Below, piece after piece: positions 1 to 42,352 of a DNA stretch of 42,352 nucleotides. The position numbers and the translations under genes were made by a program. The DNA comes from Pseudomonadota bacterium (GTDB lineage Bacteria > Pseudomonadota > Alphaproteobacteria > Acetobacterales > Acetobacteraceae). The stretch covers positions 1 to 42,352 of the forward strand of contig JAJZCG010000012.1 in assembly GCA_021846225.1 (NCBI GenBank), given 5' to 3'. Position 1 is the first letter of the stretch, and each line of letters starts with the position of its first letter. Below the pieces are notes generated by a model that was given only the letters and a program-made list of their open reading frames with translations, made no database searches and was not told where the DNA came from.

Positions 1-107
1 TCAGCAAGCTCAAGCAGTTCAGACGGGTGGCAACACGCTTCGAGAAAACCGCACAAAACTACCGGGCCGTCGTCACACTCGCCGCAATCGTCCTATGGCT
101 AAGGTAA
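1..107 (+). mobile_element. IS5-family transposase, C-terminal fragment (runs off left edge)
   Basis: Frame +3 reads SKLKQFRRVATRFEKTAQNYRAVVTLAAIVLWLR*, the typical C-terminus of IS5-family (IS427/IS1031-like) DDE transposases. Stop TAA at 105-107, followed by a short tail and CTAG at 121-124. Confidence 0.85.
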
Positions 108-124
108 GTGTCCACACCTCCTAG

Positions 125-160
125 AGCCTGATCGTTTGAGGTTGGCGCGCGCTAGCCGGG
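125..160 (+). repeat. REP-like repeat, copy 1 (left half conserved: GAGCCTGATCGTTTGAGGTTG)
   Basis: CTAGAGCCTGATCGTTTGAGGTTG (121-144) matches CTAGAGTCTGATCGTTTGAGGTTG at 22943-22966 with 1 mismatch. The right half diverges into the tautomerase 3' end. Confidence 0.75.
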
Positions 161-343
161 CGGCTTGCCTTTAAGGACGCCACCGGCGGCAAAATGCCAT
201 GGCGGAACCTCACGGATGATAACCCGGACCGCATCGCGCGGGGCGCTGATCGTCTCCATCAGCGCGACCGTGACTTTCTCGACCATGGCTTCCTTGGCCG
301 CGAAGCTGCGGCCTTCCATCATGGTAATTTCAACGATCGGCAT
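152..343 (-). CDS. dmpI: 4-oxalocrotonate tautomerase (2-hydroxymuconate tautomerase)
   Basis: 63 aa; N-terminal catalytic Pro after Met (MPIVEITMMEGRS); tautomerase length and motif; sits at the end of the meta-cleavage operon. Confidence 0.88.
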   Translation of the reverse strand: MPIVEITMMEGRSFAAKEAMVEKVTVALMETISAPRDAVRVIIREVPPWHFAAGGVLKGKPPG

Positions 344-354
344 TACGGCCTCCC

Positions 355-1125
355 TTAAGCGGTTACGTTGAAGGACACGGCGCCCAGATTCTGGAAGCTG
401 GTGCGCACGAAATCGCCCGGGGTGAGCGCATGGGCCGCGGTGGCGCCCCCGGCCAGCACGATGTCGCCCGGCTCCAGGCGCTCGCCAACGCTGCCGATGA
501 GACGCGCGGCGCAGACCAGCGAGCGGATCGGATTGCCCAAAATCGCCGCGGTGGAACCGATTTGCACCGGGCGGCCGTTAAGCTCCATGATGATGCCAAG
601 GTTGGAGACATCAGTGGAAGGCTTGGCCCAGGCGCCGAGGTAGAAGCCCGAGGAGGAGGAGTTGTCGGCGATCACGTCAGCCAGTGCGAATTTGAAATTT
701 CTGTAGCGGCTGTCAATGATCTCCATTGCCGGGGCAATGGCTTCCACCGCGTCCAGCGCTTCGGCAAGCGAGACGTTGCCCGATAGCGGTTTGCGCATGA
801 TGTAGGCGATTTCGGGCTCGACGCGCGGATGCGTGTAGCGCGCATGGGACATCTCACCGCCTTCCTCAAGGCGCATCGCGTCCGTCAAACGGCCCCAGAT
901 GACCTCGGCAACCCCCATTTGCTGCATTTTCGCGCGCGAGGTGAGGCCCATTTTGTAGCCCACGCGGCGCTCGCCGCGCGCCCAGCGCCGGGCCACCGAG
1001 AGCGCCTGGATGGCGTAGGCATCCGCCACCGGGAGATTTGGATAGGTATCGGTGAGCTGCGGCACGGCGGTGGCGGTGCGCGCGGCTTCGTCGAGGCCTG
1101 CCGCCAGTTCGGAAAGATTGGTCAT
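355..1125 (-). CDS. dmpH: 4-oxalocrotonate (2-oxo-3-hexenedioate) decarboxylase
   Basis: 256 aa; hydratase/decarboxylase family (RRVGYKMGLTSRAKMQQMGV, EPEIAYIM, GDIVLAGGATAAHALTPGD). Confidence 0.88.
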   Translation of the reverse strand: MTNLSELAAGLDEAARTATAVPQLTDTYPNLPVADAYAIQALSVARRWARGERRVGYKMGLTSRAKMQQMGVAEVIWGRLTDAMRLEEGGEMSHARYTHPRVEPEIAYIMRKPLSGNVSLAEALDAVEAIAPAMEIIDSRYRNFKFALADVIADNSSSSGFYLGAWAKPSTDVSNLGIIMELNGRPVQIGSTAAILGNPIRSLVCAARLIGSVGERLEPGDIVLAGGATAAHALTPGDFVRTSFQNLGAVSFNVTA

Positions 1126-1158
1126 GTTACTGCCTCGCGGAGTTTGAAGTGGCCATGA

Positions 1159-1965
1159 TTATTCGTTTGCAAAAGCGGCGCGCACGGCGCCGAGGCCCTC
1201 GATGCGTACATCGAACACATCACCCGGCTGGACGCTGACCATCGGCCCCAGTGCGCCGGAGAGAATGGTATCGCCCGCGCGCAATGGATGACCGGCGCGC
1301 GCCATCACCTGCGCCAGCCAGAGCGCCGCGTTCAGCGGTGAACCCAGGCAGGCCGCGCCCGCGCCGACCGAGACGGGCTCGCCGGATTTTTCCATGACCA
1401 TGCCGCACAGCCGCGGGTCAAAGTCTTGCAGGCGCACCGGGCGCGAGCCCAGCACATAGAGGCCGGAGGACGCGTTGTCAGCGATGGTGTCGGTGATTTT
1501 TATGTCCCAGTTCTGGACGCGCGAACCAACGATTTCCACGGCGGGGACGGCATATTCGATGGCGCGGAAGAGATCCGCCACCGTGAGTTGCTCATGCATG
1601 AGATCGCGCCCCAGCACGAAAGCAATCTCAGCTTCGACCTTGGGCTGCAGGACATCGGCCAGCGATACGTCCTGCGCCTCGCCGCGCGCCATGTCGGCGA
1701 AGAGCATTCCGTAATCAGGCTGGCTGACGCCCAGCTGCTTCTGCACGGCAACCGAGGTGAGGCCGATCTTGCGGCCTGCCAGGCGGCGGCCGGCGGCAAG
1801 CGCGCGCTGCGTGTTGAGTTCCTGCACCGCGTAGGCCCCGGCGACATCGCCCTCGGCCAGGAGCGTGCGTACCGGAGCGCAAGGCGTGCCGCTGCGCGCC
1901 GCCTCGAACAACAGATCGGCGGCGGTGCGGATGGCATCCGCCGTGGATTTTGAAGATATGCTCAT
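1159..1965 (-). CDS. dmpE: 2-oxopent-4-enoate (2-hydroxypenta-2,4-dienoate) hydratase
   Basis: Trimmed from ORF 1159..2094 to ATG at 1965 ([19 protein letters not shown]). The upstream part overlaps the neighbouring dehydrogenase. Motifs [17 protein letters not shown] and [14 protein letters not shown]. Confidence 0.88.
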
Positions 1966-1981
1966 AATTGTTGTTCCGCTC

Positions 1982-3466
1982 TCAGAGTTTGACGCAGACG
2001 TTAGTGATTTCGGTGTAAAACTCAAGCGAGTGCACCCCGCCCTCGCGGCCGATGCCTGACGCTTTCGCCCCGCCGAAGGCTGTACGCAGATCACGCAGGA
2101 ACCAGGAATTCACCCAGCAGATGCCAACCTCCATGCGGCCCGCGACGCGATGCGCGCGCGAGAGATTTTCCGTCCATACCGAAGCGGCCAGGCCGTAGGG
2201 CGTTGCGTTGGCGAGGCGGATGGCCTCCTCCTCGGTATCGAAGGGGCGGATATGGCAGCAGGGGCCAAAAATTTCCTCATTGACCACCGAGGCATCGTCC
2301 GGCAGGCCGGTCCAGATCGTCGGCTGGACCCAGGCGCCGCCGGCGAGTTCGTCCGGCATGTGCGGTACGCCGCCGCCGGTGATGATGGTAGCCCCCTCCT
2401 CAACGGCCCGGGCGTAGTAGGAGAGCACCTTTTTGCGATGCTGCTCGCTGACCAGCGGGCCGAGATTGGCGGCAGGATCTTCCGGGCTGCCGAATTTTAA
2501 ACCCTCGGCGCCCTGCTTCAGCCGGGCGACGAATTCATCAAAAATCGGGCGCTCGACATAAATCCGCTCGGTGCCGAGACAGACCTGACCGCAATTGGCG
2601 AAGGCCGAGCGCATGGTGCCCTCGATCGCCTTGTCCAGATCGGCATCGGCGAAAACCAGCGCGGGGTTTTTGCCGCCCAGCTCGAGCGAGACCGGGCGCA
2701 CGCCGCGCGCGGCTTCGCGCATCAGCGCCTCGCCGCTGCGGGTGGAGCCGGTGAAAGTGATGCCGTTGACGCCGGGGTGCTGGGTTAAGAATTCACCCGC
2801 CGAATTGCCCCCGAAGCCGTGCACGACATTGTAAACGCCCTTGGGCACGCCTACAGAATTCATCACCTCGCCAAGCAGCGTGGCGGTAAGGGGCGTCGCC
2901 TCGGAGGGCTTGACGACGACGGTGTTGCCCAGCGCCAGCGCCGGGCCCACCTTCCAGGTCATCAGCAGCAGCGGCAGGTTCCAGGGCGAGATGACCGCGA
3001 TGACGCCACGCGGGCGGCGCAGCGCGTAGTTCATCGCGCCATTGCCATCAGGCGTGGGCGTGGTGAAACATTCGGTGGATACGGTTTTCGCGACATCTGT
3101 GAACATCGTGAAGTTGGCCGCGCCACGGGGGATATCAATATGCGAGGCGAGGCTTGCCGGTTTGCCGGTATCCAGACATTCAGCAGCCAGGAATTCATCA
3201 AAGCGGCGGTTGATCTCGGCGGCGACCTTGCCCAGCAGGGCTGAGCGCTCGTTCAGCGACATCCGGCCCCAGGGGCCCTCCAGCGCGGCGCGCGCGGCTT
3301 TTACCGCCGCGTCGATCTCGGCACGCCCGCCCTCGGGCACGGCGCCGATACGCGAACCGTCAACAGGGCAGATGTTATCGTAGAATTTGCCGGTGCCGCC
3401 TTGTGTGAAGGCACCATCGATGAAATGCGCCGCATCGCGGCGGGCAGCGGATAATGAGAAGGTCAT
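1982..3466 (-). CDS. dmpC: 2-hydroxymuconic semialdehyde dehydrogenase (ALDH superfamily)
   Basis: Trimmed to ATG at 3466 ([20 protein letters not shown]). ALDH motifs [20 protein letters not shown] and [16 protein letters not shown]; operon context. Confidence 0.88.
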
Positions 3467-3486
3467 GAAAGATTGGTCCCTTATAA

Positions 3487-3912
3487 TCAATCCAGGCCAA
3501 GCGCGCGCAGACCGGCCGCGGCACCGGCGCGGTCGTCATCCTCAGAACCGCCGGAAACGCCGATTCCGCCTATGATGTTGCCATTTTGCCGAAGCGGCGC
3601 GCCGCCCCCGAACAGCACCACGCCGGGGCGCAGCGCCAGCCCTTCGCGCACCACTTCACGCTGCGAGAGGGCTTTGCACAGATCATCCGTGGAGGCGCCG
3701 AAAATCGCCGCGGTCCATGCCTTGTCACGGGCGATATCCACCGAGGCGGCGAACGCGCCATCAGCGCGCAGGCAAGCCACAAGCGCCCCGCCGGGGTCCA
3801 CCACGCAAGCCACCACGGCAACCCCGCGCGATGCGGCATCGGCCACCGCGGCCTGCACGGCATGCAGCGCGGCGGCGGAAGTGATGGTGACAGTTGAACG
3901 GGAAATGTCCAT
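3487..3912 (-). CDS. GlcG/HbpS-like (DUF336, heme-binding family) protein
   Basis: 141 aa; VVDPGGALVACLRADGAF...DIARDKAWTAAIFGAST...GGAPLR..GNIIGGIGVSGG, the GlcG/HbpS signature pattern. Confidence 0.8.
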   Translation of the reverse strand: MDISRSTVTITSAAALHAVQAAVADAASRGVAVVACVVDPGGALVACLRADGAFAASVDIARDKAWTAAIFGASTDDLCKALSQREVVREGLALRPGVVLFGGGAPLRQNGNIIGGIGVSGGSEDDDRAGAAAGLRALGLD

Positions 3913-3931
3913 GGCGGAGCGCTGTCTTGTT

Positions 3932-4852
3932 TCAGGTTACAACAGAGAGGAACGCTTCGTTAAGAACGCGCTCGTAATAGAAAATGCCTTTGCCGATCTG
4001 GGTTTCGTCCCAGGTGCGGGTCGGGTTGTCCGGGTAGTAGGTATAGCCGCCCGCGAAAACCTCATCACGGTTGCCGGAGGGGTCGAAGAAGTAGATGGTC
4101 TGGCCGCGCGTGATGCCGTGGCGGGTCGGCCCGATATCGATGGAAATATCAAAATGGGTCAGGATGTCCGCGGCGTGGCCGATGCTGTCCCAGTTTTCCA
4201 GCTCGAAGGAAACGTGATGCAGCTTGTTCGGCTCTGCGTGATTGACGAAGGCGATGTCATGCGCCTTCATGCCGCAGGTGAGCCAGATGGCAAGGAGGCC
4301 GCCTGGGGTATCAACCCGCTCGGCGCAGCGGAAATCCAGAACCTTCGTGAAAAAGTCAAGGTTTTCTTCGATCTTCGGGCCGTACAGAAGGGCGTGGTCA
4401 AAACGGTTGGCTTGCATGCCGTGCGGCTCGCTCACCCAGATGTTCGGGTTATGCGTCAGCGGCTTCGGCTCGGACTGCTCGGCATGGGCGTAAAGCTCGA
4501 TCCGGTGGCCGGAAGCGATGGTGAAGCCGATGCGCCGGCCGATGCCGGGCTGCTCGCCAGCGGCGACGTGATCCACCGGATAGCCGTATTCTACAATGCG
4601 CTTCTCGAAGGAATCCAGATCCGAATCTTCCAGCACCTTGAAGGCCATCAGGTCAACGCCGGGGGCATCCGCCTTGCGCAGGACGATGCTGTGGTGGTCG
4701 AACTCATCGGCAGCCTTCAGGTACATCCGGCCGTCCGTACCCTCCGTTACCCGGTTGAGGCCGATACGCTTGATGTAATGCTCGACCGCTGATTGCATGT
4801 CGAGCACGCGGAGCTGAATAAAGCCGGGACGCAGAACGCCGGTATGGGCCAT
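3932..4852 (-). CDS. dmpB: Catechol 2,3-dioxygenase (extradiol, vicinal oxygen chelate family)
   Basis: 306 aa; GFIQLRVLDMQSAVEHYIKRIGLNRV, LHHVSFELENWDSIGHAADIL, GQTIYFFDPSGNRDEVFAGGY. AAGGAGG ribosome-binding site just upstream on the minus strand. Confidence 0.92.
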   Translation of the reverse strand: MAHTGVLRPGFIQLRVLDMQSAVEHYIKRIGLNRVTEGTDGRMYLKAADEFDHHSIVLRKADAPGVDLMAFKVLEDSDLDSFEKRIVEYGYPVDHVAAGEQPGIGRRIGFTIASGHRIELYAHAEQSEPKPLTHNPNIWVSEPHGMQANRFDHALLYGPKIEENLDFFTKVLDFRCAERVDTPGGLLAIWLTCGMKAHDIAFVNHAEPNKLHHVSFELENWDSIGHAADILTHFDISIDIGPTRHGITRGQTIYFFDPSGNRDEVFAGGYTYYPDNPTRTWDETQIGKGIFYYERVLNEAFLSVVT

Positions 4853-5184
4853 CGGTAATCCTCCTTGGTTGCGGTGGCGGCCTTTCCGGCAGCCATTCCT
4901 GAAAGCGGTAGACTTAAAGCGGAAGCGTGAGATCGGTTATTATGAGGCCGGTGGCTGCGGCAACGCCGCCGCTCCAGCCATGCCGAGGGTGATATTCCTG
5001 GCGCCGGGGACTGTCAACAATAATTTCGAGATTTTTTATAAATTCGGTAAAATTGTTATTTTCATTTATATTCCGAAGCCGCTATCATGAGGTAAATGTT
5101 GCGATTTATCAGGCCGGCCGCCCAGCCCCCGCGGTTCTGGCCGGCGTGGAAAAGCATTCGGAGGATGACTGGATATGGATATTT

Positions 5185-5907
5185 ATGGATACTAATGCAG
5201 CCCCCAATGTGACAGCAGCGGCCTTGGCGCCGCCCAAACCGGTTGCCGCGCGCAGCTTGGTGGAAGCGGCACATGAGGCGATCCGCCATGAAATTCTCAC
5301 CGGAGGGCTGGCGCCGGGAGAGAAATTGCGATTCGAGATGCTGCGTAAGCGCTTTGGCTTTGGCGCCAGCACGCTGCGCGAGGCGCTGACGCGGCTGGTA
5401 GGGGAAGCGCTGGTTACCTCCGAGGAGCAGAAGGGGTTCCGGGTTGCGCCAGTCTCGCTGGAGGATCTCGCCGACCTGACCCGCACACGCAAGTTCATTG
5501 AACTGGAGGCGCTGCGCGAGTCTATCCTGAATGGTGATGACGCATGGGAGGGCCGCCTGGTTTCCGCCTTCCACCGGCTTTCAAAGGTGGAGGCAAAGCT
5601 AAGCTCCGGGCCTGAGTTGCAGCAGGATGAATTCGAGCACCGCAACAATGAATTTCACCATGCGCTGATCAGCGCCTGCCCTTCGCGCTGGCTGCACCAT
5701 CTGCACGGGATATTGTATCAGCAGTCGGAGCGCTATCGCCGTATCTCGCTGGTGAACCGGGTTGTGCCCCGCGATGTTCATGCCGAGCACAAGGCGATGT
5801 TTGACGCCGCGCTCGCGCGCAATGTGGAATTGGCCTGCCAGGTTGCGGGCGAGCATATCGAACGGACGCTCTCCGTGATGGCCAAGGTACTGACCGCGGG
5901 AAGATGA
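5185..5907 (+). CDS. GntR-family (FCD) transcriptional regulator
   Basis: ORF 5053..5907; likely start MDTNAAPNV at 5185. Winged-helix EAIRHEILTGGLAPGEKLRFEMLRKRFGFGASTLREALTRLVGEALV plus FCD-type C-terminus; divergent from the catechol operon. Confidence 0.87.
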   Translation: MDTNAAPNVTAAALAPPKPVAARSLVEAAHEAIRHEILTGGLAPGEKLRFEMLRKRFGFGASTLREALTRLVGEALVTSEEQKGFRVAPVSLEDLADLTRTRKFIELEALRESILNGDDAWEGRLVSAFHRLSKVEAKLSSGPELQQDEFEHRNNEFHHALISACPSRWLHHLHGILYQQSERYRRISLVNRVVPRDVHAEHKAMFDAALARNVELACQVAGEHIERTLSVMAKVLTAGR

Positions 5908-5915
5908 CCCCGGGC

Positions 5916-5945
5916 GGTTGCGCGCCAGCGCGGCGGGCGGCGCGC
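5916..5945. repeat. Degenerate REP-like hairpin between convergent genes (possible terminator)
   Basis: GGTTGCGCGCCAGCGCGGC resembles the hairpin of the 23015 copy (GGTTGACGCGCGCCAGCGCGGC). Inverted repeat GCGCGCC (5920-5926) / GGCGCGC (5939-5945). Confidence 0.5.
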
Positions 5946-5950
5946 ATGTG

Positions 5951-8900
5951 TTAACCGCTCTCGCGGGCGCGCAATGCCTGCAGGCTGAGCCGTGCCCTCT
6001 CGGTGGCAAACAGCTCAGCCGCCGTGAAGGGAAGGCGGTGGCGCCAGTTTGGCCGTTCCAGATTTGTACCAGGCAGATTCTGGCTGATGGTTTCCCCCGC
6101 GAGGTCCTCCGCCTGGACCATGAGCAGAGCCGAGGGCGCGCGGGCGAGCCATTCGTGAATCGCTGCGAGCATGGCCGGGGATAATGCCTCGCTCTCAGCT
6201 TCGGGGAACACGATGCCCGCAGCCGCGAGCGCGCGGCGCAATGCCTGCTTCTCACGCTGGCGAAGGCCTTGCTGGGCGAGGCTGGCCGCCGCATCGATCA
6301 GGCCAAGCGCGTGACGCTCCGCAATGTCGCTCCCCTGCCACCAGCCCGCGAGCGGCGGCAGGTCATGCGTTGCGGCGCAGGCCAGCGCGGCGGGCGGATA
6401 CAAGCGCGGCGCGATGAAGTCTTCCGCCGTGCGCTCGAGCATCATCACACGATAGCTGAGCACGCCGGCAGCCGCCAAGGTCTCGCGCAGCCCATCCGGT
6501 ACCGTGCCGAGATCCTCGCCGACGATCAGGCATTTCGCTTTTTGGCTTTCCAGGCTGAGATGGCCGGTGAGCGTTGCGAGCGGATAATGGACATAAGCGC
6601 CATCGCGCGCGCGCCCGCCTTCTGGAATCCAAAAAAGTCTGGAGAGGCCTAGTGCGTGATCAATCCGCAAAGCTGCCGCATGGCGCATGTTGGCGGCGGC
6701 GGCGGCGCGGAAGGAGGCGAAGTTCGTGCGCTGCCAGGCCAGGGGATCGGGCGGCGGCAGGTTCCACATCTGGCCCTCCGGCCCCAAAGGGTCCGGTGGG
6801 GCGCCAATGGAGACGCCGCTGGCAAATGTATCGGCATTGGCCCAGGCTTCCGCGCCGTCCGGCGCGCAGCCGACGGCAAGATCCCGGTACAACCCCAGCG
6901 CCAGACCAGCGCCACGCGCGGCGGCGGCCGCGGCGCTCAACTGGAGGTCACACAAAAATTGCAGAAAAATAGCATAACGATGCTGTTCCGGATGGCGCTG
7001 CGCCAATTCGCGCACCTGCGAAGAGGCTGCATCGCGCAGCACGGATGGCCAGCACTGCCAGGAAACCCCCGGGAAAAGCCCGCTTATGACCTGAAAGTTC
7101 GCGAACTGTGCGAGTTGTTCACCACCATCGGCAATGAAACGCTCAAACGTCTGGACCACCGGGTGGTTGGGACGAATCCGCGCCGCGGCTTCAAAACCAT
7201 TGAAAAGATTTTGAAGAAATCTGGATTTCTCAAGCCAGATGGCCGGATAGTCGAGACTCTCGCACGGGGGGATGCGTGGCGCGGCCGTAAAGCCCGGGAT
7301 ATCGTGCAAGGCATCGAGCGCCAAGTGGATCGGGTCGAGGTAGCGGCGGTCCGACGGATGATAAGGGCTTGCACGATCACGCTCGGCCGGAAACAGCATG
7401 TGCAGCGGTTGAATGCCAAGCAGCGCCGCGCCATGCTGCCCGGCAAGGGATGCAAACTGCGCGAGGGCGGAAAAATCGCCGATGCCGGAGTCACCCGTAC
7501 GGCGCAACGAATAGCTTTGCACGGAGATGCCAAAGTGTTGGGCCGGCCATGTATCCGGAAGATGGCAGCGGCGGGGTGCGGCCGTAAGATGGCAGATAAT
7601 ATCACGCCTATTTTCAAAGAAGGCAGTATAGTGCCCTGCTTCAAGGGGCGGCAGAGGCAGGCTTAAAACCCGCAGCACACGGCCCAGGGAGTCAGCCGAT
7701 GGGGCGTGGGCGCGCCAGCGTGGCGCCAGCGTGGCGGCCAGATTGCCGGAAGCATCACGCAAGAGCAACGCCGCGAGCGGAAAGGCATCCGCCGGGGCGC
7801 GCATTACCGGCAGCATGGAGGCTTCGCCCGCGTAGACCATGTGGACTTCAGGCAGCAAGCGGGTTGTACGGGAGGCGAGGGTTTGCGTCAGGCTGTCCCA
7901 CGCCTGCGACTGTGTTGCTACGTCAATTTTCATTGCAGAGAGCAAGGCGCGTTGCGTTTCCTCGCTGACGATATGACGGTTGCCCGCAATATCCCACCAT
8001 TCAGGCGCAATGCCCACGGCGCCGGAAAGCCGCGCCAGCAGATGCGAATCTGGCTGGCGGGTGAAGCGCGGTTGCGCCGGTTGTTCAACGTACAGCGCGA
8101 GCGAGCGCGCAGGCAAACTCATATCATCCTGGCTGATGGCTGGATCGGTGGAGAGTACGCGCCGCCAGAGAAAATTTCTACGTACCTCAGGCAGACTCAA
8201 GGGTTCATGAGAGTACCCGCGATTGATGGCCACGGCCACGCGGTTGGCATCCCCGCCCGCAACGTCCACACTGAAAACAGCGACAAGCGTGGCGTCATCT
8301 GGATTATTCCATTCAGCATCGCCACGAAGCGGAGCCCGCGCGCTTCGCCACTCGACATCAGGCAGGCCGGATTCAGCGGATACGCCGCCTGTTAAAAACA
8401 GCTCAGCACGCAAGGCCGGATGCGCGCGGCGAAGCGCGATCAGATCACGCGTGAAGGCAATGAGGGCAGGGTCAGCCTGCGCCCAGTCGAGCCAGGTGAG
8501 AGGATTATCCTGTGCGTAGGCATTGTTATTTCCATGCTGGGTGATGCCAAGTTCGGCGCCCATTGAGAGCATGGGCGTGCCGCGCGAGAGTAGCAAGGTG
8601 GCCAGCAGATTACGTTGGTCGCGCGCGCGCGCGCTGAGGCAGGGTTCATCGTCACACGGGCCTTCATACCCATGATTCCAGGAAAAATTGTTATCCGTGC
8701 CGTCCCTGTTAGATTCGCCGTTGGCAGCGTTATGCTTGTGCGCGTAGCTGACAAGGTCTGCCAGCGTAAAACCATCATGCGCGGTGATGAAGTTGATGGA
8801 GCGGGAAGCGAAATGTTTGCCGGCGAAGATGTCAGCCGAGCCCGCCAGCCTTGTTGCCAGTGCGCCACGCAGGCCTTCATCGCCGCGCCAGAAGCGCCGC

Positions 8901-10105
8901 ACATCATCGCGGAAACGATCGTTCCATTCGCCGTATTGAGCCGGGAAGCCGCCAACCCGGTAGCCGCCGGGACCGATATCCCATGGTTCAGCGATCAGCT
9001 TCGCCTGACGGAGAAGGGGATCTTGTGCGATCGCGGCGAGCAGCGGCGCAGCCGGATTGAACGTGCCTTCCTCCCTGCCTAATGAAGTTGCCAGATCAAA
9101 CCTGAAGCCATCGACACCGCCAAGCTCGACCCAGGTGCGCAGGCTATCCATCGCCAGACGCAGCACCGCGGGGCGATTGAGCGCAAGGCAGTTGCCGCAC
9201 CCGGAATCGTTTACATAACGTTCCGGATCATCGGGAGAGAGGCGGTAATAGCTGGCGTTATCTAGCCCCCGCAGGGAAAGCGTTGGCCCAAACTCGTCAC
9301 TTTCTCCTGAATGGTTCAACACCACGTCCAGAATTACCTCCAGCCCGGCAGCGTGCAATGCATCAACCGCCTGGCGAATCTCGGGCCAGCCGCCAGGAGC
9401 GAGACGCGGGTCCGGCGCCATGAGCGCCACTGGATTATAGCCCCAGTAATTGTTGAGACCGAGCGGGGGCAGATGCCGTTCGCCGGCCCAGGCGGCTGCT
9501 GGCATGATTTCAACCGTTGTGACGCCAAGATCCCGCAGATGCGCAATGGCTTCAACCCGCGCAAGAGCGGCGAATGTGCCTTGAATTGTTTCGGGAATTT
9601 TTGGATGAAGCCGGGTGAATCCGCGCACATGCAATTCGTAAATCACTGTGCTCGCCCAAGGAATGCGCAGCGGCGAGAACGGCTTGCAAAATTCGTTGCG
9701 ATTTACAACAATTGCCTTTGGCATCGATGCCGCGCTGTCAGCCAGCTTGTGTTCGCCAAGTGAAAATTGTTCCGAGGCGAGCACAAAAGGCCGATCCAGA
9801 CACGATGCATAAGGATCCACCAGTAGTTTTTCGGGGTTAAAGCGGTGACCCAGGGCGGGCGCGTCAGCCCCGTATGCACGCAGGCCGTAACGCGCGCCTA
9901 CGCCCACACCCGCGATATAAGCGTGAAATACATCACCCGTGCGGCCAGGAAGCGTGACGGCATGAGTTTGTTGTTCGCCTGTTGCATCAAACAGACAAAA
10001 CTCAACAGATGTTGCGTTGTGAGAATAAACAGCGACATTTATGCCGCCAGCATCCGGCGTTACGCCCAGCGGTTCTGGAAAGCCGGAACTGATATGCAGA
10101 ATCAT
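5951..10105 (-). CDS. Fused glycogen debranching enzyme (GlgX) - 4-alpha-glucanotransferase (MalQ)
   Basis: Single 1384-aa ORF. N-terminal part is GlgX-like ([37 protein letters not shown]-type motifs). C-terminal part is MalQ-like ([72 protein letters not shown]). Junction near nt 8040-8110. Confidence 0.93.
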
Positions 10106-11544
10106 GTCCGAAATTGCGCTGCCTCACGGTAGAGTGCCGCATAGCGTTGCGCGGGGTGCCGCCAGGAGACATCACTGTTCATACCGTTGCGCTGCAGGCC
10201 AGCCCACGCTGATTTGTCTTTATAAAGCGCTGAGGCGCGGCGAATTCCAGCCTCGATCATTACAGTGTTCACGGGAGACACCTGAATTCCGGTTGCCACG
10301 CCAGCCGCCAGGGCGGCTTCATTGGCGTCGATGATCGTATCCACCAGCCCGCCAACGCGCGACACTAATGGTACAGCACCATAACGAAGCGCGCAGAGCT
10401 GAGTAAGGCCGCAAGGCTCAAACCGCGAGGGCACAAGCAGGATGTCAGCCCCGGCCTGAATTAAATGCGCAAGGGCTTCATCGTATTGAAACACGCAAGC
10501 GATATTATGCGGATCCGCCGCGGCCGCAGCGGCATATTGGTCCTCAAGAAATTTATCACCCGCACCAAGCAGGGCGAGTTGCCCGGCGGAGGTGAGCGCC
10601 GGCAGCGCTTCCGCCAAGAGATCAAGCCCTTTTTGCCAGGAAAGCCGGCTGACCACGCCAAACAATGGCCGGTCTGGGTCCAGCGCAAGGCCTAGACGTT
10701 TTTGCAAAGCCAGCTTGTTATGCATGCGTTCAGATAGATTTCCTACATCATAATTTGCAGGCAGATACGTATCCACCGCCGGATCCCAGATTTTCGTATC
10801 GATTCCATTCAAAATTCCCGATACAACCTCACTACGGCGACGCAATAACCCGTCCAGACCCATGCCGCCTTCTGGTTGCAAAATCTCAAGTGCGTAGGCG
10901 GGAGAAACAGTCGTGATACGATCCGCGAATTGCAGGGCCGCCTTCAGATACCCGATGGTGCCATAATATTCCACGCCATCTAGCGCGAAGGCCGTTGGTG
11001 GTAATCCGATCTCTTCTAATAATGCGGGGCTGAATTGACCCTGAAAAGCAAGATTATGCACGGTAACAATTGTTGCTGGACGCGCGCCGCCATCGTAATG
11101 CAGATAGGCCGGAACCAGCCCCGCCTGCCAATCGTGAACATGGATAACCTCGGGAATGAAAGCCGGCACAACGCCCTGGCCGATATCTGTTCCGGCCCGT
11201 GAAAGTGCTGCAAAGCGCTGGGCATTATCCGGCCAATCCTCGCCATCAGGATCAATATACGGATTGCCTTGACGCTGGTACAGATGTGGCGCATCCAGCA
11301 CGAACAGATCCAATCCGTGCGCGCTGGCGCTTAATATTCGCGCATGGCCGCCAAAAAATTCAGAATATTCGTGTAACGTTACGGATTTTTTTAGCGCCTT
11401 CATGACCGCAGGATATCCGGGAACCAAACTTCGCACCTGAACGCCAAGCGGTGCCAAGGCACCAGGCAACGCACCGGCAACGTCTGCGAGGCCGCCAGTT
11501 TTGATGAGCGGATAAATTTCCGACGCAACAGAGAGTACCCGCAT
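10102..11544 (-). CDS. glgA: Glycogen synthase (ADP-glucose type)
   Basis: 480 aa; [27 protein letters not shown] (KTGGL motif), [43 protein letters not shown]. Overlaps the glgX-malQ start by 4 nt. Confidence 0.96.
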
Positions 11545-11545
11545 G

Positions 11546-12817
11546 CTAGGTTATCCCCAATCGGTCAATCATTGGTTGCGTGATTAAGCAAATTCCCTTT
11601 GTTGTCCGGCGGAAACGGGAAGCATCCAGAACCGGGTCCTCACCCACCACAAGATTTTCTGGGATCACGACACCACGGTCAATAATCACGTTATTCAGCC
11701 GTGCACTACGATGAACCTCGGCGTAGGGTAGAATGACCGCGTTCCTGATGCTCGCGAATGAATGAACATGCACGCCCGTATGCAACAAGGTATGCGTTAT
11801 GGTGGCGCCGGAAACAATGCAACCTCCGGAGACAAGAGACGAAATCGCCTGCCCACGCCTGAATACTTCATCATGAACAAATTTCGCGGGAGGTGTGATT
11901 TCGCCATAGGTCCAGATCGGCCAGTCCCGGTCATACAAATCCAGTTTAGGGACAACATCCGTCAGATCAATATTCGCGGCCCAATAGGCATCCAGAGTGC
12001 CGACATCGCGCCAGTAGACATTATCCTCCGCACTTGAACGGACACAGGACTGCGCGAAATGATGCGCAACAGCCTTACTATTTTCAACCAGATACGGGAT
12101 GATATCCTTGCCAAAATCCCGCGAGGAATGTGGATCAGCCGCGTCACGCCGCAACTGGTCGATCAGGAATTTTGTCTCGAATACGTAAATTCCCATGCTT
12201 GCGAGCGCAACATCCGGTTTTCCTGGCATTGCGGGCGGATTCTCCGGTTTTTCAAGAAATGCGACAATCCGGTTGTTGGCATCTACATGCATCACGCCAA
12301 ATCCGCTTGCGTCTTCCAGGGAGACTTCCAGGCAGCCCACGGTTACATCAGCATTTTCGCTGACATGCTGCTGGAGCATCTGCTCGTAATCCATTTTATA
12401 GATATGGTCTCCGGCAAGGATGACGATATGCTGGGGCGCATAACTCTCGATGATATCAATATTCTGGTAAACGGCGTCGGCTGTTCCGAGATACCACATC
12501 TCTTCAGAAACACGCTGGCTGGCCGGTAAAATATCAAAACTCTCATTACGCTCCTGCCGGAAAAAATTCCAACCGCGTTGCAGGTGGCGGATCAGGCTAT
12601 GCGCCTTGTATTGCGTAGCAACAGCGATGCGGCGGATACCAGAGTTCATAGCATTTGACAGCGCAAAATCAATGATACGGGATTTTCCACCAAAATAGAC
12701 CGCTGGTTTCGCGCGGATATCAGTCAGTTCCATCAGCCGGGAACCGCGGCCGCCGGCGAGCACATAAGCCATGGCGGTACGCGAAAGCGGGGCGTGCTGA
12801 GTATATTTTATGTTCAT
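11546..12817 (-). CDS. glgC: Glucose-1-phosphate adenylyltransferase
   Basis: 423 aa; [58 protein letters not shown]. Confidence 0.97.
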
Positions 12818-12841
12818 TGGTTTCCTCCGTCACGTTTATAT

Positions 12842-15040
12842 TTATTCATGGTCCGCATACTCGAAATACACGGTTGAGAGGGCTGGAATCAGGATTTCAG
12901 CCATGGCGTTGAAGCCGTGAGATGCCTCTGAAATGGCGCGAATCTGCCCCAGATTTCCACCGCCGCTTCCCCCATAAACCACGGCATCCGTATTCAATAT
13001 CTCGCGCCAGATTCCAGCATGTGGCAGGCCAATGCGGTAGCCATGACGCGGCACCGGCGTGAGATTGCACACCACCGCTACCGGATGATCCCCCTCCCCG
13101 CCCATCCGCAACCAGGCGATGACGGATTGTTCCGAATCATCTACGACGATCCACCTGAAGCCGTCGGCTTCGCAATCATGCGTATGCAGCGCGGGCACTG
13201 TGCGGTGCAGGAGATTGAGATCACGGACAAGTTTCTGCACCCCTTGATGCAGACTATGTTCCAGCAAATGCCAAGGAAGTCCTGAATCAAAATTCCACTC
13301 CGTGCTCTGCCCGAATTCCTGCCCCATGAACAAAAGTTTTTTTCCAGGATGGCCCCACATAAATGCATAATAGGCGCGGAGATTGGCGAAACGCTGCCAT
13401 TCATCGCCCGGCATTTTTCCAAGTATGGAGGATTTTCCGTGAACGACTTCATCATGCGAGAGCGGCAGCACGAAATTTTCGGTAAAGGCGTAGAGCGTGC
13501 CGAATGTCAGTTTATTATGGTGCCATTTACGATGAACTGGATCCATCGCGAAATAATCCAGTGTGTCATGCATCCAGCCCATGTTCCATTTAAAGCCGAA
13601 GCCCAGACCATTTTCATGCACCGGACGGGAAACACCCGGCCAGGCAGTCGATTCCTCGGCCAGCGTGAAGCTTGCGGGATGTTGCGCATAAACCGCGGTG
13701 TTGAACTGGCGTAGAAATGCCACCGCATCACGATTATCGTTGCTACCGTCAGAATTGGGCAGCCACTCACCATGTTTGCGCGAGTAATCCAGATAGAGCA
13801 TCGAGGCGACGGCATCGACGCGCAGACCATCGAGATGAAACCGATCCAGCCAATAGAGTGCGTTGGCGCAGAGAAAGCTGACCACCTCGCGACGGCCGAA
13901 ATCATAAATCGCCGTGTTCCAGTCAGGGTGAAATCCACGTCTCGGGTCTGCATGCTCGTAGAGTGCCGTGCCATCGAACTGCGCGAGGCCGTGAATATCC
14001 GTTGGGAAATGGGCGGGCACCCAGTCCAGGATGATGCCTAGCCCCAGGGCATGCGCGCGGTCAACAAAACGGGCAAAACCGGCGGGGTCACCAAAGCGTT
14101 TGCTCGGGGCGAACAGGCCGATCGGCTGATAGCCCCAGGACGCATCGAGCGGATGTTCGCAAATCGGCAGCAGCTCGATATGGGTGAAGCCCATGCCGGC
14201 GGCATAGGGCAAGAGTTGGCCGGCGAATTCGTCATAGGAGAGAAAATCGCCATCCTCACGGCGCATCCACGAGCCAAGATGAACCTCGTAAATCGACATT
14301 GGCGCGCGATGCGCTTCCTGCCGGCCGCGCGCACGCAGATATGCCTCGTCCGTCCAGATGAAATGATCCGTGCGGGCGACGGCCGAGGCGGTTGAAGGGC
14401 GCCGTTCCGCGCTGAAGCCAAAGGGGTCCGCCTTGAGGGGCAGCAGCGTGCCGTCCTTGCCGATAATTTCAAACTTATAGACTTCACCTACAGAAAGATC
14501 CGGAATGAAGATCTCCCACAGGCCGGAATCGATACGTTTTCGCATCTGATGGATCCGGCCATCCCAGCGGTTGAAGTCACCAACCAGGGAAACGCGCTGC
14601 GCGTTGGGCGCCCATACCGCGAAATGCACGCCGGGGACGCCATCCAGAGTCATCAGCTGCGCGCCGAGACGTTCATAAAGCCGGTGGTGGGTGCCTTCGA
14701 TCAGCAGATGATCATCCGTTGCGCCCAGCACGGGGGGAAAGCAATATGGGTCGCCAAACTCCCAGCACCCGCCACTGTTTTCAGCGCGCAAGCGGTAGGC
14801 GAAGCGGGCGGTGCGCTTTGGGAACAGCTGTTCGAAAAACCCGGAACCGCGGGCTGTGAGTTTGATGGCGGCGCCATCGTCGAGCAGCGCCGTGAGACTT
14901 GACGCATCGGGCACGAAGGCGCGAAGCACGAAGCCGCCGCTTGCCTCATGCAGGCCGAGCAGGCCGAAGGGGTCGGCATGGCGGGCGGCCAGCAGCGCGC
15001 CGATGTCCGTCTGCTCTGCCCGCCAGCCCTTGATGGCCAT
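12842..15040 (-). CDS. glgB: 1,4-alpha-glucan branching enzyme
   Basis: ORF to 15076; start at 15040 (MAIKGWRAEQTD, preceded by GAAGGGG) avoids overlap with glgP, but 15076 is also possible. GH13 motifs DGLRVDAVASMLYLDYSRKHGEWLPN and LPLSHDEVVHGKSSILGKMPGD. Confidence 0.95.
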   Translation of the reverse strand: MAIKGWRAEQTDIGALLAARHADPFGLLGLHEASGGFVLRAFVPDASSLTALLDDGAAIKLTARGSGFFEQLFPKRTARFAYRLRAENSGGCWEFGDPYCFPPVLGATDDHLLIEGTHHRLYERLGAQLMTLDGVPGVHFAVWAPNAQRVSLVGDFNRWDGRIHQMRKRIDSGLWEIFIPDLSVGEVYKFEIIGKDGTLLPLKADPFGFSAERRPSTASAVARTDHFIWTDEAYLRARGRQEAHRAPMSIYEVHLGSWMRREDGDFLSYDEFAGQLLPYAAGMGFTHIELLPICEHPLDASWGYQPIGLFAPSKRFGDPAGFARFVDRAHALGLGIILDWVPAHFPTDIHGLAQFDGTALYEHADPRRGFHPDWNTAIYDFGRREVVSFLCANALYWLDRFHLDGLRVDAVASMLYLDYSRKHGEWLPNSDGSNDNRDAVAFLRQFNTAVYAQHPASFTLAEESTAWPGVSRPVHENGLGFGFKWNMGWMHDTLDYFAMDPVHRKWHHNKLTFGTLYAFTENFVLPLSHDEVVHGKSSILGKMPGDEWQRFANLRAYYAFMWGHPGKKLLFMGQEFGQSTEWNFDSGLPWHLLEHSLHQGVQKLVRDLNLLHRTVPALHTHDCEADGFRWIVVDDSEQSVIAWLRMGGEGDHPVAVVCNLTPVPRHGYRIGLPHAGIWREILNTDAVVYGGSGGGNLGQIRAISEASHGFNAMAEILIPALSTVYFEYADHE

Positions 15041-15045
15041 GGAAG

Positions 15046-17547
15046 CTACCCCTTCGCCTGCGTTTGTATTTTCCATATTTCCTCGGCATATTCAGCGATT
15101 GTACGATCCGAGGAGAACCAGCCCATGCCGGCGGTGTTCAGGATGCTGGATTTCCACCAGGACGCGCGATCCAGCCACTTCGTGGCGGCATCTCGCTGGC
15201 AGGCGTAATAGGCATCAAAATCCTCACACACCAGAAAATGATCATGCTGTGTGAGACCATCAACCAGCCCTGCGTAACGCCCTGGATCATCCGGGGAAAA
15301 AACACCCGAGCCGATGGCGTCAAGCACTTCTCGCAGGGCGGGTGAGCGCGCGATGGTCTCGCGCATATCAATACCACGGACGCGCCGTTGCGCGACCTGT
15401 TCGGCTGTCATTCCAAAAATGAAAATATTTTCGTCACCGACATGTTCCTTGATCTCGATATTCGCGCCATCCAGCGTGCCGATGGTCAGCGCGCCGTTGA
15501 GTGCCAGTTTCATGTTGCCGGTGCCCGACGCCTCCATGCCGGCCGTTGAAATCTGCTCTGACAGATCAGATGCCGGAATAATCGATTCCGCCAGGCTGAC
15601 ATTGTAGTTTGGCAGATAGGCGACTTTCAGCAACCCGCGCACGGTCGGGTCGGCGTTGATGACATTCGCCACGTCATTCGCAAGCTTGATGATCAACTTC
15701 GCCTGGTGGTAGCTCGCGGCCGCCTTGCCCGCGAAGATTTTGACGCGCGGCGCCCACTCCAGATAAGGTTGCGCGCGGATTGCGTCGTAGAGCGCCACGG
15801 TTTCCAGAATGTTCAACAACTGGCGTTTATATTCGTGCACGCGCTTGATCTGCACATCGAACAGCGCGTCGGGGTCTACCTTGACATGGCAGCGCTCCAG
15901 GATGATTTTCGCGAGCGCGACCTTGTTCTGGCGTTTTACCGCGGCGAATTCCTGCACGAAGGCGGCATCCTGCGCATAGGGGGCGACGCCGCGCAGCGCC
16001 AGCGGGTTATCATAGATGGCGTCTCCCACGGTATCAGCCAGCAGCCGGGTGAGCCCTGGGTTTGCCTCGAACAGCCAGCGTCGGAAGGTGATGCCGTTGG
16101 TCTTGTTGACGATACGCTCAGGATACAGCGCGGAAAAATCACGGAACACGGTTTGTTTCAGTAATTTGCTGTGTAATGCGGAAACGCCATTGACCTTGTG
16201 CGAGCCGATGAAGGCCAGATGCCCCATGCGGACGCGCCGGCCGGCGTGTTCATCAATCATCGAAACCGCGGCAATCAAGCGCGCATCCGTGTGGCCGGAT
16301 TTGCGCACGCTATCGAGATGCAAGGCGTTGATCAGATAAATGATCTGCATCTGGCGCGGCAGCATGCGTTCCAGCAAGGGCACCGGCCAGCTTTCCAGAG
16401 CCTCGGGCAGCAAGGTGTGGTTGGTGTAGGAGATCGTGCCCTGCGTGATCTTCCAGGCTTCATCCCAGGCGATGCCATGCACATCCACCAGCAGGCGCAT
16501 CAGCTCGGCCACCGAGATCGCGGGGTGCGTATCGTTGAGCTGAATGGCAACATGCTCGGCCAGGCTGCGGACTTCCTGATACTGCTTGAGGTGGCGGCGC
16601 AAGGCGTCCTGCAGGGAGGCGGAGGCGAAGAAGTATTCCTGGCGCAGGCGCAACTCCTGCCCCGCCGGGGTTTCGTCGCTTGGATACAAAACCTTGGAGA
16701 TCGCCTCCGCGCGCATTTTATCCGCCACCGCGCCGACATAATCGCCGGCGTTGAACACATCGAGCTGCAGTGGATCGCACGCGCGCGCCGACCACAGCCG
16801 CAGCGTGTTCACATGCGCGCCGCGCCAGCCGACCACCGGCGTGTCATACGCAATGGCCTCGACATATTCAGCGGGCTTCCAGCCATAGCGGGTGGTGCCG
16901 TCCGGCGCGGTGAGCGCCTCCACCGCGCCGCCGAAGCCGATGCGATAGCAAACCTCCGGCCGCTTGAATTCCCAGGGATTGCCCAACGCCAGCCAGTCCT
17001 CGGGGTATTCCTGCTGCCAGCCATCCTTCAGCACCTGGCGGAACAGCCCATGGTCATAGCGGATGCCATAGCCATGGGCGGCGATGGAAAGTGTCGCCAT
17101 GCTCTCCATGAAACAAGCCGCCAGCCGCCCGAGGCCGCCGTTGCCCAGCGCCGCGTCAGGCTCCAGCGTGCGCAGGCGGTCAAGATCGACGCCAAGCTCC
17201 CTGGTGGCGGCGCGCATTGCCTCGGTGAGGCCCAGGTTGTTGAGCGCATCGCCAAGCAGGCGGCCGATGAGAAACTCCAGTGAAAGGTAGTAAACCCGCT
17301 TGGGCCCGTGCACATAGGCCGCGTTGGTCGAGGCCATCCAGCCTTCCACGATCCGGTCCCGCGTTGCGTAGACGACGGCCAGATACCAGTCGTACTCGCT
17401 GGCACTGGCCTGATTTTTGCCAACCGAATAGGTGAGCCGGCGCAAAATGGCCTCGCGCAGAGTGGCGAGCGAGTCCGGCTGGACGGCCAGCTCGCAGCCG
17501 TTTTCCGGGGGAAGCGGGGCAGATGCGGCTGCGGGGGGGGTGTTCAT
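15046..17547 (-). CDS. glgP: Glycogen/starch phosphorylase
   Basis: ORF to 17619; likely ATG at 17547 (MNTPPAAASAPLPPENG). PLP-site region EASGTGNMKLALNGALTIGTLDGANIEI; ALGNGGLGRLAACFMESMATL. Confidence 0.96.
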   Translation of the reverse strand: MNTPPAAASAPLPPENGCELAVQPDSLATLREAILRRLTYSVGKNQASASEYDWYLAVVYATRDRIVEGWMASTNAAYVHGPKRVYYLSLEFLIGRLLGDALNNLGLTEAMRAATRELGVDLDRLRTLEPDAALGNGGLGRLAACFMESMATLSIAAHGYGIRYDHGLFRQVLKDGWQQEYPEDWLALGNPWEFKRPEVCYRIGFGGAVEALTAPDGTTRYGWKPAEYVEAIAYDTPVVGWRGAHVNTLRLWSARACDPLQLDVFNAGDYVGAVADKMRAEAISKVLYPSDETPAGQELRLRQEYFFASASLQDALRRHLKQYQEVRSLAEHVAIQLNDTHPAISVAELMRLLVDVHGIAWDEAWKITQGTISYTNHTLLPEALESWPVPLLERMLPRQMQIIYLINALHLDSVRKSGHTDARLIAAVSMIDEHAGRRVRMGHLAFIGSHKVNGVSALHSKLLKQTVFRDFSALYPERIVNKTNGITFRRWLFEANPGLTRLLADTVGDAIYDNPLALRGVAPYAQDAAFVQEFAAVKRQNKVALAKIILERCHVKVDPDALFDVQIKRVHEYKRQLLNILETVALYDAIRAQPYLEWAPRVKIFAGKAAASYHQAKLIIKLANDVANVINADPTVRGLLKVAYLPNYNVSLAESIIPASDLSEQISTAGMEASGTGNMKLALNGALTIGTLDGANIEIKEHVGDENIFIFGMTAEQVAQRRVRGIDMRETIARSPALREVLDAIGSGVFSPDDPGRYAGLVDGLTQHDHFLVCEDFDAYYACQRDAATKWLDRASWWKSSILNTAGMGWFSSDRTIAEYAEEIWKIQTQAKG

Positions 17548-17641
17548 ACGAATATAGCCCTTCAACAACGCGGTCCAGGTCGGTTTTGCCAACCTAGCCG
17601 CGAACCCCTGAAGGACCAAGCACCAATTTTTTAGGCCTCTG

Positions 17642-17669
17642 CCGGCGGCCTTTCTCCTCGAGCCGCCGG
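17642..17669. other. Inverted repeat CCGGCGGC-N12-GCCGCCGG between porin and glgP
   Basis: Perfect 8-bp arms read in the sequence. No T-run on the minus (transcribed) side, so a terminator role is not established. Confidence 0.5.
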
Positions 17670-17685
17670 TGTGCGGTCAGGACGT

Positions 17686-18636
17686 TTAGAACTTCGTGAT
17701 CAGGCGGACGTTAACGATCGTCCCCGCCACGTCATTCTTGGTGTAGATGTTCTGGTCCCAGGAGGCGAGAATGTTGATGCCCCCGAACTGGTAGCCCACC
17801 ATCGGGCCGGCGCCGTAGCTCTCTTCCATATGGTGTGTCAGGCGCACGCCGTTCAGCGTATCGACGGTGATCTGGTTCATCTGATGCGCGCCGATGCCGA
17901 AGGTCCAGGCGCCGATGGTCTTGGCAAGCGTATAATCAGCCGAGAACTGGTCGCCGGACATGTAGTTATAGCCGGTGGTTTTATCGGCGGTGACAGGTTC
18001 GGCCAGGTGCATGTCAGCGCTGATGTTCCAGCCGTCGCTCAACCAGCTCAGGCCGAGGTCTTGCTGCACCGCGAAATACCCGTTGCCCGAGGGCAGGCCG
18101 CCGTTGTTGAGCTTGCCGTTGAGCAGATCGGGCATGGTGGAGCTGGCGTCGGGCAGGTAGAGCTCCAGACCGGTCTTCACGAAATAGTCGTAAGGCAGGG
18201 TCCAGGCCAGCTGGCCGGGAATGAGCACCGTGTTGAAGGTGCCCCAGTTGCCGCTGCCGATGTGGCCGCTGACGCCGGGGGCGGAGGTATAGTCAAACGG
18301 CTGCGCGATGCCGAGCGAATAGCTGGCGCCCAGTATTTTAATGCCGGGAACCCACAGCACGATCGGCACTTCGACCAGAATATTCGCGGTAGCACCGGGA
18401 ATGTTCTTGCCGCTGTTGTTTTTAACGGTGGTATCCGTCCAGTAATTATCCAGCACCCCGTAAACGCCGGGCGGCGGGGTGGCGCCGGCGGCCAGGCCTT
18501 CGTTCACGCCGCGCAGGTAGGGATTCCACAGTTCACTAGCCCGTGCGGGGGCGCAGCCCGCAAAGCTCGCCGCGAGGGCAAGGGCCGCCGTGCCGAGCAG
18601 CAGGCGCGACTGTAGGTAAGATTTTGTTTTTTCCAT
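17686..18636 (-). CDS. Outer-membrane protein of the phenol MetA-pathway (COG4313-like) transporter family
   Basis: 316 aa; signal peptide (LLLGTAALALAASFAGCAPARA); NEGLAAGATPPPGVYGVLDNYW, YNYMSGDQFSADYTLAKTIGAWTFGIGAHQMNQIT; ends in F (VRLITKF), typical of outer-membrane beta barrels. Confidence 0.78.
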   Translation of the reverse strand: MEKTKSYLQSRLLLGTAALALAASFAGCAPARASELWNPYLRGVNEGLAAGATPPPGVYGVLDNYWTDTTVKNNSGKNIPGATANILVEVPIVLWVPGIKILGASYSLGIAQPFDYTSAPGVSGHIGSGNWGTFNTVLIPGQLAWTLPYDYFVKTGLELYLPDASSTMPDLLNGKLNNGGLPSGNGYFAVQQDLGLSWLSDGWNISADMHLAEPVTADKTTGYNYMSGDQFSADYTLAKTIGAWTFGIGAHQMNQITVDTLNGVRLTHHMEESYGAGPMVGYQFGGINILASWDQNIYTKNDVAGTIVNVRLITKF

Positions 18637-18788
18637 TTTCCTGGTCCCTGTTTTTTTATGTTTTTGGTATTTCCGCGCGAAAGCCGGACAAGCGGCATGG
18701 CGCCGCCCGCAACCACGCGCGCGGGCGCGGTATCTGGCAAAGACGATGCAGAGTTATCAGGAGGAACGAAGAGCCTGGCGGCCTTGTG

Positions 18789-19151
18789 TCAGGCCAGGGC
18801 CGCCAGTTCCGCCTCCGTGAACACGCGCGAGCGGGTTAAAAACCGTTGCCCCGACCCGTTTTCCAGCGAGAACATGCCGCCCATGCCGGGCACCACGTCG
18901 ATGATGAGTTGCGTGTATTTCCAGTATTCAAACTGCGAGGGGCTCATGTAAAATTTCGCCCCGCCGATTTCGCCCAGCTCCACATCATCGGGGCTGAGCA
19001 GATAATCGCCTCGCTTGAAGCACATCGGCGATGAGCCGTCGCAGCAGCCGCCGGACTGGTGGAACATGATCGGGCCATGCTCCGCCGTCAGCTTCGCGAC
19101 CAGCCCGCATGCCGCCGGGGTGGCAAGCACGCGCGCTGGTTTATTGCTCAT
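18789..19151 (-). CDS. DUF779 domain protein (aldehyde dehydrogenase-associated)
   Basis: Likely start MSNKPARVLATPAAC at 19151. HQSGGCCDGSSPMCF and EYWKYTQLIIDVVPGMGGMFSLENGSGQRFLTRSRVF. Confidence 0.88.
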   Translation of the reverse strand: MSNKPARVLATPAACGLVAKLTAEHGPIMFHQSGGCCDGSSPMCFKRGDYLLSPDDVELGEIGGAKFYMSPSQFEYWKYTQLIIDVVPGMGGMFSLENGSGQRFLTRSRVFTEAELAALA

Positions 19152-19164
19152 CGCCGTGCCCTGC

Positions 19165-20697
19165 TCAGAAGAAGCCAAGCGCCTTGGGGCTGTAGCTCAC
19201 CAGCAGGTTCTTGGTCTGCTGGTAATGGTCGAGCATCATCTTGTGATTCTCGCGGCCAATGCCCGACTGCTTATACCCGCCGAACGCGGCATGCGCCGGA
19301 TAGGCATGGTAGCAATTGGTCCACACGCGCCCGGCCTTGATGCCGCGGCCCATGCGGTAAGCGCGGCTGCCATCACGCGACCACACGCCCGCACCCAGGC
19401 CGTAGAGCGTATCATTGGCGAGTTCCAGCGCCTCGGCCTCGTCCTTGAAGGTGGTAACCGCGAGGACCGGCCCAAAAATCTCTTCCTGGAACAAACGCAT
19501 TTTGTTGTTGCCCAGAAACATCGTCGGCTGGATGTAGAAACCGTCGGAGAGGCCGCCTTCCAGCGACGGGCGGACACCGCCGGTGAGCAGCTTGGCGCCT
19601 TCCTGTTTGCCGATGTCGATATAGGAGAGAATTTTCTGCACCTGCTCGGAGGACGCCTGCGCGCCCACCATGGTGCTCATATCCAGCGGGTTGCCCTGCT
19701 TGATGGCATGCACGCGCTTCAGCACTTTTTCCATGAAGCGGTCGTAGATGCTCTCCTGGATCAGCGCACGCGAGGGGCAAGTGCAAACCTCACCCTGGTT
19801 GAAGGCGAACATCACCAGACCTTCGACCGCCTTGTCCAGGAAATCGTCATCCTGGGCCATCACATCCTCAAAGAAGATGTTGGGCGATTTGCCGCCGAGT
19901 TCCAGCGTGACGGGGATGAGGTTGTGGCTGGCGTATTGCATGATCAACCGGCCGGTCGTGGTCTCACCCGTGAAGGCGATTTTGGCGATCCGGTTGGAAG
20001 AGGCGAGCGGCTTGCCGGCTTCCAGGCCAAAACCGTTGACGATGTTCAGCACGCCGGGGGGCAGCATGTCGCCGATCAACTCGGCCAGCACCATGATGGA
20101 GACCGGAGTCTGCTCGGCGGGTTTGAGCACCACGCAGTTGCCCGCGGCCAGCGCCGGGGCGAGTTTCCAGACCGCCATGAGGATCGGGAAGTTCCAGGGA
20201 ATGATCTGGCCGACCACGCCGAGCGGCTCGTGGAAATGGTAGGCGACGGTGTCTTCGTCGATCTGGCTCAGCGCGCCTTCCTGCGCGCGCACGCAGGCGG
20301 CGAAGTAGCGCATGTGGTCAATCGCGAGCGGGATATCCGCAAAGGTGGTCTCGCGCAGCGGCTTGCCGTTGTCCACGGTCTCGGCGTAGGCGAGCAGATC
20401 CAGGTTCTGCTCCATCTTGTCGGCGATGCGGGTGAGGATGAGCGCGCGCGCGGCAGGCGAAGTTTTGCCCCAGGCATCAGCGGCGGCATGGGCGGCGTCC
20501 AGCGCCAGGTTGATGTCCGCCTCGGTGGAGCGGGCGGCCTGGGTGAACACCTGGCCGGTGATGGGGGAGACATTGTCAAAATACTGGCCAGCAAGGGGGG
20601 CGGTGAACTTGCCGCCGATAAAATTGTCGTAACGGGCTTTGAAGGAGAAACCGGCGACGGCGCTCCCGGCTAGCGGGGCAATGGCTGCATCAAGCAT
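19165..20697 (-). CDS. NAD-dependent aldehyde (acetaldehyde-type) dehydrogenase
   Basis: Trimmed to ATG at 20697 ([31 protein letters not shown]). The longer ORF start would include the sigma-54 promoter. [40 protein letters not shown]. Confidence 0.93.
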
Positions 20698-20765
20698 TGT
20701 TGTTTCCTCGTTTTTGGTTGTCGGACACACATCGGCGCCACGTTGGGCACCTTGGAAAAAACTAA

Positions 20766-20781
20766 AGCAAAGGCCGTGCCA
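20766..20781 (-). promoter_or_regulatory. Sigma-54 (-24/-12) promoter for the aldehyde dehydrogenase operon
   Basis: Minus strand reads TGGCACGGCCTTTGCT, an exact match to TGGCACG-N4-TTGCW, about 70 nt upstream of the ALDH ATG and divergent from an AcoR-type sigma-54 activator. Confidence 0.9.
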
Positions 20782-20826
20782 GAACGGCCCATTGGCGGAT
20801 CGCAAGGCTTTTTCTCAATGCTGCCT

Positions 20827-20842
20827 TGCAACATATGTAACA
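20827..20842. promoter_or_regulatory. Candidate activator (UAS) site: tandem TGCAACA-TA-TGTAACA
   Basis: Two near-identical TGYAACA half-sites 9 nt apart, about 45 bp upstream of the sigma-54 promoter. Confidence 0.4.
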
Positions 20843-20987
20843 GGGCGTGACATCTGGCCGCGCCAAAGCAGGACACTGTGCCAAAATGGAACATGGGTTA
20901 TATTCACTTGCCATCGCCCCGCGCGGGGCCTAGCTAAACGATCCAAGAAAGACCCGATAATAATTCTTCTGGGTGAGGAAATGCCGG

Positions 20988-22946
20988 TCCATGGAGACAT
21001 TTGCCGCGACTGCCAATACGGGACTTATGCCACGCCAGCCAGCCAGGCTCGCGACTGATCCGGCCGATATAAGCCGCTCCTGGCAGCGATGCCGGCAGGC
21101 GGGGCTGGTTCCGGAACTCACGCGTGTCGACGGGCCGCATATGGGCCAGGTGCAATTGCGCGCCGCCGCCGACCGCCGCGCCACGCTGATCGCGCAGGCG
21201 CGCCCGGTCATAGACTATATCTATAGTCAAATCCGTGATTCCGGCTGTGTCATGCTGCTGTCCGACGAAAACGGCTTCCTGCTGGAATCCGCGGGGGACA
21301 CGGATTTTTGCACCCGCGCGGCGCAGGTGGCGCTGCAACCCGGCGCCTGCTGGGCCGAGGATACGCGCGGCACCAATGCCGTGGGGACGGCGCTGATCGA
21401 GGGCCGGCCGATTGTGGTGAACGGCACGGAACATTACCTGCGGCACAATAATTTTCTCGCCTGCGCGGCGGCGCCGCTGGTCGAGCCGGGCGGGCGGCTG
21501 CTCGGCGCGATCGATATTTCCTGCGACGCGCGGCGTTACCATCCGCATACGTTCGGCCTCGTGCGCGTCGCGGCGCAGATGATCGAGAACCGCATTTTCG
21601 AACTCACCTTCGCCAGCCAGATGAAGCTGCGCTTTCATCTGAGCAGCGCGTGCCTCGGCAGCGTGATGGAAGGGACGATCGCGCTGAGCGAGGATGGGCG
21701 CATCATCGGCGCGAACCGTACCGGCTTTCATCTGCTCGGCCTGGCGCCGGCCGATATCGGCCAGATTGGCGTTGCGGAGACGCTGGGCATTGGCCTGCGC
21801 GAGCTGCTGGACCTGGAGCGCCACGCCCAGGGCCGCCCCGTGGCGCTGCACCGGCGCGGAAGCGATACGATGTTCATCATGGTGGAGCATGTGCGGCTGG
21901 CGCAATTCGTGCCGGGGAACCAGCCCGCGGTTGCGCCCAAAACCACCGTGGGGGATGCCTTGAGCGCGCTCGATACTGGAGATGCGCGCGTGCACACAGC
22001 GATTGAGCAGGCGCGGCGTGTGTTGGACCGCAAGGTGCCGCTTCTGCTGCAAGGCGAGACCGGCGCCGGAAAGGACGTGTTTGCCCGCGCCATCCACACC
22101 GCCAGCGGGCGCGCGCACAAGCCCTTCGTGGCGGTGAACTGCGCGGCGCTGCCGGAAAGCCTCATCGAATCCGAACTGTTCGGGCACGCGCCCGGCTCCT
22201 TCACGGGCGCCAGGCGCGAGGGGGCGCTCGGGCGCATCCGCGAGGCCCATGGGGGCACGCTGTTTCTCGACGAGATCGGCGATATGCCGCTGCACATGCA
22301 GACGCGGCTGTTGCGCGTGCTGGAGGATGGCTATGTGACCCCCATCGGCGGCAAGCCGGTGCCGGTGGATTTTCTACTGATCAGCGCCACGCATTGCGAC
22401 CTGAAGGCGCGCGTCGGCACGCAGGAATTCCGCGCCGATTTATACTACCGCCTGAACGGGCTGACGATCTCCCTGCCCCCGGCCCGCGAACGCACGGACC
22501 TACCCGCGTTGATCGAGCGGATTCTGGCCCGCGAGGCGCTGGAGCGCGGCGAGGGGCTGACGTTGCGGCTGACCCCCGAACTGGCCGAAGCGTTTTCCCG
22601 CTACACCTGGCCTGGCAATCTGCGCCAGCTCGCGGGGATGCTGCGGACCGCCTGCCTGATGCTCGATGCCGGCGAATGTGAGCTGGGCGTGGAGCATCTG
22701 AGCGAGGAGGCGCAGGCGGAACTCAGCCGCAAGCATGTGGCGCCGCAGCCGCCCGCGCGCCCGGCAACGTTGCGGGCACGCGCCGATGCGCTGATCGGCA
22801 ATGCCGTGGCGGAGACCGGTGGCAACCTTGCCGCCGCGGCGCGCAAGCTCGGCATCAGCCGCAACACGCTCTACCGGCGGCTTGCCGCGGGCACCGTGGT
22901 ATCGGAGAGCGCCAAACCCCTGCAAGCGCGCAAACTGAACAGCTAG
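20988..22946 (+). CDS. Sigma-54-dependent Fis-family transcriptional activator (AcoR-like)
   Basis: ORF 20973..22946. GAF-type N-terminus; Walker A LLLQGETGAGKDVFARAIH; GSFTGA loop (HAPGSFTGARREG); Walker B GGTLFLDEIGD; C-terminal HTH NLAAAARKLGISRNTLYRRL. Confidence 0.94.
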   Translation, partial: SMETFAATANTGLMPRQPARLATDPADISRSWQRCRQAGLVPELTRVDGPHMGQVQLRAAADRRATLIAQARPVIDYIYSQIRDSGCVMLLSDENGFLLESAGDTDFCTRAAQVALQPGACWAEDTRGTNAVGTALIEGRPIVVNGTEHYLRHNNFLACAAAPLVEPGGRLLGAIDISCDARRYHPHTFGLVRVAAQMIENRIFELTFASQMKLRFHLSSACLGSVMEGTIALSEDGRIIGANRTGFHLLGLAPADIGQIGVAETLGIGLRELLDLERHAQGRPVALHRRGSDTMFIMVEHVRLAQFVPGNQPAVAPKTTVGDALSALDTGDARVHTAIEQARRVLDRKVPLLLQGETGAGKDVFARAIHTASGRAHKPFVAVNCAALPESLIESELFGHAPGSFTGARREGALGRIREAHGGTLFLDEIGDMPLHMQTRLLRVLEDGYVTPIGGKPVPVDFLLISATHCDLKARVGTQEFRADLYYRLNGLTISLPPARERTDLPALIERILAREALERGEGLTLRLTPELAEAFSRYTWPGNLRQLAGMLRTACLMLDAGECELGVEHLSEEAQAELSRKHVAPQPPARPATLRARADALIGNAVAETGGNLAAAARKLGISRNTLYRRLAAGTVVSESAKPLQARKLNS

Positions 22947-23003
22947 AGTCTGATCGTTTGAGGTTGACGCGCGTCAGCGTGGCAACCGAAAGCGCGAATC
23001 AGC
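22946..23003. repeat. REP-like imperfect palindrome, copy 2 (58 bp)
   Basis: GAGTCTGATCGTTTGAGGTTGACGCGCGTCAGCGTGGCAACCGAAAGCGCGAATCAGC. Self-complementary: CTGAT/ATCAG, TTT/AAA, GGTTG/CAACC, CGC/GCG. Confidence 0.88.
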
Positions 23004-23014
23004 CTCTTATCAAA

Positions 23015-23072
23015 GAGTCTGGTCGTTTGAGGTTGACGCGCGCCAGCGCGGCAACCGAAAGCGTGAATCAGC
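23015..23072. repeat. REP-like imperfect palindrome, copy 3 (58 bp, tandem with copy 2)
   Basis: GAGTCTGGTCGTTTGAGGTTGACGCGCGCCAGCGCGGCAACCGAAAGCGTGAATCAGC; 54/58 identical to copy 2, period 69 bp. Confidence 0.88.
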
Positions 23073-23096
23073 AGGGGCGCGATACCGGCTTGCCGC

Positions 23097-23912
23097 CTAT
23101 AAAAAATCCGGCCCTTTGATCTGACGGCCGTGCCGGACGGCGGCCACCTCGCCCTCGCGCAGCGGCTGCCAGGCTTCTGCCGTCAGCGGAACGCTGGCGA
23201 ACAACACCAGCTCCTGGGTGGCATGTTCATCACCGATTCTGACGCCGGAGGCTGCGGCCGCGCCATCGCCCATGCCGCAGGCACGCGTGAGCTGGAAAAG
23301 TCCTGGCGGGGCAATCGCGCCATCGTGCTGTATGCGCCGGTGCCCATGCGCGAACAGCACGTCACCGTCGGCATAGATGAAATTCGCCGGGCCGAGCGCG
23401 CGTAACTGCGCCGCGAAAGCCTGAACGACCGCCATGCGGCTGGCAACGGAGGGGAGCGCACGCCCGGCCCAGAGCGGGGAGAGCGCCTCCAGCAGAATAC
23501 AGAAGGCTATCTCGGAATCAGTCTCCCCGATTGGCTGAAAGCGAGTCCAGCGCCCGGCCATGCGCTGGCTGATTGTTGCGAGATCGCCATTATGCGCGAA
23601 AACATGCGCCCGCCCGCCCAGTTCGCGCATGAAGGGCTGGGTGTTGCGCAAGGAGACAGCGCCCTGGGTGGCGCGCCGGATGTGGGAGAGGACCAAGCCG
23701 GTGCGCTGCCGGCGCTGCTCGATGAAAGACACCCAATCACTCTGCCCGGCCGGCTCGGGCTCACGGTACAGCCGGACATCCGCACCATCATAGAAAGCCA
23801 GCCCCCAGCCATCGAGCATCCTTCCCCCGAAACCGCCGTGCCGGGAAAAAATGTCCAACGAAAAATTGACATTGGCCGGCATTTTGCTCGACAGCGCGAA
23901 CAACTCGCACAT
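23097..23912 (-). CDS. Class II glutamine amidotransferase (YafJ family)
   Basis: 271 aa; N-terminal Cys after Met (MCELFALSSKMPANVNFSLDIFSRHGG), LVLSHIRRATQGAVSLRNTQPF, HVFAHNGDL. Confidence 0.9.
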   Translation of the reverse strand: MCELFALSSKMPANVNFSLDIFSRHGGFGGRMLDGWGLAFYDGADVRLYREPEPAGQSDWVSFIEQRRQRTGLVLSHIRRATQGAVSLRNTQPFMRELGGRAHVFAHNGDLATISQRMAGRWTRFQPIGETDSEIAFCILLEALSPLWAGRALPSVASRMAVVQAFAAQLRALGPANFIYADGDVLFAHGHRRIQHDGAIAPPGLFQLTRACGMGDGAAAASGVRIGDEHATQELVLFASVPLTAEAWQPLREGEVAAVRHGRQIKGPDFL

Positions 23913-23966
23913 CCGGGCCGCCTATTGCGCTGGCGATGGCGCGCGCATCATCGATCTTTCAGAAAA

Positions 23967-24626
23967 TTAGCTGGGGAGTTCCTTTTTGGAGAAGTACCAG
24001 TCGGTATAGTCATACCCCTTGCCCTGGCGCGCCTCGGCGTCAGCCTGGGTCTGAGGCGGCGGCACGATGACCTTTTCACCGGGCTTCCAGGCTTCCGGCG
24101 TCGCGATGCCGTGCTTGTCGCTGGTTTGCAAGGCTTCGAGCAGGCGCAAAAACTCCTCGATGCTGCGCCCGTTGCTCATCGGGTAGTATACCATGGCGCG
24201 CAGCTTGCTCTCGGGGTCGATGAAAAATGTGGCGCGCACGGCGGAGGTGTCGCTGGCGCCGGGCTGGATCATGCCATAGGCATGCGCCACTTTCATTGAG
24301 AGATCCTCAATGATCGGGAACGGAACCTTGACCCCGAAATTATGCTCGATGCTGCGCGCCCAGGCGATGTGGGCGAAATTGCTGTCGATCGAAAGGCCGA
24401 GAAGGTCGCAGTTCAGCGCCTGGAATCTTGGATAGTTCCTGGAAAATGCAACAAATTCCGTGGTGCACACGGGTGTGAAGTCAGCCGGGTGTGAGAACAG
24501 GACCAACCATTTGCCCTTGTAGTCGGAGAGTTTTTTAGGGCCGTGGGTCGTCTTGGTCTCGAATGCGGGTGCCGCCTCATTGAGCCGCGGCATCGCGATT
24601 GGTTGAAAGGCCTGGGCATCGTTCAT
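23967..24626 (-). CDS. Peroxiredoxin (Prx6/1-Cys-like AhpC-TSA)
   Basis: Start MNDAQAFQPIAMPRLNEAAPAFETKTTHGPKKL at 24626. HPADFTPVCTTEFVAF peroxidatic motif; Prx6-type C-terminal extension. Confidence 0.92.
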   Translation of the reverse strand: MNDAQAFQPIAMPRLNEAAPAFETKTTHGPKKLSDYKGKWLVLFSHPADFTPVCTTEFVAFSRNYPRFQALNCDLLGLSIDSNFAHIAWARSIEHNFGVKVPFPIIEDLSMKVAHAYGMIQPGASDTSAVRATFFIDPESKLRAMVYYPMSNGRSIEEFLRLLEALQTSDKHGIATPEAWKPGEKVIVPPPQTQADAEARQGKGYDYTDWYFSKKELPS

Positions 24627-24761
24627 GATTATTTTTCCCCAAGTTTGAATCCTGGTCATCATCAAAGCGATAAATCGTAGCGCAAACCAGGGTAAGAGCC
24701 ATTGATCTGAGTCAAGCCGATGCCGGCGCCTTGTTTGGAGTCGCCCGGGCGGCGCCGGATG

Positions 24762-25760
24762 CTAAGCCGCGGCCCCGGTTGCCCGCCGTGTTGAGCCGCG
24801 AACCACACAGCGCCCGCCCAGCACCATCTTGCGCATGGGGGCATCCGGGGCGTCCAGCCGGTCCATCAACAGCTGCATCGCGGCCCGGCCGAGATCGGCC
24901 ACCGGCTGCTCGATCACGGTTAGCCCCGGCCCAGCCAGCTCGGTCCAGCTTTCGTTGTCAAACCCGGCAATCGCCATGTCCTCGGGGATTTTCTTGCCGG
25001 CGGCGAGCATGGCGCGCACCACCCCCATCAGCATCAGCCCGTTGCTGGCGATTACCGCTTCCGGCGCCGTGCCCTGCTTGAACCAGTGGCAGGTCTCAGC
25101 CTCCGCCGCCTCGACGGTGGGGGCGATGAAACGCGCCGCCGGGGTAAGTCCGGCCTGCTGCATGGCCGCCACGTAGCCATCGTGCCGCTCGATGCCCGTG
25201 GTGCTGGCATTGCCAAACAACCCGGTGATGCGGCGATAACCCTGCGCCACCAGATGCGCCACCAGCATGTCCGCCGCGGCGAAATTATCCAGCACCACCG
25301 CATCCCGCCCGCCAGCGCGCCCGGCGCGATCGATCAGCACAATGGGGAAATTATAGGTTGCGCGGGCCAGTTTATCGACCGAGGCACGCGTGGGCGCAAA
25401 AATAACGCCGGTGACGCGCTCCTCCTCCATCAACTGAAGATACATCGCCTCTTTTTGTGGATTTTCATCAGTATTGCATAGTATCACACGCAATCCGGCT
25501 TTATATGCAGAGTCTTCCACTGCCCGCGCAACCGCCGTGAAGAAGGGGTTGGAAATATCGGCAACGATCAGCCCTATGGTTTGCGAATGACGCGAACGCA
25601 GCCGCCGCGCCGAGAGGTTGGGCCTGTAGCCGGTTGCCTTCACCGCCGCTTCCACCTGGGCCTGCAGCTCCGCGCTGACCGGCCCGCCGCCAAGCGCCCG
25701 CGAGACCGTGGCCGGTGAAACGCCCGCCGCGCGGGCGACGTCTTTAATACTGATTGTCAT
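24762..25760 (-). CDS. LacI-family transcriptional regulator (probable fructose operon regulator)
   Basis: 332 aa; MTISIKDVARAAGVSPATVSRALGG HTH; RLRSRHSQTIGLIVADISNPFFTAVARAVED; divergent from the fru operon. Confidence 0.92.
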   Translation of the reverse strand: MTISIKDVARAAGVSPATVSRALGGGPVSAELQAQVEAAVKATGYRPNLSARRLRSRHSQTIGLIVADISNPFFTAVARAVEDSAYKAGLRVILCNTDENPQKEAMYLQLMEEERVTGVIFAPTRASVDKLARATYNFPIVLIDRAGRAGGRDAVVLDNFAAADMLVAHLVAQGYRRITGLFGNASTTGIERHDGYVAAMQQAGLTPAARFIAPTVEAAEAETCHWFKQGTAPEAVIASNGLMLMGVVRAMLAAGKKIPEDMAIAGFDNESWTELAGPGLTVIEQPVADLGRAAMQLLMDRLDAPDAPMRKMVLGGRCVVRGSTRRATGAAA

Positions 25761-25779
25761 TGATCCTGACGCTTTTCAT

Positions 25780-25793
25780 AGAAATCGTTCTCA
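25780..25793. promoter_or_regulatory. LacI-family operator-like site, proximal to the regulator gene
   Basis: AGAAATCGTTCTCA: near-palindrome with central CG matching GAAANCGNTTTC-like operators. Confidence 0.6.
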
Positions 25794-25890
25794 ATATTTT
25801 CAGCACATTGGCCCATTATAATGCAAGTGTATTGGGGGTGTACGACAAAAAAATGTTTAAATGAGCAGCATAGTGCTTGACAAACGTGTA

Positions 25891-25904
25891 TGAAATCGTT
25901 TTCA
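25891..25904. promoter_or_regulatory. LacI-family operator TGAAATCGTTTTCA, proximal to the fru operon
   Basis: Palindromic except at the N positions; matches TGAAANCGNTTTCA. Lies inside the over-extended ORF, supporting the later ATG at 25934. Confidence 0.75.
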
Positions 25905-25933
25905 GTGTCATCAAGGTTACGGGGAAAACATCC

Positions 25934-28441
25934 ATGTCATCAAATCTTCCAGATGCCCTCCTGGGGCGCGAGCTTGTCCGTCTGAACGCCACGCCGGCCA
26001 ACAAGGAGGCCGCGATCACGGAGGCCTGTCAGCTTCTGGTTGCCGCTGGTTGCGTGGCGCCGGATTTCGCCGCCAGCATGCTGCGCCGCGAGGCTGTGGC
26101 GAACACCTATCTCGGCCATGGCGTCGCCATTCCGCACGGGCTGGTCGAGGACAAGGACATGGTCCGCCGCGACGGCATAGCCATTTTGCAAGTGCCCGGC
26201 GGGATTGAATGGAACCCAGGGCAGACCGCACAGCTCATTGTCGCCATCGCGGCCCGCGGGGATACCCACATCGCCATTCTGCGCCGCCTTACCCGGCTGA
26301 TCCAGGATGAAGCCCGGCTGGCGGCGCTCTGCACCACGCGCGATGCGGGCGAGATCGTCCACGCCCTGACGCAGGACACGCCGATGGTTGCCGCGGCGCC
26401 GGTCGCGGATCTGGACCAGAAATTTGACTGGGTGGTGGATTACCCGGCCGGGCTGCATGCCCGCCCCGCCGCCGCCTGGGTTGATACCGTGCGCGCCACG
26501 GGCCTGCGCGTGCAGGTGCGCCACGGCAACGAGGCCGCCGATGCGCGCAATCTGGTTGCCCTGCTGCAGCTTGGCCTGCGCGCGGGCGATACGGTAACGG
26601 TCTCCGCCGAGGGTGAGGATGCCGCCGCCGGGCTGGCCCGGTTGCGCGCGCGCATCACCGGCCTCACGGCGCAGGAAGTGGCTGACGCCGCCAAGGCCGC
26701 CGCGCGGGCCGCCGCGCCGGTGCGTGGCTGGGCGCCGCCGGGCCAGCCCCACACCATAACCGGCATCGCCGCCAGCCCTGGCATCGCCATCGGCCCGCTG
26801 CATGTGCTGGCCGCCGCCGAAGTGCATATCCCCGATGAGCCGGTCTCCCTCACTGATGGCGGCAACGCCCTCCACGAGGCGCTGACCGCGACGCGCCAGC
26901 AGATGACCGCGCTGATCGACGACACCACACGCCGCCTTGGCGCCTCGGATGCCGCCATCTTCAAGGCCCAGGCCGAACTGCTGAACGACAGCGACCTGAT
27001 CACCCTCACCTGCCAGCTGATGGTCGAAGGCCATGGCGCCGCGTGGTCGTGGAATGAGGCGATCGAGCGCATGGCCGCCAGCCTTTCGGCCCTGGGCAAC
27101 CCGGTGCTGGCCGGGCGGGCTGCGGATATGCGCGATGTCGGCCGGCGCGTGCTGAGCTGGCTGGCGCCATCTGTCACTTTCGGCTCGTTGCAGGACCTGC
27201 CCGAACAGCCCTGCATTCTCGCCGCCGCCGACCTCTCCCCTTCGGATACCGCCGGGCTGGATATGAGCCGCGTCACTGGTCTTGCCATGGCGCTGGGCGG
27301 CCCGACCTCGCACACCGCCATTCTGGCGCGCACGCTGGGCCTGCCCGCGATCGTGGCGGGCGGCAACGCGGTGCTGGAGGCGAAATCGGGCACCATGGCG
27401 ATCCTCGATGGCCAGACCGGGCGGCTGTATCTCGATCCTTCGCCCGGCGACATCGCCTCGGCCAAGGCCTGGGCCGCGGAGCTGGCCGCCAAGCAGGCGC
27501 AAGAGGCGAAAAAGCGCGGCGAGCCGGCGACCACCACGGATGGCCACCGCGTCGAGATCGGCGCCAATGTGAACCGGCCGGACCAGGTGCCCATGGCGCT
27601 GGCCGAGGGCGGGGAAAGCGTGGGGCTGATGCGCACGGAGTTCTTGTTTCTGGAAACCGGCGCCACCCCTACCGAGGACGAGCAGTTCGCCACCTATCGC
27701 GGCATGATCGACGCGCTTTCCGGGCGCCCGCTCATCATCCGCGCGCTGGACATCGGCGGCGACAAGCAGGTGGCGCATCTGCACCTGCCGCATGAGGAAA
27801 ACCCGTTCCTCGGCGTGCGCGGCGCACGGCTGCTGCTGCGCCGGCCGGACCTGCTGCACCCGCAGCTGCGCGCCATCTACCGCGCCGCAGCCCAGGGGGG
27901 GGATGTGTCGATCATGTTCCCGATGGTCACCTCGGTGGATGAGATTCTGCGCCTGCGGGAAATCTGCGAGGAGATCCGCGCGACGCTGGATGCCCCCGTG
28001 CTGCCGCTGGGCATCATGATCGAGGTGCCGGCCGCCGCCATCCAGGCCGACAACCTGGCGCAGCATTGCGACTTCTTCTCCATCGGCACCAACGACCTCA
28101 CGCAGTACACCCTGGCCATCGACCGGCAGAACCCGGATCTGGCCGCCGAGGCTGACAGCCTGCACCCGGCCGTGCTGCGGCTGATCGCGCAGACCGTGGC
28201 CGGGGCGCGCAAGCATGGCCGCTGGGTGGGCGTGTGCGGCGGCATCGCGGGGGATCCGTTCGGCGCCGCGCTGCTCGCCGGGCTGGGGGTGAACGAGCTT
28301 TCCATGACCCCGCGCGACATTGCCGCGGTGAAGGCCCGGCTGCGCGAGGCTGATTTCGCCGCGTTGCAGACCCTGGCCGCCAACGCCCTGGCCGCCGCCA
28401 CCGCCGCGCAGGTGCGCGCCCTGGATGGAGCCAGCGCATGA
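25934..28441 (+). CDS. fruB: Multiphosphoryl transfer protein: PTS EIIA(Fru)-HPr-EI fusion
   Basis: Start MSSNLPDALLG. EIIA site LGHGVAIPHG; HPr site DYPAGLHARPAAAW; EI site LAMALGGPTSHTAILARTLGLPAIV; C-terminal EI motif FFSIGTNDLTQYTLAIDR. Confidence 0.95.
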   Translation: MSSNLPDALLGRELVRLNATPANKEAAITEACQLLVAAGCVAPDFAASMLRREAVANTYLGHGVAIPHGLVEDKDMVRRDGIAILQVPGGIEWNPGQTAQLIVAIAARGDTHIAILRRLTRLIQDEARLAALCTTRDAGEIVHALTQDTPMVAAAPVADLDQKFDWVVDYPAGLHARPAAAWVDTVRATGLRVQVRHGNEAADARNLVALLQLGLRAGDTVTVSAEGEDAAAGLARLRARITGLTAQEVADAAKAAARAAAPVRGWAPPGQPHTITGIAASPGIAIGPLHVLAAAEVHIPDEPVSLTDGGNALHEALTATRQQMTALIDDTTRRLGASDAAIFKAQAELLNDSDLITLTCQLMVEGHGAAWSWNEAIERMAASLSALGNPVLAGRAADMRDVGRRVLSWLAPSVTFGSLQDLPEQPCILAAADLSPSDTAGLDMSRVTGLAMALGGPTSHTAILARTLGLPAIVAGGNAVLEAKSGTMAILDGQTGRLYLDPSPGDIASAKAWAAELAAKQAQEAKKRGEPATTTDGHRVEIGANVNRPDQVPMALAEGGESVGLMRTEFLFLETGATPTEDEQFATYRGMIDALSGRPLIIRALDIGGDKQVAHLHLPHEENPFLGVRGARLLLRRPDLLHPQLRAIYRAAAQGGDVSIMFPMVTSVDEILRLREICEEIRATLDAPVLPLGIMIEVPAAAIQADNLAQHCDFFSIGTNDLTQYTLAIDRQNPDLAAEADSLHPAVLRLIAQTVAGARKHGRWVGVCGGIAGDPFGAALLAGLGVNELSMTPRDIAAVKARLREADFAALQTLAANALAAATAAQVRALDGASA

Positions 28442-29388
28442 CCCGCATCGTCACGCTCACGCTCAACCCGGCCATCGACGAGACAGTGCTGCTCGAGCGC
28501 CTGCGCCCCGGCCATGTGCACCGCGCCAGCGGCGTTGCCTTCCACCCCGGCGGCAAGGGCGTGAATGTCGCCAGCTGCCTGGCCGATTGGGGACTGCCCG
28601 TGATCGCCACGGGGATTCTCGGGCGGGGCAACGCGGGTACGTTCGAGGCGCTTTTCACCAGCAAGCATATCACCGATGCCTTCCTGCGCGTGGCGGGCGA
28701 GACCCGCACCAACATCAAGCTCAGCCACGACGGTGAGACCACGGACATCAACCTGCCCGGGCTGCGGATTTCACCCGAGGAAAGCACGCGGATTTTTGAA
28801 CAGACCCTGGCGCTGGCGGATGAGAACACGCTGGTGGTACTGGGCGGCAGCCTGCCCGCGGGAATTGCCGAGAATTTCTACGCCGGGCTGACCATGGCCC
28901 TGCGTGAACGCGGCGCGCGCACGCTGCTCGACACCAGCGGCATTCCGCTCACGCGCGCGCTGCAGGCGGCGCAACTGCCATACTGCATCAAGCCAAACCG
29001 CAGCGAGCTTGAGTTTTATGTAGGCGGCACGCTGAACTCTGACGAATCGCTGATTGATGCCGCGCGCCAGCTCATCACCCGCGGGGTCAGCCTCGTGGTG
29101 ATCTCACTGGGGGCGGAGGGAGCGCTGTTCGTCACCGCCAGCGAGGTTTTGCGCGCGGCCCTGCCCGCCCTGCGGGTGACCAGCACGGTCGGCGCGGGGG
29201 ATGCCATGGTTGCGGGCATCGTCGCCGCTTTGTGTGAAAATGCCGGGCTGGAGGCAACCGCCCGTCTCGCCACCGCCTTCGCCACCGCCAAGTTGCAACA
29301 CGCGGGGGCGAATCTACCCGCGCGGCAGAACGTGGAAAAGCTCTGCGCGCAAGTTCAAATCATCAAACAGGGAGAAAGCAGACAATGA
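28438..29388 (+). CDS. fruK: 1-phosphofructokinase
   Basis: 316 aa PfkB family; TLTLNPAIDETVLLERLRPGHVHRASGVAFHPGGKGVNVA; STVGAGDAMVAGIVA; ATGA overlap with the upstream gene. Confidence 0.95.
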   Translation: MTRIVTLTLNPAIDETVLLERLRPGHVHRASGVAFHPGGKGVNVASCLADWGLPVIATGILGRGNAGTFEALFTSKHITDAFLRVAGETRTNIKLSHDGETTDINLPGLRISPEESTRIFEQTLALADENTLVVLGGSLPAGIAENFYAGLTMALRERGARTLLDTSGIPLTRALQAAQLPYCIKPNRSELEFYVGGTLNSDESLIDAARQLITRGVSLVVISLGAEGALFVTASEVLRAALPALRVTSTVGAGDAMVAGIVAALCENAGLEATARLATAFATAKLQHAGANLPARQNVEKLCAQVQIIKQGESRQ

Positions 29389-31064
29389 GTGAGATTATCG
29401 CGTCGGTTACCGCCGGCGATGTTACCGTGAACGGCGTTCTTGCCGCCGAGGCTTTGCGAAAGGCCGCGAAATCCTCCGGCAAGAGCATCGAAGTTGAAGT
29501 GCGCACCAATGAGGGCGTGCTGAACCCGCTTGGCGCCCAGCAGATTGCCGGGGCCAAGCTTGCCGTGCTGGTCGGCAGCGCCGATGCGGCGGACAGCCGG
29601 TTCGCAGGCATTAAAAGCATCCGCGCCACCATCGGCGAAGTACTGGCTGACGCAGGCGCCGTGCTGAGCGGCAGCAAGCCGGTGAGCGTGGCCAAGAAGA
29701 TCGTCGCCATCACCTCCTGCCCCACCGGCATTGCCCATACGTTCATGGCCGCCGAAGGATTGCAGCAGGCCGCCGCCGCGCTGGGCCATGAGATCCGGGT
29801 GGAGACGCAAGGCTCCGTCGGCTCGCAAACCCCGCTGACCGATGCCGAAATCGCCGCCGCCGATCTGGTGCTCATCGCCGCCGACAAGCAGGTGGACCTT
29901 AGCCGGTTCTCCGGCAAGCGCGTGTTCCAGAGCGGCACCAAGCCCGCGATCAACGATGGCCAGAACCTCATCACCAAGGCTCTCGCGGAAGCCACCATGC
30001 AGGCCGGGGGCGCAAAAGCCGCCAGCGCGGCGCCGCAGAAAACCGGCGCCTACAAGCACCTGATGTCGGGCGTTTCGTTCATGATCCCCTTCGTCACCGC
30101 GGGCGGGCTGCTCATCGCGCTCGCCTTCGCCTTCGGCGGCATCTACGCAACCGCCCCATCGCACGCCAACACCTTCGCTGGCGCGCTTTTTGAGATCGGC
30201 GCCAAATCCGCCTTTACGCTGTTCGTGCCGATCCTGGGCGGGTTTATCGCCTACTCCATCGCCGACCGGCCCGGCCTGGCGCCGGGCATGATCGGTGGTC
30301 TGCTCTCCTCGCTGCTCGGCGCAGGGTTTCTGGGCGCCATCGCCGCCGGGTTCCTGGCCGGTTACAGCACCCTCTATCTCAACCGCCACATCAAGCTGCC
30401 ACGCAGCATGGAAGGCTTGAAGCCGGTGTTGATCCTGCCGCTGCTCGGCACGCTGATCACGGGTCTGCTCATGGTCTATGTCATCGGCACGCCGATTGCC
30501 GAAATCCTTGCCTTCCTCACCAACTTCCTCAAGTCCATGCAGGGTTCCTCGGCCATTATCCTCGGCCTGCTGCTCGGCGCGATGATGGCCTTCGACATGG
30601 GCGGCCCGGTGAACAAGGCTGCTTATACCTTCGCGGTCGGCCTGCTCTCCGCCCAGGTCTACACGCCGATGGCCGCTGTGATGGCCGCCGGTATGACTCC
30701 GCCGCTGGCCATCGCGCTGGCAACCTGGCTGTTCCCCGCCCGCTTCTCCGAAGAAGAGCGCGAGGCCGGTCTCTCCACCGGGGCGCTTGGTCTCTCCTTC
30801 ATCACCGAAGGCGCCATCCCCTTCGCGGCGCGCGATCCGTTCCGCGTGATCCCCTGCACCGTCACCGGGTCGGCCATTGCCGGGGCTATTTCCATGGCAG
30901 CCGGTGTGCAGCTGAAAGTTCCGCATGGCGGCATCTTCGTGCTGCCGATCCCCGATGCGGTCACGCATCTTGGCTTCTATGTCATCGCTCTGGTGGCGGG
31001 AACGGTTGTTACCGCGCTGATGCTGGGCGTGGTGAAGAAGAACTTCGTCGAGAAAACCGCCTAA
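29385..31064 (+). CDS. fruA: PTS fructose transporter subunit EIIB'BC
   Basis: 559 aa; degenerate B' domain lacking the Cys motif, then EIIB active site ITSCPTGIAHTFMAAEGL, then EIIC membrane domain. Confidence 0.95.
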   Translation: MSEIIASVTAGDVTVNGVLAAEALRKAAKSSGKSIEVEVRTNEGVLNPLGAQQIAGAKLAVLVGSADAADSRFAGIKSIRATIGEVLADAGAVLSGSKPVSVAKKIVAITSCPTGIAHTFMAAEGLQQAAAALGHEIRVETQGSVGSQTPLTDAEIAAADLVLIAADKQVDLSRFSGKRVFQSGTKPAINDGQNLITKALAEATMQAGGAKAASAAPQKTGAYKHLMSGVSFMIPFVTAGGLLIALAFAFGGIYATAPSHANTFAGALFEIGAKSAFTLFVPILGGFIAYSIADRPGLAPGMIGGLLSSLLGAGFLGAIAAGFLAGYSTLYLNRHIKLPRSMEGLKPVLILPLLGTLITGLLMVYVIGTPIAEILAFLTNFLKSMQGSSAIILGLLLGAMMAFDMGGPVNKAAYTFAVGLLSAQVYTPMAAVMAAGMTPPLAIALATWLFPARFSEEEREAGLSTGALGLSFITEGAIPFAARDPFRVIPCTVTGSAIAGAISMAAGVQLKVPHGGIFVLPIPDAVTHLGFYVIALVAGTVVTALMLGVVKKNFVEKTA

Positions 31065-31069
31065 ATCTG

Positions 31070-31106
31070 GCCGCTTGAGGTTGCCCCGCGCAAGCGGGGC
31101 GGCCTC
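31070..31106 (+). repeat. REP-like hairpin, copy 4, after fruA
   Basis: CCGCTTGAGGTTGCCCCGC-GCAA-GCGGGGCGGCCTC: conserved GYTTGAGGTTG head; 13-bp stem (two G-T wobbles in the RNA) with GCAA tetraloop. Confidence 0.75.
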
Positions 31107-31137
31107 GGGCTTGAAGCCCCCCCCTCTAACAACACCG

Positions 31138-31155
31138 CAGGACCAGCCGGTCCTG
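31138..31155. other. Perfect hairpin CAGGACC-agcc-GGTCCTG in the fruA-zwf intergenic region
   Basis: 7-bp inverted repeat with 4-nt loop, read directly. Confidence 0.6.
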
Positions 31156-31314
31156 CATTTACAGCCGGCTCACGCGGCCGGGCGGTTTTGCGCCGCCACA
31201 GGACGCGGAGAACGTCCGGGGCCGTGCCGTGGCGCGGCACGGTCCTGGATTTCTATTTGCCTTCAAAAGCTTTAACAGCCAATTTGCTTGCGCCAACGTG
31301 AACAAGGAATTGCC

Positions 31315-32793
31315 ATGACCAGCCGCGTCATCCCCGTCGTCCCCTTTGTACTTGTGGTTTTCGGCGCGACCGGCGACCTGGCCCGGCGCAAGCTGCTCCC
31401 GGCGATGTTCCACCGCGACGTGGCCGGACAATTGCCCGACTCGGCAAAAATCATCGGGGCCGCGCGCGGCAAGCTCACCACGGATGGCTTCATCAACATG
31501 GCGCGCGAGTCGGTCATCGAGCATGTGCCCGCCGAGGAGCGCAGCGAAGCCGATGTCGAGCGCTTTCTTGCCCGGCTGGATTATCGCGCGGTGGAGGCCG
31601 ATGACGACGGCGGCTGGCAGGAGCTGGCCCAGGCGCTCACCCCCTACCATGGGCGTGTCAACGTATTTTATCTTGCCACCGGCCCCGCGCTGTTCGGGCC
31701 CATCTGCGAGCGGCTTGGCCGATTCGGAATGGCGCATGCCAACGCCCGCGTGGTGGTGGAGAAGCCGATCGGCAAAAATCTCGAATCCGCGAAGGAGCTG
31801 AACGCGGCCATTGGCAAGGTCTTCCCTGAGGACCGGGTCTACCGGATCGACCATTACCTCGGCAAAGAGGCCGTGCAGAACCTCCTGGCCCTGCGCTTCG
31901 CCAACGGATTGTTCGAGCCGCTATGGAATGCCGCGCATATAGACCATGTGCAGATCACCGTGGCGGAAAGCCTGGGCGTGGAAGGCCGCGCCGGTTATTA
32001 CGACACCGCGGGCGCCCTGCGCGACATGGTGCAGAACCATATTCTGCAGCTGCTTTGCCTGGTGGCCATGGAGCCGCCCGCACGGCTGGACGCTGACGCC
32101 GTGCGCGATGAAAAGCTGAAGGTGCTGCGCGCGTTGAAACCGATTGCCGATGCGCTTTCCACGCAGGCGGTGGTGCGCGGGCAATACCGCGCGGGCGCCT
32201 CCGCAGGCGGCGCGGTGCGGGGATATCTCGACGAATTGGGCGCGGAGACCAGCACCACCGAGACCTTCGTGGCGCTGAAGGCCGAAGTGGAGAACTGGCG
32301 CTGGGCCGGGGTGCCGTTTTATCTGCGCACGGGCAAGAGAATGCCCGAACGGGTGTCGGATATCGTGATCACCTTCCGCCCGCCGCCGCATTCGGTGTTC
32401 GATGCCTCGGCCGGGCCGATCGTGGCGAACAAGCTGGTCATCCGCCTGCAACCCGGCGAGGGGGTGAAGCTCTGGCTGATGACCAAGGATCCCGGGCCGG
32501 GCGGCATGCGCCTGCGCTCAGTGCCGCTGGACATGAGCTTCGCCAGCACCTTCCAGGTGCGCAACCCCGATGCCTATGAGCGCCTGGTGCTGGATGTGGT
32601 GCGCGGCAACCAGACGCTGTTCATGCGCCGCGATGAGGTTGAAGCCGCGTGGACGTGGATCGAGCCGATTCTGGAAGCCTGGTCGAACGCAACGGAGCTG
32701 CCCAAGCCCTATACTGCTGGCACCTGGGGCCCCTCGGCGGCGGTGGCGCTGATCGAGCGTGACGGCCGCACCTGGCTGGACGGCGGCGCATGA
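31315..32793 (+). CDS. zwf: Glucose-6-phosphate 1-dehydrogenase
   Basis: Start MTSRVIPVVPFVLVVFGATGDLARRKLLPAMF at 31315. RIDHYLGKEAVQNLLALRFAN signature. Confidence 0.96.
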   Translation: MTSRVIPVVPFVLVVFGATGDLARRKLLPAMFHRDVAGQLPDSAKIIGAARGKLTTDGFINMARESVIEHVPAEERSEADVERFLARLDYRAVEADDDGGWQELAQALTPYHGRVNVFYLATGPALFGPICERLGRFGMAHANARVVVEKPIGKNLESAKELNAAIGKVFPEDRVYRIDHYLGKEAVQNLLALRFANGLFEPLWNAAHIDHVQITVAESLGVEGRAGYYDTAGALRDMVQNHILQLLCLVAMEPPARLDADAVRDEKLKVLRALKPIADALSTQAVVRGQYRAGASAGGAVRGYLDELGAETSTTETFVALKAEVENWRWAGVPFYLRTGKRMPERVSDIVITFRPPPHSVFDASAGPIVANKLVIRLQPGEGVKLWLMTKDPGPGGMRLRSVPLDMSFASTFQVRNPDAYERLVLDVVRGNQTLFMRRDEVEAAWTWIEPILEAWSNATELPKPYTAGTWGPSAAVALIERDGRTWLDGGA

Positions 32794-33461
32794 TGCAGGA
32801 GTTTTCCTCCCCCGGCGCACTGGCCGAGGCCCTGGCCGATGCCGTGGCGGCAGCGCTGACGGCACGGCTGGCCCGCACGGGCACGGCGGCGCTCGCGGTT
32901 TCGGGCGGCACCACGCCGTTGCGGTTTTTGCAGGCGCTCTCGGCAAAGCCGTTGGACTGGCCGCGCGTGAGCGTGACCCTGGTGGATGACCGCTGGGTGC
33001 CGGAATCCTCCGCCCGCTCCAACGCCGCGCTGGTTAAAAACAACCTGCTGCAAGGTGCGGCGGCGCAGGCCGCCTTCGTGCCGCTGGTGAACGGCGCGGC
33101 CACGCCCGAGGCCGGGCTTGCCGAAGTGGAACAGGCGATTGCCGCCCTGCCCCTGCCCTTCGCGGCGGTGGTGCTCGGCATGGGGCTGGACGGCCACACC
33201 GCCTCCTTCTTCCCCGGCGGCGACCGGCTGGCCGAAGCCCTTGCCCCCAGCCATGGCCAGCGCGTGGAGAGCATGCGCGCCGAAGCCGCCGTTGAGCCGC
33301 GCATCACGCTTACCCTGCCGCTCCTGCTGCAGGCCGATTATGTGGCGCTGCATATTGAAGGCGCCGCCAAGCGCGACTTATTGCAAAGCGGCGCGGCGGC
33401 GCTGCCTGTCCGCGCCGTACTCGCCCGCAATCCCGCCCCCGCTATTTTCTGGAGTCCCTAA
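32790..33461 (+). CDS. pgl: 6-phosphogluconolactonase
   Basis: 223 aa; [51 protein letters not shown]. Confidence 0.95.
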
Positions 33462-33463
33462 AC

Positions 33464-35287
33464 ATGGTTCACCCGCGTATTCAGGACATCACGAGCCGCA
33501 TCATCGCCCGCAGCGAACCGGCGCGCACGGCCTATCTGGCCCGCATCGCGGCGGCAAAAAGCGAGAAGCCGCAGCGCCGGGCGCTGGGTTGCGCCAATCA
33601 GGCGCATGGCTTCGCCGCCTGCGCGCCAGGTGACAAAGCCGTGCTGCGCGGCGGCGATGGCGCCAGCCTTGGCATCGTGACCGCCTATAACGACATGCTC
33701 TCCGCCCATCAGCCTTATGAGCATTTCCCCGATACCATCCGCGCCGCCGCCCGCGCGGCCGGTGGCGTGGCGATGGTGGCCGGCGGCGTGCCCGCGATGT
33801 GCGACGGCATCACCCAGGGCGAGGCGGGCATGGAACTCTCCTTGTTCTCGCGCGATGTCATCGCGCTGGCAACCGCTGTCTCCTTGTCGCACAAAACCTT
33901 CGACGCCGCGGTTTTCCTCGGCATTTGCGACAAGATCGTGCCGGGTCTGGTCATCGGCGCGCTCAGCTTCGGGCATCTGCCCGCCGTCTTTATCCCCGCC
34001 GGGCCGATGACCTCGGGCCTGCCCAATGATGAGAAATCGCGCGTGCGCCAGCTCTATGCCGAAGGCAAGGTGAGCCGCGAGGACCTGCTGGACGCCGAGG
34101 CGAAATCCTACCACGGCCCCGGCACCTGCACCTTCTACGGCACGGCGAACACCAACCAGATGATGATGGAGATCATGGGCCTGCATCTGCCGGGCGCGGC
34201 CTTCATCAATCCCAACACGCCGCTGCGCGACGCGCTCACCACCGCGGCCGCGCAGCGCGCCATGGCCATTACCGCCGCCGGGAACGACTATACGCCGCTC
34301 GGCCTGATCCTGGACGAACGGGCGTTCGTGAACGGCATCGTGGGCCTGCACGCCACCGGCGGCTCGACCAACCATACGCTGCATCTCGTCGCGATGGCGG
34401 CGGCGGCGGGCATCACCCTCACCTGGGATGATTTCTCCGATCTGGCCGAGATCACGCCGTTGCTGGCGCGCATCTATCCCAACGGCTCGGCCGATGTGAA
34501 TCATTTCCATGCCGCCGGGGGCACCGGATTTGTCATCCGGGAGCTGCTTTCCGCCGGTTTGCTGCATGAGGATGTACGCACCGTGGCGGGCGGCGGCCTT
34601 ACCGCCTATGCGGCGGAGCCGAAGCTGGTGGATGGGCAGGTTGCGTGGTTCCCCGCACCCGAGGCCAGCGGCAATGCCAGCGTGCTGCGCGGCGCGGCCG
34701 ATCCGTTCCAGCCCACCGGCGGCCTGCGCGTGCTCGACGGTGCGCTCGGCCGCGCGGTCATCAAAACCTCCGCGGTAAAGCCGGAGCGGCATATCATCGA
34801 GGCGCCCGCGAAAATTTTCCATTCGCAGGAGGAGGTCCAGGCAGCCTTCAAGGCGGGCGAGCTGAACCAGGATACAGTGGTCGTCGTGCGCTTCCAGGGG
34901 CCGAAGGCCAATGGCATGCCCGAGCTGCACAAGCTGATGCCGCCGCTGGGCGTGTTGCAGGACAAGGGCTACCGCGTGGCGCTGGTGACCGATGGCCGGC
35001 TCTCCGGCGCCTCCGGCAAGGTGCCCGCCGCCATTCATGTCACCCCCGAAGCCGCCGATGGCGGGGCCATCGGCAAACTGCGCGATGGCGACATGATCCG
35101 CGTGGACGGCACCAACGGCCATCTCACCATTCTGGTGCCGCCCGATGAATGGGCGGCGCGCACACTGGCAACCGCCGATCTTTCCGCCAACCATTACGGT
35201 ACCGGGCGCGATCTGTTCGCCGCCTTCCGCCACGCTGTCAGCACCGCCGATACGGGTGCGAGCATTTTCACAAAGGGCCTCGCATGA
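33464..35287 (+). CDS. edd: Phosphogluconate dehydratase
   Basis: 607 aa IlvD/Edd family; [71 protein letters not shown]. Confidence 0.96.
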
Positions 35288-35931
35288 ACCTCGAAACCAT
35301 TTTGCGCGCAGCACCGGTTATCCCGGTTGTCATCATTGACCATCTCTCGCAGGCGGTGCCGCTCGCGCGCGCGCTCGTCGCCGGGGGATTGCCGGTCATC
35401 GAGATCACCTTGCGTACCGCCGTGGGGCTGGAGGCCATCCGCGCCATCGCGGCGGAGGTGCCCGATGCCATCGTTGGCGCCGGTACCGTGCTGAGCGGCG
35501 AACAGTTTGAAAAAACCGTGGCCGCGGGCGCCAAATTCGCAGTCTCTCCCGGCGCCACCGAGACCCTGCTCGACGCCGTGGCCGGGGCGCAGGTCAAACT
35601 GCTACCCGGTATCGCGAGCGCTTCGGAGGCGATGCGGCTGATCGAACGCGGCTATGAGTTCGCCAAGCTCTTCCCCGCTGAAGCCTCCGGCGGGGCGGCG
35701 TTTTTGTCGTCCATCGCCTCGCCGCTGCCGCAGCTTAAATTCTGCCCGACCGGCGGCATCACGCCCGAATCCGCGCCCCGGTATCTGAAGCTGCCCAACG
35801 TGGTTTGCATCGGCGGTTCCTGGATGGTGAACCGCGCGATGATCGCCGCCGGGGACTGGAGCGCGATTACCGCCGCCGCTGCCCAGGCCGCCGCGCTGAA
35901 TATCCACCGGGGGGGAGCGGCGCATGGATAA
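35284..35931 (+). CDS. eda: 2-dehydro-3-deoxy-phosphogluconate (KDPG) aldolase
   Basis: True start [20 protein letters not shown] at 35284 (ATGA overlap with edd). [24 protein letters not shown] (Schiff-base Lys), CPTGGI. Confidence 0.95.
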
Positions 35932-37504
35932 ACTCTGGGCCGAGCTGGCAGCCGCGGCGCAGGACAGCCCCACCCTGCGCGCGCTGTTCGCGCAGAACCC
36001 CGGCCGGTTCGCTGAATTTTCCGCCGGGCTGGATGATCTGCTGCTCGACTATTCCAAAACAAGCCTGACGGAGCAAAGCCGCGCGCTGCTGCTGCAACTC
36101 GCCGAGGCAACTGAGGTTGCGCAGAAGCGCGATGCGATGTTCGCGGGAGAGAAGATAAACACCACCGAGAACCGCGCGGTGCTGCATACGGCCCTGCGCA
36201 ACATCTCCAATACGCCGGTGAATGTGGACGGGGCGGATGTGATGCCGGAGGTGAATAAAACCCTGGCAGCTTTGTTCAAATTTGCCGAAGCTGTGCGCAC
36301 GGGTGAAATCACCGCCGCGGATGGCGGCGCGTTCAGCGATGTCATCAACATCGGCATCGGCGGCTCAGACCTCGGCCCGGCCATGGTCACCGGCGCGCTG
36401 GCGCCGTATCATGACGGCCCGCGCGTGCATTTCGTCTCCAATGTGGATGGCGCGCATCTGGCCGATACCATCCGCACGCTCGATCCCGCGCGCACGCTCG
36501 TTATCGTCGCCTCGAAAACCTTCACCACCATCGAGACCATGACCAACGCCCATTCGGCGCGGCAATGGATTGTGGAGGCGCTGGGCGAACAGGCGGTGGC
36601 GCGGCATTTCGCCGCTGTGTCAACAGCCCTCGACAAGGGCGCGGTGTTCGGGATTTTGCCTGAGCGGACCTTCGGATTCTGGGACTGGGTGGGCGGGCGC
36701 TATTCCATCTGGTCGGCCATCGGCCTGCCGGTGATGCTGGCCATCGGCGCGGATAATTTCCGGGAATTCCTGGCCGGCGCGCATGAGATGGACCAGCATT
36801 TCCGCACCGCGCCCTTTGCTAACAACCTGCCCGTACTGCTCGCCCTCACCGGCATATGGCACCGCAACGTCTGCGGCTACGCGGCGCGCGCGGTGTTGCC
36901 GTATGATCAGCGTCTCGCGCGCTTCCCGGCGTATCTGCAACAGCTGGACATGGAGTCCAACGGCAAGCGCGTGCGCAAGGACGGCAGCGCCGTGGCGCAA
37001 GCCACCGGCCCGCTCGTGTGGGGCGAACCCGGCACCAACGGCCAGCATGCCTTCTACCAGCTTCTGCACCAGGGCACCGCGGTTATTCCGTGCGAGTTCC
37101 TCATCGCGGCGCAGGGGCATGAACCGGCCATGCGTGAGCACCATAATCTGCTCATCGCCAACTGCCTGGCGCAAACCCGCGCCTTGATGCTCGGCCGCAC
37201 GCTGGAGGAAGCCCATGGCAACCCGCACCGCGTGTTCCCCGGCAACCGCCCCTCGGTCACCCTCGCCTATAACAAGCTGACCCCGCGCACCCTCGGGCGG
37301 CTTATCGCATTATACGAGCACCGCGTGTTCGTTGAAGCCGCCATCTGGGATATCAACGCCTTCGACCAATGGGGCGTGGAACTCGGCAAGGAACTTGCCA
37401 CCGGGTTGCTGCCCATCGTCGCCAGCGGCCGGCCAGATGAAAGTGCCGATTCCTCAACCGCAGGGCTTGTTCTGCACCTCACCAAAAAGGATACCGCGCC
37501 ATGA
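35924..37504 (+). CDS. pgi: Glucose-6-phosphate isomerase
   Basis: 526 aa; [78 protein letters not shown]. Confidence 0.97.
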
Positions 37505-38484
37505 AAAAGACCAACCCCACCGTATGGGACAGAAACCTGGCGCTTGAGCTGGTGCGCGTGACCGAGGCCGCCGCCATCGCGGCTTCAAGCTGGATCGGCC
37601 GCGGCAAAAAGAACGAAGCCGACGGCGCGGCGGTGGAGGCAATGCGCAAAGCGTTTGACACCGTGGCGATCTCGGGCACCGTGGTCATCGGCGAAGGGGA
37701 AATGGACGAGGCGCCGATGCTCTTCATCGGCGAGAAAGTCGGCTGCGGCGGCCCGGCGATGGACATTGCCGTGGACCCGCTGGAAGGCACCGAAATCGCC
37801 GCCAAGGGCGCACCCAACGCGCTCGCCGTGGTCGCGCTCGCCGAGCATGGCAATTTTCTGCATGCGCCGGATGTGTATATGGACAAAATCGCCGTCGGCC
37901 CCGGCCTGCCGGAAGGCATCATCTCCCTCGCGGCGCCGGTGGCTGAGAACCTGCGCAATCTGGCGCAGGCAAAACGCTGCGAGATTGCGGACCTGATGGT
38001 GTGCATCCTGGAGCGTGAGCGCCACCAGGAGATCATCGCCCGCTGCCGCGAGGCCGGCGCGCGGATCACCCTGATTGGCGAAGGCGATGTGGCGGGCGTG
38101 ATCGCCGCCTCCCAGCCGGAGACTGGCATCGACATGTACCTTGGCTCAGGCGGCGCGCCGGAGGGCGTTCTGGCCGCGGCCGCGCTGCGCTGCACCGGCG
38201 GGCAGATGCAGGGGCGGCTTCTCTTCGAGGACCAGGCGCAGATAGAACGAGCAAAAACCATGGGCATTACCGACCCCAACCGCATCTACAGCATGACCGA
38301 GATGGCCAAGGGCGACGTAATGTTCGCGGCGACCGGCATCACCTCCGGCCAGATGCTGCGCGGCGTGCAGCGCTTTGGCCATGGCGCCAAAACGCATTCC
38401 ATTGTGATGCGCAGCAAGTCCGGTACGGTGCGCTTCATCGAGGCGCATCACAACTTCCAGAGAAAAACCTGGGGCAACGACTAA
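37501..38484 (+). CDS. glpX: Class II fructose-1,6-bisphosphatase
   Basis: 327 aa; [60 protein letters not shown]. Confidence 0.96.
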
Positions 38485-38500
38485 AACGAACCAGGTTCAC

Positions 38501-38523
38501 GCCGCCTGCCGCGCGCAGGCGGC
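38501..38523. terminator. Hairpin between convergent glpX and decarboxylase genes (possible bidirectional terminator)
   Basis: GCCGCCTGC-CGCGC-GCAGGCGGC, perfect 9-bp stem; preceded by AGGTT as in the REP-like family. No clear U-tract. Confidence 0.5.
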
Positions 38524-38529
38524 CCGGCC

Positions 38530-40743
38530 TTAACTCTGACCTTCCGGCAGGACCACGCAATCAAGCCTGTAGGTGCCATCTGGCGCTTTGCGCGCACCGT
38601 GGATATCGGTCTCAAAACCGGGAAATTGCCGGTCCCAGGATTCCGCAAAACGCAGATACGCGATGATGGCCGGCAGGGTGACACGCTCACCAGGAAAAAT
38701 CAGCGGAATTCCCGGCGGGTAAGGCACCACCATGCGCGCCAGAATACGACCTTCCAGATGGTCCAGGCCAACCTGCTCGACGCGGTTGCCAACCAGGGCC
38801 GCGTGCGCCATTTGCGGCGTCATCGCGGGTTCCGGCAGATCCGCGAACATTGCACTCTGCAAGGCCAGAACATCACCTTTTTGATAAGCCTCATGCTGGG
38901 CGGCACAAAGTTCCGCCAGACCCATCCGCTCATAATGTTCAGGTGCTGCGCGTACCAGCTCTGGCAAAACATCCGCAAGCGGCGTGTTGGCCTGGTAATG
39001 CGCGCGGAAGGCCAGCAGCTCGGTGATGAGGTTGCTCCATTTGCCGCGTGAAACACCAAGCGTGAAAAGGATGAGGAAATGGTAGATGCCGATTTTCTCG
39101 ACCACGATGCCGCGCGACCATAAAAATTTTGCAACGATGGGCGCTGGAATTCCCGGTGCATGCGCGCCCTCCCCGCCCAGCCCAGGGCAGAGGATTGTCA
39201 CCTTGATCGGGTCGAGCAAAGTGAAATTATCAGTGATATCCGTAAAACCATGCCAGGAATCGCCAGGCTTCAGCGTCCAGTCCTGCTGCTCCAACCCGGC
39301 ACTTTCCGGCTCCCACAGGCGAAACCACCAATCTCCGGCGCGGCCCGACTCTGCGCCAAGCCGGGCGATTCCAGCCCGGAAATCCGCCGCCTCGTGCAGG
39401 GTTTCATCAACCAGGCTGCGCCCGGCGGCACCGCGCATCATACGCGCGGCAACATCGCAAGACGCAATAATGCCATACCAGGGCGAGGTGCTGGAATGCA
39501 TCATGAAAGCCTCGTTGAAGCGATCAGGATCGAGCCGGACTTCGGTGCCTTCCTTGATATGGATCATCGATGCCTGCGAGAAGGCCGCGAGAACCTTGTG
39601 GGTTGACTGGGTAGAGAAAACCAGCGGTGCCACGGGCGCGAGCGTATCGCTCATCGCGTAAAAGCTGCTGTAAAATTCATGGAATTTTGCCTGCGCCAGC
39701 CAGGCTTCATCGAAATGAATCGCTTTTGTGATGGGCGCGAGCGCGGCCTTGACGACATCAGTGTTGACGCACAGACCATCATAAGTTGAGTTCGTGATCG
39801 TGGCGACGCTGAGCCGCGCTCCCGGTGGAAGCCGCGCCGCCAGGGCCTCGGCATCAAATTGCGCGCGCGGGATCGGCCCGATGATGCCATAGGCATTACG
39901 GCTGGGCCGCAGATAAATCGGTTGTGCGCCGGTCATGATCAGCGCATGCACGAGCGATTTATGGCAATTACGGTCAACCAAAACATAATCGCCGGGACCG
40001 ACGAGACCGGACCAAATGATTTTATTGGCGCTGGAGGTACCATTGGTTACAAAAAAGCTTGTGTCGGCGCCAAAGCTTTGAGCCGCCTCGCGCTCGGCCT
40101 CACGCACCGGCCCGGAATGGTCAAGCAGGGACCCAAGCTCTGGAACCGAAACGGAAAGATCCGCCCGCAACGTATTTTCACCAAAAAAACGGTGGAACGC
40201 CTGGCCGACAGGCGAGCGCATGAAGGCAACGCCGCCGCCGTGCCCTGGGGTGTGCCAGGAATATTTCGCAGCATCGGTATAGCGCACAAGTGCCTTGAAA
40301 AACGGCGGCAGCATCGCATCGACATAACGATGAATGGCGCTCGACACATAGCCGGCGATGAAGCCCGGCGTGTCATCGTGCAGGTAGAGATAGCCGTCGA
40401 TACGGCTCATCAGATGGGTCGGCAAATCCTCCTGCATGCGCTGTTCGCCGTAGAGAAAAATCGGCAGATCGGGCGCGCGCGCGAGGGCGAGATCCAGCAG
40501 AGTGGTCAGCGCCTCGATCAATGCGTCGCGCGTCGCGAACCCATCAATTGCGATCAGCACCGCGGAGAGGCCTGTATAAAGAACCCGTCCGGCACTGGCA
40601 TCAGCGATGGTGATCCCTGTCAGCACCCGATGGTTGCGCGCCTCGAACGCGGCCACGAGCGCACTGACGACACGGCCAACCGTCGTCGGGGCGCCAAAGG
40701 CTTCATCAACGACAGCGATGGGATAATCTATGAACTCTCTCAT
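38530..40743 (-). CDS. Orn/Lys/Arg decarboxylase (PLP fold type I, acid-inducible-type class)
   Basis: 737 aa; N-terminal wing domain; YSWHTPGHGGGVAFMRSPVGQAFHRFFGENTLRADLSVSVPELGSLLDHSGP; FVTNGTSSANKIIWSGLV; PLP Lys region STQSTHKVLAAFSQASMIHIK. Confidence 0.93.
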   Translation of the reverse strand: MREFIDYPIAVVDEAFGAPTTVGRVVSALVAAFEARNHRVLTGITIADASAGRVLYTGLSAVLIAIDGFATRDALIEALTTLLDLALARAPDLPIFLYGEQRMQEDLPTHLMSRIDGYLYLHDDTPGFIAGYVSSAIHRYVDAMLPPFFKALVRYTDAAKYSWHTPGHGGGVAFMRSPVGQAFHRFFGENTLRADLSVSVPELGSLLDHSGPVREAEREAAQSFGADTSFFVTNGTSSANKIIWSGLVGPGDYVLVDRNCHKSLVHALIMTGAQPIYLRPSRNAYGIIGPIPRAQFDAEALAARLPPGARLSVATITNSTYDGLCVNTDVVKAALAPITKAIHFDEAWLAQAKFHEFYSSFYAMSDTLAPVAPLVFSTQSTHKVLAAFSQASMIHIKEGTEVRLDPDRFNEAFMMHSSTSPWYGIIASCDVAARMMRGAAGRSLVDETLHEAADFRAGIARLGAESGRAGDWWFRLWEPESAGLEQQDWTLKPGDSWHGFTDITDNFTLLDPIKVTILCPGLGGEGAHAPGIPAPIVAKFLWSRGIVVEKIGIYHFLILFTLGVSRGKWSNLITELLAFRAHYQANTPLADVLPELVRAAPEHYERMGLAELCAAQHEAYQKGDVLALQSAMFADLPEPAMTPQMAHAALVGNRVEQVGLDHLEGRILARMVVPYPPGIPLIFPGERVTLPAIIAYLRFAESWDRQFPGFETDIHGARKAPDGTYRLDCVVLPEGQS

Positions 40744-40812
40744 TGTGCGGGGATAAACTCCGTGCAGCCCTGGCGATGGGTGCCGCCGCCTGGGAAAAGA
40801 TAAAAACGCGGC

Positions 40813-41517
40813 TTACGGCTTCAAAAATGCCAAGAAATGCCCTTCGGCTTTGCGAAATGCAAAAATCAGCGTGAAGGAAATGCACAGATAGATCAGCGCC
40901 ACCGTCGCAAAAGATGCGAATGGGTTATAGGTCGCCGCATAAGCGTCGTTGGCAACTTTCAGCAGGTCAGGAACGGTTGCGGTGAAGGCCAGCGTCGTGG
41001 CGTGCAGCATCAGAATCACCTCGTTGCTGTACACGGGCAACGCACGGCGCAGCGCCGAGGGAATGATGATCCGTCTGTACAGCGTGAACTGCGACATGCC
41101 GAGCGAACGCGCCGCCTCAACCTCACCGAAGGATGTATCGCGGATCGCACCGGCGAAAATCTCCGTGGTGTATGCACCGGTATTCAGGGCGAAGGCGAGT
41201 AGCGTACAATCAATCCCCTGCTTGAAGAAAGCCGCAAGCGGCGGAGAATTACGGACGAAGTCCAGACCATAAAAGCCGGTGTAGATGATTAGCAACTGCA
41301 CATATAACGGCGTACCGCGGATCACGAAAGTATAGAGCCACACCGGCCCCCAGATCAGCGGATTACGCGCGTTGCGTAAAATCGCCAACGGCAGGGCTAT
41401 GCAAAAACCCACCGAGCATGAGATCAGTAGAAGCCAAAGCGTCATAGCCAGGCCGGTGATATGATACCCGTCGGTGTACAGGAACTCGCGGCCGAAATTT
41501 TGAATAATATAGATCAC
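40813..41517 (-). CDS. Polar amino-acid ABC transporter permease (HisM/ArtM-like)
   Basis: 234 aa; IRGTPLYVQLLIIYTGFYGLDF, LNTGAYTTEIFAGAIRDTSFGEVEAARSLGMS. Confidence 0.92.
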   Translation of the reverse strand: MIYIIQNFGREFLYTDGYHITGLAMTLWLLLISCSVGFCIALPLAILRNARNPLIWGPVWLYTFVIRGTPLYVQLLIIYTGFYGLDFVRNSPPLAAFFKQGIDCTLLAFALNTGAYTTEIFAGAIRDTSFGEVEAARSLGMSQFTLYRRIIIPSALRRALPVYSNEVILMLHATTLAFTATVPDLLKVANDAYAATYNPFASFATVALIYLCISFTLIFAFRKAEGHFLAFLKP

Positions 41518-42230
41518 AGCACAGCCTTCCTTACGCCGACCGCGTATTTGCGCTCCAGGAGCATCAGCACACCGTTGGAAACAGTGGTCAAAAGCAGATA
41601 AACAAGCCCCGCGATGCTCATAAAATAAAAGGTGCGGAAAGTGCCTTCACCGGCATATTGCGCGGCTTTGATGATGTCTGAAAGCCCGATCAGCGAGACC
41701 AGCGCGGTAGCTTTAAGGATCACTTGCCAGTTGTTCGCAAGGCCGGGCAGAGCATAGCGCATCATCTGCGGAAACAGGATGCGGCGGAACACTAGAAATG
41801 GCTTCATCCCGAATGCCCTTGCAGCTTCAAGCTGGCCTCTCGGCACGGCCATGAACGCGCCACGAAAAGTTTCAGTAAAATAGGCGCCGTAAATGAAACC
41901 AAGCGTAATTACACCACTGGTGAAGGGGTCTAAGCTAACCTCGAAATCAACACTGTTCTGGATGCTGTCGAGATAATCCGTGGCATCATTAAGCCAAATC
42001 TGCAACGAATAGAAAATCAGCAGCATCAACACCAGATCCGGCACGCCACGAATGATCGTGGTGTAGATTGTCGCCAATCCACGCAGAAACCGGCTTTTTG
42101 AAAGTTTTGCCGAAGCACCGAGCAGACCGATGACAAACGAGACCAAGAGCGAGAGCAATGAAAGCTCGACCGTAACAATGGTTCCCCGAAAAATCTGTGG
42201 TCCATAACCTGCAAGGTTGAACATCGTCAT
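41514..42230 (-). CDS. Polar amino-acid ABC transporter permease (HisQ/ArtQ-like)
   Basis: 238 aa; IRGVPDLVLMLLIFYSLQIWLND, GAYFTETFRGAFMAVPRGQLEAARAFGM; overlaps the next permease. Confidence 0.92.
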   Translation of the reverse strand: MTMFNLAGYGPQIFRGTIVTVELSLLSLLVSFVIGLLGASAKLSKSRFLRGLATIYTTIIRGVPDLVLMLLIFYSLQIWLNDATDYLDSIQNSVDFEVSLDPFTSGVITLGFIYGAYFTETFRGAFMAVPRGQLEAARAFGMKPFLVFRRILFPQMMRYALPGLANNWQVILKATALVSLIGLSDIIKAAQYAGEGTFRTFYFMSIAGLVYLLLTTVSNGVLMLLERKYAVGVRKAVL

Positions 42231-42253
42231 CCTTTATCATCAAGAGAAACCCA

Positions 42254-42273
42254 GCCCCGCGCTAACACGGGGC
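42254..42273 (-). other. Hairpin GCCCCG-N8-CGGGGC between SBP and permease genes (candidate attenuator/mRNA stabiliser)
   Basis: 6-bp GC inverted repeat in the only intergenic gap of the ABC operon. Confidence 0.45.
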
Positions 42274-42284
42274 CGGGCCAGACC

Positions 42285-42352
42285 TTACTTTGCCGGATTG
42301 GCGCCGTAGACGTCAAAATTGAAATAATGCGACTCAATCTTCTTGTAAGTTC
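42285..42352 (-). CDS. Basic amino-acid ABC transporter substrate-binding protein, C-terminus (runs off right edge)
   Basis: Minus frame ends TYKKIESHYFNFDVYGANPAK*; C-terminal pattern of LAO/HisJ/ArtJ-type binding proteins, directly upstream of HisQ/HisM-like permeases. Confidence 0.75.
   Translation of the reverse strand, partial: TYKKIESHYFNFDVYGANPAK

Follow-up and report, generated by a model that had tools for sequence, protein, structure and literature searches.

A small hairpin element of Alphaproteobacteria with probable IS630-type termini, inserted at TA and often at stop codons

The two direct repeats that lie between a sigma-54 regulator gene and an amidotransferase gene in the window (the whole stretch of DNA analysed, 42,352 nucleotides) belong to a family that we read, with a probability of roughly 0.78, as non-autonomous, MITE-like mobile DNA of the Alphaproteobacteria with IS630-type termini. 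The basic form of the element is TA-GAGY-arm A-linker-arm B-TA, with a long, imperfectly paired hairpin as each arm, and it inserts at a TA dinucleotide and duplicates it. A transposase of the IS630 family (Tc1/mariner superfamily) is likely to move it in trans, as judged from the sequence of the ends. In the genome of the window, whose genus we take from sequences identical to named loci to be Acidocella, the unit made of arm A and the linker then multiplies in tandem after insertion, to arrays of 1-5 units of 64-69 bp, probably because the AGAGY direct repeats on either side of each hairpin slip or recombine with one another.

At the window locus, the two copies (22945-23003 and 23014-23072) are spaced by 69 bp and are identical at 55 of 59 positions (93%), with the 4 differences counted in the earlier note. 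Both form bulged hairpins of about 20 pairs as RNA of the + strand, at -24.9 and -26.2 kcal/mol (z -3.6 and -3.9; equalled by 0/200 shuffles), and both the wobble pairing of CTGGT with ATCAG and the bettered CGCGC/GCGCG stem are present as first described. The folds of the - strand are far weaker (-16.2 and -16.8, z -1.8 and -1.2), because several of the pairs are G-U. The copy consists of two units of what we call type 1, at 22946-23014 including the linker and at 23015-23072. The arm A hairpin of unit 1 (22946-23006, + strand) has the layout GAG-Y-CTGAT-CGTTT-GA-GGTTG-A-CGCGC loop GCGTG-G-CAACC-GA-AAGCG-CGA-ATCAG-C-CTC; it is defined by its fold, by covariation and by a match to our covariance model R1 at 22943-23010 (84.2 bits). 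It is followed on the same strand by the inter-unit linker TTATCAAA (23007-23014), recognised by its sequence and a count of an IHF pattern, and by the arm A hairpin of unit 2 (23015-23072; R1 match 23012-23079, 62.4 bits). The family sequence ends after 23072, and compared with complete arrays the window copy has no arm B.

The upstream gene encodes a GAF/sigma-54 activator/Fis-HTH regulator (20973-22946, + strand; Pfam Sigma54_activat and orthologue comparison), and the downstream gene a class-II glutamine amidotransferase (23097-23912, - strand; Pfam GATase_4). The gap between the regulator's end at 22946 and the amidotransferase's end at 23097 is convergent, as the earlier note had it, but the placement of the pair inside this gap needs correction, since the TAG stop of the regulator (22944-22946) and the left end of the element share bases. 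The TA of that stop (22944-22945, + strand) is the insertion target, as indicated by the end of the reading frame at 22946 and by comparison with orthologues, including an empty site in the relative G011.

The head pattern of the element occurs 4 times in the whole window, against 0.09 expected. A second copy, with a truncated left end (TA GAGCCTGATCGTTTGAGGTTGGCGCGCG...), lies at 122-157 on the + strand. It adjoins a sequence in window 1-128 that reads as the C-terminus of an IS transposase (KLKQFRRVATRFEKTARNYRAVVTLAAIVLWLR, then a stop), for which Pfam gave no match; this IS-like sequence ends in CTAG and is joined directly to the truncated copy, and from the sequence the IS appears to have inserted into the copy's terminal TA. 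At 31066-31115, 3' of another gene's stop, CTGGCCGCTTGAGGTTGCCCCGCGCAAGCGGGGC combines a head-like sequence with a strong hairpin under the R1 threshold, and is possibly a decayed copy.

Searched at the DNA level, the window's genome (2.69 Mb, 97.8% complete) contained the repeat at 67 places. Forty-six units went into the covariance model R1, which at a cut-off of E<0.01 gave 146 matches, a minimum since no more than 150 candidates were scored; they group into 74 arrays. The arrays comprise 34 single units, 19 doubles, 12 triples, 7 of four units and 2 of five. The suggestion that the window pair represents a high-copy, intergenic, hairpin-forming repeat family was thus borne out by the whole-genome covariance-model search that had been proposed for it, which returned dozens of intergenic copies with covarying stems; a scan of the window against Rfam gave no family above its gathering score.

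A complete type-1 element has the structure TA-GAGY-[arm A-linker]n-arm B-TA, with n = 1-5 and units of 64-69 bp. Arm A carries a conserved bulge, GATCG opposite CGTGAATC. The hairpin of arm B is not that of arm A, and its outer stem likewise covaries: a left GATC pairs with a right GATC in 9/9 cases, and GAGC mostly pairs with GAGC. A second subtype, type 2, has 64-nt units, an apex of the form GGTTCGCTC..GAGCGAGCC and a short arm B. The whole element is about 125-400 bp long, too small to hold a transposase gene. Several irregular copies were also seen. In three chimeras (G000 C9:2399, C99:13959 and C123:2656), an arm A unit runs straight into the inner half of arm B, which looks like the outcome of recombination between the arms; one unit (G000 C20:19279-19361) contains an internal 15-bp duplication (GTGGCAACCGAAAGC) that gives an 84-bp spacing. 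Beside an array in G011 (L214, C164, near 2000-2200) there are further palindromes, ATACCAGTCAGCCTTAAGGCTGACTGGTAT and a CCCGCCACCAAA..GGCGGGCTG form, which are apparently other small repeats.

The alignment of 46 units supports a stem of 25 pairs with 90.4% paired cells, in which 12 pairs are altered on both sides. Its covariation score was 0.238, compared to 0.116 for shuffled alignments (0/500) and at most 0.068 for controls with slid partners. Apart from one pair that is U-G in 40/46 units, there are 59 G-U against 27 A-C combinations, and this excess favours the + strand as the strand that folds, either as RNA or as single-stranded DNA. The covariation may partly reflect constraints of transposition instead of RNA function. 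The lower 3' arm carries, with hardly any variation across all arms, a GAATC (GANTC, the CcrM-type site; columns 54-58 of alignment A1) that faces GATC across the stem.

The mobility of the element follows from comparisons with the relatives G002 and G011. At C115:6854 the empty site GGCT-TA-AAACAA corresponds to the filled site GGCT-TA-[element]-TA-AAACAA, and three more precise empty sites with TA duplication were found (C16:18309, C74:919, C96:18321). G011 lacks the element at the site of the window copy (...CAGCTAG/CGC; CTGAACAGCTAG/CGCTAC), while at the same TA the window's genome holds a type-1 array and G009 a type-2 array. Such pairs of empty and filled orthologous sites indicate that the element moves and duplicates TA in doing so. 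At the window site the TAG stop has been rebuilt using the element's first G. In general, a TAA or TAG stop that receives the element at its TA becomes a TAG stop again and the gene is left unbroken, because the first base of the element is G. The TA of the upstream stop codon is the target in 29/47 intact arrays, whereas the TAs available in those gaps would predict 15.2 (0/20,000 simulations). At 64% GC, few TAs are to be expected within genes.

Type-1 arrays in one species and type-2 arrays in another occupy the same TA, of a stop codon or a gap, at C89:21071 and C89:39164 of G000, at L205 and L209, and at the window site compared with L267. Opposite orientations were seen at the orthologous sites C87:284/L212, C43:8791/L204 and C65:11543/L184, and the number of units varies at the orthologous sites C9 and C106:6853. 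On sequence grounds, the same sites seem to have been struck repeatedly or overwritten by recombination, and a swap of subtype at one site could be recombinational replacement instead of re-insertion.

The case for IS630 comes from the ends of the element. IS630 transposons in the carrier and sister genomes start with TA/GAGC or TA/GAGT. The closest is a two-ORF IS630 in the Acidocella genome G007 (DDE_3, E 6.5e-35), whose right end, TAGAGCTTGATTGGTTTAA, agrees with the type-2 element end, TAGAGCCTGATTGGTTTAA, at 18/19 positions; we infer from this agreement that the element is MITE-like and moved by IS630. In the stretches sampled from G000, G002 and G011, ends with 4 or fewer mismatches number 9, 7 and 8, against 0 in reversed controls. 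The left ends of type 1, the type in the window, match the same IS630 at 13-14/19 positions without gaps, and no IS630 with exact type-1 ends was found in the carrier and sister genomes. A DNA search of G007 itself detected no copies of the element. G007 has two copies of a two-ORF IS630 (L217 and L226, C7) with the DDE domain in a second frame, an arrangement suggesting programmed frameshifting.

The family extends well beyond Acidocella. Among named genomes, the exact pattern was found in Acidocella MAGs, Sphingomonas cavernae, Sphingomonas sp. LaA6.9, Sphingosinicella and a Brevundimonas MAG, and related copies occur in Sphingomonas, the family of the Brevundimonas MAG and some 15 further families of Alphaproteobacteria. 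R1 gave matches in 17 other genomes among 385 of the class, and in a sample of 299 genomes from the phylum every genome with a match belonged to that class. In lineages other than Acidocella, two similar arms usually stand as an inverted pair with the ends CTAGAG...CTCTAG. Among the papers searched with 12-mers of the motif, none had it in a relevant context, and those that matched were unrelated.

The closest known kind, as compared by description, is the Caulobacter CcrM-associated intergenic repeats, or CIR (Chen and Shapiro 2003, as described by Delihas 2007, PMC2229807, and in PMC10969869). CIR are about 110 bp long, with two arms and a linker, TA termini and GANTC; they are intergenic and occur in Caulobacter, Brucella and other Alphaproteobacteria (PMC2229807), and according to one review how they move had yet to be found. 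That our repeat is this described family in a new host is nearly an even question, and this reading overlaps and is compatible with an IS630-driven MITE. The element shares with CIR, by description, a length of about 110-140 bp, two hairpin arms with a linker, TA termini, GANTC, the intergenic position and a range within the Alphaproteobacteria that includes the family of the Brevundimonas MAG, in which 14/99 genomes carry it, one with 42 R1 matches. The GANTC of CIR is placed at the loop of one arm, whereas the nearly invariant one here is in the lower 3' arm; across lineages its placement varies, from the loop of arm B in Sphingomonas (GATTC) and the apical stems of the Brevundimonas-family copies to the lower 3' arm of arm A in Acidocella. 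The tandem arrays of arm A and the rebuilt stop codons of the Acidocella form are also absent from these descriptions of CIR (PMC2229807, PMC10969869).

Two other small elements deserve mention. The RUP of pneumococcus, for which IS630-Spn1 is the proposed mobiliser, is likewise non-autonomous, with TA ends, a target duplication and ends like those of a resident IS630, but it differs in sequence, host phylum and structure, and no tandem arm arrays are described for it (PMC2229807). The Correia/NEMIS elements of Neisseria share TA ends, long transcript hairpins and, in one form, an IHF motif, but have a single outer stem instead of two arms and a different sequence (PMC2229807). In our element the linker and the start of arm B, TATCAAAGAGTTA, fit the IHF consensus WATCAANNNNTTR (e.g. 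L038, about 2120-2140), and 31 of the 32 matches to this consensus in 315 kb lie inside arrays, which share descent. The window linker has this site in incomplete form; intact elements complete it with the following AGAGTTA. In other lineages 14/52 linkers are within one mismatch of the consensus, where about 1% would be expected; in the Brevundimonas family the number is 0/19.

A different kind of explanation would make the repeat a cis-acting structured RNA, a terminator or 3'-end stabiliser selected at gene ends, with its mobility incidental. We regard this as rather unlikely, although the position of the arrays speaks for it together with the stem covariation and the preference for G-U over A-C outside the almost invariant U-G pair. 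In 66/70 arrays the upstream gene leads into arm A; 44 arrays are convergent, 17 co-directional, 3 opposite and 1 divergent, with 20, 9, 5 and 1 in a replicate from G002/G011. Of 61 gaps that hold arrays 42 are convergent, compared to 8 of 124 other gaps, and by gap count 0/33 divergent gaps hold an array; these figures also speak for the mobile element. Since genes were called with a simple, home-made codon-usage finder and the sampled regions were chosen around arrays, these fractions are approximate. In tandem gaps the ratio of co-directional to opposite arrays is 17:3 in the own set (n=20) and 26:8 in a pooled set (n=34, p 0.003) that includes some cases orthologous to each other. A role of the hairpins in 3'-end structure would explain this bias. 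On the other side, the window gap shows no signature of an intrinsic terminator, orthologous sites are often empty or in opposite orientation, and TA targeting with purifying selection accounts for much of the position with no function at all. For the mobile element itself, a 3'-UTR role is plausible but unproven; hairpins once placed may perhaps keep convergent transcripts apart, or stabilise them, by forming structures at their 3' ends.

The earlier note had proposed a REP/BIME-like family moved by a RAYT (Y1, HUH) transposase, and the many intergenic bulged palindromes, their 3'-end position and the inverted pairs seen in many Alphaproteobacteria do recall REP, BIME and REPIN architecture (PMC3733652). 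This proposal now seems very improbable. A Pfam profile search for Y1_Tnp detected none in the window's 97.8% complete genome and none in seven further genomes that carry the repeat and were reached by way of loci from Sphingomonas, Brevundimonas and others, so that no Y1 gene flanked by the element was found in these genomes; two Y1 genes in other Acidocella (G011, G009) had no element within the fetched flanks. The TA target is duplicated at empty sites, and target duplication is not known from Y1 transposition. The arm is also long, about 60 nt with 25 pairs, while described REPs measure 20-40 bp, and it is without the GTAG/CGTC tag. The CGTC repeats have a stem of 8-9 bp with a tag tetranucleotide and are reported missing in Acetobacteraceae (PMC3733652); the 25-pair arm does not fit the GTAG/CGTC superfamilies, and the CGTC repeats differ in tag and distribution as well. 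Integron attC sites had been considered too and were dropped, since the GTTAGA...TCTAAC arms face the other way. Finally, that the copies are the ends of a single annotated IS, which the earlier note had named as the case against its family, or an assembly artefact is next to impossible: some do lie at contig ends beside IS sequence, as in window 1-128, but most are contig-internal and separate different genes, and this holds for several genomes and lineages.

No mover had been known for the two-armed, CIR-like repeats of Alphaproteobacteria; the ends and TA duplication described here point to IS630. The element also shows how a transposon can, by simple means, persist where genes are densely packed: stop codons offer the TA and the element rebuilds them. 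More tentatively, and with rather less than even odds, an element that exploits stop codons, is harmless at TAA/TAG and can be amplified into an array with an IHF-like linker may act as a portable 3'-end module, swapped by subtype across species. Orthologous stop codons that are empty in one species, and carry one subtype or the other in the next, offer a natural experiment on hairpin arrays and transcript ends.
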